Origin: Chondrosia reniformis
Taxonomy: Eukaryota > Porifera > Demospongiae > Chondrillida > Chondrillidae
Direction of reading: 5' to 3'
Assembly (NCBI GenBank): GCA_947172415.1
Contig: OX359191.1
Coordinates: 2,232,001-2,296,000, forward strand
DNA length: 64,000 bases
The position numbers were made by a program, and so were the translations under genes. The notes under the pieces are model-generated. The model was not told where the DNA came from and searched no databases. It saw only the letters and a list, made by a program, of their open reading frames with translations. This document shows positions 1 through 64,000 of this stretch, piece after piece; position 1 is the first letter of the stretch, and every line of letters starts with the position of its first letter.

Positions 1-303
1 GCGCAATGAGCTAATGGGCGGAACTGAAGTTCGCTTGATGGGAACCAGAGTCTCCCCCTAGCCACTCAAAAAGATGGTCGAGCCATAGACAGCTGTTTCG
101 TCCTTATAAGGACTCATCAGTATGGCATATGATAGAAGTTTGAGTGGCTAGTCTGGTAATAAATACTCCCAGAAGCAAAAAAGCTTGTGGTTTCCTTATC
201 AGCATATAAGGGGTACAGCCAAAAGTGTAGCTGACCACTAATATGGAAAAATTGCGGAACTTTAAGATCTGAAGCTGATCTTAGAGCATCGATATCATCA
301 TTG
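1..303 (-). mobile_element. Truncated retrozyme-like unit with hammerhead ribozyme
   Basis: This stretch matches the ~350-bp units at 10503-11848, including the subterminal inverted pair TAGCCACTCAAA / TTTGAGTGGCTA that brackets the ribozyme. It is cut by the window edge. It stops at about 303, only 15 bases from the splice donor of the receptor exon ending at 319, so it sits in the following intron. Homology to the other units is direct; mobility is inferred. Confidence 0.75.
82..126 (-). ncRNA. Type I hammerhead ribozyme (copy 0)
   Basis: On the minus strand the order is stem I GCCATA, core CTGATGA, stem II GTCC-loop-GGAC, core GAAA, CAGCTG, then TC at the cleavage site and stem I partner TATGGC. 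All catalytic-core bases of the hammerhead consensus are present and stem I is fully paired. Stem III is the palindrome CAGCTG with no loop, so activity would be expected from a dimer of two adjacent units, as described for short-stem-III type I hammerheads. Confidence 0.85.
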
Positions 304-318
304 TAATATTCAGCAGAC

Positions 319-451
319 CTTTAAAACAAAATCTATTTCAACTTTCTCTTCAAACTCCTCAGGTGCAGTTGGGTTCCTAAATCCAGTGATTTGGCTTGAA
401 ATAATCAGAGAAGCTGGCATTATCTCAACAACTTCTAGGAACTTTCCTTTT
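319..451 (-). CDS. GAIN-domain exon (subdomain B)
   Basis: Acceptor ttatag before 451, donor AAG|GTCTGC after 319. It encodes [20 protein letters not shown] followed by ITGFRNP and a strand ending VEIDFVLK. The pattern of a short helix, then 'IIS..I' and '(V/P)V.I.F', is typical of the GAIN stretch just before the GPS. It joins the 581-662 exon in phase (GA|A). This is the last exon of the receptor visible; the GPS Cys/Trp motif is not in the window. Confidence 0.65.
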
Positions 452-3400
452 CTATAAGGTTAATTATGTACATTTACAATTAGGGTTAAAATGCCTATAT
501 ATATACACACATATGTATTAAGACTTACATCTGTGTAAAGTGTATAACTATAAACAAGAGAACAAGACAGGAAAACTCACTCATTTTCAGAAGGTAGCAC
601 TGGAAGATAATCTTCCATGTGATTCATTGTAAAACTGACTATTTTAATTGTGTCCTTCTCATCTACAATCAGAGAAATGTTTGGAGTTTGCAACTGGTAT
701 ATAGTTAAAAGTACTTCTCAGTTTATATACTGTTATACAAAGGTTTCTTCTAATGTTGTATAAGGCATATATATAGAAAACTACAGTAGAATTAATATTG
801 TACTTAAGTTATGAACTACTGATTACTTTTGCTATCCTGGAGTGTTTTAACATAGGACCAGGGAATCTTCAATTTTGGTATATATTTCTGATTTTTAAAC
901 TCTGCAAAGTCTGCATTTCCTGGAAAAAGAACAGCTGATTTTCTGGGATGCTTGAGGTTCAGCTTACTTCCACTTAAGCCTATATACATATACATGTATA
1001 TAAATGTATATATATTGAAATTAAATTGAGAAAAATGGCGCGTGATCTTTGAAGTGACTGACTGATGGTGAACAAATGAAACACAGTATGAACTAAGACA
1101 GTCAGCTAATTACTCCAGCTATAGTTGTTCATTGAGCCTACACTCTATGCCTCTGAGAAGGAATGGTGCCATCTGTGTCCACGGTCCAATCGGGCACCTT
1201 TGACCAGGCTTGGGACAGGCACCTAGTTAGCCACGAGGACATGAGAGATAGTCCTACTGCTGCTTCTCTCCCAATCACTGATGCATCAGAGACCACCTCC
1301 ACTTTTGGCAGAAACCCTGTATTTTGAAGAGAATCCCCCGTGCTTCACATACAACACCTGCAGTCTGATGTGCACGTCATTGGAAGTTGTCACTTGGTCA
1401 TTATAACTAGTTTTTGAGGTTTGGTCGCATTCCAGCGCATTGTCTGCATGTGTCTAAGAGGGGTGGCTGTTGTTGGAGCCTGGCAAGATTGGTTAACCAA
1501 CAACTCACAGAATTGAGTGATCCGCCTAGGGAACAACAAGAAACTGCCCCTCGACGACCAACCCGGGGAGATCTAAGTGACTTTGACAGACTTCGATGTG
1601 GGGCTGCCGGGGTTTCAGCTAAGTGGGACTTCTGGTGCAGTCCGTGTAGTTTGCTCAGAGGACACAGTGGCAAAGTTTAATGATGATACTCTTGCTACCC
1701 TGTAGGAAAAACACCCGCCGACCCACCCCCCTGATACCAGTCTGCCCTGCAGCCGATGCCACCTTGATAGTGAGTGAGGTGGAAGTTACTCAAGGAATTC
1801 ACTCCTTAATTCCTTAAGGGTTCAGCTGGAGGGGGCGATGGTCTTCGGCCACAACATCTCCTACATGGAGACTTGATGTCTGGGTCTGCGGGGGCTGGAG
1901 GTGAGTTGTTACTAAAAGCATTAACTTCTTTTGTCAGCTTTGTACTCAGAGGTGATACCCATCCAGAGGCATGTCCATACATCTTTGGGGTCTCCCTGAT
2001 AGCACTCAACAAGAAGGACGGGTGTGTGCACCCAATTACAGTTGGGTGTACACATCGTTGGCTGGTGGTCAAATCAGCTAGCATGTCTGTGATAAGCAGA
2101 ATGGGAGCCATATTGTCACCAACACAGCTTGGATTTGGCACCCTTCTGGGTTTGGAAGCAGCAATCCACTCAGCCAGACTATACCTCAAGTATCTACCCA
2201 CGGACAATGTTGTTGCCCAGCTTGATTTTAAATTGCTTTTAACACAAAGAAGAGGCAAGATCCTGGATGTGGCCAGACATTTTGTACTGGAACTCCTTCC
2301 ATTCATCTTCTCATGCTATTCTGCCCCTTCCAACTTGTATTTTGGCAAATCTATCCAGTTTGCCACACATGGCTTGAGCTGCCGCAAGAGCCTCGGCTGC
2401 CACCCATGCCACAGTGTGCTGTCAATGAGCTGATCCTCAGATCATTGAATACAGCTAGAGTACCTGCTCGACTGCTACCATCAGGCCTTTGTAGAACAAA
2501 TGAAAATAGACCTGATGGGAGAACAGTGACACCATGGAGATGCATCAGAGCCCTTGTGTGGGATGCCACCTACCCTGATACCATCCTACTTACAATTGAC
2601 AACAAGTCAAGCAGGAGACAGTAAGAAGCTCAAGTATGTTATATAACTACTACATTGCCACTATTTCGTGCCAGTTGCAATCGAAACCTCAGGAGCATTT
2701 GGGCCAGAGGCACTCTCCTTCTTCAGAGAGTTGGGATTCCCCTTGAGGCAGACAACTGCGGAGCCACACTCCCATCACTACCTGCTATAGCGAATAGCAG
2801 TGGTCATCCAAAGGGGAAATGCAGCCGCTGTGCTAGTCACAGCTAACATTGATTCACTCAACTTATATTAAAGAATGTTATATATATGTATGTAGGTACA
2901 TATCATGAATTGACTTGCCCAAATTAGGTTTGATCAATTGAATTTCTACTTCATCAGAAGACAAGGCTTTCACTACAACATTTGCTATTTTTTCAATTGT
3001 TTGAAGCAGTCTGGTAGATGGTGCAGATTGATTTTCTTTATTAGCCTTTCTTGCTGTGGCTAGGAAGGCTGGTTTATTCTCTTTACTTAATACATTACTG
3101 ATTATAGTGGCCAGGTTCTACATTAGAATGTAAGAATTTCAGATGGTTATACTAGATACAGAATATATTTTATATATATGCAATGTGGTACCCCTTGTAT
3201 CATTCCCAGGCCACTTATATACTTATTTTTACTAATCACCAAAGCCTATAAAATCTATCTAAGGTATACTGTAAATATATTGCACAAGTTTATTGTGTGT
3301 ATATATTCCAATCACTCCCTTATACAATACATTTTGGGTCGGTTGTTCAAGCCATACGTTGCAATCAGTAACTTGTGACTACCATTTGAACAAACTTTCC

Positions 3401-6400
3401 CACTAGAATGCAGTGATAACCTTCTACGATTGATTACTGATTGCAATGTCCTGTCTGGACAACTGATCCAAAAAGTACTGTAGACATACATAGTTCAACA
3501 TTCTTTAATTTTTGACAATTATGCTCATCAACATCAGTTTGTCACTCTTACGACCTTGTATACCATCTGTGGGACCTGCAGCCCCTCAAAGAATTTATTT
3601 ATATAGCCTCACTTCTAGTCAATTTCATCTTACATAAAACCAAATAGGTACTTAACTCAATGGTCTATAATATAAGATTCAAGGAGATTTTAGCTTATTA
3701 GCAAAACAGAGTGTAAACGCTTGCTAGTTTATATATCAAAGACGTTCTGAAGATAAAGGTAAACTCCATAATTATTATTTTAATGTACATATGTAACTTT
3801 CTATGCTTTATTTATGGGTGTTTTGTTTGCAGAGAATTTACATGCTCACACAGTGACATTTTGTGCTAAAGTTATACCTATTACAATCAAATTATGCTGT
3901 TTAATCATATAAATAAGTTAAACATAAATTTTACATACCTCTATAGTGTCTTTAGCTACTATACTTTCAGGAACAATGAGATCATTTTTTAGACTCAACC
4001 TACATGTATATATATATATATCATATGATATATTTACATACATGTGTATGTACATAAACACATACGTGTACATATGTTTAAAAAAGTTTTTTTTTTACAG
4101 AGACTGCATTTAAACATATCTGAGAAATCTATATCAGTTAAATAAACATGAAAGTATAATTGAATTATCAAGATTCTCATATCATCTTATAACATATGAC
4201 TACAATATTTCCATGTTTGGCATTGCTATTAAAGCTACATATAGGCATACGTGTAAAATGTTTAAATATATTACAATACATACATGTCTGGAAATACATA
4301 TATACTGTCAGACTAAAACATGTATATCACAAATATATTTGTTACTACACCATGCTATCAATACATACATACATTTTAATTAAATAATTATTTAAGTTGA
4401 GAAGACCGGAGATGCATGGGATGCTATTTACTAGGCCTACAAGTTGGATTGATATATGCAGAGCTGTTTTATAATTAGGAGTGCTTTGTTTGTCTTTTTG
4501 TGGTTTTATCCATTCTTGCATTACAAGCATTATACACTTTCACTCTAGATGTTATATACAAGAATGTTAGCTTAAGTACTATATAGTTAAACTTGGCAGA
4601 CCTACGTACATATTACAGTCAAGTCCTATACAGTATCATTCATAATGGTCTGACACAGAATCCACATATATATATTTATGGATGCTATACTCCATTTATC
4701 CAACTGGGGACAGTGTTATGCGTCTGGAAGGCAATCTGCCACCAAAACCTAATCACTGTTACAAACACATTATTAAATGTAAATAATAAAGAAAATGTAA
4801 AAATTAGTAAAAAAAGTATAGTTACGTATGTAAGTATAATGCACTACAATGTGCCTCACCATGATATGTCTTCCAATATTGCTTTTGTAGTTTCAAGATC
4901 TTTTGGAAAGATTGTCTTATTTTGGACTTGAATAATATAACTTAGTTGTGTACTGATAATTTTAACATCTTTACGTATTATTTCTGCCAATGGCTCATCT
5001 GTTTCATTTCTACTCTTTAGAGTAGCTATAAGCTGTTTAATCTATCCAAACAAAATGAATCAAATAAAAAATACCACGTGCATGTGTGCATTCTTAACAC
5101 TGACCTTAACAATTAAATCTCTAAATTCTACTGATTCACAATTGGCTACATTGATGTCTTCATCCCATGTTCCATCTGATTGGCATATCCTTGATGCAAT
5201 GTCTAAAATGTCAGATATATATATGTACGTATACAGAAATATAATAATATACATAAACTACATATGCCCTATATTCCTTTTCATTTATATACTATTAAAA
5301 GATTTCATATTCTTTTCCCAGTATTACCGTAGAAGACACCAGGGGTCTCAATAACTTAAGGGGATTAAGCTATTATGTTAATACAGATTACATGTAAACT
5401 GTATGTAAAACCTTGGAGTCTGGTATTCCATCAAAGTCACTGTCCCTTTCACATGTTTTCTCCACATTTGTGATGAATGGAGGCACACACTATGTATATG
5501 AAGAATTATCAATGCAAGTAATCGCACATGTGTGCATATAATAGTATACATACGAAATATATTCATTTCTCAGTACATATACATACAATAATTACATATA
5601 TAACCCAATATGATGCTGCTAGTAGTATTTGCACACAAATGCATACACAGACATATGCAAACTGTACATATAACAGCCTTCAGATTAACTCACTTCACAT
5701 CCCAATATAGCTGAACAGTCACATGATCTTACATCAGCAATACAGAGTTGGATAGTACTGCCCACATTTCTTGCATTATCACAGGAACATTCATCTTAAT
5801 ATACAAATGCACAATGAAGAATAGCTACATTTTTACCTTTAATTCCAATAAAAATTATAAGTCTACATATATGAATGACTATCTATGGAGTCACTATGCA
5901 ATCAGCCATTTTCTTCAAGAAGATAACGATAGGAGTACTAAAAACAAACACAAGAATGTGCATGGGTGCAAGACTGAGATGTATTTATATACAAGAAAAT
6001 TACAAGTTTTTTTCTGAATTACATGAGCATGCAGATGGAGCACCAAAACTACCAACACAGAGAGACTTGGTTAGATTAAAAGCAACTGACAGATTAATAT
6101 CATCCATATCACAACAGTTGCAAGCATCTAAGAAGAGAAGAAACTTTTATAAAACTTATCTTACAGTTTCATACAGCAGACATTATATTTATTACGTACC
6201 TACGTACGTATATAACCTCTCAACTATAAAATTGCACAATTATCATCATACAGTACATACAGTATGTGTTTGTGTGTATAGATGGTGTAGTTTTTAGATA
6301 AGTCTTATATAGTGCCTTCCAATGGGAACTTACTATGGAACTGTAGTAACCTTTTTTTGCTTAGCAGTAGTATATGAACAGACTGCTCAAAGAAAACAGG

Positions 6401-9400
6401 TCTATCTACACATACTATTATAATGGTTTTAGATGATTTAGGCTACGTTATCTGCATGATTGTATATAGCTGTGGGGTATAATCCACTTGCTAGTACGTA
6501 TGCATATAATGCTTAAAGTCAGCAATAGACATTTGTTGTAACATACATTTTTTCTCTAATAACAGTAAAGACCTGCAAATTCTTTGTCTTTGCATACATC
6601 CAGCTTTGTGGCACCACTTGTGTTTCATTCTCAAATACATAGGCTCTGGAAGATGTTCCATTTTTTACTTTAAGCTATATATATTATGAAATAAAAATAG
6701 TTCCAAATATACATACATATAATATATTAATAGGTATACAGGTATTTAAAAGTCTATAAGTCTCATTGACTTTTATATAATTATATAAATTATAATACAG
6801 GGATTAACTTAAAAATTAAATATTACAATAAATGACTAAATAATAATAACCCATAAACCCTAAGACATTACTCAATACACCTATATCTGTCTGAGAGTCA
6901 AATCTCTGCTGCTGACCATGGGAAAGGAGCAGTACCGAGCACAGCAGCAGAGTTCCCTCGAGCGTTGAATGGTGACCCCTATCTGTTGCAGAAGACAGCT
7001 GAAAGAGAGGGGTTCACCAGAACGTGCCCTGAGACAACGGCCAAGTTCCTTGAAAAAGGAGAGGGCTTCTGGACCAAACACACCTGTGGTCTCAATGCCG
7101 ATGGGGACAATATATATATATATATATAAATAAAATAAATTGTATAATTACTTGAGTATCCATAGGGTTTGCAATTGTGTTTTCTGTATTTCCCAATATA
7201 AATATATAGTCTACAGTTGTGGTTCTAAAAGTACATTGTGATATATCCATTCTCTCCCAGATCCCATTAGCTCCACATTTAGCAGTTACAGAGCCACCAT
7301 GAAGATATGAGCTGAGAGTGAAACATCTTAGTGACACAGTAACACCTGATGGTACACTTTTGAAAATAAATGAATTTGGACATGTTGGCTCTGTATACAA
7401 AAGTAGGTATATGCAAACATGAATTTTACAATAGATCACAAATAGTACGGATAATTGAGTATTAATAGAGGTATATACATATGTATGGAATTGAATATCA
7501 TAGAGCACGGTAGTACTCTATAAGTAGGGATGGCCGAAAAAAACATGGCCGCCCTATTCAATATATCAATTAACACCTCATAAATCAACAACGTTGAGAT
7601 TTTCGGTTGCATTCGTATGTTTGCAGTCGTTTTTGCATGCTTTTCTAAATGCCAAAAGATGTTTCGATGCTCTACAACCTTCGCAAAGTGGTTAAACCGA
7701 AATAGGCCAAATTCTGCAATTCCTCATGCATTTTTTCTTCTTCTTCATCTTCTTCTTCTTATTATTATTATTATTCTTATTATAATTATTCTTTTTTCAA
7801 ATGAGCTAGCGCTAACATGCGAACTTACACAGGCACATACAAATACTAAATCGTCCTGAATGTTTCCGAACTAGGGAATAGGCGACCCTAGATTTCAACA
7901 CGCTCCATCCGAAGCGTGATACTTTTGAAAGTGCCAAATTTAGGGCCCCTTTGAACGCCATTTTTGGGGTGCCGCAGGCGCCCTTATATTCTTTTCATAA
8001 ATTATGTTAACGTATGGCTTCCTGTTCGTAATCTTGTATATACAGTGCAAGTTACAATATACTAAGGTAATCTAAATAATCTAAATAATGTAATTAAATA
8101 ATTTATATGGCTCCAAGAAAGGATCTAGAAACAAAATGGGCATATCATCATAAAGTATAGGGTATAAAACTCGTTTTAAATTAAGGGATTTCATATTTAG
8201 GCCTCCGTTTGTTAGAAAACTGAGGACAAAATCTGCATATAAAAGGCCATAGGACTATAGAAAACCAATGGAAAATTTATATTCAAACCATGTGTTATAT
8301 TAATAAAAATTTTCAATTTGTCAGATAACTGTGATACCAACATATATCATGGTACATGTGCATAGGTCTGGCGAAGTTTTGCTTAATTAAATGAGCAAAA
8401 TAATCAAGATAATAGTGAAGAATTCAAGGTTGCGATTGCGTAATCTGATGATGTTTATGATGTTTCTCTAGTGCGTCACCAACACCTCCGTAAACATTTA
8501 GTGAATCTTGTGACGTTCCAAATACGTCACCGCCTTTTTGCTAAAGAAGATCATCCCTTTGTGAACGGCTATGACAAGTCGACGCTCTCCTACGAGAAGG
8601 AGCTAGCAAACAGGCGAGTTGTAGCGAAGGTTAAATAAAGCGTTTTTGTATACGTCCCCGTCAAGTTTGAGGCCGAGTTGTTCCTATATTGATGCGAAAG
8701 ACTGAATTCGTTTGGTCGACTGTATTACTTTAGTAATTTAAGCTCTGTCTTCTCTTCTTACATTATCTGTTGATATTTTTACTTGTCCATGTGTAGGAAT
8801 AAGGAGTGTTTGTTGCGATCATTATGTGAATAAAGCCTTGTTGAGTGTCAGCAACATGAATTTACTAATTTCCTATTTATACTGAATTGTATTCCCATTC
8901 CTCATGCATTGCTGATGAAGACCTCTGTTTTGAAATGTCCAGAATTAGTAAATTCATGTTGCTGACGTTCAACAAGGCTTTATTCTTATCCATCTGTACT
9001 TCATACAGTAATGAAATTGCTCATAGCGAATGTCTATAACTATAGTGAAATACTTTGTTAGCTAATTACACTCAAGTACACTATATACACAGTGCAATAT
9101 ATATAAGTACACACATGAATAAGAATAAAGCTTAGTTGGACGTCAGCAACATGAAATATAGAGGTATATATCTAATGTATACCTTAGTATATTGTAACTT
9201 GTACTGTATATATGTACTGTATATATAATATGAAGAATAATCTATACAATTCAGAAGAGTTTGTGTGTCTGTTTGTTCACGCGTTTTCTGTCGTTTTAGG
9301 TATATATATACTGACAAATATATATATAAAATACTAAAATTACCATCAAGTACTACACAGTACAAATTACAAATTAATGAGGGCCAAGTGACTATACAAT

Positions 9401-12400
9401 ATTAAAATTACAATCAAGTACTAGCTACACAGTGCAAGTGACAAATGTAAGACGGCCAAGTGACTATACATATTAAAATTACAATCAAGTACTAGCTACA
9501 CAGTGCCAGTTACAAATTTAAAGAGATCCAAGTGACCCCTATAGGATAATCAGTATTTTAAATAGTACGTATAGTTGCAGACTTTACTAGTGCATAGAGA
9601 TTAGTAGTTGATACAGATCATCCAATTGCAAGGTAGAACACATGGCCTACCAATTACCTTTCACACCTTAGTATATAGACTGAAGATGATGCATCTGCAT
9701 GCCATATATCAACAAAGGTTCCAGTCTTAAAGGGGTCTCAGCTAATAACCACAGCAGATTTGATTTGCCTTGTGAGGTAGCTAAGAATGCCGACGGTTGG
9801 TTGCATGCATTCGCATAATCAACAGGGTTAGAGACTATTTTGTAACTTGTACACAATATATATATATACACACCAACCATTCTGTGGTCAAACACCTTCC
9901 ATATTTAGTAATTGGAATGTAAACATTGCTGTTCTTATCAGAGTACGCATATACGGTGATTATTATATACTCTTATATAGAGCAATTAATGTGTAGGGAA
10001 TCTGCAAGGGATAGTAGCAATTATTTCGTTTCCTTATACATTTGCATAGGAGCATGTTTACTTTAGCAAATGAATGAACTTTGAAATCTCCCATTTGCGT
10101 TTTCTTGAGACACAAATTACTAACTATAGACTTTGCCTTAGAATGTACCTCTAGAACTTAAACAGAACACACAGTCATATTCAAAGACTTTTAAAATGCT
10201 CCAAATGAGGTAATAGGTACACACGAGCCAACATGGATGAATGTGTACATAAATATACAGTTGAATCTATCGAATATTCACTATACTGAATGTATTATAT
10301 TCTCTATTGTAATTACACTGCATATAAAAGTATACTGTTGCTGGGGCTAGCAATATACTGAGAGATTGACTATATGTACCGTATGAGCTTGCACGCATGC
10401 ATATTTATCCAAATCCACCCCTACGTATCCAATTACACTCCTGCATATGTACGTACACACATGGATAGGTAAAAATATTAACAGAAAACAAAAGAAGAGA
10501 TGTCATCATCATTAAACTCTGGGTATTACCCCTGCCCACTCATGTCCCCTGAGGAGCGCAATGAGCTGATGGGCGGAACCGAAGTTCGCTTGATGGGAAC
10601 CAGAGTCTCCCCCTAGCCACTCAAAAAGATGGTCGAGCAATAGACAGCTGTTTCGTCCTTATTAGGACTCATCAGTATGGCATACGATGGAAGTTTGAGT
10701 GGCTAGTCTGCTAATAAGTACTCCCAGAAGCAAAAAAAGCTTGTGGTTTCCTTATCAGCAGATAAGGGGTACAGCCAAGAGTGTGGCTGACCACTAATAT
10801 GGAAAAAAAAATAGGTCAACTTTAAGATCTAAAGCCGATCTTAAAGCATCGATGTCATCATCATTAAACTCTGGGTATTACCCCTGCCCACTCATGTCCC
10901 CTGAGGAGCGCAATGAGCTGATGGGCAGAACCGAAGTTCGCTTGATGGGAATCAGAGTCTCCCCCTAGCCACTCAAAAAGATGGTCGAGCCATAGAAAGC
11001 TGTTTCGTCCTTATTAGGACTCATCAGTATGGCATACGATGGAAGTTTGAGTGGCTAGTCTGCTAATAAGTACTCCCAGAAGCAAAAAAAGCTTGTGGTT
11101 TCCTTATCAGCAGATAAGGGGTACAGCCAAGAGTGTGGCTGACCACTAATATGGAAAAATTGGGGAACTTTAAGATCTGAAGCTGATCTTAGAGCATCGA
11201 TGTCATCATCATTAAACTCTGGGTACTTATTAGCAGACTAGCCACTCAAACTTCCATCGTATGCCATACTGATGAGTCCTAATAAGGATGAAACAGCTGT
11301 CTATGGCTCGACCATCTTTTTGAGTGGCTAGGGGGAGACTCTGGTTCCCATCAAGCGAACTTCGGTTCCGCCCATCAGCTCATTGCGCTCCTCAGGGGAC
11401 ATGAGTGGGCAGGGGTAATACCCAGAGTTTAATGATGATGACATCGATGCTTTAAGATCGGCTTTAGATCTTAAAGTTCCCCTATTTTTTTCCATATTAG
11501 TGGTCAGCCACACTCTTGGCTGTACCCCTTATCTGCTGATAAGGAAACCACAAGCTTTTTTTGCTTCTGGGAGTACTTATTAGCAGACTAGCCACTCAAA
11601 CTTCCATCGTATGCCATACTGATGAGTCCTAATAAGGACGAAACAGCTGTCTATGGCTCGACCATCTTTTTGAGTGGCTAGGGGGAGACTCTGGTTCCCA
11701 TCAAGCGAACTCCGGTTCCGCCCATCAGCTCATTGCGCTCCTCAGGGGACATGAGTGGGCAGGGGTAATACCCAGAGTTTAATGATGATGACATCGATGC
11801 TTTAAGATCGGCTTTAGATCTTAAAGTTCCCCTATTTTTTTTTTTTTCCAAAAGAAGAGATGGCGGAGCTTAAACTACCAAAGTTTTACTACGGTCATCT
11901 AAACGAATTTATTTTATTTATTTTACATCAATATATATATAGCAACAATTCTGGCTTAAACTTAACATGAACGTATACAAATACGCTTTATCTAACCTTC
12001 GCTACAACCAGCTTATTCCGTAGCTCTTTCTCGTAGGAGAGTGTCGACTTGTCATAGCCATTCACGAAAGGGATGATCTTCTTTAGCAACGAGGCAGTGA
12101 CGTTTTCTCAACATCACAAGATTCACTAAATGTTTACGGAGCGACATACGAGAGGTGTTGGTGACGCACAAGAATAACATCATAAAACATCATCAGATTG
12201 CGCAATCGTAACATTGAATTCTTCATTATTATCTTGATTATTTTGCTCATTTAATTAAGCAAAACTTCGCCAGATGTTTCCTATGCACATGTACCACGAT
12301 ATATGTCGGTTTCACAGTTATCTGACAAATTAAAATTTTTTATTAATATAACACATGGTTTGAATATAAATTTTCCATTGGTTTTCTATAGTCCTATGGC

Positions 12401-15400
12401 CTTTTATATGCAGACTTTGTCCTCTGTTTTCTAACAAAAGGAGGCCTAAATAAGAAATCCCTTAATTTAAAACGAGTTTTATACCCTATACTTTATGATG
12501 ATATGCCCATTTTGTTTCTAGATCCTTTCTTGGAGCCATATGAATTATTTAATTACATTATATTATATTATATTATTTATTTAGAATACCTTAGTATATT
12601 GTAACTTGCAATGTATATCTGTCACCAAAATGGCGGACGTTCGGCTGGCTTTGGTTTTCTAGCTTAAAATTCGCTTTCTCTTCCTTAGCGTCGAACATTA
12701 AACGAACGAAAAGGATTTAGAAACCATATTTATGAATACTATGTAACGTAAAGCTTGCGTGAAAGCGTTTTCTACGAGATTTGGCCTTGAAAAATTGACG
12801 GCACAGAACAAGAGTCGACGGGAATTGGTTAACCGGACATCTAACTAGAACCGGACATCTAATTTGTACCAGTCAAGTAGTTCAAGTTTACTTAGGGGCG
12901 CCTGGCGCCCCACAAGTTTTTTAAACTCGAACTACTTGATTAATTAAGTTTCAAATTCTCTGTATATAAAATAAGTAACTCGAGTGAATAATATTCGTGG
13001 TACTGCTGCAACCCGCGATCGAATTTCTTAGTCGCTTTGCAGGGCCTATATACAGTCGTATTCTTAACGATTATGGACCCTTTAATATCCTAAACTGAAT
13101 GATAAAGAACGGTAGAAAACATACTTATCAAATTTGGGATCTTTTCGGACGCCATTTTTAATTTAGAGCTCTCTATTATATCGTCTATTCTGCTACTTTA
13201 TTTCGAGTTTTCGCCAAGAAGACTTTCCAACAAATATTAACAAGAAAAAGGAGGCAATACAAGTTAAATAAAAACATTCAAAAATGAAGTTAAAAGTAGG
13301 GATGACACTTTAACAGTGATTGGCACATCTAGAAAAAGTAACGAAACAAGAAAGTGATCATATGGTAAGGCTAACATTGCAGAAGTGGCATACTGAAACT
13401 TAACTATACACATCACTTCTATGTTTGGGCGCATCGATCCCTACTTCTAGTATATCCATGATGCGACAATGCAAGTCTGACCTTTTGGTATAAAGATTGT
13501 GACTTCTTTTTTAGGAGCATCACAGCAGTAGAGTCCATTTCCAAGTTCACTAGTAGTAGCTATTCTAAATTTATATACAATACCTAGTTTAATTCCAGAT
13601 ATGCTAGCCATTGTAATTGAAGCATTTCCAATTTCAACAGTTTGAGGCAGGTAAGTGCTTAAAGCAACGTATTCCACGATGTATCCTTTCAATATAGTAT
13701 ACTAGTATACTAATCCATCTGGAGCCACTGGTGGAATCCAAGTTAATAGGATTACTTCCTTTGTTTTTGCAGAAACAGTTACATCTTCTGGAGGAGGTGC
13801 ATCAAGTTCTATACAAAAGCAAAAACTTAATTTTGCTACTCTTTGGCTGTTAATTTATACTACATACGCAGTACTTAACATACTGTGAAGGTTCTACTCG
13901 GTTGCACACGAACAACTATCGAGTTGCAATAGTAGAGCGCTTTGTTGTGTTGCAAATTCACAATTTAGTTCCTTGAAATCTCTCTCTCATCTAACTTCTC
14001 AATTACAAAACTCATATTAATAGCAAACTAGGTAGGAATGACCTTTACAAAAATCATGACTAGCTAATTTAAAAGTGAAAAGAAAGTGTGGAAACTACAT
14101 AACTTAAGACAAAAGTGAATAAGCTAAATTACAACTAAATCATTAAGATGGGAATGGATAAACTAGGACACACAGAATACATAGAACTGTCACATACACT
14201 ATAAGATCATACATAATTATATAATCTATTAGGTCATAGTTTAGTTAGTCAATAGCTCTGTAGTCCTAAGACTTCACACTCCTCCCCCCTTCTCCTGCGA
14301 CACGGCAGTCTGTCGCGCCATTCTCAATTTGGGACAGACCATCAGCATTATTGTTTACACTACCTGTTCGATAAGCTACCAAAAACTGATAAGGCTGCAA
14401 TGCCAGACTCCACCTAGCTAAGCGAGGGTTGGACTCCTTCAGACGGTCCAGCCACACTAAAGAGCGATGATCCGTTTGTACCTTGAAGGGTCTCCCTAGT
14501 AGATACACTGGAAAAGCCTGAACCCCTAGCTTTATTGCAAGACACTCCTTCTCTACAGTGGAGTATCGCTCCTCCCTTGGTAACAACTTCCTACTAAAGT
14601 ATGCAATTGGATGCTCCTCTCCATCCTTACTCCTTTGACTGAGGACTGCTCCCACCCCTCTGTTGGATGCATCTGTTTGTAGGATGAACTCCTCATCCAG
14701 GGAAGGACTGTGGAGTATATACAGGGCTACTGCATAGAATGTCCTTAAGTCGCTGGAATGCATCCTTGCAGGGCTTGTCCTAGGGGATTTTCTGTGGTAC
14801 AAACTTCTTGGTAAGGTCTGTAAGGGGAGTGGCTATGGAAGCATAATTTGGGATAAACCTTCGGTAATATCCAGTGAGTCCAAGAAAAGCCCGAACTTGC
14901 TTCTTGGTCTCTGGTACCTTCCACCTCTGGACAGCTTCAATCTTGCTGGTCTCCGGCTACACTAACTCATTACCTACAGTATGTCCCAGGTAAACACACT
15001 ATCTCATTGCAAACTGACATTTGCTCGGTTTAGCGGTTAATCCAGCTTCTTTCAGTCTCTGTAGGACCCTCGTGACATGCTGTAGGTGCTCCTCCCATGA
15101 GGTGCTAAAAACTACCAGATCATCTATATAGATAGGCTGCAGTGTAAGCCTCCAATCCACTGAGCAACTGATCCATCATCCGCTGGAAAGTTGCTGGAGC
15201 TCCCTGCAACCCAAATGGCATGGTGGTGAACTGGAACAACCCCTGCGGTGTGAGGAATGCAGTCTTCTCCATTGGGACCTGCCAATTATCACGTGACAGA
15301 TCCAAGGTTGCGAGGAACTTAGCCTTCCCCAGCTTGTCAAGGAGCTCATCAATCCTGGGCATCGGATAGGGATCAACTTTGGATATGGCATTCAATTTCC

Positions 15401-18400
15401 CGTAGTCTACGCAACAGCATAGGGTGCCATCCTTCTTTTGGACAAGGACAATTGGCGCTGCCCAACTGCTCTTGGAAGTTTCCACTATCCCAGCTTGCAG
15501 CATATCCGCAACAGCCCCCCTATAGGCACATGGAACTCTGTAGGGAGGAAGACGAATTGGGTTAGCTCCACCTGTATCAATATGAAGCTCCACTAAGGTA
15601 GTCCTCCCAGGGTCCGGGCACATGACCTCCCAGTATTCAAGTAATAGAGCAGCTAGCATTTGATGCTGCCCTTCTGTAAGCTGGTCAGAGATCATTGCTT
15701 CCCTGCTTGTGGGTGCATCTCCAGGTTGATCTCTCCAGTGCGGAACATCCTCGACTTCACCCACCTCCTCATTCCACAGGTTCAGGGTAGCTGGAGGGTG
15801 CCAGAGCTTCAACATGTTGACATGCAGGATTCTCTTCTTCTTTATATGATCAAACATATTGATTTCATATGTCACAGACCCAACCTTTCGCATGACTGGA
15901 TAAGGACTCTGCCATCACAGGGAAAACTGCCTTTGTGAACGGGTATTCACGAAATCCGTGGCATGCCAGGCTGACGGGAGTATACACGGCGTTTTAACGA
16001 TACGATACGTCACGGTCCCGTGGTAAGAATATACGGGTTAACACGAGTCTGTCAACAAGGCCGTTTATAATGATGTTTCGTCTTTAAACGCTCCGAAGAA
16101 CAACGGTTGCGGGTATACTATAAGTTCCGAAAACGGTACTATGAGTAGCACTAATGATAAAGGAGGAAAGTTTTGTCCTCATTGTTCTCAAATCGTTGCT
16201 CCTCGGACATATTATCTTCACAAAAATCAGTATTTCGATGTACAAACGAAGCAATGGCAGAAGGAGTTTGACCTAAGCCAGTATAGTTCAAGCGACGACT
16301 CTACGTTTGACGTAGATTCTCCACTTATTACTAAAGGAGGACTTATTGAGCAGGCTATGGATTTAAGTGATAGCTGTTGTCGTATCGGCGAGGAATCTTC
16401 ATCCACTGTGAGAACGTTTATAGCTACATATTCGGTCTGACTGTTAAAAGAGACACCCTGCAGTGTCTCTCTAACAGAAGACAGAGGCTCACAAAAATTC
16501 AAAAGCTTAAAATGATAAATTAATGTCGTGTAGGCGTGACTAGGTATCTATAGTAGTCGAGTAGCCTTCCATACACTCTTTTTCAAGCCAGTTAGAAATT
16601 CCCTAATCCTACGGCCAACTATTCAGTTATACCTTATGATGTGTAAAGATTTTATGCCTAAAATAAAACTTTACAAGTTAAATTAAACTACATTTCCCTT
16701 GAAAAAAGTCACTCTGGATACATATGTACATGATCGACGCAGTTACTGCATACTGTATACCAGGCCTAGGCAGGGTAACAATTAGTAGTTTATGTTGTTA
16801 TTAACTTTTTCATGTGTGTATCAATCATAACGAAAGTATATTATTAATGCAAGAAACAATATGCAAATCTAAAATTGCCATACGCCTTTGAAGACACTCC
16901 ATCAAAGTCTAGATCTGAAGGGGTATATATCTTGAATGGACCCCCGGGAATCCCCACATGTCCTTGCTCATGTACTAGACCATATAACTTTAGTTTATGA
17001 ATTATACATTGCGTATTTAGTGCTTCATGTGCTCTGCGCACTATATTTTGCCCCGTGTAGCACTGTACATGGATTACACAGAGCTAACACATGTCCTGTT
17101 AATATACAATTTTCTTTTTCCTTCATGGCTGCCTCCCTTTCTCTCTCGTCACGGCTGCCTCCCTTTCCCTCTCTTCAGGGCTACCTCCTTTTCTCCTTCA
17201 CGGCTAGCTGCCTCGCTTTCCCTTTCTTTGCACTACCCCCCTTTACCTCAGAAGACTGCATGCATAGGTATTTGAATTAATCTAGCAGCCTGTATTATCC
17301 TCTGAAATCACCATTGCAGCTTCTTGTATGTATAGTCTAAGACTTTTATGTTATATAGCCTGAGAAAATCCTATTTCTATAGATGTTTGCTGAAGACACC
17401 TCCAGCTCTGAATCTGAGTCAGAAAGAGAATCAACTTATGAATTTGATCAGTGTGATAGTAGTCAGGAATCAGATAATGGAACTGAAGACACATTTGCCA
17501 GTGAAACAGCATTTCCAATGCCTTTTTTACAACTCTTTCACTTCTTACTTGTTTGGCAGGCAACTTATAGATTTTCAAGTGCAGCTCTTTTGTCACTTTT
17601 GAAATACTTGAAAGCCTTTTGTGTTGCCATAGCTATTGCCTTTCAGTGTGTGCCGTTGCAAGAGTTTTCTAATGCAATGCCACTCACAAAAGCTGCATTG
17701 CACAAGTGTTTGCAGATAGAAAATGAGAATTTTACTGAATATGTGGTATGTCCAAAGTGTGCTGCTGTTTATTCTTTCGATTACTGCAAGCGAAATAATA
17801 AATTTTATGCTTTATCTTGTGTATACAAAGCACTTCCCAACCACCCACACTCCCAAAAAAGAAAAGAGTGTGGAGCCCAATTAATGAGAACTGTTCGAAC
17901 AAAATCTGGTTCTGTTTGTAGACCTATTAAAGTCTTTCCCTATCAGTCCATAAAGAAGGCCATTGCCTCTTTTACTCAAAGACCTGGGTTTGTAGAGTGC
18001 TGTGAATTGTGGAGAAAAAGAAGCAACTTCAAAGCTTCAGGCTATCTTGCTGATGTATATGATGGAGAAGTATGGAACCAGTATAGTGATTTTTTAGAGG
18101 CACCCTATAATTACTTGTTGACTCTTAATATTGATTGGTTTTCCCCATATGAGCATGGTAACTATTCTGTAGGTGCCATGTATCTAACTATACAGAACCT
18201 ACCCTTGTCTATAAGAAATAACCCAGACAATATCATACTCGTAGGAGTAATACCAGGCCCTGGTGAACCTCATTTAACTGTAAACAGTTACCTAACACCC
18301 TTGATAGAGGAATTACACAGTGCTTGGAATGGTTTTCAAGTTGTGGATACTACACTGAAGGGTACAGAAAGGACAATCACAGTTCGCCTAGCATTGACAT

Positions 18401-20182
18401 GCGTTGCTTGTGACATTCCAGCTACTCGTAAGGTTTGTGGGTTTCTTGGGCATAGGGCTACACTAGGCTGTAATAAATGTTTAAAAAGTTTGAGCAAATT
18501 AGAGAAGATGGTTCAAACTCTATATGGACAAACTATGGGGGCTTTAATAGAAGTGAAAGGAATTTGCGTACAGGTGCAGATCATCGTCAGCGTTGTTCAA
18601 GCATTGGTCAATTATTTAGGGACAGTGGTACCAAGTCATCACTTATGGAGGCAGAATCAAGGAATGGTCTACGTTATTCTGTTCTTCTAGACCTCCCATA
18701 TTTTGATCCAATTCGTTATCCTATAATAGACCCTATGCATATTTTATTTTTAGGTACAGGAAATGATGAAAGTGTGGTTGAGACAACCTAATTTACTATC
18801 AAAGCAGAACCTAGAACAAATTGAGTCATTGATAAAGAAATTTGTAATTCCAGAGGGTATGGGGCGCCTTCCTAGTAATATAACATCGCATTTTGGAGGA
18901 TTCACAGCAGATCAGTGGAGAAGCTGGATAACCATTTATTCGGCGGTGTTGATGTGGCATGTGCTTGGTCCACAACACTGGAATTGCTGGATATTGTTTG
19001 TTCAAGCTGTTAAAATTATCATATGTCGTGTTCTGACTATCTCAGATTTGCACCAAGCTAATGACCTTCTGCAAGAATTTTGTACCAAATTTCAAGAACT
19101 TTATGGAGATAAAGAGTGCACTATTAACATGCATCTGCACCTGCACTTGATTAATTGTTTGCAAGACTATGGACCATCAAATGCATTTTGGCTGTATGCC
19201 TTTGAACGGTATAATGGAATATTAGGTTCGTTCCCAACTAACAATATTCAGATAGAAAGCCAGATAATGAAGAGATTTCTGGGAAGTCAATATATAGTTC
19301 CTGGAAAGGCTCTTGGTGGTACTATCTTAACTGAAGCATATTCTAAATTGAACATTTTAAGTAAAGCTAATCAGATGTACAAGAATGCAAGCAACTTGTG
19401 CTTAGACAACATCGACATTAAGCAACTTTTAACGGCTTCATTTGGCCCCCTGGATAATGTAAGTGTACCACTTTGTATTGGGTTCAGTCGCATGTTAAAG
19501 TCTATTGGGCCATTCAAAGATGATGTACTAAGTGATTTCGAGGCTCTAAAAATTAATAATGTCATGCAAGAAGTGTTTGGTCCAGGGACAGAGCTAAAGT
19601 CTAGGTTTTATATCAAGTTTAGAAAACTTTTGATTGGAGTTGACATAGTTGGATCCAGCATGTACAAAGCAAGTGCTACTTCCACACTTATCATGGCTTA
19701 TTGGCCGAGTGTACTTCGTACTATACCTGATTGGAATGTTGGTGAGGTGCAGTATTTTTTAGAAATTACTGCTATCTCTATACAAGAGGCCAATAACGTT
19801 GTTGAATGGAAGCAGATATTTGCATTTGTTCTTTGGAAAAAGCAACATGCATTCAAGAATTTGCTCACAGAGAATATAGCATTTATATGTGAAACAGAGG
19901 GAAACCATGAGGAATGCAAATGGAACTATTTACCTGTGCATCGTATCACAAGAAGATGTGCACATGTGACCATGCCCTTCAAATTCCCTAGTGGTATAAC
20001 TGAAGTTGTAACTGTTGCTTGTCCATTGCACTTACGGTTAAAACTTTAGTAGTAGCTACGTATAATTTACAATTGTAATTTTATGGATGAAATATACATA
20101 TGAAATTAAAAGGTCTGTATTTAATGCAGCAATGTGCAATTATATAGAATTGTAAATAATTATGTTAAGCTGATGATTGCAG

Positions 20183-20219
<37 letters not shown>

Positions 20220-23200
20220 TGTAACTTGCACTGTATATATATGCATAATGCAATGTCAGCCATTTTAGGCAATCAAAATAACTTATGCCTTTGTCGGCCA
20301 TTTTTTTCAATCAAAAAGAGCGGGATACAGAGAAAAGATGGCTAATAGCAGTAGTGCTCAGGGTACCAGTGGTGGTCTGTCCACAAGAAGGTTCTTTGGA
20401 AACACACAGGCTTCTCCAGCTGCTAGTACTCTTGGAACACCTGCAAGCCATAATTCCATATCCAGTTCCTTTGTTAGTTTTAATCAGAAATTAGATATGA
20501 TTCTCAATATCAGTATGGAACATGCAACAGCTATAGAAGAACTGAAAAAGGAAAGTGCCACAATAAAGGAACAAATATCCGTCTTCAACCTACAGGAAAC
20601 TCAACAAAGAAAGCAAGTAGGCCTGCAGAGTTCTAATAAACTTCCACCTGATGTTTCTGTAAGTATTAGCTATATAGCTTAATTAGCCATCAGTTAACTT
20701 TCCAACATATGTTAAGGGTCATTATCATTTTCCTCTGGAAATAGCGATCTGTTAAGCAGCTGCATCAAAGCTATGGCAAGGAAAACCAGTTCAAGCCAGC
20801 AGAAAAGTAAGTCAAGTCTTAATTCTATTGTGAGTATGAACAACTGAATATGTATTAGTTCAATTTTCCTAACTGTAGATACAACAGTGAAGATAATCAA
20901 AAAATAAAAAATAAAATATTGGATGAGTTAAGAGTTAAATTTGTAGATAAGAAGGAGGCTGATTTAAAACTTAAGTGTCACTGATGCTGTATGCAACATG
21001 CATGCATGGTATATTGTAATTGATAGTTTGATGATCAATATATAGGAGCTGTTTACAGATACTATGAGTCTAGAAGAAGGGAATTCAATGATTCTAGGCC
21101 AGAAAGGAAAGAAAAAGTTACGAAAAACAATCACAAAAGGAGAAACACACAGGCACAAAAGAATGTAAGGCTTAGCATGTTTTAGCATGTCTGGCCCATT
21201 AGTTACAGGACTTTCAATTGTACATTCAGCTATTTAAAAGGCGATCAAAGTATGTAAAACCAGGGAAGGAAACAACCGCATGGGAGCAGCTGTCATACCA
21301 CTTTATGACAGAAGAAAGTGGTGGCAGTGATGATGAAATAACGAGGCATAAATTACCTTGGAGATCTGAAAGTAAGAATTTTGTTCCATATACATACATG
21401 CATGTTAGGATCATTCTCATTAAATTGGTATATCTGTATTATAGAAGCCTCAAAGTTTATAGCAAGACTGGACAAGAGGTACAGGAATGACTGTAACCAG
21501 AAAGACACAAACTTGGTGCAAAAAAACAGGGTTGAAGGTTCTGCATCTAAACTACCTAGAATGGAAGGACCAGACTGGGCTATTCAAGTGCTTGTCAGTG
21601 AGCCAGCCTCCAACCAAGAACAATAGGAAGAACAGCCATCAATTGCAGAAGAACCTGTGCCACAGACAGACCTAGGATTAAGCAGTAACCAGTCAGGCTC
21701 AGATTCAGAGTATTGCAGCGACTCAGACTGCACAAATCCAAAGTAACTCTTATCAAGTTACACTTCATGATTTAGTTTGTAGTAAACTTAGTTTATTTTG
21801 TAATTGTGACAATTGTAAAACGTTATGTTGCAGGCTGAACAAACAATACCTAGAAAGATTTAATTTACATGTATATACGCTGAACGCCTAGACCGTATAT
21901 TCGCCATATTCACGGTAATCAAATACGGGCTAATTCTCGTTCATTGCACGGCAACGTTAACGGTACGTACAGCCGTTTGTACGGGCTGATTCTCGTTTAT
22001 TACACGGCATCATTAACGGTATAACCCGTGTGATATTTGTGCATATACGGTATTAAACGGCACCGTAAATGAACTGTACGGGATACCGTATTTCACCCGT
22101 GTATTACGAGTTAACGGACATCGTTCATCAATTAAACGGTACCCGTACACGAAGGCTTTATTCCCTTTGCATTTGGCCAGCAACTTGTTTGTAGCCATGG
22201 GGAGCAGCACCAAGACATTGTCTCCCACCTTAAACTCTCGCTGTCTAGCATTACGGTCATACCATCTCTCCTGGACCCTTTGCGCCTTGTCTAGGTTTCC
22301 TTTGACCAGAGTGGCCATCTTGTCTAGTCTTTCCGGTGCTGCCAGAACATAAGATAGCACACTCTTCTTGCTGTGAGTACCAACCTCTCAAGATTCCTTG
22401 AGTACATCCAGGGGTCCACGGACAGGTCGTCCGTACACCAGCTCAAATGGGGAGAAGCCAGTAGAGGCCTGGGGAACTTCCCTATAGGCAGATAGTACAT
22501 ACGGTATCAGTTTATCCCAGTCCTTACCCTCCTCAGTTGCAGCTTTCTTCAGCATGGATTTTAGGGTCTGGTTAAACCTCTCCACCAGACTGTCTGTCTG
22601 GGAATGGTAGGGGCTGGTCCGGATGGGCTGTATGTGAAGTAGTCGGTACACCTCAGCCAATAGATTAGAGGTGAAGCTTGTACCTTGATCAGTAAGGATC
22701 TCCTTTGGTACCCCTACCCTTGAAAAGAGTACCATCAACTCCTCTGCTACATGCACTGCCTCTATGGACTTCAAGGGTATGGCCTCTGGCCATGTACCTA
22801 GTGGCATAATCACAAATAACTAAGATGTACCTATTACCGCACCTGCTCTTAGGTAATGGGCCTACAATGTCCATGGTGATCCTTTGAAATGGCATTTCAA
22901 TGATGGGTAAAGGCACCAAAGCTGCCACAGCCCCTTTCCTAGGTGAAACCTTCTGACTTTCAGCACAGCTCTTGCAGAAGATATCCACATCCTTGTGGAG
23001 GGTTGGCCAGTAGAACTGGCGCAGTATCCGTTAACAAGTCTTGTTCTTGCCAAGGTGCCCTGCCCAAGGTATGGAGTGAGCGAGCTCCAACACCGTCCTC
23101 CTATTTGGGGTAGGTAAGACCAACTGTTCTATCTCCTCGTTATCTGTGCCTCTTCCTCTAGCTCTCCGGTAAAGCAGTCCTTCCCTGATGAAGAAGTGAG

Positions 23201-26200
23201 TGGAGGGTCCAGTATCTCTTCCCACCTCTTCCCAGATTGCCTGCAGGGATGTATCTACTTTCTGCATCTCTTTTAATTGCTCCTGCTCGAGATTCAATGA
23301 ATGCTTCCTGCCCTGTTCTCGCCAGGCAACCCGATGTGCTCGTCTCTGACTTCTGGTAAGTCGGGCCCTCTCCCAACTTTCCCCAAACAGGCCCTCGTGG
23401 AAAGTCTCTCCCAACCTTTCCTGTGGGTCCACTTGAGGTTGCAGCTGTACATGGGCCTCTTGTGCTCGCACCTTAGCCTGGAGTCTGGTAGTTGCTACAA
23501 ACACTGACCCTGTTTGGCCCTCCTGCTTCACTGGACGTCCTGCAGGCAGCCACTGAAACATATCTGAGACACCTCTTCCCAGTAACACGGGAACTGGAAG
23601 TGAGCTAGAGACTACAACCTTAATAGGGAAGGTATATTTGCCTATGGTCATACTCACCTTAGCCATAGGGTAGCTACTCACATCTCCATGGGCACACCTA
23701 ATAGGTACTGACTCTGAGGTCAACTTGTCTGTGGGAACCAGGTCTCTGTGGACCATGGTGGTCGCAGCTCCTGTGTCCAGTAGGATCCAGGAGACTGGCT
23801 TTCCCATAGAGGGCCCTCTCTCATGTTCTGGGGCTGTGCCCTGAATAAACATAACTGCACGTGAGGGGCATTGGTTGGCAAAGTGACCCCTTTGTTGACA
23901 GTTGTAGCGGCGGAGACCCCCTTCTCTCCCCTACTGGTCGTCTCTTCGTTCTCTGCCTCTGTCCTAGCAGTGGCACTTCCCTGTCTACAGTTCCTGGCCA
24001 GGTGACCTGGTCTTCCACAGGTGTGGCATCGCTTGGGTACTGATGCGGCTCCCTTAGGACTCTCTGTGTGATTCTTGGTTCCTACTATTATCCTTCACTC
24101 CTCTGGCTAGGGTGTAGTCATCTGCCAGTTTGCCTGCTTCTGCCACCGTCTTGGGTTTCCTCTCGCTGACCCAAATCCTAACTCCAGTAGGCATGGAGTT
24201 CAGCAGCTGCTCTACAGCAACTACTTCCAGTAAATCGTTCAGATTCTCGCACTTCCGCGTCCATTTCCGCAATAAATCCATGGTGCGAGTTGCCATTTCA
24301 CCATATGACTCTTCGAACTTCCTGAATACTGACCTGAATCGGGTGCGATAACTTTCCTCGTTGATATAATATCGCTTCAAAATGGCATCTTTTAAGCTGT
24401 CATAGTCCCCTCATTCATCACCAGCCATCGCTGCATAGGCCAGCTGTGCCTTACCTGTTAGTTGTGGAGCCAACAAGTAAGCCCACTTTGACTTCTCCAC
24501 CCGATAATCTTCCATCATCCTCTCAAAAGTCATTAGATAGGCCTCCACACCATCATTTTCTGATAACTTTGTTAACTTGATTTGCTCTCCTCCAACACGA
24601 TTAATTCCCTCGTCGCTTTGGCCTTTCTCCACGCATCATCTCCATCTGCCGGGCCATTTCCTGTGCCCTCACATCCATCTCACACTCTCGTCACTCTCTC
24701 TCAGCAGCAATCTCTTCCTCCCATTTCTTGCGGTCCTCTATCATCAGTTTCATTAGATTGGCAACACTCAGTGCCTCTCCCACAGTGGTTTCCTGACTCA
24801 TGACACTTTGATACCGTCGTCCTGACCTTGTTGACATACACAAATAGCTAGGATCCCCGTTTAACGTCTGTAACGGCGAATCCCACCGCTGCCACCAAAT
24901 GTGAAGGTTCTACTCAGTTGAACACGAACAACTGTCAAGTTGCAATAGTAGAGCGCTTCGTTGTGTCGCAAATTCACAATTTAGTTCCTTGAAATCTCTC
25001 TCTAATCTAATTTCTCAATTACAAAACTCATATTTATAGCAAACTAGGTAGGAATGACCTTTACAAAAAATCATGACTAGCTAATGTGAAAGGAAAGTGT
25101 GGAAACTACAAAACTTAAGACAAAAGTGAATAAGCTAAATTACAACTAAATCATAAAGATGGGAATGGATAAACTAGCTAGGACACACAGAATACATATA
25201 GAACTGTCACATACACTCTAAGATCATACATAATCTATTAGGTCGTAGTTTAGTTAGTCAACAGCTCTGTAGTCCTAAGACTTCACACATGCACATACTG
25301 GAAATGGTTGTTTCTTGGAACACCTTGCTCCATATTCCATTTCCTAGTGCTGACACAGCTCTCACTCTAATATTGTAAAGGACACCAGGTTGAAGGTTTA
25401 CTAATTTAATACTGGAAATGGTGGTAGCCTGGTAATCCCATCCACTCTGATTAACAGACTTGTACTCCAAATCATAGTACTTTATAGGACTGTCACTCTG
25501 AGGTACAGTCCAGGAGACTGATAAAGCAGGTTGATGTGTAATGACAGTTCTTCTTACAGTAAGCCTCAGTACCTCCTTTGGAGCTGTATAGTGCATAACA
25601 CTTTGGCATGTCATAATATTATACAGAAATTCATTGATTTTTATGTAAAACTTCACAAAAACTGTTATACATATTGTACACAATAATAAAACCCATATGA
25701 ATATCACAATTGTCTATCACATAGAAGAGACGTACCCTTATAAATACTGATATTCTTACTACTTGAACCACAAGATCCACTTTTGTCTCTTGAGATTGTG
25801 CAGGTTACATTGTAATTGACATAAGAACTTTGACCGTAATATACAAAATTGAACTGATTTCCAAACACACTAGTTGATGGTAAAGTACCTGCTACATGCA
25901 CAGCAATACACTCATAAGCTGAAGAAGATGCTTGGGCTGGTGAATTCAAGCTTATAGTCACTTGACTTACTGACGTAACATATGAAGATCTCGTAGTTGG
26001 AGCTGTAAATAAGATAATTTAGTCTTGTGATCCATGTGTGTATATATACATGCAAAATCTAAAAATGCATAGACCAATTACATATACATTCATACATATA
26101 AATAACTATCTACGTATATAAGGCAGCAAAGGTGTACAGTGCCATTGGTTCAAATATATATTTATTTACACATTTCATGTAGAGTGTGTTCAAACTTAGG

Positions 26201-29200
26201 GTAGCCTATTCCCTAGTTCAGAAAAAATAAATGACAATTTAGGCCTTATATGTGAAAAGAAGAAATGAAATTTGGAAATGGGCCTATTTCTGGGCTAACG
26301 TTGTAGAACATTGAAACATGTTTTGAATTTAGAACAGCATGCATACATACGTAAATGACTGCAAAAATCTAATGTATCCAAAAGTTGTTTTGTTGATAAT
26401 ACATGCCATGTTTTTTCAGCATTCCTACTTGGAGAGTATTACCTTATATATATTGCATAAATGACACTACCTGACAAAAACTTAATTGTAAATTATACTG
26501 GTTGATTACACAATTTTACTCACTCCATCCTTCATTGCCAATAGCTGTTACTGGTCTGATTCTGACATCATATTTGGTATCTTCTAAAAGATTTGTAATA
26601 GTGGTAAATGTACTGTTAATTTTGTGATCCAGATTTAACCAATCATCTGATCCAAATACTCTGTACTGAATTTCATAGTGTATTATTTCACTTTCAGTCA
26701 ATGGTTGAACCCATTGAACATAAAGAGATGGCTTATTACATGTTACAGTCCATCTGAATATAAGTTTAGATATTTGTCTCGCATCTATAAAGGAAGATGG
26801 CCTTAATATACCTAAGGGCATTAGGCATGATTAAAATGTACAAGTATATCAGATTATTAACAAAAGTAGTTCTATTTAGTCCTTATACACTAAGAACACT
26901 TATTAAATTATTGTTTTAACTCATTTCACTACATAAATCTCCTAAAAAAATGTAAGGTTGCTTATGTATGTGCGTATAAATTTATCCCCTCTTAAAATTA
27001 CCAAGTTTTGCATATGTACTAGTCCAATGACTATAAAAGCAAAGTGCTGGTCAGTTTAAATTTAAAAGTGAAATTAAAGTCAATGAGATCTATATTAGAA
27101 ATGTTTATACATGTAAAACAGCAGAATAGGTATAAATTATTAAGGTAGTTTTATATAAAGGAACAAATTTAACATTTTATTTGCCTTGTATGAGGCTGAA
27201 ATATTACATTCTTGACAACAAGGTCTGGTAGTTTTTAAATACAGTGTATGAATACATCAATTCCCCAAAAACACTACAATATCACATAATTCAAAGTAAT
27301 TTATAAACAAACCAAAGACACATGTTAACTCACCTAAACACACAACCCCAGCATCTCTTTTGTGGTTACAATAACTTGAATGTACTCCCCATACCGAATG
27401 GTAACATTCCCCAATACTATACTCTCTACCAGTACACTGAACATTGTCCAACCAAATAGGACCACTTCCTTCACCATAGTATGAGGATCGTCTAGCTAAG
27501 AGTGCATGAGAGTAGCCAAGTGTCCTGCAAACAGCATTAGCATCTTAGATATCCCAACTATTGTCACAGATGGTTCCCCAAACATCATTAAAGTATATTT
27601 CCACTTTTCCCTCATTGGGATGAGTGCCACCAGATAATCTGACAGTTAATCTGCTACCTACATAATGTTGAAAAGTGACATGTACGTATATACAGATTAT
27701 TGTATTAAAACTGTAAAATCTCTATAAATATAATCAATTCAATTCAGTTTAATTATTTTCACTGGGGAGTCTATTAGCAAAAGAGGCTACGTACTTCACA
27801 GAGGACCAGACATACACATATGTAGTAGAGGAAATGTATTACAATTACCTTAACTTCAAAGGTATGTACGTATATAACCTTACATAGTTTCCATCAAGAA
27901 GTACAAGTTTACATATAAAATTTCTAAAACATGTTACACAAAACTCCATGCATGTTCTTATATGTCAAAGAGCTTAACACATACAGACACACTTGATCTA
28001 CATACAAGTCATGGTCTTACTAGAACACATCACACCAGCATCAAAAATATGACTACAGTGTGATGATGTTGTAAATCCAACATGATTACAATCAGTTAAG
28101 TTACTCTCTATTCCTGTACAAGAGAGACCAGACATCCACACTGGACCACTTCCTGCTCCATAGTAAGCTGATGTTCTGTATTGCATTGCAAATGAATATC
28201 CCAGCATTCTACAGACTACATTAGCATCTCTGATGTCCCATCCTTCATCACACACTGTACCCCAAGTGTTGTTGTAGTAGACCTCCACTCTCCCTTCATG
28301 TGATGGAACACCAACATTATTGATCAGTCTAACTGATATTAATTGATCTACAGTGATAATAATTAGTAAACCAAATTTTCTTCTTAAAACGTACTATATA
28401 TGTATATATTATTCACCATTTAAACTAAATGATCTAAATATGTACGTATTTTTTGTTTTGGAATTCCTGGACTTTATAATCTTACTTGTACATTCAACTC
28501 CAAAGTCATGATACAGACTGCTATCACACAATGTACTCCAACCAGAGTTATAGCATTCTGCTATACTAGATTCTGTTCCACTACAATAAGGCTTATAAAG
28601 TGAAGTATTTCCATTTCCTCCTCCAAACTGTCCTGGTCCCCAAGCTTTAGTAGCAAAGGAATATCCAAGCATCCTGCAGACAACATTAGAATCTCTGATA
28701 TCCCAGTCTGACATTTCACCACAAACTGATCCCCAAGTATTGCTGTAGTACAACTCAACTCGTCCTTCATTTGGTTGAATACCACCAACTAGCCTAGCCT
28801 TTATTTTATCTATTGAATCATAAATAAAGTTTCATTATTATGTTTATTCAGTTAAGTATGACACTAACAATTACTAACCTGTATAGCAAACAACCCCTGC
28901 ATCACGGGAATGTGAAAAGTAGTAATATTGACCATATAAACTTGTTGTGTAAGTACTACAATCAGCAATATTCTTTTCAGATCCTAAACAATTCAGAAAG
29001 CCAAACCAAAAAGGTCCCCTCCCACTTCCAAACCCAAGAGAAGAGGCTTTCCCTGCCTGGAGAGCAAATTCATATCCAAGCATTCTGCAGATTACATTTG
29101 CATCTCTAATATCCCATGATCGATCAATGATTGTTCCCCATTCTCCATTCACATTCAGCTCAACTCTTCCCTCAGCTAAATGTGATCCATCAACAAGTCT

Positions 29201-32200
29201 GACTAGGATATTGTTCTTTGAAGTGTAAGGATCTATAGGTCATTATGCAGATATATCATAGAGTACGGTGGTACTCTATAGTAGGGATGGCCAGGAAAAA
29301 AAATGGCCGCCCTATGTAATGTATGGTGTCATGTGCATGGTAAAAAGCACTCGTCGTGAAGGAGCGCTCGAATTGTAATAGAATTCTAAACAAAAATATA
29401 AGTTACCCAAACTTCAGAGATAACCATTAAATAAGCGGAAGACCAGCAGCAAACGAAAAAAACAAATCTTGAAAAATTCCTCACTTTCTCGGTCTTATTA
29501 TTATTATTCTTTTTATTCTTTCTTTTCTTGAGCTACCGCTCGTGTCGAAGGAAATAACTTATTCCCGTTGATACAAATCGTACCAAATCGAACCTAAACT
29601 AGGGAATAGGCTACACTAGGTTTGAACGCGTTCTACACGAAGCATGTTTTTTCTGAAGGTGTTAAGAGTGGGACCTTTTCGGACGCCATTTTGTAATTAA
29701 GATTTCTGGGTTTTCTGCTCTCTCTCTCTCTCTTTGCAAATTTATCGCCAAGAGAACACTTACAAAATAAATTTTAACAAATAATATTAAGAAAAAAGGG
29801 GCAAAATAAAAACATTTTAAAAAATGAAATTAGAAGTAGGGATGGCCCATGCAACAAATGACAAACACATCTGGAAAAAGTAGCAAAACAAGACAGTGAC
29901 CATGTGATAAGGCATACTGAAATTTAAGTGACTTAACCATACACATCACTTCTATGTTGGGGCGCACCATCCCTACTTCAGCTATCATAATCCTGGTGCG
30001 CCCAAACATAGAAGTGATGTGTATGGTTAAGTCACTTAAATTTCAGTATGCCTTATCACATGGTCACTGTCTTGTTTCGCTACTTTTTCCAGATGTGTTT
30101 GTCATTTGTTGCATGGGCCATCCCTACTTCTAATCTAATTTTTAAAATGTTTTTATTTATATATATCTACTTTATTGCTTAAACAAACACATTTTATGTA
30201 TTACTAAATATAGATATCTGGTCATAAAGCCCATAAAACACTAAAGTCAAATCTAGACTTACCAAAGCATTTAACACCAATATTCTGATTGTATTCACAA
30301 CTTTGCTCAAACCATCCACCATGTACACATTCTGTAATACTTGTCTCCTGTCCATTGCACTGTATACTATTCAACCAACGCACCTTACTGCTATTGCTTA
30401 CTCCATAAAAGTATGAAGACTGAGTTTCCACAGCATACAGGTAGCCAAGCATCTTGCAGATCACATGTGCATCTCTAATATCCCAACCATTGAAAGGGCA
30501 GACTGTTCCCCATGTATTATTGTAATATACTTCCACTCTACCTTCAGCAGGAGCAGTTCCACCAGCTAACCTCACCTTTACATCAATGGGAACCTCTAAA
30601 GTTAGACAAAAAATTTATATGCATACTATATATGCATGTACAGTAATCATTAAATTGCTTAGTATGATGCAGGATAACTTTTCATCTACATTTATAATTA
30701 ACAGATTCAATGATAACAAAATCAGTGCAATCCAAAAAAGGTGATCCATTATATTAGGGGCATTTAGATATCCTGTCATCAGATTGGTCAAGCATGTGTA
30801 TTTATTCCACCCTTTGCTCATTGTGCTCCTCAGGAGACATGAGTGGTGGGGTATAACCTAGAGTCAAATGATGAGACATCACCTGCAGATTACAGAGGCT
30901 TCAGATCTAAAACTTATATAGTATTAGTAGTATTTGTATGCCTGAAGAAGCCTGTGACTGGTGTTATGTTGCATTGAATTGTTAAGAAAGTGACTTCACT
31001 GCTGTCCTCGATCCAATATATATAACTCAACTTTGGACTGAATTATAATACGGTGTTGATATGTACGTATGTCTTGTGGAACCACAGATACAGACAGATG
31101 TAGTCTATAACATAGTTTGTAGTCTAACTGTGAGTGTAAGTTTTTAGTCTTAGAGTAGTAGAGGTTATTTTGTGCTCAACCACTCTGTTGTAACTTGGGC
31201 GTGCTACTTACATTTTATCTTATTTTATCATTTTATATACCTAAATCTCCATGTTTCTTAGGTAAGTGGATTTTCATTTATTTGATGCAAAGAGTGTAAC
31301 CCACATTTGGATAAAGTGGTCACTTCAATCCAGTCTATACAAAAAGCAAAACTACATTATTCTTGTATTATAAGCCTAATATACCATGCTCCAAAGGTAC
31401 CACCTATCCAAGATATATCTCTTCCTCTTTAATTCTCTCTCTGTACATACTTGTTATATAATTCAAATTGGCCAGTTTTTGACTCAAGATTAGTCATTTA
31501 TATATGCTCACCTGAACACACAACTCCTGCATCTTGAGAATGTCCCCTGCTGCAGTAGCTTGGAAGGATTCTAGTCAGATAGGAATTTTGCACACAGTCA
31601 ATAAGATTGTCATCCATTACTCCACATTGAATGTTATACAGCCAAACTGGACCTATTCCTTCACCAAAATATGCTGCATTTGTAGCATTCAAAGCTCCAT
31701 AATATCCCAACATTTTGCACACTGCATTGGCATCAAGCATATCCCATTTATAGTCACACACTGTTCCCCATGTGCTGTTGATGAGTACTTCTACTCTACC
31801 CTCAGAAGGTCTTCTACCTCCGACTAGTCTTGTTTTCAGACTGGGTACTTGTGGAAATGGCATATACGTAATTTATTTCAATGGTTTTACTTTTTTAATA
31901 TATAAATATACATGCATGATTATTCGATGCATTAAATATAGTCAAAGTATATATATTTCAGTATATATACACTTCAAAAATAATCACTACTACAAACATT
32001 ATGTGCAATCAATGCATAAATTTCGGTATATGCCATACACTTCAAAGATAAAAATGAGGTGAAATTATTGCTATAGGATTGCAAAATAAAGGACAATCAC
32101 AACTTACTTAAACAAACTACTCCAGCATCCTTTGCATGTCCACCAGTACAGTATTGACTTTGTCCCCATCCATATCTAGAGGATCTGTAACATGATGCAA

Positions 32201-35200
32201 TATTAGACTCTGTGCCACTACAACCTACATAGGTCAACCAAATGGGTCCCCTTCCTTCCCCAAAGACATCAGATGAAGCACGAAGAGCACTGGAGTGCCC
32301 CAGCATGTTACAGATTACTTTGGCATCATTAATGTCCCATCCACGGTCACATACTGTCCCCCACTCTCCTGCAAAGTATACTTCTACTCTTCCTTCACCT
32401 GAATGTGAACCACCAGCTAGTCTGACAGTAACATTGGATAATCCATTGTAATATGAATCTATTAAATAAATAATAAATGATAATTTTAATATTATGGCAC
32501 GTATTTAATCAACTATTATATGGAAGATGCATTTCAAATCAAATCACTCACTATAGCACACCACTGCTGCATCTTTATCATGTCCACAGTGACTTACACC
32601 AAGTCCACGGTGTGAACAATAAGCAAGATTTCTCTCAGAACCATCACAATTCACATTTTCCATCCAAACAGGACCATTTCCCTCTCCAAAATATGCTGAT
32701 GATCTAGCTCTTACAGCATAACTGTATCCAAGCATTCTACAGACTACATTAGCATCTCTGATGTCCCATCCTTCATCACACACTGTACCCCAAGTGTTGT
32801 TGAAGTAGACCTCCACTCTACCTTCAGCAGGGTGACTGCCATTAGCGAGCCTTACAGATATAGACAGTGGATATGCTGTGTGTAATAAAGAAAAGTTAAA
32901 ATGTGACTTCTATTTAAGTGAAACTAGTGCTCTGATTTATATCATGACTCAAATGAAAGCAAAAAACTAATACTACGTATCTGCCTTGAATAGGGTGCAT
33001 ATATATCATTGTAATGAAGGCTCTGAATTGAATCCTCCCACCTAAATAGCAATTTTCCTTACCTGAACATATGGCTGCAGCTGTAGAACTTGTTGATGAG
33101 TAATAATCTTGAAAGGTGCAATCATAAATGTCATTTTCTGTACCACTACATCCAAAGCTATATGCAACACTATACCAAGAGCCAGATCCATATATTCCAC
33201 TGCCACTCCTGGCATATATAGCATAAGGATATCCAAGCATTTTACAGATCACTTGAGCATCCCTGAGGTCCCAACCTGATGAGTATATTGCACCATACAA
33301 GCCAGTATTAGGATTGTACATTTCCACTCTCCCCTCAGCTGAATGTTGGCCATCAACTAGTCTGACATACCGTGTCAGTGCGTATTCTGAGTGGATATAT
33401 ATAGAATTAAAATCATGTAGTAAATAATAACTATTATACATACTTATGCATGAGCCAACTTAAGGACTCACAAAGAAGAAGAAGAGAAAGATTCCCGAGA
33501 TCAAGAAGACAAAGATTAATTCCCAAGATCAAGAAGAAGACAAAAATTCCCAAGATCAAGAAGACAAAAATTACCAAGATCAAGAAAAAGACAAAGATTT
33601 CCAGGGTCACACAGGATAAAGGGTGGAATTCCCAGAATCAGCTGTCTGGTTTAGCAGAAAAGATTAATTTAATACAGGAAGTGAAGTAAATCTTACACAT
33701 TTGCTTTCTTTGTTGCCAGTGGTAGTAGTCCCTGAAGAATAATTCACAAAATCCTTCACCAGTTTAGCCATTTCATCTCAGGTTGTTTTAATGCCATCCA
33801 TGACAATGGGGTATTTATCAGTAATAACCTCAGACGTCTATCAAAATATAATTACTTGGCCTCAGGACCGCCTCAGCCTCATATTATATATATTTCGATT
33901 ATAGTCCTTGTCTCTGAGCTATAACTATTACATATATATATATAGACAGATAAATAGATATATAGATTTTTTGTTTTTCAACTCTTCCAATGAGTTTGGA
34001 CTGAAAAGTGAAGGCTTTGCATTTGAACAAAATCTTACCTGTACATGCAACACCAACATCTCTATTATGTCCACATTCCTGTTGACCCCATCCATTGTGA
34101 CTGCATTCTGAGATGTTTGATTCATTCCCTGAACATTGTAAATTAGATAACCAGACAGGTCCAGCTCCTTCTCCAAAGAAAGCAGCAGACTTTGCATCAA
34201 CAGCATGATGGAATCCAAGCATTCTACAGATTACATGAGCATCTTTGATGTCCCATCCTTCATCACAGATTGTACCCCAAGTGTTGTTGTAGTACACAGC
34301 TACCCGTCCAATTGCATGGTATGTTGAATTTATTAGCTTTATAACAGAATCCTTGTATTCTTTTCCTGTATAAATACAATAAAATATATCAAATCTATAC
34401 TGGAAAAATTTTAAACGAATTTTCAATAGTTGATGCGCATGTAAATAACACATAGACTTTCACATTATTATATAGTTATCCTTTAATTCACAGATATAAG
34501 AAAAGTTCAAAAACCACAGTACTATAGTAGTGTATAAGAAATTAATTGCACAAAGCCTACTTACATGTGCAAAAGCCATGATAATTGATTATATCAATAT
34601 CACTAATCATTTCAAAGAATCAGCCAGTTACTGATATATATATATAAAGCCTATTTATCTCGGCTGTGGAGACAGCAGTCCTATTAAAATAGTAAGCTAC
34701 TATTATTCATACGTATATTTATCACAGGCTTTGTGTATATAAATAATTCCCTTTTCATTAAGAGTTCTTAATCTCACTATTTCCTTCACTCAATCTCAGG
34801 GTCACTGATGAAAGGCACAAGACATATAGACCAGTGAAAACAGCAAACAAAAACTTATATATTATACCTGGGACCAGGGTTACATGTATATATGTGCCTT
34901 CATTTTGTAACTTGTATTAAAATATTACATCATAAACCTCAAACCTCAAACCTCATGCTACACACGTTCATATACGTACGTAGGTAAAAGGGTAAAAAGG
35001 TACTAATTCAGCAAGCACTATTCAGCCATAATATATCATAGAGTGGTTAGTCAAACAACATGTGAATGTCAATGTATATATAATGCATATTGATGGAGTA
35101 AAGGTTCATTGCTACATTATAATATATGATTGGTAAACCAGAAGAAGCCTACAGAAGAGGTTGTACGAGCACCGGCAGGCAGTGAAGAACTCTGACCGCA

Positions 35201-38200
35201 ACAATGGAATCGTATATAGTCCATGCATGGGACACAGGACACAGCATCAACTGGGAAGGAGTCTCCATCCTCAACAGGGAGACCCACCAATGGAGGAGAA
35301 GAGTAATAGAGGCAATACACTTCCAGAGATCTTCACCAAGAACTGTTAATCTGGATGGTGGCCTGATCCTAAGTGACCTGTGGAAGCCCTTTATCTGATT
35401 ACATGTATTTTAACAGCATTCCACCATATGACAACATAGTGCATCATTTTCCCCACATAAATTGTTTTTTTAAAGTGCTGTCTCTCAAGTGTAATTAATG
35501 TTTTTATTCTTATCAATCATTGGCTGAGGAAGGTCTACGGTCCAAAGCGTTCCAATAATTGTTCAAGTTTCACTCTACTGTGATAAAATGCTCAACTAGT
35601 ATTTACCAGTCATATATATATATATATATATATACCTATTGTAAGGACTCACTTAAACACACAACCCCAGCATCTCTACTGTGGTTACAAGCACTCGAAT
35701 AAACTCCCCACCCAGAATGGTAACATTCCCCAATCATGTTTTCTTCACCAGTACACTGAACATTGTCCAACCAAATAGGACCACTTCCTTCTCCATAGTA
35801 TGAGGATCGTCTAGCTAAGAGTGCATGAGAGTAGCCAAGTGTCCTGCAAACAGCATTAGCATCATAGATATCCCAACTATTGTCACAGATGGTTCCCCAA
35901 GTGTTGTTAAAATATACTTCCACTCTTCCTTCATTTGGTTGAGTTCCACCAGACAATCTGACAGGTAAGGTGTGACCTGGAACATTGATACATAAGGAAA
36001 TGATATATATATATATATATATTTACAAATTTAAGAGATCCAAGTGACTATGTAATATTAAAATTACAATCAAGTACTAGCTACACAGTGCAAGTTACAA
36101 ATTTAAAGAGATCCAAGTGACCCCTAGGATAATCAGTATTTTAAACAGTACAAGACTTTAGTCACACTAGTACTGTTGCAGGCTTTGAAATCCTCAACTA
36201 CTGCATAGAGAGTAGTAGTTGATACAGATCATCCAATTGCAAGGTAGAACACATGGCCTACCAATTACCTTTTCACACCTTAGTATAGACTGAAGATGAT
36301 GCATCTGCATGCCATATATCAACAAAGGCTTCAGTATTAAAGGGGTCTCAGCTAATAACCACAGCAGATTTGATTTGCCTTGTGAGGGAGCTAAGAACAC
36401 CGACGGTTGGTTGCATGCATTGGCATAATCAACAGGGTTAGAGACCATTTTGTAACTTGTACACAAGGGACATAAAAGGCCAAGGCCTTTATATACGTAT
36501 ATGATGTCCCTTGTGTACAAGTTACAAAATGGTCTCTAACCCTGTTGATTATGCCAATGCATGCAACCAACCGTCGGTGTTCTTAGCTCCCTCACAAGGC
36601 AAATCAAATCTGCTGTGGTTATTAGCTGAGACCCCTTTAATACTGAAGCCTTTGTTGATATATGGCATGCAGATGCATCATCTTCAGTCTATACTAAGGT
36701 GTGAAAAGGTAATTGGTAGGCCATGTGTTCTACCTTGCAATTGGATGATCTGTATCAACTACTACTCTCTATGCAGTAGTTGAGGATTTCAAAGCCTGCA
36801 ACAGTACTAGTGTGACTAAAGTCTTGTACTGTTTAAAATACTGATTATCCTAGGGGTCACTTGGATCTCTTTAAATTTGTAACTTGCACTGTGTAGCTAG
36901 TACTTGATTGTAATTTTAATATTACATAGTCACTTGGATCTCTTAAATTTGTAACTTGTACTGTGTAGTACTTGATTGTAATTTAATATTTTATATATTT
37001 GCTAGTAACTTGCACTGTGTAGTGTACTTGAGTGTAATTAGCTAACAAAGTATTTCACTATACTTATAGACATTCGCTATAAGCAATTTCGTTACTGTAT
37101 GTAGTACACATGGAAAACGTACTAACATGGATAAGAATAAAGCCTAGTTGAAAGTCAGCAATATGAATTTACTAATTCTGGACGTTTCGACCCAGAGGTC
37201 TTCATGCATCAGCAATATATGAGGAGTGGGAATACAATTCAGTATAAATAGGAAATTAGTAAATTCATGTTGCTGACACTCAACAAAGCTTTATTCTCGT
37301 AATGATCGCAACAAACACTCCTAATTCCTACACATGGACAAGTAAAAATATTAACAGATAAGTAAGAAGAGAAGACAGAGCTTAAATTACCAAAGTAATA
37401 CGGTCGACCAAACGAATCCAGTCTTTCGCATCAATATAGGAACAACTCTGCCTCAAACTTGACGGGAACGTATACAAAAATGCTTTATCTAACCTTCGCT
37501 ACAACTCGCCTGTTCGGTAGCTCCTTCTCGTAGGAGAGCGTCGACTTGTCATAGCCGTTCTCGAAGGATGAACTTCTTTAGCAACGAGTCGGTGACGTTT
37601 ACGCAACGTCACATGATTCACAAAATGTGTGTACGGAGCGACATACGAAGGTGTTGGTGACGCATTAGAAAAACATCACAATACATCACCAGCTTGCGCA
37701 ATCGTAACTTTGAATTCTTCATTATATCTTGATTATTTTGCTCATTTAATTAAGCAAAACTTCGCCAGACGTTTCTTATACACATGTACCATGATGTATG
37801 TTGATTTCACAGTTATCTGACAAATTGAAATTTTTTATTAATATAACACATTGTTTGCATATAAATTTCCCATAGGTTTTCTATAGTCCTATGGCCTTTT
37901 ATATGCAGACTTTGTCCTCTGTTTTCTAACAAACGGAGACCTGAATAAAAAATCCCTTCTTTTAAAATGAGTTTTATACCCTAAACTTTATGATGATATG
38001 CCCATTTTGTTTCTAAGTCCTTTCTTGGAGCCATATGAATTAATTAATTATATTATATTATATTATTTATATTATATTAGATTACCTTAGTATATTGTAA
38101 CTTGTACTGTATATATATATATAGGGAGAGCACTACTTGCATGCAGAAATAAAATATATACAGATTAATACCTGGTAATATAAAGGAACAAGAAATGCAT

Positions 38201-41200
38201 GGCTTGGCCCCTTAGTACAAAAATAAAAATTAATAGTATTGTCTTCTGTCAACATGTCCTTTATAATGCATTCATTCTATATACAGTACAAGTTACAATA
38301 TACTAAGGTAATCTAATATAATTACAAATAAATAAAAGTTACAAATTTAAAGAGATCCAAGTGACCCATAGGATAATCAGTATTTTAAACAGTACAAGAC
38401 TTTAGTCATACTGTTGCAGGCTTTGAAATCCTCAACTACTGCATAGAGAGTAGTAGTTGATACAGATCATCCAAGGTAGAACACAATTTTGATTACTAAT
38501 TGATGAAGATGGGATTTTTGGAGAGTTAGAGTGGCCAAAATTAAAGCATTTTAGATCCAAGCTTTTTGAATGGGAGGTTTAAATGACTCTCAACAACGCA
38601 ACTAAAGATAGATTGATCTCCTGCTGCTGCGGAGACATGGGTACTTTCGATCGCACGCTCTTTCCCTACTATCCACAGGTGCTGTCTTCAGCTAGATCGT
38701 CTCTGAGCTAATGTAGCGTCCGTGTACATCCTCGCTGTATTACAACTGTCCTATAGGACATTCTTAGTCTGTTGGATTCTTTGTCTTACGGTAATGAAAG
38801 CTTTCTTTGTCTTGGCATTGCACCATTGCATCACACTGGGAACTACGGCAAGCGCAAGCGGCGCCGGCCATTGAACGGCTCCACTGGACCAGCCATGACC
38901 AGTGGCCGCAGACATTCCCTGGGGCACATTTTTGCCTCGAAATTACATCACAATTCTGCGCAGGAGGACGTTTTGCGCTACCATGACGAATAGATGTACA
39001 AACGCATATTAATAAGGATAGTGCTATTTAGGTGCTATACTCAAACCCTGATTTCCTTTATGAATAAGATTTAGGGAATTAAATTGAACAATAAAGATAA
39101 ATTGATAAGTTTTGATGTCAAGAGCCTATTCACAAAATTAAACACTGATCTATGCTGATACAAATCATCAGGATAAATATTCCCAAAACCAATTGTTGAC
39201 TATATAAGAACCCCAACCCTTGCATCGATCTTTCTACTGTCATGGAACTGACAAAACTATGTCACTTCCATAACATACATCCTGTACAATGATGAGTTCA
39301 TACAATCAACATCTGGATTCAACCATTATATAATATGTATATACTATTATTTCCCTAAAACGTGTATATTGCTTTTTACATTTTAAATGTTGATCAACTT
39401 ACCTAAACATACTACACCAACATCATTACTATGACTACAATGTGATGATGTTGTAAAACCATCATGGTAACAGTTGGCTACGTTATTTTCTCTTCCTGTA
39501 CAAGAGAGTCCAGTCATCCAAACTGGACCACTTCCTGCTCCATAGTAAGCCGAAGTTCTGTATTGCATTGCAAATGAATATCCCAGCATTCTACAGACTA
39601 CATTAGCATCTCTGATGTCCCATCCTTCATCACACACTGTACCCCAAGTGTTGTTGTAGTAGACCTCCACTCTACCTTTATTTGAAGATGAGTCATCATT
39701 ATTGATCAATCTAACTGATACAATCTGATCTGTAATATAGACATAGAAAAGCAGGGTAACAATGTATTTTGTACGTATATTAGAGATACAATGTCTTAAG
39801 ATAATGAACTTGTAACCAATGTAAGTGCAACCTATAAAACAATCATATTCTACATACATATAAAGTAGCTTCACTTTAACTTCCCCAATAAATAGTGCTA
39901 TCCTTTTTCCACTGTGTGGTATAACTATTTTATCATAATATAAAAGTATCAGTGAATAAGCACATAAACTTTAAACTTTATCCACTAAACTTGTTCCCAA
40001 ACTATATAATGATAATGTCACAGTTTACAAGAACTTCTTAATAGAATTCTTACTGTGAATTATCCTTAGTTCTCAATCTTTGCAATATAATTAAAAACTT
40101 ACTTGTACACTCAACTCCAAAATCACGACGCAAACTGCTACTGCAAGTTATACCCCATCCAGAGTTGGTGCATTCTGATATGCTTACTTCTGTACCACTA
40201 CAGTGAGGCCTATAAATGGATGTACCATTTCCTTCTCCAAACTGTCCTGGTCCCCAGGTTCTAGTAGCAAAGGAATATCCAAGCATCCTGCATACTGCAT
40301 TGGCATCTCTGATATTCCATTCCCAACTGTAACTACACACTGACCCCCAAGCACTGTTGTAGTACAACTCAACTCGTCCTTCATTTGGTTGAATACCACC
40401 AACTAGCCTAGCCTTTATTTTATCTAATGAATCATAAATAAAGTTTCACTATTATGTTTATTCAGTTAAGTATGACACTAACAATTACTAACCTGCATAG
40501 CAAACAACCCCTGCATCACGGGAATGTGAAAAGTAGTAATATTGAGCATATAAACTTGTTATGTAAGTATCACAATCAGCAATACTCTTTTCAGCTCCTA
40601 AACAATTCAGAAAGCCAAACCAAAAAGGTCCCCTCCCACTTCCAAACCCAAGAGAAGAGGCTTTCCCTGCCTGGAGAGCAAATTCATATCCAAGCATTCT
40701 GCAGATTACATTTGCATCTCTAATATCCCATGATCGATCAATGATTGTTCCCCATTCTCCATTCACATTCAGCTCAACTCTTCCCTCAGCTAAATGTGAT
40801 CCATCAACAAGTCTGACTAGGATATTGTTCTTTGAAGTGTAAGGATCTATAGGTCGTTATGCAGATATATATATCTACTTTATTCTTTAAACAAACACAT
40901 TTTATGTATTACTAAATAACATATATATAGATATCTGGTCATAAAGCCCATAAAACATTAAAGTCAAATCTAGACTTACCAAAGCATTTAACACCAATAT
41001 CCTGATTGTATTCACAACTATGCTCAAACCATCCACCATGTATACATTCTGTAATACTTGTCTCCTGTCCATTGCACTGTATATTATTCAACCAACGCAC
41101 CTTACTGCTATTGCTTACTCCATAAAAGTATGAAGACTGAGTTTCCACAGCATACAGGTAGCCAAGCATCTTGCAGATCACATGTGCATCTCTTATATCC

Positions 41201-44200
41201 CATTCATTGAAAGGGCAGACTGTTCCCCATATATTGTTGTAATATACTTCTACTCTACCTTCAGCAGGAGCAGTTCCACCAGTTAACCTCACCTTTACAT
41301 CAATGGGAACCTCTAAAGTTATATAGACAATAAATTTACATGCATATACAAGTACAGTAATCATGAATTGCTTAGTATGATTCAGAATAAAGTGGTTTTT
41401 GATCCACATTTATAATTAATAGATTTAAAGATAACACAATCAGTGCAATACACAAAAACTTGATTCATTTTATTAGGGACATTTAGAATATCCTGTCATC
41501 AGATTGGTTAAACATGTGTGTAGCATTGCGCTTACATGAGTGACTCGCAATGAAACCATGCAGCTCCTATAGGCCTCCATGCATTGTGTATACAGTAATC
41601 TTGAGTGAAAGAGTAAACTATATAGCTGGGGTTAATATATAGCATTTATATTGTTCATGTTTTACCTATACATGATGAAATTGCATAAGCCTTACTACCT
41701 AAGTATCCTAAATCATATCTCTTCCTCTATCTCTCTCAGTATGTACTTGTTATATCCTTCAAATTGGACAATTTTTGACTCAAGATTAGTCATTTATATA
41801 TGCTCACCTGAACACACAACTCCTGCATCTTGAGAATGTCCCCTGCTGCAGTAGCTTGGAAGGATTCTAGTCAGATAGGAATTTTGCACACAGTTAATAA
41901 GATTGTCATCCGTTACTCCACATTGAATGTTATACAGCCAAACTGGACCTATTCCTTCACCAAAATATGCTGCATTTGTAGCATTCAAAGCTCCATAATA
42001 TCCCAACATTTTGCACACTGCATTGGCATCAAGCATATCCCATTTATAGTCACACACTGTTCCCCATGTGCTGTTGATGAGTACTTCTACTCTACCCTCA
42101 GAAGGTCTTCTACCTCCGACTAGTCTTGTTTTCAGACTGGGTACTTGTGGAAATGGCATATACGTAATTTATTTCAATGGTTTTACTTTTTTAATATATA
42201 AATATACATGCATGATTATTCGATGCATTAAATATAGTCAAAGTATATATATTTCAGTATATATACACTTCAAAAATAATCACTACTACAAACATTATGT
42301 GCAATCAATGCATAAATTTCGGTATATGCCATACACTTCAAAGATAAAAATGAGGTGAAATTATTGCTATAGGATTGCAAAATAAAGGACAATCACAACT
42401 TACTTAAACAAACTACTCCAGCATCCTTTGCATGTCCACCAGTACAGTATTGACTTTGTCCCCATCCATATCTAGAGGATCTGTAACATGATGCAATATT
42501 AGACTCTGTGCCACTACAACCTACATAGGTCAACCAAATGGGTCCCCTTCCTTCCCCAAAGACATCAGATGAAGCACGAAGAGCACTGGAGTGCCCCAGC
42601 ATGTTACAGATTACTTTGGCATCATTAATGTCCCATCCACGGTCACATACTGTCCCCCACTCTCCTGCAAAGTATACTTCTACTCTTCCTTCACCTGAAT
42701 GTGAACCACCAGCTAGTCTGACAGTAACATTGGATAATCCATTGTAATATGAATCTATTAAATAAATAATAAATGATAATTTTAATATTATGGCACGTAT
42801 TTAATCAACTATTATATGGAAGATGCATTTCAAATCAAATCACTCACTATAGCACACCACTGCTGCATCTTTATCATGTCCACAGTGACTTACACCAAGT
42901 CCACGGTGTGAACAATAAGCAAGATTTCTCTCAGAACCATCACAATTCACATTTTCCATCCAAACAGGACCATTTCCCTCTCCAAAATATGCTGATGATC
43001 TAGCTCTTACAGCATAACTGTATCCAAGCATTCTACAGACTACATTAGCATCTCTGATGTCCCATCCTTCATCACACACTGTACCCCAAGTGTTGTTGAA
43101 GTAGACCTCCACTCTACCTTCAGCAGGGTGACTGCCATTAGCGAGCCTTACAGATATAGACAGTGGATATGCTGTGTGTAATAAAGAAAAGTTAAAATGT
43201 GACTTCTATTTAAGTGAAACTAGTGCTCTGATTTATATCATGACTCAAATGAAAGCAAAAAACTAATACTACGTATCTGCCTTGAATAGGGTGCATATAT
43301 ATCATTGTAATGAAGGCTCTGAATTGAATCCTCCCACCTAAATAGCAATTTTCCTTACCTGAACATATGGCTGCAGCTGTAGAACTTGTTGATGAGTAAT
43401 AATCTTGAAAGGTGCAATCATAAATGTCATTTTCTGTACCACTACATCCAAAGCTATATGCAACACTATACCAAGAGCCAGATCCATATATTTCACTGCC
43501 ACTCCTGGCATATATAGCATAAGGATATCCAAGCATTCTACAGATAACTTGAGCATCATTAAGATCCCAACCAGATGCGCGTATTGCACCATACAAGCCA
43601 GTATTAGGATTGTACATTTCCACTCTCCCCTCAGCTGAATGTTGGCCATCAACTAGTCTGACATACTGTGTCATTGAGTATTCTGAGTGGAATTAAAATA
43701 AAATTAACATGCATATGTTTATATCTGTGGTCAGCTCTAAAGCTAATTATGCTATAGCCTTTATTAAAGGCAATGAGGATAAGCATTGGCGTAATATATA
43801 CGTATATACGTTCCAGTGATTATTTTGCTTATCATCATAGCCTCAGTGTAATTAACTCCCTTAATTCAATTGTGATTGCTCATTATCACTGAGACTGTAA
43901 CCTCTACCCTCACTTATTATGGAGCCACAAGTTTCACTTGTGATGATTAATATATAAGTGAAGGCAGTCATCCAAATTCACCACCATTGAAGTGTGCCAC
44001 ATTGATGATCCCAAATGAGGGCAAAATAGCTGTCTGTGATTATTTGATGAATTTTGGATGACTGTGAGGTGATTACTGGTCGCCAATTTAATAGGGCTTA
44101 GTTCCCCCAGCCTATATTAGACTGTGGTTACTTGGCTGCATGGTTTGGCGTAAAATGTTCCCTTAGTTCGTAATATAAGGCAATTAAGAAGAGACTTAAA

Positions 44201-47200
44201 TGGCCATAATTATACGTACGTATATCAACATTATATAAAATGCTAGCAGAATGTTAGCAACATGAAAAATCTAAGATACCATTTTCCTACATGCTATATG
44301 CCTATTCTGTAAAAAGAGCCTATAGGGGAACTAAACCTGAAGAGAGCTTTGGATGAAGATACAGGAGTCTTTTCTTCCTTCTTTTCCCTTCTTTCATCTT
44401 CTTCTCCACTGGGTCAGACAGCCGTTTCTGGGAATTCCACCCTTCATCAGTGATCCTGGGAGTCTTTGTCTTTTTCTATATCTTGATCTTCTGTGAATCC
44501 TTGGCTCTCTATGCTAAATATAGGGGTCTTATATACACTATTTTGGTGCCAAAAGTTAAATAAGGTGTTAACTAAGACACATGATGAAATTTAATTTTAT
44601 GAAAGGAATGTAGGTCCAATTAACTTTTATGAATTAATTATAAATCTATTAGTAATCTTGCTTGCATAGGTATATAAAACAGACTCAGCATAACTATAGA
44701 CACAAGTAGGACATATTACATAAGTCTACCCTTAGGTCTTCTAGGAGTAACATTTCTTTGGAGGTGGGGTAACACAATCATAACATGTAAGTTAAATGTA
44801 GGAATGACAAGGTGATAAGCTATCACACATCTAGAAACAGAAGTGGAATACTGAAATTTAAGTTACACATGTGGGTAAACATAATAGTAACGAGTAAGTT
44901 TAAGTTACTGAGATTTCAGTATTTCATGGCCACTTTTGAGTATTAGGTTAGCCTTATCACATGCATGATCAGATTTTGTTTTATTGATTTTGCAGATGTA
45001 CTAGGAGTGATCATGAACCAGAAACTTTTGTCAAGATTTAGGGATCTGTACCATATCAATTTACTCGCTGGAGAGTACCAGGAAGCACTCTCCACAGGTG
45101 GTGGCCCAAGCCCTAGTGTAGTCAGCTGAAAACAGAATCCCCATGAGGCTATTAAACCAACTCCCCATGTGTATCTTTGGTAGACCTTAGGGATGTTGGA
45201 GGAGGGCAACCAGGGAAGGTTAGAGCAGCTTAAACCACAATGCGATAAAGTCACCAGACCACAGTTGGCAAAGTCACTCATCAGCAATTAAGGAGAAGGA
45301 AACAGTCCTTTGGGAGATGTCTCAGAAAGTTGCAGGAGTCCTCACGGCAGAGGAAAAAGAGGTCGTTACAGATGGATTTTGAAAAAGCTAGCAGAAGTAA
45401 CCATAGGATAGTTACAGCAGGACCCCCACCCATCAAGTAGCCATGCAATCAGAAGGATCATCATCAATTAAGGAGTGGACAACATCCTAGATGCATTCTC
45501 TTAATCACAACTATTCACTACCCTGGATCTCATCAGCTGCTACTAGTAGGTGGAGGTAGCTGAGAAGGACCAGCTGATTCAATGTGATGCCATTAGAGTT
45601 GTGTAATGGCAATGCCACTATCCAATGGCTAATGGACATGCATGGTCCAAACTGTGCATAAATGATTGCAAATAATCAAATGTAGCCAAAGATGCTTTGT
45701 TGTTGATTTATGAGGTGTTGATTGATATCCCTATTCACAGAGTATATATTATAAAGTTAAATAAAAACATTCAAAAATGAAGTTAAAAGTAGGGATGGCA
45801 CTATAACAGTGATTGGCACATCTAGAAAAAGTAACGAAACAAGAAAGTGATCATATGGTAAGGCTAACATTGCAGAAGTGGCATACTGAAACTTAACTAT
45901 ACACATCACTTCTATGTTTGGGCGCATCATGGATATACTAGAAGTAGGGATCGATGCGCCCAAACATAGAAGTGATGTGTATAGTTAAGTTTCAGTATGC
46001 CACTTCTGCAATGTTAGCCTTACCATATGATCACTTTCTTGTTTCGTTACTTTTTCTAGATGTGCCAATCACTGTTATAGTGCCATCCCTACTTTTAACT
46101 TCATTTTTGAATGTTTTTATTTAACTTGTATTGCTCCTTTTTTCTTGTTAATATTTGTTTTGAAAGTTTTCTTGGCGAAAACTCGAAATAAAGTAGCAGA
46201 ATAGACGATATAATAGAGAGCTCTAAATTAAAAAATGGCGTCCGAAAAGATCCCAAATTTGATAAGATGTTTTCTACCGTTCTTTAACATTCAGTTTAGG
46301 ATATTAAAGGGTCCATAATCGTTAAGAATACGACTGTATATAGGCCCTGCAAAGCGACTAAGAAATTCGATCGCGGGTAACGGCAGTACCACAAATATTA
46401 CTCATTCGGGTTACTTATTTTATATACAGAGAATTTGAAACTTAATTAAAAAATGGCGTTCAAAGAGGCCCTAAATTTGGCACTTTCAAAAGTAACACGC
46501 TTCGGTTGGAGCGCGTTGAAATCTAGGGTAGCCTATTCCCTAGTTCGGAAATATTCATGACGATTTAGTATTTGTATGTACCTGCGTAAGTTCGCATGTT
46601 AGCGCTAGCTCATTTGAAAAAAGAAGAAGAAGAAGAAGAAGAAGAAGAAGAAGAAATGAGGAATTGCAGAATTTGACCTATTTCGGTTTAACCACTTTGC
46701 GAAGGTTGTAGAGCATCGTAACATGTTTTGGCGTTTAGAAAAGCATGCAAAAACGACTGCAAACACACAAATGCAACCGAAAATCTGAACGTTGTTGATT
46801 TATGAGGTGTTAATTGATAATACATTGAATAGGGCGGCCATGTATTTTTTCGGCCATCCCTACTTATAGAGTACTACCGTACTCTATGATATACTACCGT
46901 ACTCTCTGATATTTGAATCTGTATATACGTATTATACATTGAATCTAGAATATACCTGTACACGCGACACCAACATCTCTATTATGTCCACATTCCTGTT
47001 GGCCCCATCCATTGTGACTGCATTCTGAGATGTTTGATTCATTCCCTGAACATTGTAAATTTGTTAACCAGACAGGTCCAGCTCCTTCTCCAAAGAAAGC
47101 AGCAGACTTTGCATCAACAGCATGATGGAATCCAAGCATTCTACAGATTACATGAGCATCTTTGATGTCCCATCCTTCATCACAGATTGTACCCCAAGTG

Positions 47201-47436
47201 TTGTTGTAATTCAATACCAATCTTCCAGCTTTAGCTTGACTTCCATTCACTAGCTTGATAATTGAATTTGCACTTGCCCCTAAATTGAATAAGAGTTTTA
47301 CACCTATAGAGGTTGGAATTCTTAAAAAAAATTGTTTGTATACTTCTGCTGTACCTTTCAAGGGATCATGATTGTAAGCAATACCTATAATCGTGAATAA
47401 GGTGAATGAAAGAACACTAGTGGCACATCTAGGCAT
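319..47436 (-). CDS. Adhesion-GPCR-like giant receptor, SRCR20-FN3-Sushi-HRM-GAIN (gene span)
   Basis: Gene model built by hand from splice sites and reading phase. It begins with a signal-peptide exon at 47385-47436, then 20 one-exon SRCR domains, an FN3 (26524-26784), an unassigned Cys-containing module (25736-26002), two more FN3 exons (25299-25583 and 13482-13808), a Sushi-like exon (7152-7390), Cys-rich and DxDxDG exons, an HRM-like motif and GAIN exons (5041 down to 319). Ectodomain exons are almost all symmetric phase 1-1, the classic layout for domain shuffling. GAIN plus HRM is characteristic of adhesion GPCRs, so GPS and 7TM exons are expected left of base 1. Two in-frame stops (27545-27547 and 13702-13704) mean it may be a pseudogene, may skip those exons, or may in fact be two or more adjacent genes. 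Confidence 0.65.
581..662 (-). CDS. GAIN-domain exon
   Basis: Acceptor gattgtag before 662, donor GA|GTGAGT at 580. Product: [20 protein letters not shown] followed by PVLPSEN. 'V.F....N...YLP.L' resembles the central GAIN strand of adhesion GPCRs. It starts in phase 1 after the exon ending at 827 and ends in phase 2 into the exon starting at 451. An alternative, longer start at 693 is open but breaks phase with its neighbour. Confidence 0.6.
827..919 (-). CDS. GAIN-domain exon
   Basis: Acceptor tttttccag before 919, donor A|GTAATC after 827. Product: [20 protein letters not shown] followed by [11 protein letters not shown]. The 'F.......I..LKIP' segment is GAIN-like. Its phase-1 start matches only if the preceding exon ends at the GC donor at 2919, which supports both calls. 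Confidence 0.6.
1414..2850 (+). pseudogene. Decayed retroelement reverse transcriptase
   Basis: Plus-strand frames carry RT-like pieces: [20 protein letters not shown] at about 2000-2050 (fingers), '[20 protein letters not shown]' at about 2118-2177, '[20 protein letters not shown]' at about 2509-2566, and a C-terminal 'GPEALSF' block split over frames at about 2700. Expected palm residues after 'LDF' are eroded and the frame changes several times, so it is dead. It sits inside the receptor intron between exons 2919-3117 and 827-919, antisense to the gene. The same C-terminal block recurs at 6881-7115. The layout resembles a non-LTR-type RT, but the clade is not settled. Confidence 0.6.
2919..3117 (-). 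CDS. GAIN-domain exon (subdomain A), GC donor
   Basis: Acceptor taatgtag before 3117. Product runs [20 protein letters not shown], then helical residues, then [16 protein letters not shown] and EIQLIKPNL. 'SNVL...N...F' followed by 'LL..IE.IA' is a strong GAIN subdomain-A helix signature. The exon ends TTTGG followed by GCAAGT, a GC-AG intron: only this donor (199 nt, phase 1) keeps frame with the exon starting at 919. No GT donor in range does so. Confidence 0.75.
3118..3938. other. Receptor intron, no coding signal
   Basis: AT-rich intron between GAIN exons. It holds short TA-rich runs only. I found no conserved open frame or recognisable repeat. Confidence 0.5.
3939..3999 (-). CDS. Short GAIN-domain exon
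   Basis: 61 nt between acceptor acatgtag and donor GAG|GTATGT. It completes a Trp codon split with the 4860-5041 exon (TG|G) and reads [20 protein letters not shown]. Joined to its neighbours it gives a continuous GAIN helix region '...ILEDISW-LSLKND...' then '[10 protein letters not shown]'. The following 4000-4859 intron shows nothing else I can support. Confidence 0.7.
4860..5041 (-). CDS. GAIN-domain exon (start of subdomain A)
   Basis: Acceptor ttggatag before 5041, donor ATG|GTGAGG after 4860; 182 nt. It encodes [12 protein letters not shown], then a helix, then [18 protein letters not shown]. The 'l...T....L...DL..T..IL..I' pattern is the usual beginning of GAIN domains directly after an HRM motif. 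It follows the 5105-5202 exon in phase 0. Confidence 0.75.
5105..5346 (-). CDS. HRM-like motif: exon 5105-5202 plus 19-nt microexon 5328-5346
   Basis: Exon 5105-5202 (acceptor acattttag, donor AAG|GTCAGT) encodes [20 protein letters not shown] then [13 protein letters not shown]. 'R.C..DGTW..D...C' is the second half of hormone-receptor motifs that precede GAIN domains. A 19-nt exon at 5328-5346 (TPGVFY, donor TACG|GTAATA) joins it exactly in phase and supplies the usual 'TPG' element. The microexon rests on phase and motif only and is less certain than the larger exon. Confidence 0.6.
5412..5489 (-). CDS. Cys-containing exon with DxDxDG calcium-loop motif
   Basis: 78 nt, phase 0-0, acceptor tacatag, donor AAG|GTTTTA. 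Product [20 protein letters not shown] followed by GIPDSK. '[11 protein letters not shown]' matches a thrombospondin type 3-like calcium-binding repeat. It follows the 5733-5794 exon in phase. Function inferred: a rigid Ca-binding spacer before the HRM. Confidence 0.6.
5733..6127 (-). CDS. Cys-rich exon pair (5733-5794 and 6023-6127)
   Basis: Exon 6023-6127 (acceptor tctcttag, donor CAT|GTAATT) encodes a segment with C.CC, a single C and CS near its end. Exon 5733-5794 (donor GAT|GTAAGA) gives [20 protein letters not shown]. Phases 1-1 and 1-0 fit the neighbours. Cys spacing suggests a small disulfide module, perhaps EGF-like, but I cannot assign a family. The plus-strand frame over 5875-6297 is open too, but has no splice support. 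Confidence 0.5.
6334..6674 (-). CDS. Two linker exons (6334-6382 and 6573-6674)
   Basis: Exon 6573-6674 is 34 codons, phase 0-0 (acceptor tatatag, donor CAG|GTCTTT), beginning [17 protein letters not shown]. Exon 6334-6382 is 49 nt (acceptor tttgagcag, donor ATA|GTAAGT), giving [16 protein letters not shown]. Phases link the Sushi-like exon to the Cys-rich exons without a break. No domain family recognised. Confidence 0.45.
6881..7115 (-). pseudogene. 3' fragment of the RT element
   Basis: Minus-strand frame reads [20 protein letters not shown] followed by [13 protein letters not shown] and QQIGVTIQ. This is the same C-terminal block as in the 1414-2850 relic. A 3'-end-only fragment is typical of 5'-truncated retrotransposition. 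It lies in the intron downstream of the Sushi-like exon. Confidence 0.65.
7152..7390 (-). CDS. Sushi/CCP-like exon
   Basis: 239 nt, acceptor gtatacag, donor CAA|GTAATT, phase 1 start as expected after an FN3 exon. Four cysteines in a CCP-like pattern: TCPNS, SLRC, TAKC, then G.W and SQC. A 27-residue tail follows. Sushi domains bind protein ligands at the cell surface. An HRM-type fold is an alternative because Cys and Trp spacing overlap between these families. Confidence 0.65.
7498..8010 (+). mobile_element. Foldback family Rep-A, 5' half copy
   Basis: Starts with the small palindrome AGAGCACGGTAGTACTCT and GTAGGGATGGCC, followed by GCCGCCCTATTCAAT, a TTC/TTA-rich microsatellite (7736-7795) and CCGAACTAGGGAATAGGC. 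The same order occurs, inverted, at 46130-46895 and 51900-52645. The hairpin half is missing here. Confidence 0.7.
8037..9211. mobile_element. Rep-B element with terminal inverted repeats
   Basis: Left end ACAGTGCAAGTTACAATATA plus CTAAGGTAAT at 8042-8071; right end is its near inverse, ACCTTAGTATATTGTAACTT plus GTACTGTATATA at 9180-9211. Inside, an inverted pair near 8838-8890 and 8938-8990 (GTTGCTGAC...CAACAAGGCTTTATTC) brackets GCTGATGAAGACCTCTG. No protein frame seen. Related copies lie at 11863-12625 and 36990-38117. Confidence 0.6.
9340..9900. repeat. Rep-C copy with ~75-bp direct repeats
   Basis: Three imperfect direct repeats (ATTACAATCAAGTACTAGCT, ACACAGTGCAAG, CCAAGTGAC) fill about 9340-9535. 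They are followed by a block to 9900 that recurs at 36170-36500 and inverted at 36511-36810. The open frame in the block ([19 protein letters not shown]) is conserved between copies but has no known homology, so I treat it as repeat, not gene. The rest to 10488 has nothing I can name. Confidence 0.55.
10637..10681 (-). ncRNA. Type I hammerhead ribozyme (copy 1)
   Basis: Same core as the other copies: CTGATGA, GTCC/GGAC, GAAA, CAGCTG, TC. Stem I partner is TATTGC instead of TATGGC, giving one C-U mismatch in an otherwise paired stem, so probably weaker. Confidence 0.75.
10989..11033 (-). ncRNA. Hammerhead ribozyme with altered stem III (copy 2)
   Basis: Core and stem I are intact, but the palindromic stem III reads CAGCTT rather than CAGCTG before the TC cleavage site. 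This breaks its self-complementarity, so reduced activity is expected. Confidence 0.7.
11263..11307 (+). ncRNA. Hammerhead ribozyme with G-U closing pair in stem II (copy 3)
   Basis: Inverted copy. Stem II strand is GGAT instead of GGAC, turning the invariant 10.1-11.1 G-C pair next to the core into G-U. Other core bases, stem I and stem III are intact. Confidence 0.75.
11613..11657 (+). ncRNA. Intact type I hammerhead ribozyme (copy 4)
   Basis: GCCATA, CTGATGA, GTCC-TAATAA-GGAC, GAAA, CAGCTG, TC, TATGGC. Every core nucleotide of the hammerhead consensus is present and all stems pair. Predicted cleavage is after C11651. An outer inverted pair at about 11589-11601 and 11679-11690 extends stem I across an internal loop. 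Confidence 0.88.
11863..12625. mobile_element. Rep-B copy, right part
   Basis: Runs from the insertion point of the hammerhead array (GGCGGAGCTTAAACTACCAA) to the family end ATACCTTAGTATATTGTAAC at about 12588-12607. Its left part is at about 10440-10502. It parallels 37330-38117 over its whole length. Confidence 0.6.
12945..13455 (-). mobile_element. Rep-A copy, body plus one hairpin arm
   Basis: Inverted relative to 45755-46895: TTCTTAGTCGCTTTGCAGGG and TTCGGACGCCATTTT body, then the single arm AGTGATTGGCACATCTAGAA to GTTTGGGCGCATCGATCC. It ends 27 bases from the FN3 exon. About 12626-12944 shows no recognisable feature apart from a GGCGCCTGGCGCCCC palindrome near 12897. Confidence 0.6.
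13482..13808 (-). CDS. FN3 exon with in-frame stop
   Basis: 327 nt, phase 1-1 (acceptor tttgtatag, donor AAAAG|GTCAGA). Product starts [20 protein letters not shown], continues through 'W.PPVAPDG', 'GYIVEY' and '[15 protein letters not shown]', a complete FN3 pattern. A TAG stop at 13702-13704 lies in the loop after 'PDG', inside the palindromic stretch TAGTATACTAGTATACTA. That loop is about five codons longer than usual, suggesting a small insertion or transposon footprint. The exon can be skipped without changing frame. Confidence 0.65.
13884..14278 (-). repeat. 3' LTR of the Gmr1-like element
   Basis: Aligned by eye with 24900-25287 over its full length. Scattered substitutions and small indels separate the two LTRs (for example CTCGGTTGCACACG versus CTCAGTTGAACACG), so insertion is not recent. 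Confidence 0.9.
14290..14760 (-). pseudogene. RNase H domain (Gmr1-like pol)
   Basis: Minus-strand frame with [20 protein letters not shown] (first catalytic Asp), then [11 protein letters not shown] (catalytic Glu) and [12 protein letters not shown] (catalytic Asp). It is close to full length for RT-linked RNase H. Connection to the RT upstream is broken by frame changes around 14800-15100. Confidence 0.85.
14870..15915 (-). pseudogene. Reverse transcriptase (Gmr1-like pol)
   Basis: Starts just after a GPY/F-like end of integrase ([17 protein letters not shown] at 15915-15840). RT motifs in order: [46 protein letters not shown] and [16 protein letters not shown]. The YIDD box at about 15115-15126 lies in another frame, and later pieces '[11 protein letters not shown]' are also out of frame. 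RT reads directly on from integrase, the reverse of normal Gypsy order. The CACTA insertion starts at 15916. Confidence 0.85.
16141..20049 (+). pseudogene. CACTA/EnSpm transposase, two frameshifts
   Basis: First exon (16141 to at most 16440) starts with [20 protein letters not shown], an N-terminal CxxC motif. The main exon starts at 17383 after acceptor tttctatag. Family landmarks: [20 protein letters not shown], '[19 protein letters not shown]', '[19 protein letters not shown]', '[14 protein letters not shown]', 'FERYNGILG'. The frame shifts by -1 at about 18480-18490 (TTTAAAAAG) and again at about 18760 (GGAAATGATG), both in A runs. Either the copy is inactive or these are homopolymer assembly errors. 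Stop at 20047-20049. The region 16441-17382 is intron and low complexity. Confidence 0.8.
20338..21626 (+). CDS. CACTA element second gene, six exons
   Basis: Exons 20338-20658, 20745-20806, from 20879, 21046-21164, 21230-21371 and 21445-21626, most with GTAAGT/GTAAGG donors and AG acceptors. The exon 3 to 4 junction is unresolved. Product starts [20 protein letters not shown], contains a helical '[20 protein letters not shown]' coiled coil, a Lys/Arg-rich middle, and ends with 'KLPWRSE' joined to [16 protein letters not shown]. The acidic-then-'PPWRS..L..LD.R' ending resembles accessory proteins of animal EnSpm elements. Probably DNA-binding or nuclear; function inferred. Confidence 0.6.
22170..23110 (-). 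pseudogene. Integrase (Gmr1-like pol), interrupted
   Basis: Minus strand: zinc-binding part with '[15 protein letters not shown]' then '[10 protein letters not shown]' (H2C2). Catalytic core: [15 protein letters not shown] (D), [15 protein letters not shown] (D) and [18 protein letters not shown] (E). C-terminal piece '[21 protein letters not shown]'. A stop occurs just after 'KNKTC' (about 23035) and the frame changes near 22800. The GPY/F end is split off by the CACTA insertion and resumes at 15915. Confidence 0.85.
23111..23852 (-). pseudogene. Aspartic protease region (Gmr1-like)
   Basis: Frame begins [20 protein letters not shown]; active site [19 protein letters not shown], then '[14 protein letters not shown]', the usual flap-to-C-terminal pattern of retroviral-type proteases. 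A spacer rich in Gln/Arg links it to the integrase zinc-binding region. Confidence 0.8.
23853..24803 (-). pseudogene. Gag with SCAN-like capsid and zinc knuckles
   Basis: Starts [20 protein letters not shown]. Capsid part has '[19 protein letters not shown]', '[20 protein letters not shown]', '[20 protein letters not shown]', which follows the SCAN pattern (EQ.L..MP..VR.WV..R.P....EA..LA). SCAN domains are known to derive from Gmr1-type gag. One CCHC knuckle is intact ([14 protein letters not shown], about 24030-23989). The next has Arg for its second Cys ([11 protein letters not shown]). Stops at about 24410 and frameshifts near 24050 break the frame. Confidence 0.8.
24900..25287 (-). repeat. 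5' LTR of the Gmr1-like element
   Basis: Partner of 13884-14278. Its outer end lies 11 bases downstream of the splice donor of the FN3 exon ending at 25299. Confidence 0.9.
25299..25583 (-). CDS. FN3 exon
   Basis: 285 nt, phase 1-1; acceptor actatacag, donor TCCA|GTATGT. Product [20 protein letters not shown] then [21 protein letters not shown] and '[20 protein letters not shown]'. The Trp, 'Y.L.Y' and 'Y.IRV.A....G' landmarks of FN3 are all there. Confidence 0.8.
25736..26002 (-). CDS. Unassigned Cys-containing ectodomain exon
   Basis: 267 nt, phase 1-1; acceptor tatttacag, donor AAGG|GTACGT. Product begins [20 protein letters not shown], with '[12 protein letters not shown]', '[12 protein letters not shown]' and 'GSCGSS'. 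Beta-rich with three to four Cys between FN3 exons, so an Ig- or FN3-related sandwich is likely. I do not recognise the family. Confidence 0.6.
26160..26420 (-). repeat. Old Rep-A relic in intron
   Basis: Contains AGGGTAGCCTATTCCCTAGT, GGGCCTATTTCTGGGCTAAC, GTTGTAGAACATTGAAACAT and GACTGCAAAAATC in the same order as 46520-46760, with many differences. The surrounding intron (26003-26523) shows nothing else. Confidence 0.55.
26524..26784 (-). CDS. FN3 exon
   Basis: 261 nt, phase 1-1; acceptor cctttatag, donor TGGA|GTGAGT. Product [20 protein letters not shown], '[20 protein letters not shown]', '[20 protein letters not shown]'. It is the first non-SRCR domain after block B. The intervening intron 26785-27333 shows nothing recognisable. 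Confidence 0.75.
27334..27657 (-). pseudogene. SRCR exon B10 with premature stop
   Basis: 324 nt with good splice sites (donor TTTAG|GTGAGT), phase 1-1. The frame reads through 'ICDNSWDI' and then TAA at 27545-27547. Twin exon A10 has a Tyr codon (TAT) at the same place, so this is a single T-to-A nonsense change. The rest of the domain ([20 protein letters not shown] and '[12 protein letters not shown]') is intact. Confidence 0.75.
28021..28347 (-). CDS. SRCR exon B9
   Basis: 327 nt, phase 1-1. Core [20 protein letters not shown] and '[16 protein letters not shown]' are identical to A9; the C-terminal third differs more ([12 protein letters not shown] versus [12 protein letters not shown]). 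Confidence 0.85.
28486..28809 (-). CDS. SRCR exon B8
   Basis: 324 nt. '[20 protein letters not shown]' and '[14 protein letters not shown]'. Clearly the twin of A8, but the most diverged pair after B10/A10, with several Cys-neighbouring changes and one extra residue. Confidence 0.8.
28879..29232 (-). CDS. SRCR exon B7
   Basis: 354 nt. Contains [20 protein letters not shown]. The Cys normally following 'WGT' is replaced (WGTIID), in this exon and in A7 alike, so it predates the duplication. Twin A7 differs at about six residues. Confidence 0.8.
29262..30165 (-). mobile_element. Rep-A foldback element, near-complete copy
   Basis: Left end palindrome AGAGTACGGTGGTACTCT and GTAGGGATGGCC; body with CTAGGGAATAGGCTAC and TTCGGACGCCATTTT; right end a long hairpin (arms about 29815-29975 and 29990-30150, turning at CTTCAGCTATCATAATCCTG). 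It lies in the intron between SRCR B7 and B6. The matching intron in block A (40847-40979) lacks it: GCAGATATATATATCTACTT spans the empty site. Confidence 0.8.
30263..30595 (-). CDS. SRCR exon B6
   Basis: 333 nt. '[20 protein letters not shown]', '[20 protein letters not shown]', '[18 protein letters not shown]'. Differs from A6 at about seven residues. Confidence 0.85.
30596..31511. other. Intron with retrozyme relic and repeat debris
   Basis: At 30825-30890 the string GCTCCTCAGGAGACATGAGT then GGGGTATAACC...AATGATGAGACATCA is an old, ribozyme-less remnant of the hammerhead unit. It is followed by GCCTGAAGAAGCCTGTGACT (30942-30961), a retroelement 3'-end-like motif. The counterpart intron in block A (41313-41807) lacks this insertion. 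Nothing else seen. Confidence 0.5.
31512..31847 (-). CDS. SRCR exon B5
   Basis: 336 nt. '[20 protein letters not shown]', '[20 protein letters not shown]', '[16 protein letters not shown]'. Two residues differ from A5 (MDDNLID versus TDDNLIN). Confidence 0.85.
32108..32458 (-). CDS. SRCR exon B4
   Basis: 351 nt. '[20 protein letters not shown]', '[20 protein letters not shown]'. Protein identical to A4 wherever I compared it, and the flanking introns are also identical by eye. Confidence 0.85.
32552..32875 (-). CDS. SRCR exon B3
   Basis: 324 nt. '[20 protein letters not shown]', '[20 protein letters not shown]', '[11 protein letters not shown]'. Identical in protein to A3. Confidence 0.85.
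33063..33386 (-). CDS. SRCR exon B2
   Basis: 324 nt. A divergent SRCR: '[20 protein letters not shown]' replaces the usual 'WGTVC', and '[19 protein letters not shown]' ends it. It differs from A2 at several positions in the first half and is near-identical in the second half. Confidence 0.8.
33480..33640 (+). repeat. Purine-rich minisatellite
   Basis: About five imperfect copies of a ~27-bp unit built on CCAAGATCAAGAAGACAAAG. The plus-strand Lys/Arg-rich open frame here is a by-product of the repeat. An inverted trace of the same sequence lies at about 44430-44500. Confidence 0.6.
34039..34365 (-). CDS. SRCR exon B1
   Basis: 327 nt, acceptor atttatacag, donor ACAG|GTAAGA. '[20 protein letters not shown]', '[20 protein letters not shown]'. 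From YNNTWG onward it differs from A1 by one residue (S for T); upstream of that it is quite different ([18 protein letters not shown]). Confidence 0.85.
34470..35140. other. Intron, no gene seen
   Basis: AT-rich intron between SRCR A10 and B1. No convincing frames or family repeats apart from short TA tracts. Confidence 0.4.
35150..35398 (+). pseudogene. Penelope-like element GIY-YIG endonuclease fragment
   Basis: [15 protein letters not shown] (frame from 35161) continues after a frame change as [20 protein letters not shown], then '[13 protein letters not shown]', '[12 protein letters not shown]' and a stop. 'EH..A', 'H....GH.I.W', 'R...EA..I', 'N.D.G..L...W' is the C-terminal pattern of the Penelope GIY-YIG nuclease. 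A 3' tail to about 35590 includes GCTGAGGAAGGTCTACGGTC. Only this 3' end is present. Confidence 0.7.
35653..35976 (-). CDS. SRCR exon A10
   Basis: 324 nt. '[20 protein letters not shown]', '[20 protein letters not shown]', '[13 protein letters not shown]'. Open throughout, unlike its twin B10. Confidence 0.85.
36030..36950. repeat. Near-perfect palindrome of two Rep-C copies
   Basis: Arms about 36030-36468 and 36512-36950, turning over a ~43-bp centre that includes AAAGGCCAAGGCCTTTATAT. The same 90-codon open frame is found identically on both strands ([20 protein letters not shown]). The arms match 9400-9900. Near-identity of the arms suggests a recent inverted duplication or correction between arms. 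Confidence 0.8.
36990..38117. mobile_element. Rep-B copy next to the palindrome
   Basis: Matches 8037-9090 (inverted) and 11863-12625: ACATTCGCTATAAGC, the inverted pair GTCAGCAATATGAATTTACT / AGTAAATTCATGTTGCTGAC (about 37155-37280), TGTCATAGCC-like block, and end ACCTTAGTATATTGTAACTT at about 38083-38102. A further terminal fragment is at 38278-38316 and a Rep-C fragment at 38336-38480. Confidence 0.6.
38481..39402 (+). other. Intron stretch with an unassigned short ORF (38772-38993)
   Basis: A GC-richer block at about 38600-39000 encodes a 73-residue frame ending [20 protein letters not shown] plus EDVLRYHDE. Base composition differs from its surroundings, suggesting an inserted fragment, perhaps from a gene or retroelement. 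No homology recognised and no splice sites supporting expression. The remainder to the A9 exon shows nothing. Confidence 0.3.
39403..39729 (-). CDS. SRCR exon A9
   Basis: 327 nt, donor TTTAG|GTAAGT. '[20 protein letters not shown]', '[20 protein letters not shown]'. Complete set of SRCR landmarks (WGTVC, WDI.DANVVCR.LGY, C.G.E). Confidence 0.85.
40103..40423 (-). CDS. SRCR exon A8
   Basis: 321 nt. '[20 protein letters not shown]', '[20 protein letters not shown]'. One residue shorter than B8. Confidence 0.8.
40493..40846 (-). CDS. SRCR exon A7
   Basis: 354 nt. '[20 protein letters not shown]', '[20 protein letters not shown]'. Lacks the first canonical Cys, as does B7. Confidence 0.8.
40980..41312 (-). 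CDS. SRCR exon A6
   Basis: 333 nt, donor TTTG|GTAAGT. '[20 protein letters not shown]', '[20 protein letters not shown]'. Confidence 0.85.
41808..42143 (-). CDS. SRCR exon A5
   Basis: 336 nt, donor TTCAG|GTGAGC. Nearly identical to B5 including its splice sites; the start of the block-A tract that is homogenised with block B. Confidence 0.85.
42404..42754 (-). CDS. SRCR exon A4
   Basis: 351 nt. '[20 protein letters not shown]', '[20 protein letters not shown]'. The protein and both neighbouring introns match block B by eye. Confidence 0.85.
42848..43171 (-). CDS. SRCR exon A3
   Basis: 324 nt, donor CTATA|GTGAGT. '[20 protein letters not shown]', '[20 protein letters not shown]'. Confidence 0.85.
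43359..43682 (-). CDS. SRCR exon A2
   Basis: 324 nt, donor TTCAG|GTAAGG. '[20 protein letters not shown]', '[20 protein letters not shown]'. Similarity to block B drops abruptly within its first half, marking the edge of the homogenised tract. Confidence 0.8.
43690..45754. other. Long intron with Gypsy RT and repeat remnants
   Basis: At about 45500-45590 the plus strand reads [13 protein letters not shown] followed by VEVAEKDQ, with stops, a recognisable Gypsy RT palm ('[17 protein letters not shown]'). Decayed coding-like text extends back to about 45000. At 44820-44935 a weak Rep-A hairpin relic is visible. 43690-44800 shows nothing I can name. Confidence 0.45.
45755..46895 (+). mobile_element. 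Rep-A foldback element, complete copy
   Basis: A long hairpin (arms about 45755-45930 and 45953-46126, loop ATGGATATACTAGAAGTAGG) is followed by a body with two 'AAAAATGGCGT(C/T)' blocks, a GAA microsatellite (46621-46655), and a terminal CGGCCATCCCTACTTATAGA plus palindrome AGTACTACCGTACT. AGTAGGGATGGC near the left end and GGCCATCCCTACT near the right form inverted ends. No protein frame. Confidence 0.8.
46956..47279 (-). CDS. SRCR exon A1 (first SRCR)
   Basis: 324 nt, acceptor tcaatttag, donor TACAG|GTATAT, phase 1-1. Product [20 protein letters not shown] then [17 protein letters not shown] and '[11 protein letters not shown]'. Joined to the signal-peptide exon it gives 'TIIG-ASA-NS', a textbook signal-peptidase site. 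Confidence 0.85.
47385..47436 (-). CDS. Signal-peptide exon, translation start of the receptor
   Basis: [17 protein letters not shown], then donor ATAG|GTATTG in phase 1, matching exon A1. A basic residue then a hydrophobic run and an A-x-A end across the junction define a secretory signal. The frame is also open straight through the 105-nt intron, but splicing restores both the symmetric exon and the cleavage site. Confidence 0.75.
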
Positions 47437-48294
47437 CTCGCTTTACCAAATGACAAGTACTGAAGCCAGCAGACTTTGCTTTTCAATGAATATATATGCA
47501 AATATACTCTTATATAATATGCTGAATTCTTTTTATTGCTAGCATCTCAGAATAAGGTATTAACTTGCCCACCTCTAGCAAAGTACTGTGGTCTTGTAAG
47601 CATGCCACTGTTAATATACAGACTTAGGATATATTTCCATTATAATAATAATATTATATGGTAATATAATAATAAAGTCATATATAATGTTTTAGTCCAT
47701 TCTATTATTTTGTTTTCATATATAATTACCCTCTTATGACATAGGAAAATGGAGATTTACGTATAATTAGATTATTTATAAGTGGTATAATGTTTGTTTT
47801 TCTAATTAGTGGAATCCAGTATAGTAGACAGTTGTATGTTTCCTTACATTATAAACTAAACATTTATATATATATATATATATTATTTATATATACAGTC
47901 CTGATTGTTGAATCTACACTGTGTTTACAAATTAAAAGGCTTCCTAGTGTGTTGTCAAATTGAGTACGTACCACTTTATGAGTAATAGCAGCATAAAGAT
48001 GCCTATATTGCTTCTAATTCAATATCAACAAATTTTATAATTCAATTGCAAATCACTGGGCTAATAGCATTCATACACTACAGAGGTCATGCTAACCTAA
48101 TTAGAGGTGTAATTACTCTAACTAGAGTAAATAGCAACTCTGTAAACAGAGTTACAAGGCAAAAACATCAATTGTTGAGGTTTCAATATGTTGTCCATGA
48201 CTTAAACATACATCATATCACTTCTATATATATAATTGTATATGTGTGTACAGCTGATCATGAAGTTGGCTGGATGCATGATGCCCCAAACATA
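47437..48294. other. Upstream region of the receptor
   Basis: Very AT-rich, with a (TA)n tract near 47865-47882. The promoter is expected here, but I see no clear motif and no other gene. Confidence 0.4.
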
Positions 48295-49280
48295 GAAGTG
48301 ATATATATATCAGAGAGTACGGTAGTACTCTCGAAGTAGGGATGGCCCGAAAAAAAAATGGATGCCGTATTCAATGTATTACGGGTTAACACCTTATAAG
48401 TAGGCAGCGAATGCGTTTTTACCTCTTTTAAACTCATAATGTGTCTTTTTTGTACGATTTCAATTGAGGGAAGCTGTTTTCAAGAGCGCATAAAGGCTCC
48501 AAGTTTGTAAAACGGTTTCAGGCCTACTTCCGGTTTTCCTCATTTTCTTATTCTTATTCTTATTTTTATTCTTATTCTTATTCTTCCTTTTATTTCACGC
48601 TAGTGCATAAACGCGCTTGTAGATAAATACATTTTATAGGGGCATATCGTCTAAAAGTTTTAGCAACTAGGGAATAGGCACCTTTCTGTCTTCAAACGAT
48701 TTGTGCAAAGACGGTTTTCTGTGGCGCGTAAGCAAATTGGAACCTTTTTGTCGCCATTTTCTAATTAGGAGTTCTTGGTCATCTCCTGATTGCCTTCGAC
48801 TACGACGTTATATTTCGAGTTTTCGCCAAAAAAATTACAAAACTAATTTTAATAAGTATATAACATTACAAAAAAAGAAGGAATACAAGTAAATAAAAAC
48901 ATTTAAAAAATGAAATGAGAAGTAGGGATGGCAGTCCCTGCAACAGTCCCTGCAACAGTACCTATCACATCTAGAAAAAGTAGCGAAACAAGAAAGTGAT
49001 CATATGGTAAGGCTAACATTGCAGAAGTGGCATACTGAAACTTGACTATACACATCACTTCTATGTTTGGGCGCATCGATCCCTACTTCTAGTATATCCA
49101 TAATGCGCCCAAACATAGAAGTGATGTGTATAGTTAAGTTTCAGTATGCCACTTCTGCAATGTTAGCCTTACCATATGATCACTTTCTTGTTTCATTACT
49201 TTTTCTAGATGTGATAGGTACTGTTGCAGGGACTGCCATCCCTACTTCTCATTTCATTTTTTAAATGTTTTTATTTACTT
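48295..49280 (-). mobile_element. Rep-A foldback element, divergent copy
   Basis: Starts with palindrome AGAGTACGGTAGTACTCT and GTAGGGATGGCCC; body CTAGGGAATAGGCACC and TTGTCGCCATTTTC; ends with a hairpin whose arms (about 48890-49065 and 49093-49265) begin and end in TAAATAAAAACATTT / AAATGTTTTTATTT. The arm includes its own short duplication GTCCCTGCAACAGT. Confidence 0.75.
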
Positions 49281-51529
49281 GTATGAAGGAATAAGGAGTG
49301 CTTGTTGCGATCACTATGAGAATAGAGTCTTATGATTATTTGATCTTCTTACTGTTCTTTTATGGAATTATGGTATTTATAGCATAAAGCTTAAAAACAT
49401 GGGAAATGAAAAATTAATCAATTATATAACTAAACAATGATAGGTGAATAAATTAACCATGAGTTTTAGAAATTAACCTGATTGATGAGTAAAATTAAAA
49501 GGGCCTAAATACCTTAAAATACTAGATGGATTGTGGACTAATACAAGAAAACAAACAAATTTAAATCTTGAATGGCAAATAATGCAGATTTATTATCTGT
49601 ATAATAAATACCATGTTTAAAAGGAAGTACTGTTTAAAAGGAAGTATATACATAAACAGTATTTGAAGACATTAGTCAGCAAAACATATTACTATATATC
49701 AAAGAGGGAGGTCAGAGATGGGCCAGTGGCCCCTATATAGCACTGACGCTGCATTGCAGTGCCATGGAGATTTGTTGAGGAAAGCATGTGATTTGGCCTC
49801 CTGAGTGAGTGTGCTCTGATGCGCCTGCCACACCCTGCCAAAAAAAATTATATAAATTGCCATTAATTTTTATTGATCAATTCAAAAAGACTGCAATGTC
49901 TTGGCATATAACTTATTGAATGGCAGGAAATTAATTTTTGTCTATATATATAGTTGTGCGTGCACTGACCACGGCAACTTACATTACAACCGACTAAAAA
50001 CAAAATGGGCATATTATCATAAGGTTTAGGGTATAAAATTCATTTGGTAGAAAACGGAGGACAAAGTTTGCAAATAAAATGCCATTAGCCTATATAAAAC
50101 CTACAGGAAATTTATATTGAAACAATGTGTTATATTGATACAAATTTTCAATTGGTCATATCACTTTGAATCCAACATATATGATGGTACATGCGCATAA
50201 CAAACGCCTGGTAAAATTTAAAATTGCAAAATAATGGAGGTAGACATTGCAACCTCGATTATCGGCAAACCTCGTTTATCCGAATGAGCCCAGTGCATCT
50301 GCCATTTTAGTGTATACGGATACGGATAAACCGAGGTTGGATATACGAGGGCCTAAAGTATTACAGGGAATACGATTGAGATCGGTTTTAGTTGATTTCG
50401 TTCGGTTAACTCAAGGTCGGTTAAACCAGGGCCCACTGTATTAAGATGTTGGAAAAGTATTCGTTGACGGCAATGGTAGAACAAGTTCTGTTTCACTTCA
50501 GTTATCCGAACTTTTCAATTATCCAAACACTTGTTTCAATTCAACTGACCATAGGGGTTCGGATAAGTGAGCTTGCACTGTATAATGAAGAGCTGAAAGT
50601 TACGATTGCACAATCAGGTGATGTAATTTCTTATGCGTCACCAATGCAGGAGTGGGGTAGGACGTAGGGATGCATTTGAATAAATATGCATGCGTGCAAA
50701 TTCATGTGTGTCATTTCTTCCATGTGTATATGTACAGTAGAATCTCAGTATAACGAAGTCGCTTATAGTGAATGTCTCAGAATAGTGAAGTACTTTGCTA
50801 GCCCCAATATATGTATGGATATATTAATTACAATCAAGTACTATACAGTGCAAGTTACAAATTTATAGAGATGCAAAGGAATCCTAGGATAATCAGGGTA
50901 CAAGTATTTAGTCACACTAGTACTGCTGCTGCAGGCTTGACAAATGTGAGTTCTTTATTTATGTCATACGATGTCCCTTGTGTGCAAGTTACCAAATGCA
51001 GGGGCGGATCCAGGAATTTTTGAAAGGGGTTGTACTCAAGCTTTATATCACAACTTTTTAGGCCACAATGTAATGTATAGCACAATAGAGCTAAGCCAGC
51101 GCATGAAGGTGTCAGGTGAAATCATTTGTAAACTTGAGTTTTCAACAAGTTACAACATCGTGACTGTGAACCTATCCATTATTCATATATTTTCTAACAA
51201 TTTACTTCAATTTGAGAGGTTTTGTCTTGAAAAGTGACAAAAGACTTAGTTATAACTCTGTCATAACGGCAAAAGGCGGACTTCTCGGCTCATATATGTA
51301 TACAAAATTACGAACAGGAAGCCGTATGTTAATATAATTTCTGAAAACTGACAATATAGGGGCGCTATTGGCGCCCCAAAAGGAAGGCAACCATAGCTAT
51401 ATAGTGATGATGATATAATACATTAGCATACAACACATTACGTATGCTAATTGTCACTTCAAAATGGTCACTTTAACAGCATATGTTGGTTTATCTTCAA
51501 TCTGACTCATCTCAATAGGTAAAGTTAAA
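49281..51529. other. Intergenic repeat debris
   Basis: 49281-49990 holds nothing recognisable. 49990-50225 is a Rep-B remnant (AAAATGGGCATATTATCATA). 50250-50590 contains fragments of pogo-like ends (CCTCGTTTATCCGAA, GGTTCGGATAAGTGAG). 50815-51000 is a Rep-C remnant. 51300-51390 shares CGAACAGGAAGCCGTATG with the sequence beside 8020. No gene. Confidence 0.5.
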
Positions 51530-52645
51530 TAAAAACATTCAAAAATGAAGTTAAAAGTAGGGATGGCACTATAACAGTGATTGGCACATCTATATAGAAA
51601 AAGTAACGAAACAAGAAAGTGATCATATGGTAAGGCTAACATTGCAGAAGTGGCATACTGAAACTTAACTATACACATCACTTCTATGTTTGGGCGCATC
51701 ATGGATATACTAGAAGTAGGGATCGATGCGCCCAAACATAGAAGTGATGTGTATAGTTAAGTTTCAGTATGCCACTTCTGCAATGTTAGCCTTACCATAT
51801 GATCACTTTCTTGTTTCGTTACTTTTTCTAGATGTGCCAATCACTGTTATAGTGCCATCCCTACTTTTAACTTCATTTTTGAATGTTTTTATTTAACTTG
51901 TATTGCTCCTTTTTTCTTGTTAATATTTGTTTTGAAAGTTTTCTTGGCGAATAAAGTAGCAGAATAGACGATATAATAGAGAGCTCTAAATTAAAAAATG
52001 GCGTCCGAAAAGATCCCGAATTTGATAAGATGTTTTCTACCGTTCTTTAACATTCAGTTTAGGATATTAAAGGGTCCATAATCGTTAAGAATACGACTGT
52101 ATATAGGCCCTGCAAAGCGACTAAGAAATTCGATCGCGGGTAACGGCAGTACCACAAATATTACTCATTCGGGTTACTTATTTTATATACAGAGAATTTG
52201 AAACTTAATTAAAAAATGGCGTTCAAAGAGGCCCTAAATTTGGCACTTTCAAAAGTAACACGCTTCGGTTGGAGCGCGTTGAAATCTAGGGTAGCCTATT
52301 CCCTAGTTCGGAAACATTCATGACGATTTAGTATTTGTATGTACCTGCGTAAGTTCGCATGTTAGCGCTAGCTCATTTGAAAAAAGAAGAAGAAGAAGAA
52401 AAAATGAGGAATTGCAGAATTTGGCCTATTTCGGTTTAACCACTTTGCGAAGGTTGTAGAGCATCGTAACATGTTTTGGCGTTTAGCAAAGCATGCAAAA
52501 ACGACTGCAAACACACAAATGCAACCGAAAATCTGAACGTTGTTGATTTATGAGGTGTTAATTGATAATACATTGAATAGGGCGGCCATGTTTTTTTTCG
52601 GCCATCCCTACTTATAGAGTACTACCGTACTCTATGATATAAGTA
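51530..52645 (+). mobile_element. Rep-A foldback element, complete copy
   Basis: Nearly identical to 45755-46895 throughout: hairpin arms about 51530-51705 and 51725-51900, body, a shorter GAA tract (52384-52401) and the same terminal palindrome. The close match suggests recent activity or exchange between these two copies. Confidence 0.8.
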
Positions 52646-52746
52646 GGGTTCCTCTCCATTCCCCCTTTAATTGCACCTTCATTAGTAACTGATTTACATA
52701 TATAAGAGAGAGAAAAAGGAACCTACATATGTATATATATACTTAC

Positions 52747-54570
52747 ATCCAGGCAGTGTAATGTATATATATTCTCTGTCTCATTACCTTCCTCAGATAT
52801 ATACTTCTCATTCTTACGACTGATATGAACCTTCTTGTACATACAAACAGCTATAACACATATAGCTATGAATATACTCCAACTGATTATCAAAAGAGAA
52901 GTTACTGCACATATCCAAGATACACAGTCACTTGCTACAGCTGTAGAAGTACCTGTTAATGAAATGTATTCAATACGTATGTCAGACATCCCCTTGACAG
53001 CCTGTATATATATAGTGTTAAATATATACAAACTGAAATTACGTATAAACAGAATGCATAATAATACTTTAAACGTAAGTATGTACATGTGTGTAAGTAA
53101 TTTCACTCGATCCCATATGTGAAGTATCAATCTCACATTGAGGAGGTCCATCAGGTCTTTGAACTATGATTGTGTTACTTTCCTCCACTCCTCCATTTTG
53201 TAGTTTTACTGCACAAGTGAACATATCTCCATATTCAGCAGTGAGGGTTAGAACTGTCTCTTCATTTCCACCCTTAACTACTCCTTCAAAGTAATCTACA
53301 AAGCTACCATTGTTCTTCCTCCAAAATGTTGATTTTGAATTGAAGACTACATCATTATTTCTGTCTTGATGTTTGCATGTCAAAGTTGACTTTACAGTTC
53401 TCTAATAAATTAGCTGTTAGGGTTGTTTTCTCTGTTGAAAAGTTAACATTTACAACATATGTCCTATAGGGTAATTTACTTTTGTACTACAATAGTGGAA
53501 GGTTAGATAAAATTGCCTTCTTTTTTTCAATTTAAATTGAATAAAGGTCTCCCCAGTTTAAACGTACTTGAATACTTGAATACTTGAAAGGTTTATAACT
53601 ACAGTAGTACATTGTTACAGTAACTAATACTTACTTAGTGTAGTAACTGTCTCTTGAACAGGTTTGCTCTTCACTGTTCCACTAACACCTCTGATAACTA
53701 TATAGCATATGTTATATTAGGAACCAGCTTTTCAATGGTGATACTAGTATCATTGGTCAGTACAGTGGGGTGGCCATCTTGTAGTACTTCTACCTCATAT
53801 GACACGTTAATAAAGCACACATATTCTTGTTGCCAGTCAATTGAGATGGAATTGGATGTTCTCATATATATATCCAATATTAACTGGTGGTAGAGGAACT
53901 TCTGCAGAGGTAGCACAATAGATACACGTACATACATACTAGTTTGATAAATGAGTAAACTAAAACCAATTGCTAAAGTGGTAACATGTAAACACATGTA
54001 TGCTTACTCAATATATTTAACCAAATATACAAACTTGCACTTGTGTGTATAGGGTATACATGCCCAGCTGTATATACATACTTTATAGGGCAGATATGGG
54101 GGTGTCTCTATATACATAGTCATAAATAAACTGAGTGCTTTTGTTAATAAAATTCATCCATAGTATTAATCTTAGAAATATTACATACATGAATGACTAA
54201 AATGATCAATTGCAACCTATATATATATATAGCTCTACTGAACTGTCATAATGTATATATATATATATACGTATATAATTTTAGTATATTGTAACTTGTA
54301 CTGTATATACACTAAACTTGACTCACCAGTCCATACGCGTATAATATCACTCATCAGGTTAATTTACAAGGAAGCCGGTTGCAGTGCCAACTGCCTGACC
54401 AGCACCAGCATCAATATATTTATGCCCAATGGTATTGCTAGAGGTGCAACTATATATAACAATAGTTAATGAACTGATTACTCTTTTTTCCTTCTTAATT
54501 ATCCGTGTTTCTATTAACTGCTCACTCCCTGGTTTTAAGCCATCTATTTGATCCTCCTGAATTTTGCATT
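52747..54570 (-). CDS. FN3-Ig transmembrane protein, partial, possibly broken
   Basis: Exons on the minus strand: Ig-like at about 54470-54570 (ends 'KRVISSLTI'), FN3 at 53635-53901, Ig at 53137-53401 ('STLTCKHQDRNNDVVFNSKS', 'TAEYGDMFTCAVKLQNGGVE'), and 52747-52952 with a membrane helix (WICAVTSLLIISWSIFIAIC) and a short tail 'MYKKVHISRKNEKYISEEG'. Phases 0-1 and 1-0 link the last two; donor GAT|GTAAGT shows the gene continues. The FN3 exon needs two frame changes, near 53870 and 53705, both at TA repeats. A type I surface receptor, perhaps a pseudogene. The gap 53902-54470 shows nothing else. Confidence 0.55.
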
Positions 54571-55112
54571 TCTATAAAAAATCATAATTACGACTAAGTA
54601 AAATGTATATGAAATATGCATGTCTGAATCTCATATACCAAATAAGGATACACGGACATTTACTGTATGTATAATCATGTATCTTAAATTCCAGCCCTAG
54701 GAAATCCCCATTTTAGACTTAAACACATATTATGCAACCATATATGACTAATAAACAATTTATCACTATACGTATATATGAACGTATATGATTAGCTTTG
54801 ACTTTGATAATAGTAAATTCCCCCATTTAGTAATTGAATATATACCCTCTTTATTTCACATGAATGTGACTTCTGTAGTGATAAAGTTTGCAGCCTAATA
54901 TACATGATTCTATCAATGAAAATCTCTAAAATCCAAATATTAAATATACAAAAATTACATACCTACGTATGTAACCTGTATGATAATACTGTAGATGCAG
55001 TCTACAATTGTGCAATTTTTTATCAGAAATTTTTTAATCAGAACTTGCTCAATGTTGTAATTAAATGTACCCTGCATGGCACTGTGTTTTGGCCTAAACT
55101 AAGTGTTAATAT

Positions 55113-58100
55113 TCAGTTATATAATAAAATGAATGAGGCCAAAGAGTTATAAAATGTGTTTTCCAGCTTGTGCAGGAAGTTTCCCTCCTGGATCTTGAAA
55201 TACATCCTCGCAGAACAAAACTGCAAAAAATAAATCTAAACATGTACATGTACTTATGTTGAAAAACAGTATTCATAAAATATACTTTGAAGGCATCATG
55301 ACACATACATACACAGTATGTATCTTGCATACAAATTACACTTTACAGATTCAACTACAAATAGACATTCTGCCACTAGATCTTTGATTTCAGCTCCTTA
55401 TCACAAGTGCTTGTATTGGTGTGAGTTAGAAATGAAAAACATTGAGCAGAAACCTTAGCAATAACTCTATTTCAAGTAGTTAACTTGTATACAAACTTTA
55501 CATTTAATTTTGCATTGTGGGGCTTTTGAAATGTTTGCTGACAAAAATTATAACAATTATACTGACATCATCTACAAACCTTATTGACAAAATGTAAACT
55601 AACAAGCATCCAATAATATATGCATATGCATGCAATTCATGGGGTCCTTAATAACATAATGCCACTTTGCTTGCTTACCTATAGCTAGGGTAGCCTACTC
55701 ATTGTGGCTCCCAGGGACCTGGCTAAATCGGTTTGTGTAGGTAAACAGAAACCTTGAACTTTACTTCAATTCCTCCACAGTCTACAGTATATTCCAACAA
55801 TGGAGCTTGATACCAAGGACTAAAGTAATGGAAAGAAGGCATAACATATAATACATGACTTGTAATTCAATGAGGATGGAGCATCTAAGAAGCTATATAT
55901 GCATTTGATCGAGGATAGGTGTGCATGATGCTTATAACTTTTACTTTAAATACATATTAGATGCAAGCCATAACCTTAATTTATGTGAATGGTAAATCAT
56001 TTGAAGATACTTTGTTCTTAACCCAACACAAGTATATGCATTATTGAAAAACAGATAAAACACATTAGACTCACACAGTTGGCCAATAATCAACAAATGT
56101 GCCTTTCACAGACTTTCCATCAACCTCAAGAGGATTAAAAATAATAAGCATAGCTTCCTCTGCAATGAATTCAGAATAAATCATGAGGGATAAAAACCAG
56201 TGAACAGTCATTCTTCTGTCTTCATCTGTAAAAGGTCCAACTATGATCAGATTTGCTTTCTTTTTCTTTTGAATAGCTTCTCCATTGTTTTCAGAATGTT
56301 CAGAGTAAACAAGACATTTCTTTAGGGCCTCCTCATCAAGCTATAAACATGTAAACAGTTAGTACATACTTTTGAGGACATACATATACTGTATATTTTT
56401 ATTTATAATCCATTGCCATGGCAAACAGCTGATAATGGGAGGCATTACAGCATACCCATTGCATAGCTGATTCATAAGATGATATACTTGACAGTATACA
56501 TGTGAAAAGTTTATACAGAAAGTGAAGTAAATCTTATGCATTTGTTTTCCCTGTTTCTGGTGGTTTAATTATTTAGTTGTAACAGTGTAACATTGTGTTT
56601 GTTTGGAGTTTACACATTTAATCATTGTGCACACCCCTTTACTATAACTGGAAAACTTTTGTTAGATTGACTGCTGGTTTAGTATCCTGTACATTTTGAG
56701 TTGTGGTTCTGCTAATAATTGTTTCTTGGTCCATTGACGTCCTCCAATCGTACAAACCCAATTGAGCCCGATTACATAGTCATTGTAGCCAATCTCATAT
56801 ATTTTTCCTATTTTATGCCATTTGATCCGGGGCTACTTGAATTCCATGGCAATGTGATAAAATCAGTTATAGCCCATTGTCTCTGGCTTCCACCAAAATA
56901 GGTGAATAATTACCTGGTCTCTACCTCATAATATATATCAGCTGTAGCCCTCGCCTCTGGTCTATAACATATAAATGAATACACAAGCAGGCATTTAGTA
57001 CTACAGTGGACCCTCGCTTATCCGGCCCCAACGGGACCGGACTATGTCCGGATAACTGAAACGACCGGATGTGTGAAGCAATAGAAAACGCCACCTCGAT
57101 CGAGATTTTCAAGCGAGGAACAAGTAGTATTTCGGTTGATTTCGTCGAGTGGTTAGTTCAAATAAGTTAGTTTGGTCTTTAAAGTACCACAACAACGCTT
57201 CCTTTTCAAGGAGACATCGCTACAGCTAGCCATTGTCGTAAACTCGTACACACTATTAAAAGATGGACGTTAATTAGGAACGGAATCTAAGGCCGGATAA
57301 TCCGAGCAGCCAGTTAATTGAGGTTCGGATAACCGAGGTTCTACTGTATTTATATATACACTCATAAACCTTCTTTCTGATTGAAGACAAATCAGATGTG
57401 AATATATCGGGTTGTGTTCTGATGTTGAATCTGTTGGAAGTGAAATCCTGATACAATACTGGCACCTTGCTGTTTTGGTAATCAGGATCAAAGTTAAAGG
57501 AAACTACCTGTAGAAGGATATAGACAGTGAGAGATACCTCTTTTCTCTTCTGCAATTTGCATTTGTCAAGATGACATACATTGCTACACATGTACCGTGA
57601 GATACAAAACTACTGATATACATACATATGTACAGTATAAAATGACATCATTTGATGGGGATTGATTTAGTACTAAAGAGGTCTCTTAGGAAGAGCAAAT
57701 TCAGTACAGATTAGATACAATTTATTGAGATAGATTAAACAATGAAATTTTGTACTTCAACGTAGAAATATCATTTTGATGCAAATCACACAAATAGAAA
57801 GAGTACTTTAAAACAATTACATTTACTGAGTAAGAAGATTTAGTTTTAAAGTAACATCTGCATGTCCAACTCATTTTGCTTCCTAATAGTGGTAGTATAA
57901 AATTTCACTGATAACTAAACTACCATGCCTCTTACTGTATCAAACGGCCTTTTCAGATCCAATAAAGGAATAAACATGGAAAATCCTGGCATTCCAATAG
58001 ATAAGTCAAAAGCTACTAATTCTTGACCATTACGTTCAGCAAAGAAGTCTTGTGTCCTCCTAGTCATCTCTTGGTAGTTTGCTAGTATGTCTTCAATTAC

Positions 58101-60171
58101 TTCCAAAATATTCTACAAAGGCAGGCAAACGTATGGTTCACATCAGGTAAACAATCATTGACCAACTCCTGATTTATACAGTTTGTAGTACACCAATATA
58201 ATAGCAGTTCAGCAAATAACAATTACTACTCCAAACAGCCTGTATATACTAATATAATTTGCAAATCATTCCTAATATTTACAACACAACACAGTTATCC
58301 TTCAGTATTCCATCACATTAGTAACTTTTCATTGGGAAAGGAAAAGTAACAAGCTGCTGTGCAAGACTGAACCAAAAACGGCTAATTTACACATAAATTT
58401 ATTAAGCGGGTTTGGATCTCTATTTCCATTAAATAATATTACTGACACATGAACTCTACATATACGTATATGGTCCAAAGTCGGGTTAATGCTTTTTTAC
58501 GAGGAGAAACAGAGATTCATTAAAGCACAGAAATAAAATTAATGCAAGGTTTACAAATCTATAGCTTGTGATACTCATATAAGTAATATTTCAGTAAATG
58601 AAGCTGTAAAATACATGTAAGCACCATCACACCTTTGATACATTTGATGGACAGTTGCAAGTGGTAGGTATGTCTTCACTTCCTTGCTGGTTCAAAACTT
58701 CCTTTCTTACATCTTCCTTAAATGCAGATTTCAATCGTGAGTCACCTGGAATAATACGGCAACCTTAATTGTCTAATTACCACATACATACAAAGATATA
58801 TAAACACACTATATTGTGCCATTGTCCTAATTCTTCTTGAGCTATAAGCATATTGCTATGACAACATTAGTTAAAACATTTACAGATAGGCCATTTCAAA
58901 AACAACCAATATAAGTCAAAAATGACTAGAGAGGCAAGCATAATAATCTTGTGCTAGGACGTATGCCTCCATATACAAGTTGTCTCCTTATGTTATTACA
59001 ATTGTGTACATGATCATGAGGCACTCGCTTACAAGGGAATAAACACAGTCTATAGTACTACTCCTATCAACAAATTCCTACCCTATACTGCTCTTATACC
59101 TTCAGTTGCAATGAAGTTAAGCTGTTCATTTAATTCTTGCAATTTATTCTGCATCTTAATACTAACAAGTACATCTTTCATGACAGTACCATGACCACTA
59201 TCTAGACGAGCCAATTTCAAAAACATGAAATTAAAATCATTACAAATACAAAACTTTCTGACAAAGAGGACCTTTAACCACTTAATTGATCTCCATTTGT
59301 GGTAAACGTGTATATGGTGGATTCCTGATAAGAGGCTATACAATGCAGCTTCACTGTAGTTCAGCCTGGCAGTATGGACCCACAGAGACCACACAAGCCC
59401 ATACAGGCATGAAAAGACAGCAACAGACAAAAGTACATAATTGATGATCCAGGCAGCCAAATGAGACCTTAGGACTGGTAAGGAACATGAAATTTTAGAG
59501 CTATCAAGCCATGCCAAGGCATCAATTTCACGAGAACTGCTTTCAAATGAACAGTTAAACCTAGTATGAAACTGATCCACCTTGAAAACCCATGCTGAAA
59601 TAAGAATACCGCCAATGACTACTGAAAGCTGCAAAACAACCTTGGCAATATATGTAAGGTATATAATTTGAGATCTCTTAAAGGTACGCTCGAGATTACG
59701 AACTATATTAGTAGTGTCAGGGGAATATTCTCCGGTTTTGCTGTCTTTATGTCGGTCCATGGACGTTGCTTGCCGAAGAAAGGTGTAAAACTTTCCATAA
59801 TGAACAGTCTTCCATACGTAGTGAACACTGCCTAGCAATATTCCCTCAACGAAGAGGAAGAGCGGTACATAATACGTAGGAGGGACCTGGTGGCGACAGT
59901 ATTCGTTTATAAAGTCATTTTGTCGTATGGTAGGTTCTCCTGGAACGAAGCAGTGCATGGAGCCTCTTAGTAAGGATGAAGCAATGTCAAGGCCAGCCAA
60001 ACCAAATACTGCTGTGGCAACATAGCTAGTAATTAGATCCCAAAAGAAATCTGGAAATTTGCTGGTAGCTGTATCTTGTAATCTATCTCTGGGTCGTGGC
60101 GTAAAGTATTCAGCTGCTCTGCTTATACCAGACCTTATCCTCTCAAAGAGCGACAGCGAATTGTCGGCCAT
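55113..60171 (-). CDS. LRRC8/pannexin-like four-pass channel protein
   Basis: Seven exons: 59100-60171, 58633-58745, 57924-58112, 57370-57507, 56075-56340, 55753-55819, 55113-55220. All junctions agree in phase and total 651 codons including the stop. Starts MADNSLSLFERIRSG. Membrane helices at about residues 44-66, 100-122, 170-195 and 238-265; two Cys in each outer loop (74/92 and 207/229), as in pannexins and LRRC8. The segment NDFNFMFLKLARLDSGHGTV followed by 'QNKLQELN' parallels the LRRC8 intracellular linker. LRRC8 proteins form volume-regulated anion channels at the plasma membrane. Here the C-terminal ~290 residues have no leucine-rich repeats but a mixed domain ('NLIIVGPFTDEDRRMTVHWF'). 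Substrate is unknown. Confidence 0.75.
57004..57346. mobile_element. Pogo/Tigger-like MITE
   Basis: 343 bp with ends CAGTGGACCCTCGCTTATCC and (inverse) CAGTAGAACCTCGGTTATCC, flanked by TA at 57002-57003 and 57347-57348. It sits in an intron of the channel gene, 23 bases from the splice donor after 57370. Ends of this kind are typical of pogo/Tigger relatives. No transposase inside. Confidence 0.75.
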
Positions 60172-60809
60172 TTTGTAAGATTATTGGGAAAGTACCGTAG
60201 CGTATATTGCGAAAGTGAAGACGCGCTCTAATTGCAGTCTACCTAGCTTCGAAGACACGGAATTGGATAATTCATGTAGCCTACTCAAAATAACTTATGT
60301 GCAGCATTCAGATTCTCCGGAAAAATAGGACCTATTATTATATATCACTTCTATGTGTGGCTATAAATGGGTGGTGCGCCTAGGCATAGAAGAAGTGATA
60401 TGTAGGAATAGATCTCTAACCTTACGTAAGTATAGAAGATCTGTGGTGTAGGTAATGGTATATATCAAAGGAGTTGTAATATTGAGACAACTAGAGACAC
60501 TCTACGAATTTAACATATTTATGTTCTAAACGGCTGATTCTTTCTGAGAGATAACTACTCTATCAGTCGAAACTGCAATAAATTAGGCTACAGTCCTACA
60601 TTATTGGATTGCCTGACTCTCATTATGGCCAGCTCTAAATATTGCACAACTTTATAGCGTAATTGCAGAATCTCCATTGCGTCAGGCTTTTTAGCCAATC
60701 AGAATCGAAGTCGTCAGCGGAAGAACTTATTGGATATCTATTGTCCAGACAGTCATGCTGAAATGCATAGCTTAGCCTTCTTTCTTAGAAGTGGCGGCAA
60801 GTAGACTAA
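60172..60809. promoter_or_regulatory. Divergent promoter between channel gene and XBP1-like gene
   Basis: 638 bp separate two divergent start codons. A CCAAT box lies at 60695-60699 (AGCCAATCAG). A small inverted pair TATCACTTCTATG / CATAGAAGAAGTGATA at about 60342-60402 is a miniature Rep-A hairpin remnant. I did not find a full ERSE (CCAAT-N9-CCACG). Confidence 0.5.
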
Positions 60810-63498
60810 ATGAGCGTAGATGGGAAGCAGAAACTGGCTCCCAAGCCTTCCACAGAATGTAGACTCACGTACCCTTTAACAGTGGCTCTCTGCGCTGGTC
60901 AGGGTTTCAATACCAGTGGGATTGATAGTGAGCGTCACATCGACTACTCGTTATCAATGAAGCGGAGGGCAGATTTAACTCCAGTAGAGAAAGAAAAGCG
61001 CAGAAAGATAAGGAATAGGATTGCATCTCAGAACTCCAGGGAGAAGAAAAAGAGGCTCGTGGAAGATTTAGAAAGAAGAATATCAGCTCTGGAAGAAATG
61101 GTGAGTAATTATGTGATATAAAGAATAATCGTATATTGTTGTAAATGTAGTCATTATTAGTGTGTCGAGACAGCTCTTTAATTTAGTACCGAAAGCGTAT
61201 ATTGTATAGCTGGAAATATTGACGATTTTTGATATTGGTTAATTTAATAGTAGTGCTTGCCTTGTCCCCATCTTATAATAATAACGTCACAATATATTAC
61301 ATCACTATGGTGCAATAATATTGGTGGATCGTAATTGGGTGATTCGTGTGAAGATGGCCAATTTGCCAAAATATATTCTCCGCGAATATTTCCGGCTATA
61401 CGGTAACAGGTATTCACCATTAACTTTTTTGTAAATTGTACCATACATTAATAATTGTTTTTTTTATTAACCCTTTATGCGTGAGATAATTACGTGGGCG
61501 TAATAATCGCCAGAAGCGATATTTAATTGTCACGAGGACACCATGAGGCAGGAATTAAAATTCATCACCTTGCAAGGTACTCTAGGATTGCTGAGACTGG
61601 ACAAAGGTTGGTGCCCATCCTGAAGAGGAAGATAGAAGTGCCTTTGGCGAATGGGTTGGTCTTTGACTGTTTTACCTTGATAGCTATCTTGGATACCGTC
61701 TGGATGGATTGTGAGATGGAAACATCAGAGATCAAAAGGTGCCGAGCACTATCACTACCAATCCCAAAGTGATGCACACCAAAAGACTTGTCATGTTGCC
61801 AGGATGATGATGGTGTGTATCTTGGAGGGATTGGGGCCTCCACGCCCAACTGGCATGGGGACTTTGGGGTCCACGCCCAACTGCCAGTAGATATTTCATA
61901 GGTATTTGAACCTCAGGACTGCCTATACTCACCAGTGGAGGTGGCTGGCTGCTGTGTGATGTTGTTGGTGGCTGGCTGCTGTGTGATGTAATTGGTGGCT
62001 GGCTGCTGTGTGATGTAGTTGGTGGCTGGCTGCTGTGTGATGTAGTTGGTGGCTGGCTGCTGTGTGATGTAGTTGGTGGCTGGCTGCTAGGTGATTTGGT
62101 TGATGCTTGTTGACTGCTGTCCTCCTTAACCACAAATGTGGGTTCCTTAGAGGACACTTTCTTAATGACTTCAACTACAGATAAGTTGTCTATGTGAAGT
62201 TGAACATGTTACCCTAACGATTGAAATCCCCAAATAGCACAAGCAAGGACCACAGGGACCAATTCTTTGACCATGATGTTAACTGAGTCCCACTATAAAG
62301 GCCATTGTCCTTGTAACCACAAATTGCCCCAGATTGCCCCACAACCAAAATTACCTGATGCATCAGTGAACATATTCATGGAAGGGACCACCTGCTGCGT
62401 CCAGTTGAGAAAGGTAATTCCATTCCAGGAATCTACACAACTTGACCACCATGCTAAATCGGAGCAGAAGTCTACATTTAGGCGAATGTGGTGATGAGGT
62501 GCCCTTGGGATTGATAACAAATTGATCATCCTTCTTAAGAATGGCCGACCCTAAGGATCTACTCTGTTTTAAGAGTTTACAAGAATGCTTGGACTAGTTT
62601 TCACTTCTTTCATCCTTCGTATGGAATATCCTGAAGCATGGAGTGATGCAAAGAAGATTTGGCTGGTCAGCTGAACAGCTTTTGCATCAGTAGCTTTGTT
62701 AGTTTTCTAATTCCACTCTTGCTGCAAGCAAAATACTTTGGTAGAGTATCAATAAAGTTTCTAGTATGATTTATTATAGAAGTTTATTTTTTGAGGTATT
62801 TTAAACCAAAACATTTGAGTGCCGTTAATTTGACCATATGTCTTTGCTCCTTAGGCAGCACATTCCATGTGACATCGAGAAGAAAGAGCAATCTTTATTG
62901 TTCATTATAAATTTAAATAAAAGCCTGTACATCCTACGCAAAGCCTAAATCAAAGTGGTTTGTTTACATAACTTTACGAACCACTATAGTGGTCCATAAA
63001 TGATGATGTGTAAGTGAAAGTGAAAAATGTGAATGATAAAAGGTTAAATAAAATGGTTTTTATTTTATTTATGCCTGTGAATAATGTGCTAAAGTAGTTA
63101 TATCATTAAATTTGATTTCCTCCTTAACATTTATAGAATAAAAAGTTAATCCAGGAGAATATCAGTTTAAGAGAAAAAAATAGCTCCCTTGAGAAGGAAA
63201 ATACTTCACTTCAGAGGAATGTCATCACGTCTAAGAATACTCCATTAGTATTTAGGGAAAGTGTTTCAGATCCATCTGTTATTGGTGTTTCTGCAAGTCT
63301 TGGTAATGAAAGCTTAAGTAAATCTGTTTTAGACAGTAACCACGAGAAGAGTAAAGTTGTTGGTACACCTAAGTCAGCAGCACTTGGTTGTATTTCTCTG
63401 CAGAAGAAATATCTAGCCAGTCAACTTTCACCCTTCTGCCTCAAAGCAACACATTCAATGACTTGCAGTTTCTTGATCAAAGTATTGCTGATAATGAG
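60810..63498 (+). CDS. XBP1: XBP1-type bZIP transcription factor, 5' part
   Basis: Exons 60810-61100 (donor ATG|GTGAGT) and 63137-63498 (acceptor ttatag, donor GAG|GTACGT); more exons lie beyond the window. Basic region KRRKIRNRIASQNSREKKKR (N69..A72 S73..S76 R77) resembles XBP1. The zipper leucines fall at 87, 94, 101, 108, 115 and 122, running unbroken across the exon junction, which proves the splice. XBP1 drives the unfolded-protein response in the nucleus after IRE1 removes a short cytoplasmic intron. The matching intron is present (63381-63403). With it removed exon 2 is 339 nt and open; with it kept, the frame differs and ends in TAA just past the donor, with a hydrophobic stretch (CSFLIKVLLIM). 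Confidence 0.88.
61530..62560 (-). mobile_element. DIRS-like retroelement relic in XBP1 intron
   Basis: Minus strand, in order: RNase H-like part 'LAWWSSCVDSWNGITFL' and 'NMFTDASGNFGCGAIWGNLW' (62530-62293), then a linker, then a tyrosine-recombinase piece IAIKVKQSKTNPFAKGTSIF followed by 'NLCPVSAILEYLAR' (61680-61565). RT/RNase H before a tyrosine recombinase is the DIRS layout. Much is deleted and the frame is broken. The rest of the intron (61140-61520 and 62570-63130) shows nothing clear. Confidence 0.65.
61930..62095. repeat. 27-bp minisatellite
   Basis: About six copies of GTTGGTGGCTGGCTGCTGTG plus TGATGTA, in frame in the minus-strand relic as a nine-residue repeat TTSHSSQPP. Lies between RNase H and recombinase parts of the DIRS-like element. 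Confidence 0.8.
63381..63403 (+). other. Non-conventional IRE1-type intron in XBP1 mRNA
   Basis: 23 nt bounded by CAGCAG|C at 63375-63381 and CTGCAG|A at 63398-63404, both fitting the IRE1 loop rule CNGCNG|N. Each sits in a 7-nt loop on a stem: CCTAAGT with ACTTGG (one bulge) on the 5' side, and GTATTTCT with AGAAATAT on the 3' side. Removal moves reading from PKSAALGCISL to PKSAEEISSQSTFTLLPQSN, open to the next donor. No GT-AG borders exist here, so the spliceosome would not use it. Confidence 0.85.
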
Positions 63499-64000
63499 GT
63501 ACGTATATTAATGTTTCCCTATCTTGCTTATTGTTTGTGAATGGTTGTTAAAAAGGTTAAATGTATATTGTATGCTATTCAGTTATTTAATCTTGTTTGC
63601 CCAAAATAGAAATATCTAACATTTGGTCTTTGGGCATTAAGGGAGTACGGAATGTATTAACACACTAGCGTTGAAGTTAGCCCTATTTCACTCTATACAT
63701 ATATACAGTGGACCCTTACTTATCTGGCCACAGTGGGACCAAGCTATGGCCAGATAACTGAAACAGCCGGATAAGTGCTACCAAGTCACAATTAGAACAC
63801 AAACATATGTACTCATGTATAATTCTCCTATTGATGGTTGCTTTAGAATATCCAACTTGCTTTCCGGTGACAAAACTACACGTTTTTTGATATAGATACT
63901 GCCATTTTCAAGTGGTTAAGTAACAATATGGCAGTTTGCTACATGGCTTACATCCGCTTCACGTAGAAAGTAAGGTCTGGTCTAACTCGTATTCAAGTTT
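63499..64000. other. XBP1 intron start with pogo-like MITE end
   Basis: From about 63710 the sequence CAGTGGACCCTTACTTATCT plus GGCC, with GGCCAGATAACTGAAACAGC downstream, matches the MITE at 57004. Its other end is outside the window. No exon recognised. Confidence 0.55.

What the first reader, a model, noticed from the sequence alone, without database searches (positions are those of the whole stretch)
63375..63410. XBP1 homologue with a 23-nt IRE1 intron in an early-branching animal
Seen: two CNGCNG|N sites 23 nt apart, each in a 7-nt loop on a pairing stem, inside the exon after a bZIP region. Removing exactly 23 nt switches to a second long open frame and makes the exon length a multiple of three. 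Known: IRE1 cuts XBP1 mRNA at such loops (26-nt intron in vertebrates). Inferred: the IRE1-XBP1 switch works here. The unspliced frame ends soon after with a hydrophobic run, like the membrane-tethering tail of unspliced XBP1. The 3' loop has A rather than C after the cut.
Basis: partly seen in the sequence, partly recalled or inferred. Interest (0 to 1): 0.88.

Follow-up and report, generated by a model that had tools for sequence, protein, structure and literature searches.

The report
Sponge XBP1 stress-switch gene
A sponge carries the same tiny removable RNA segment that other animals cut out of the XBP1 message to switch on their response to misfolded proteins, and its uncut message seems to end in a relative of the protein tail that in mammals holds the message near the cutting enzyme.

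Summary
Confirmed, with one correction. The window matches, by assembly size, chromosome 3 of the demosponge Chondrosia reniformis. It holds exons 1-2 of an XBP1 gene; exon 3 lies just outside. Two 7-nt loops, CAGCAG|C and CUGCAG|A, bound 23 nt (63381-63403): the only such looped pair in 80 kb (none in 60 shuffles), and a full-length match to Rfam RF04247 (Hac1/Xbp1 intron), barely above its cut-off. Removing it joins the bZIP to an acidic C-terminus. IRE1 and RtcB genes are present. The unspliced frame runs into exon 3 and ends with W, S, W, P, L and the stop in register with the human XBP1u arrest peptide; none of 200,000 synonymous recodings of the spliced frame scores as high, but only 3 of 8 key arrest residues are kept. 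Sponge XBP1 and 23-nt introns (fly) are known, so this is a new member of a known kind; the possible news is the age of the XBP1u tail. No RNA data were available. By-catch: four innexin-family genes in a sponge, a group reported to lack them.

The parts
60810..61100 (+). XBP1 exon 1: ATG (TAA directly before it in frame), N-terminus and bZIP basic region plus start of zipper; GT donor at 61101
   Evidence: bZIP_1 and bZIP_2 above cut-off
61101..63136 (+). ordinary (GT-AG) intron 1; carries a 27-nt, 6-copy tandem repeat at 61940-62102
63137..63498 (+). XBP1 exon 2: rest of leucine zipper, IRE1 intron, start of both alternative C-termini; 362 nt, 339 nt after IRE1 splicing
63353..63428 (+). whole Hac1/Xbp1 intron RNA structure (outer stem plus two hairpins), RF04247
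   Evidence: 41.8 bits, cut-off 41, model positions 1-72
63369..63387 (+). 5' hairpin with 7-nt loop CAGCAG|C (63375-63381), predicted IRE1 cut after 63380
63381..63403 (+). 23-nt IRE1 intron; the PstI site CTGCAG at 63398-63403 ends it and is lost on splicing
63390..63412 (+). 3' hairpin with 7-nt loop CUGCAG|A (63398-63404), predicted IRE1 cut after 63403
63404..63498 (+). stretch coding in two frames: start of the acidic C-terminus (spliced) and of the hydrophobic tail (unspliced)
63458..63498 (+). first part of the HR2-like hydrophobic segment of the unspliced protein (residues 205-223 of 284); the rest is in exon 3
   Evidence: 19-residue hydropathy 1.72; human HR2 construct 1.62; weak evidence,
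63499..64000 (+). start of ordinary intron 2 (GT donor 63499; ends TTTTAG at 64569 in extended coordinates). Exon 3, outside the window at G000:C3:2296570-2296839 (64570-64839 extended; L003 3971-4240), ends the spliced protein (299 aa) and, at 64771, the unspliced one (284 aa)

Best explanation
This is the XBP1 gene of a sponge. Shown from sequence: a bZIP gene whose second exon contains a complete Hac1/Xbp1-type IRE1 intron of 23 nt, with two long overlapping frames behind it. Inferred: under ER stress IRE1 cuts after 63380 and 63403, RtcB joins the ends, and the frame shifts so that the bZIP gains a 121-residue acidic C-terminus (22 D+E, 2 K+R), presumably an activation domain. Without stress the ribosome reads the other frame through the exon 2-exon 3 junction and makes a 284-residue protein with a hydrophobic segment about 60 residues before its end and a C-terminus that resembles the human XBP1u arrest peptide. 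By analogy with mammals the tail would hold the mRNA and ribosome at the ER membrane next to IRE1. The splice switch is the well-supported part (about 0.9); that the tail really pauses the ribosome is much less certain (about 0.45).
For: RF04247 over its full length. Only looped pair in 80 kb, 0 in 60 shuffles; a narrow pattern of the site occurs once in the genome. Removing 23 nt keeps phase into exon 3 and gives an acidic 121-aa C-terminus; the third frame stops after 3 codons. IRE1: three RNase-region exons joined match solved IRE1 at E 1.2e-44, with an unbroken DLLRAMRNKKHHYREL block; kinase motifs, by my reading, lie upstream. RtcB: 5 matching stretches on C8. Unspliced end: 5 of 13 identical to the human arrest peptide (native Ser255), stop in register, BLOSUM62 score 33; 1 of 3903 stop-anchored 13-mers of the 80 kb reaches this score, itself, the next has 18; 0 of 200,000 synonymous redraws of the spliced frame reach it (maximum 21). 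Pro258 and Leu259 are kept with different codons while the overlapping spliced-frame residues differ.
Against: No RNA reads seen. Rfam score only 0.8 bits over the cut-off. No bZIP phylogeny: I found no other animal's XBP1 protein (0 hits; 13 PDB sequences, best CREB1, none named XBP1). On the human XBP1 18-mer printed in PMC7564462 this gene scores best of 13 bZIP loci (63), but L013 has more identities (11 against 10 of 18; score 56). Two of the 5 RtcB stretches contain a TAG. By identity count alone 2 of 3903 13-mers have 5 or more matches, and over the last 14 codons plain identity does not separate the frames: unspliced 4 of 14 with the printed Ala255 construct (5 with native Ser), spliced 3 of 13, third frame 3 of 13; the score rests largely on two tryptophans. 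Of eight arrest positions that PMC6624018 calls optimal, W249, W256 and P258 are kept; Y241, P244, G250, R251, H252 are not, nor is L246. The hydrophobic segment is not special given the spliced frame: 356 of 3436 open redraws are at least as hydrophobic. The unspliced frame staying open is only moderately unlikely (335, 409 and 60 of 20,000 in three nulls).
Confidence: 0.9

Rival explanations
1. The hairpins are cut by IRE1 but not rejoined: the site serves decay of the mRNA (RIDD-like) and the spliced protein is rarely or never made.
For: CNGCNG-type loops are also substrates of IRE1-dependent decay (general knowledge). No RNA data here.
Against: Two loops bound a segment whose removal is in phase with a 90-codon acidic exon 3 frame; the full double-hairpin model matches; RtcB is present.
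Confidence: 0.04
2. The intron and frames are conserved, but the tail of the unspliced protein no longer pauses ribosomes; it is a leftover or only makes the protein unstable. (Compatible with the splice switch, so its odds do not add to those of the main explanation.)
For: Only 3 of the 8 optimal arrest positions named in PMC6624018 are kept, and L246 is lost; the hydrophobic segment is matched by about a tenth of open redraws.
Against: Both tryptophans that frame the tunnel turn, Ser255, Pro258, Leu259 and the stop position are kept; 0 of 200,000 redraws score as high.
Confidence: 0.4
3. Similarity of the tail to the human arrest peptide is a by-product of shared DNA ancestry with selection in the spliced frame alone.
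For: Plain identity over the last 14 codons is similar in all three frames (4 of 14, 3 of 13, 3 of 13), and K-L-D/E in the spliced frame makes S-W easy in the other.
Against: 0 of 200,000 whole-tail and 0 of 300,000 local synonymous redraws reach the observed score; Pro258-Leu259 are kept by different codons under different spliced-frame residues.
Confidence: 0.15
4. The gene is another bZIP (CREB3/OASIS or ATF6 type) and the hairpins are chance.
For: L013 in the same genome has a basic region as close to human XBP1 by identity; the nearest solved bZIP by sequence is CREB1.
Against: RF04247, two-frame architecture, tail match, position of the intron soon after the zipper.
Confidence: 0.02

Closest known systems
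Drosophila Xbp1 (23-nt IRE1 intron)
   Same: Intron length 23 nt (PMC8948244 and PMC4528330 passages); frame switch; unspliced tail with hydrophobic region and conserved Trp256 (PMC4138184 passages).
   Different: Sponge tail keeps Ser255 (fly has Ala) and lacks Leu246, which the fly keeps.
Human XBP1
   Same: Two 7-nt CNGCNG|N loops, shift into an acidic C-terminus, hydrophobic segment then arrest peptide ending at the same residue (human loops recalled).
   Different: Intron 23 instead of 26 nt (26 from the finding and recall); A after the 3' cut; 5 of 13 arrest residues identical; the hydrophobic segment spans an exon junction and ends 61 rather than 53 residues before the end.
XBP1 of calcareous sponges (Leucetta and others, PMC11214833)
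   Same: Sponge XBP1 induced by stress; IRE1 splicing is drawn in their model (Fig. 6 legend).
   Different: Those Calcarea have two or more copies; one found here. In its main text 'intron' and 'stem-loop' occur 0 times, so hairpins and unspliced tail are not analysed there; supplements not seen.
Fungal HAC1 / plant bZIP60
   Same: Same IRE1 mechanism; HAC1 and Xbp1 introns share the name of Rfam family RF04247.
   Different: Other bZIPs; yeast uses the ligase Trl1 (PMC4891664 abstract and introduction); intron lengths vary (recalled).

Membership tests
Hac1/Xbp1 IRE1 intron (RF04247) | paired hairpins with 7-nt CNGCNG|N loops in the conserved fold, above the curated score | tested here: met
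   41.8 bits against 41, model 1-72; loops checked
Hac1/Xbp1 IRE1 intron (RF04247) | excised by IRE1 under ER stress and ends rejoined | not testable with these tools
   no RNA data; RNA run ERR10177766 of the same specimen exists (PMC12181767)
XBP1 | bZIP domain | tested here: met
   PF00170 38.5 bits (cut-off 27.6), PF07716 36.6 (22.3)
XBP1 | groups with XBP1 in a bZIP phylogeny | not tested
   no other animal's XBP1 protein found: 0 hits, none so named among 13 PDB sequences
XBP1 | basic region like XBP1 rather than other bZIPs | tested here: inconclusive
   best score of 13 bZIP loci (63), but L013 has 11 identities of 18 against 10
XBP1 | removing the IRE1 intron switches frame into an acidic C-terminal domain | tested here: met
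XBP1u arrest peptide | C-terminal residues and stop in register with the human peptide | tested here: met
   5 of 13 identical, score 33; 0 of 200,000 redraws; but plain identity does not separate the frames
XBP1u arrest peptide | the eight residues reported as optimal for arrest | tested here: not met
   3 of 8 kept (W249, W256, P258); list from PMC6624018, alignment
XBP1u arrest peptide | pauses the ribosome | not testable with these tools
   needs in vitro translation
IRE1-RtcB machinery in the same genome | IRE1 RNase and RtcB genes | tested here: met

The most novel reading that the evidence does not exclude
Probability: 0.45. Interest if true: 0.58.

Novelty: new member of a known kind. 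Interest (0 to 1): 0.42.

Why it matters
It places the IRE1-XBP1 switch, with intron, both frames, enzyme and ligase genes, in a demosponge chromosome. If the tail pauses ribosomes, co-translational delivery of XBP1 mRNA to the ER, studied in mammals and flies, would date back to early animals, together with an overlapping-frame coding region of that age. The splice test is easy: a PstI site is lost on splicing, as in the fly assay of PMC4138184, and RNA reads of this specimen are public.

Tried and rejected

Protein homologues: two searches with the unspliced and spliced proteins gave nothing (615 candidates, none at E 0.01 or better; 958 candidates, none at 1 or better). The same collection returned the window's own single-exon innexin-like protein and one paralogue, so it may hold only single-exon predictions of this animal; I do not count the empty results as evidence of rarity.

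PDB searches with the unspliced tail found no XBP1u chain: 4 and 2 weak matches, best E 0.42 and 0.93. A 13-residue match is short for that test, so I used stop-anchored and synonymous-redraw nulls instead.

Genome-wide search with RF04247 gave 0 matches at E 10, but it scored 73 of 3358 candidates and missed even this locus, so it says nothing on uniqueness; the narrower pattern was used.

Hydrophobic segment as independent evidence: rejected. The script read the wrong record of a multi-record file; repeated correctly.

Structure prediction of the innexin-like protein gave no usable model (mean pLDDT 47.8); no fold search was made.

Literature: ten searches. Seven of them (6, 20, 23, 24, 27, 40, 54) bear on XBP1 evolution, sponges or the arrest peptide. 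Only titles and openings of abstracts were listed, and only 20 of 70, 27 and 130 papers; among those shown I saw none reporting an IRE1 intron or XBP1u tail analysed in a sponge. Hooks and Griffiths-Jones 2011, the likeliest place for an earlier report, is not held, so prior description is possible.

Full report
Where it lies. The window is G000:C3:2232001-2296000 of a 117,379,552-base assembly in 15 contigs. The published genome of the demosponge Chondrosia reniformis has 14 chromosomes plus a mitochondrial contig, 117.37 Mb, chromosome 3 of 9.42 Mb (PMC12181767, passages read); contig C3 here is 9,415,654 bases. I take the species as C. reniformis by inference from these sizes. They do not agree to the base: one legend of the paper gives 117,390,217 and its table 8.96 Mb for chromosome 4, against 8,954,400 for C4 here.

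The gene. Exon 1 is 60810-61100, intron 1 has GT-AG ends, exon 2 is 63137-63498. I fetched the DNA beyond the window and found exon 3 at 64570-64839 in extended window coordinates (acceptor TTTTAG, 90 codons including the stop). The exon limits are my reading of splice signals and phase; no transcript was available. The joined protein has a bZIP domain above Pfam's cut-offs. Its bZIP region finds only its own two exons in the genome at E 0.001 (14 candidates scored); thirteen stretches match the bZIP_1 family. Against the human XBP1 stretch RRKLKNRVAAQTARDRKK, as printed in PMC7564462 (passage), this gene scores best of the 13 loci (63), but L013 is close (56) and has one more identity (11 against 10 of 18). 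Among solved structures the nearest bZIP is CREB1, E 2.1e-5; none of 13 listed is named XBP1. So the basic region alone does not prove XBP1; the intron and the two frames do the work.

The intron. Loops CAGCAGC and CTGCAGA, cuts 23 nt apart, both on stems. In 80 kb, both strands, this is the only pair of such sites 20-30 nt apart; 60 dinucleotide shuffles gave none. Rfam RF04247 covers both hairpins and the outer stem with 41.8 bits against a cut-off of 41 and stays above it in the 64-kb scan. Folding energy by itself is unremarkable. Twenty-three nucleotides is the length in Drosophila (PMC8948244 and PMC4528330 passages), so length is not a novelty. The human 26 nt is taken from the finding and from recall.

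The two products. Without the 23 nt the frame runs in phase through exon 3 to a 299-residue protein whose last 121 residues hold 22 D+E and 2 K+R. With the 23 nt the protein has 284 residues and ends in exon 3 at 64771. But recoding the spliced frame at random gives as hydrophobic a segment in 356 of the 3436 redraws (of 60,000) that stay open for 50 codons, so this is weak evidence.

The tail. The last 13 residues WRMYHKSWTPLKK-stop align without gaps to the human WGRHQPSWKPLMN-stop: Trp249, Ser255, Trp256, Pro258, Leu259 and the stop coincide. The construct in the paper carries Ala255; the same paper names the native residue as Ser, and I used Ser for the comparison. Among 3903 stop-anchored 13-mers of the 80 kb, both strands, this one scores 33 and the next 18; by identity count 2 of 3903 reach 5. 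Because the spliced frame overlaps, I recoded it synonymously 200,000 times: 175,130 redraws gave a stop after 13 or more codons, none reached 33, maximum 21; of 300,000 local redraws 36,764 kept a stop at the same place and none reached 33. Shuffling the 67-residue tail reached the score 13 times and the identity count 213 times in 200,000. Pro258 and Leu259 are kept with different codons (CCT/CCA, CTG/TTA) where the spliced-frame residues differ. This favours selection on the unspliced frame. Against: over the last 14 codons plain identity does not separate the frames (unspliced 4 of 14 with the Ala255 construct, spliced 3 of 13, third frame 3 of 13; nucleotides 22 of 42), and the score rests largely on the two tryptophans. 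Only 3 of the 8 positions called optimal for arrest in PMC6624018 (passages) are kept, and Leu246, needed in human cells and kept in fly (PMC4138184 passages), is not. Homology of the tail is therefore better supported than pausing.

The machinery. The RNase domain of IRE1 is found on C4; three exons joined match solved IRE1 at E 1.2e-44 (16 distinct sequences at E 0.001, all named IRE1), with the block around the catalytic residues unchanged (residue roles recalled). Kinase motifs lie upstream on the same strand, by my reading. RtcB matches lie on C8 (5 stretches, 2 of them with a TAG inside, so read past exon ends or imperfect).

Mechanism. Shown: gene structure by splice signals, intron structure, two frames, presence of the enzyme genes. 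Inferred from the known pathway: ER stress activates IRE1, both loops are cut, RtcB ligates, the acidic domain is joined to the bZIP. Inferred with less confidence: the unspliced tail recruits the mRNA to the ER by SRP and pausing as in mammals (PMC4456659 and PMC6624018 passages).

What is known. XBP1 is reported in sponges, with extra copies in Calcarea (PMC11214833 passages); a bZIP survey included three sponges (PMC4736632 passages). Coelho et al. [quoted passage not shown] Among the papers listed in searches (lists partly cut) I saw none on the intron or tail in a sponge; the Hooks and Griffiths-Jones survey could not be read. Verdict: a new member of a known kind, well supported, with one point of wider interest, the age of the XBP1u tail.

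By-catch. Head to head with XBP1, 639 bp from start to start, lies a single-exon gene of the innexin family, one of four found on this chromosome (14 candidates scored). All four pass the PF00876 cut-off (26.8-30.4 bits, cut-off 25), over about a third of the profile, and share four cysteines placed as in innexin loops by my reading. A profile of the four finds 29 PDB sequences at E 1 or better, 28 of them pannexins or innexin-6; 2 are at E 0.001 or better, best 3.1e-4. Against: a single-sequence PDB search found no innexin or pannexin, the protein collection held no relative beyond a paralogue at E 1, and the structure prediction was too poor to use. Sponges are stated to lack innexins in PMC8769644 (passage). 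This deserves its own study.

Noticed in passing
window 59083-60171 (-), and G000:C3 1307572, 2209141, 2215666 (L026, L027, L028): Four single-exon innexin/pannexin-family genes in a sponge chromosome (PF00876, four of four over the cut-off; a profile of them hits 29 PDB sequences at E 1 or better, 28 pannexin or innexin, best 3.1e-4). Sponges are stated to lack innexins (PMC8769644). Against: single-sequence PDB search empty of innexins, structure model unusable..
   Followed up: yes
window 10499-11843: Two Hammerhead type I ribozymes (RF00163, 11613-11657 + and 10989-11033 -) in roughly 350-bp tandem dimers, two dimers facing each other; looks like retrozyme-type repeats (name recalled)..
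   Followed up: partly
window 61940-62102: 27-nt tandem repeat, 6 copies, inside XBP1 intron 1.
   Followed up: no
window 15120-15914 (-), 17383-18690 and 18754-20049 (+): Transposon pieces: reverse transcriptase (RVT_1) with an Integrase_p58_C match in the same frame, and a tnp2-type transposase (Transposase_21) followed by a frame with a DUF4218 match below its cut-off.
   Followed up: no
L013 (G000:C4:59574-59762): A second bZIP with RRKINNRKSAQESRQRKK, close to XBP1 in its basic region and perhaps CREB3/OASIS-like (name recalled).
   Followed up: no
L003 5952-7502 (-): Downstream of XBP1 on the other strand, two long frames (327 and 188 aa) that look to me like one multi-pass membrane protein.
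   Followed up: no
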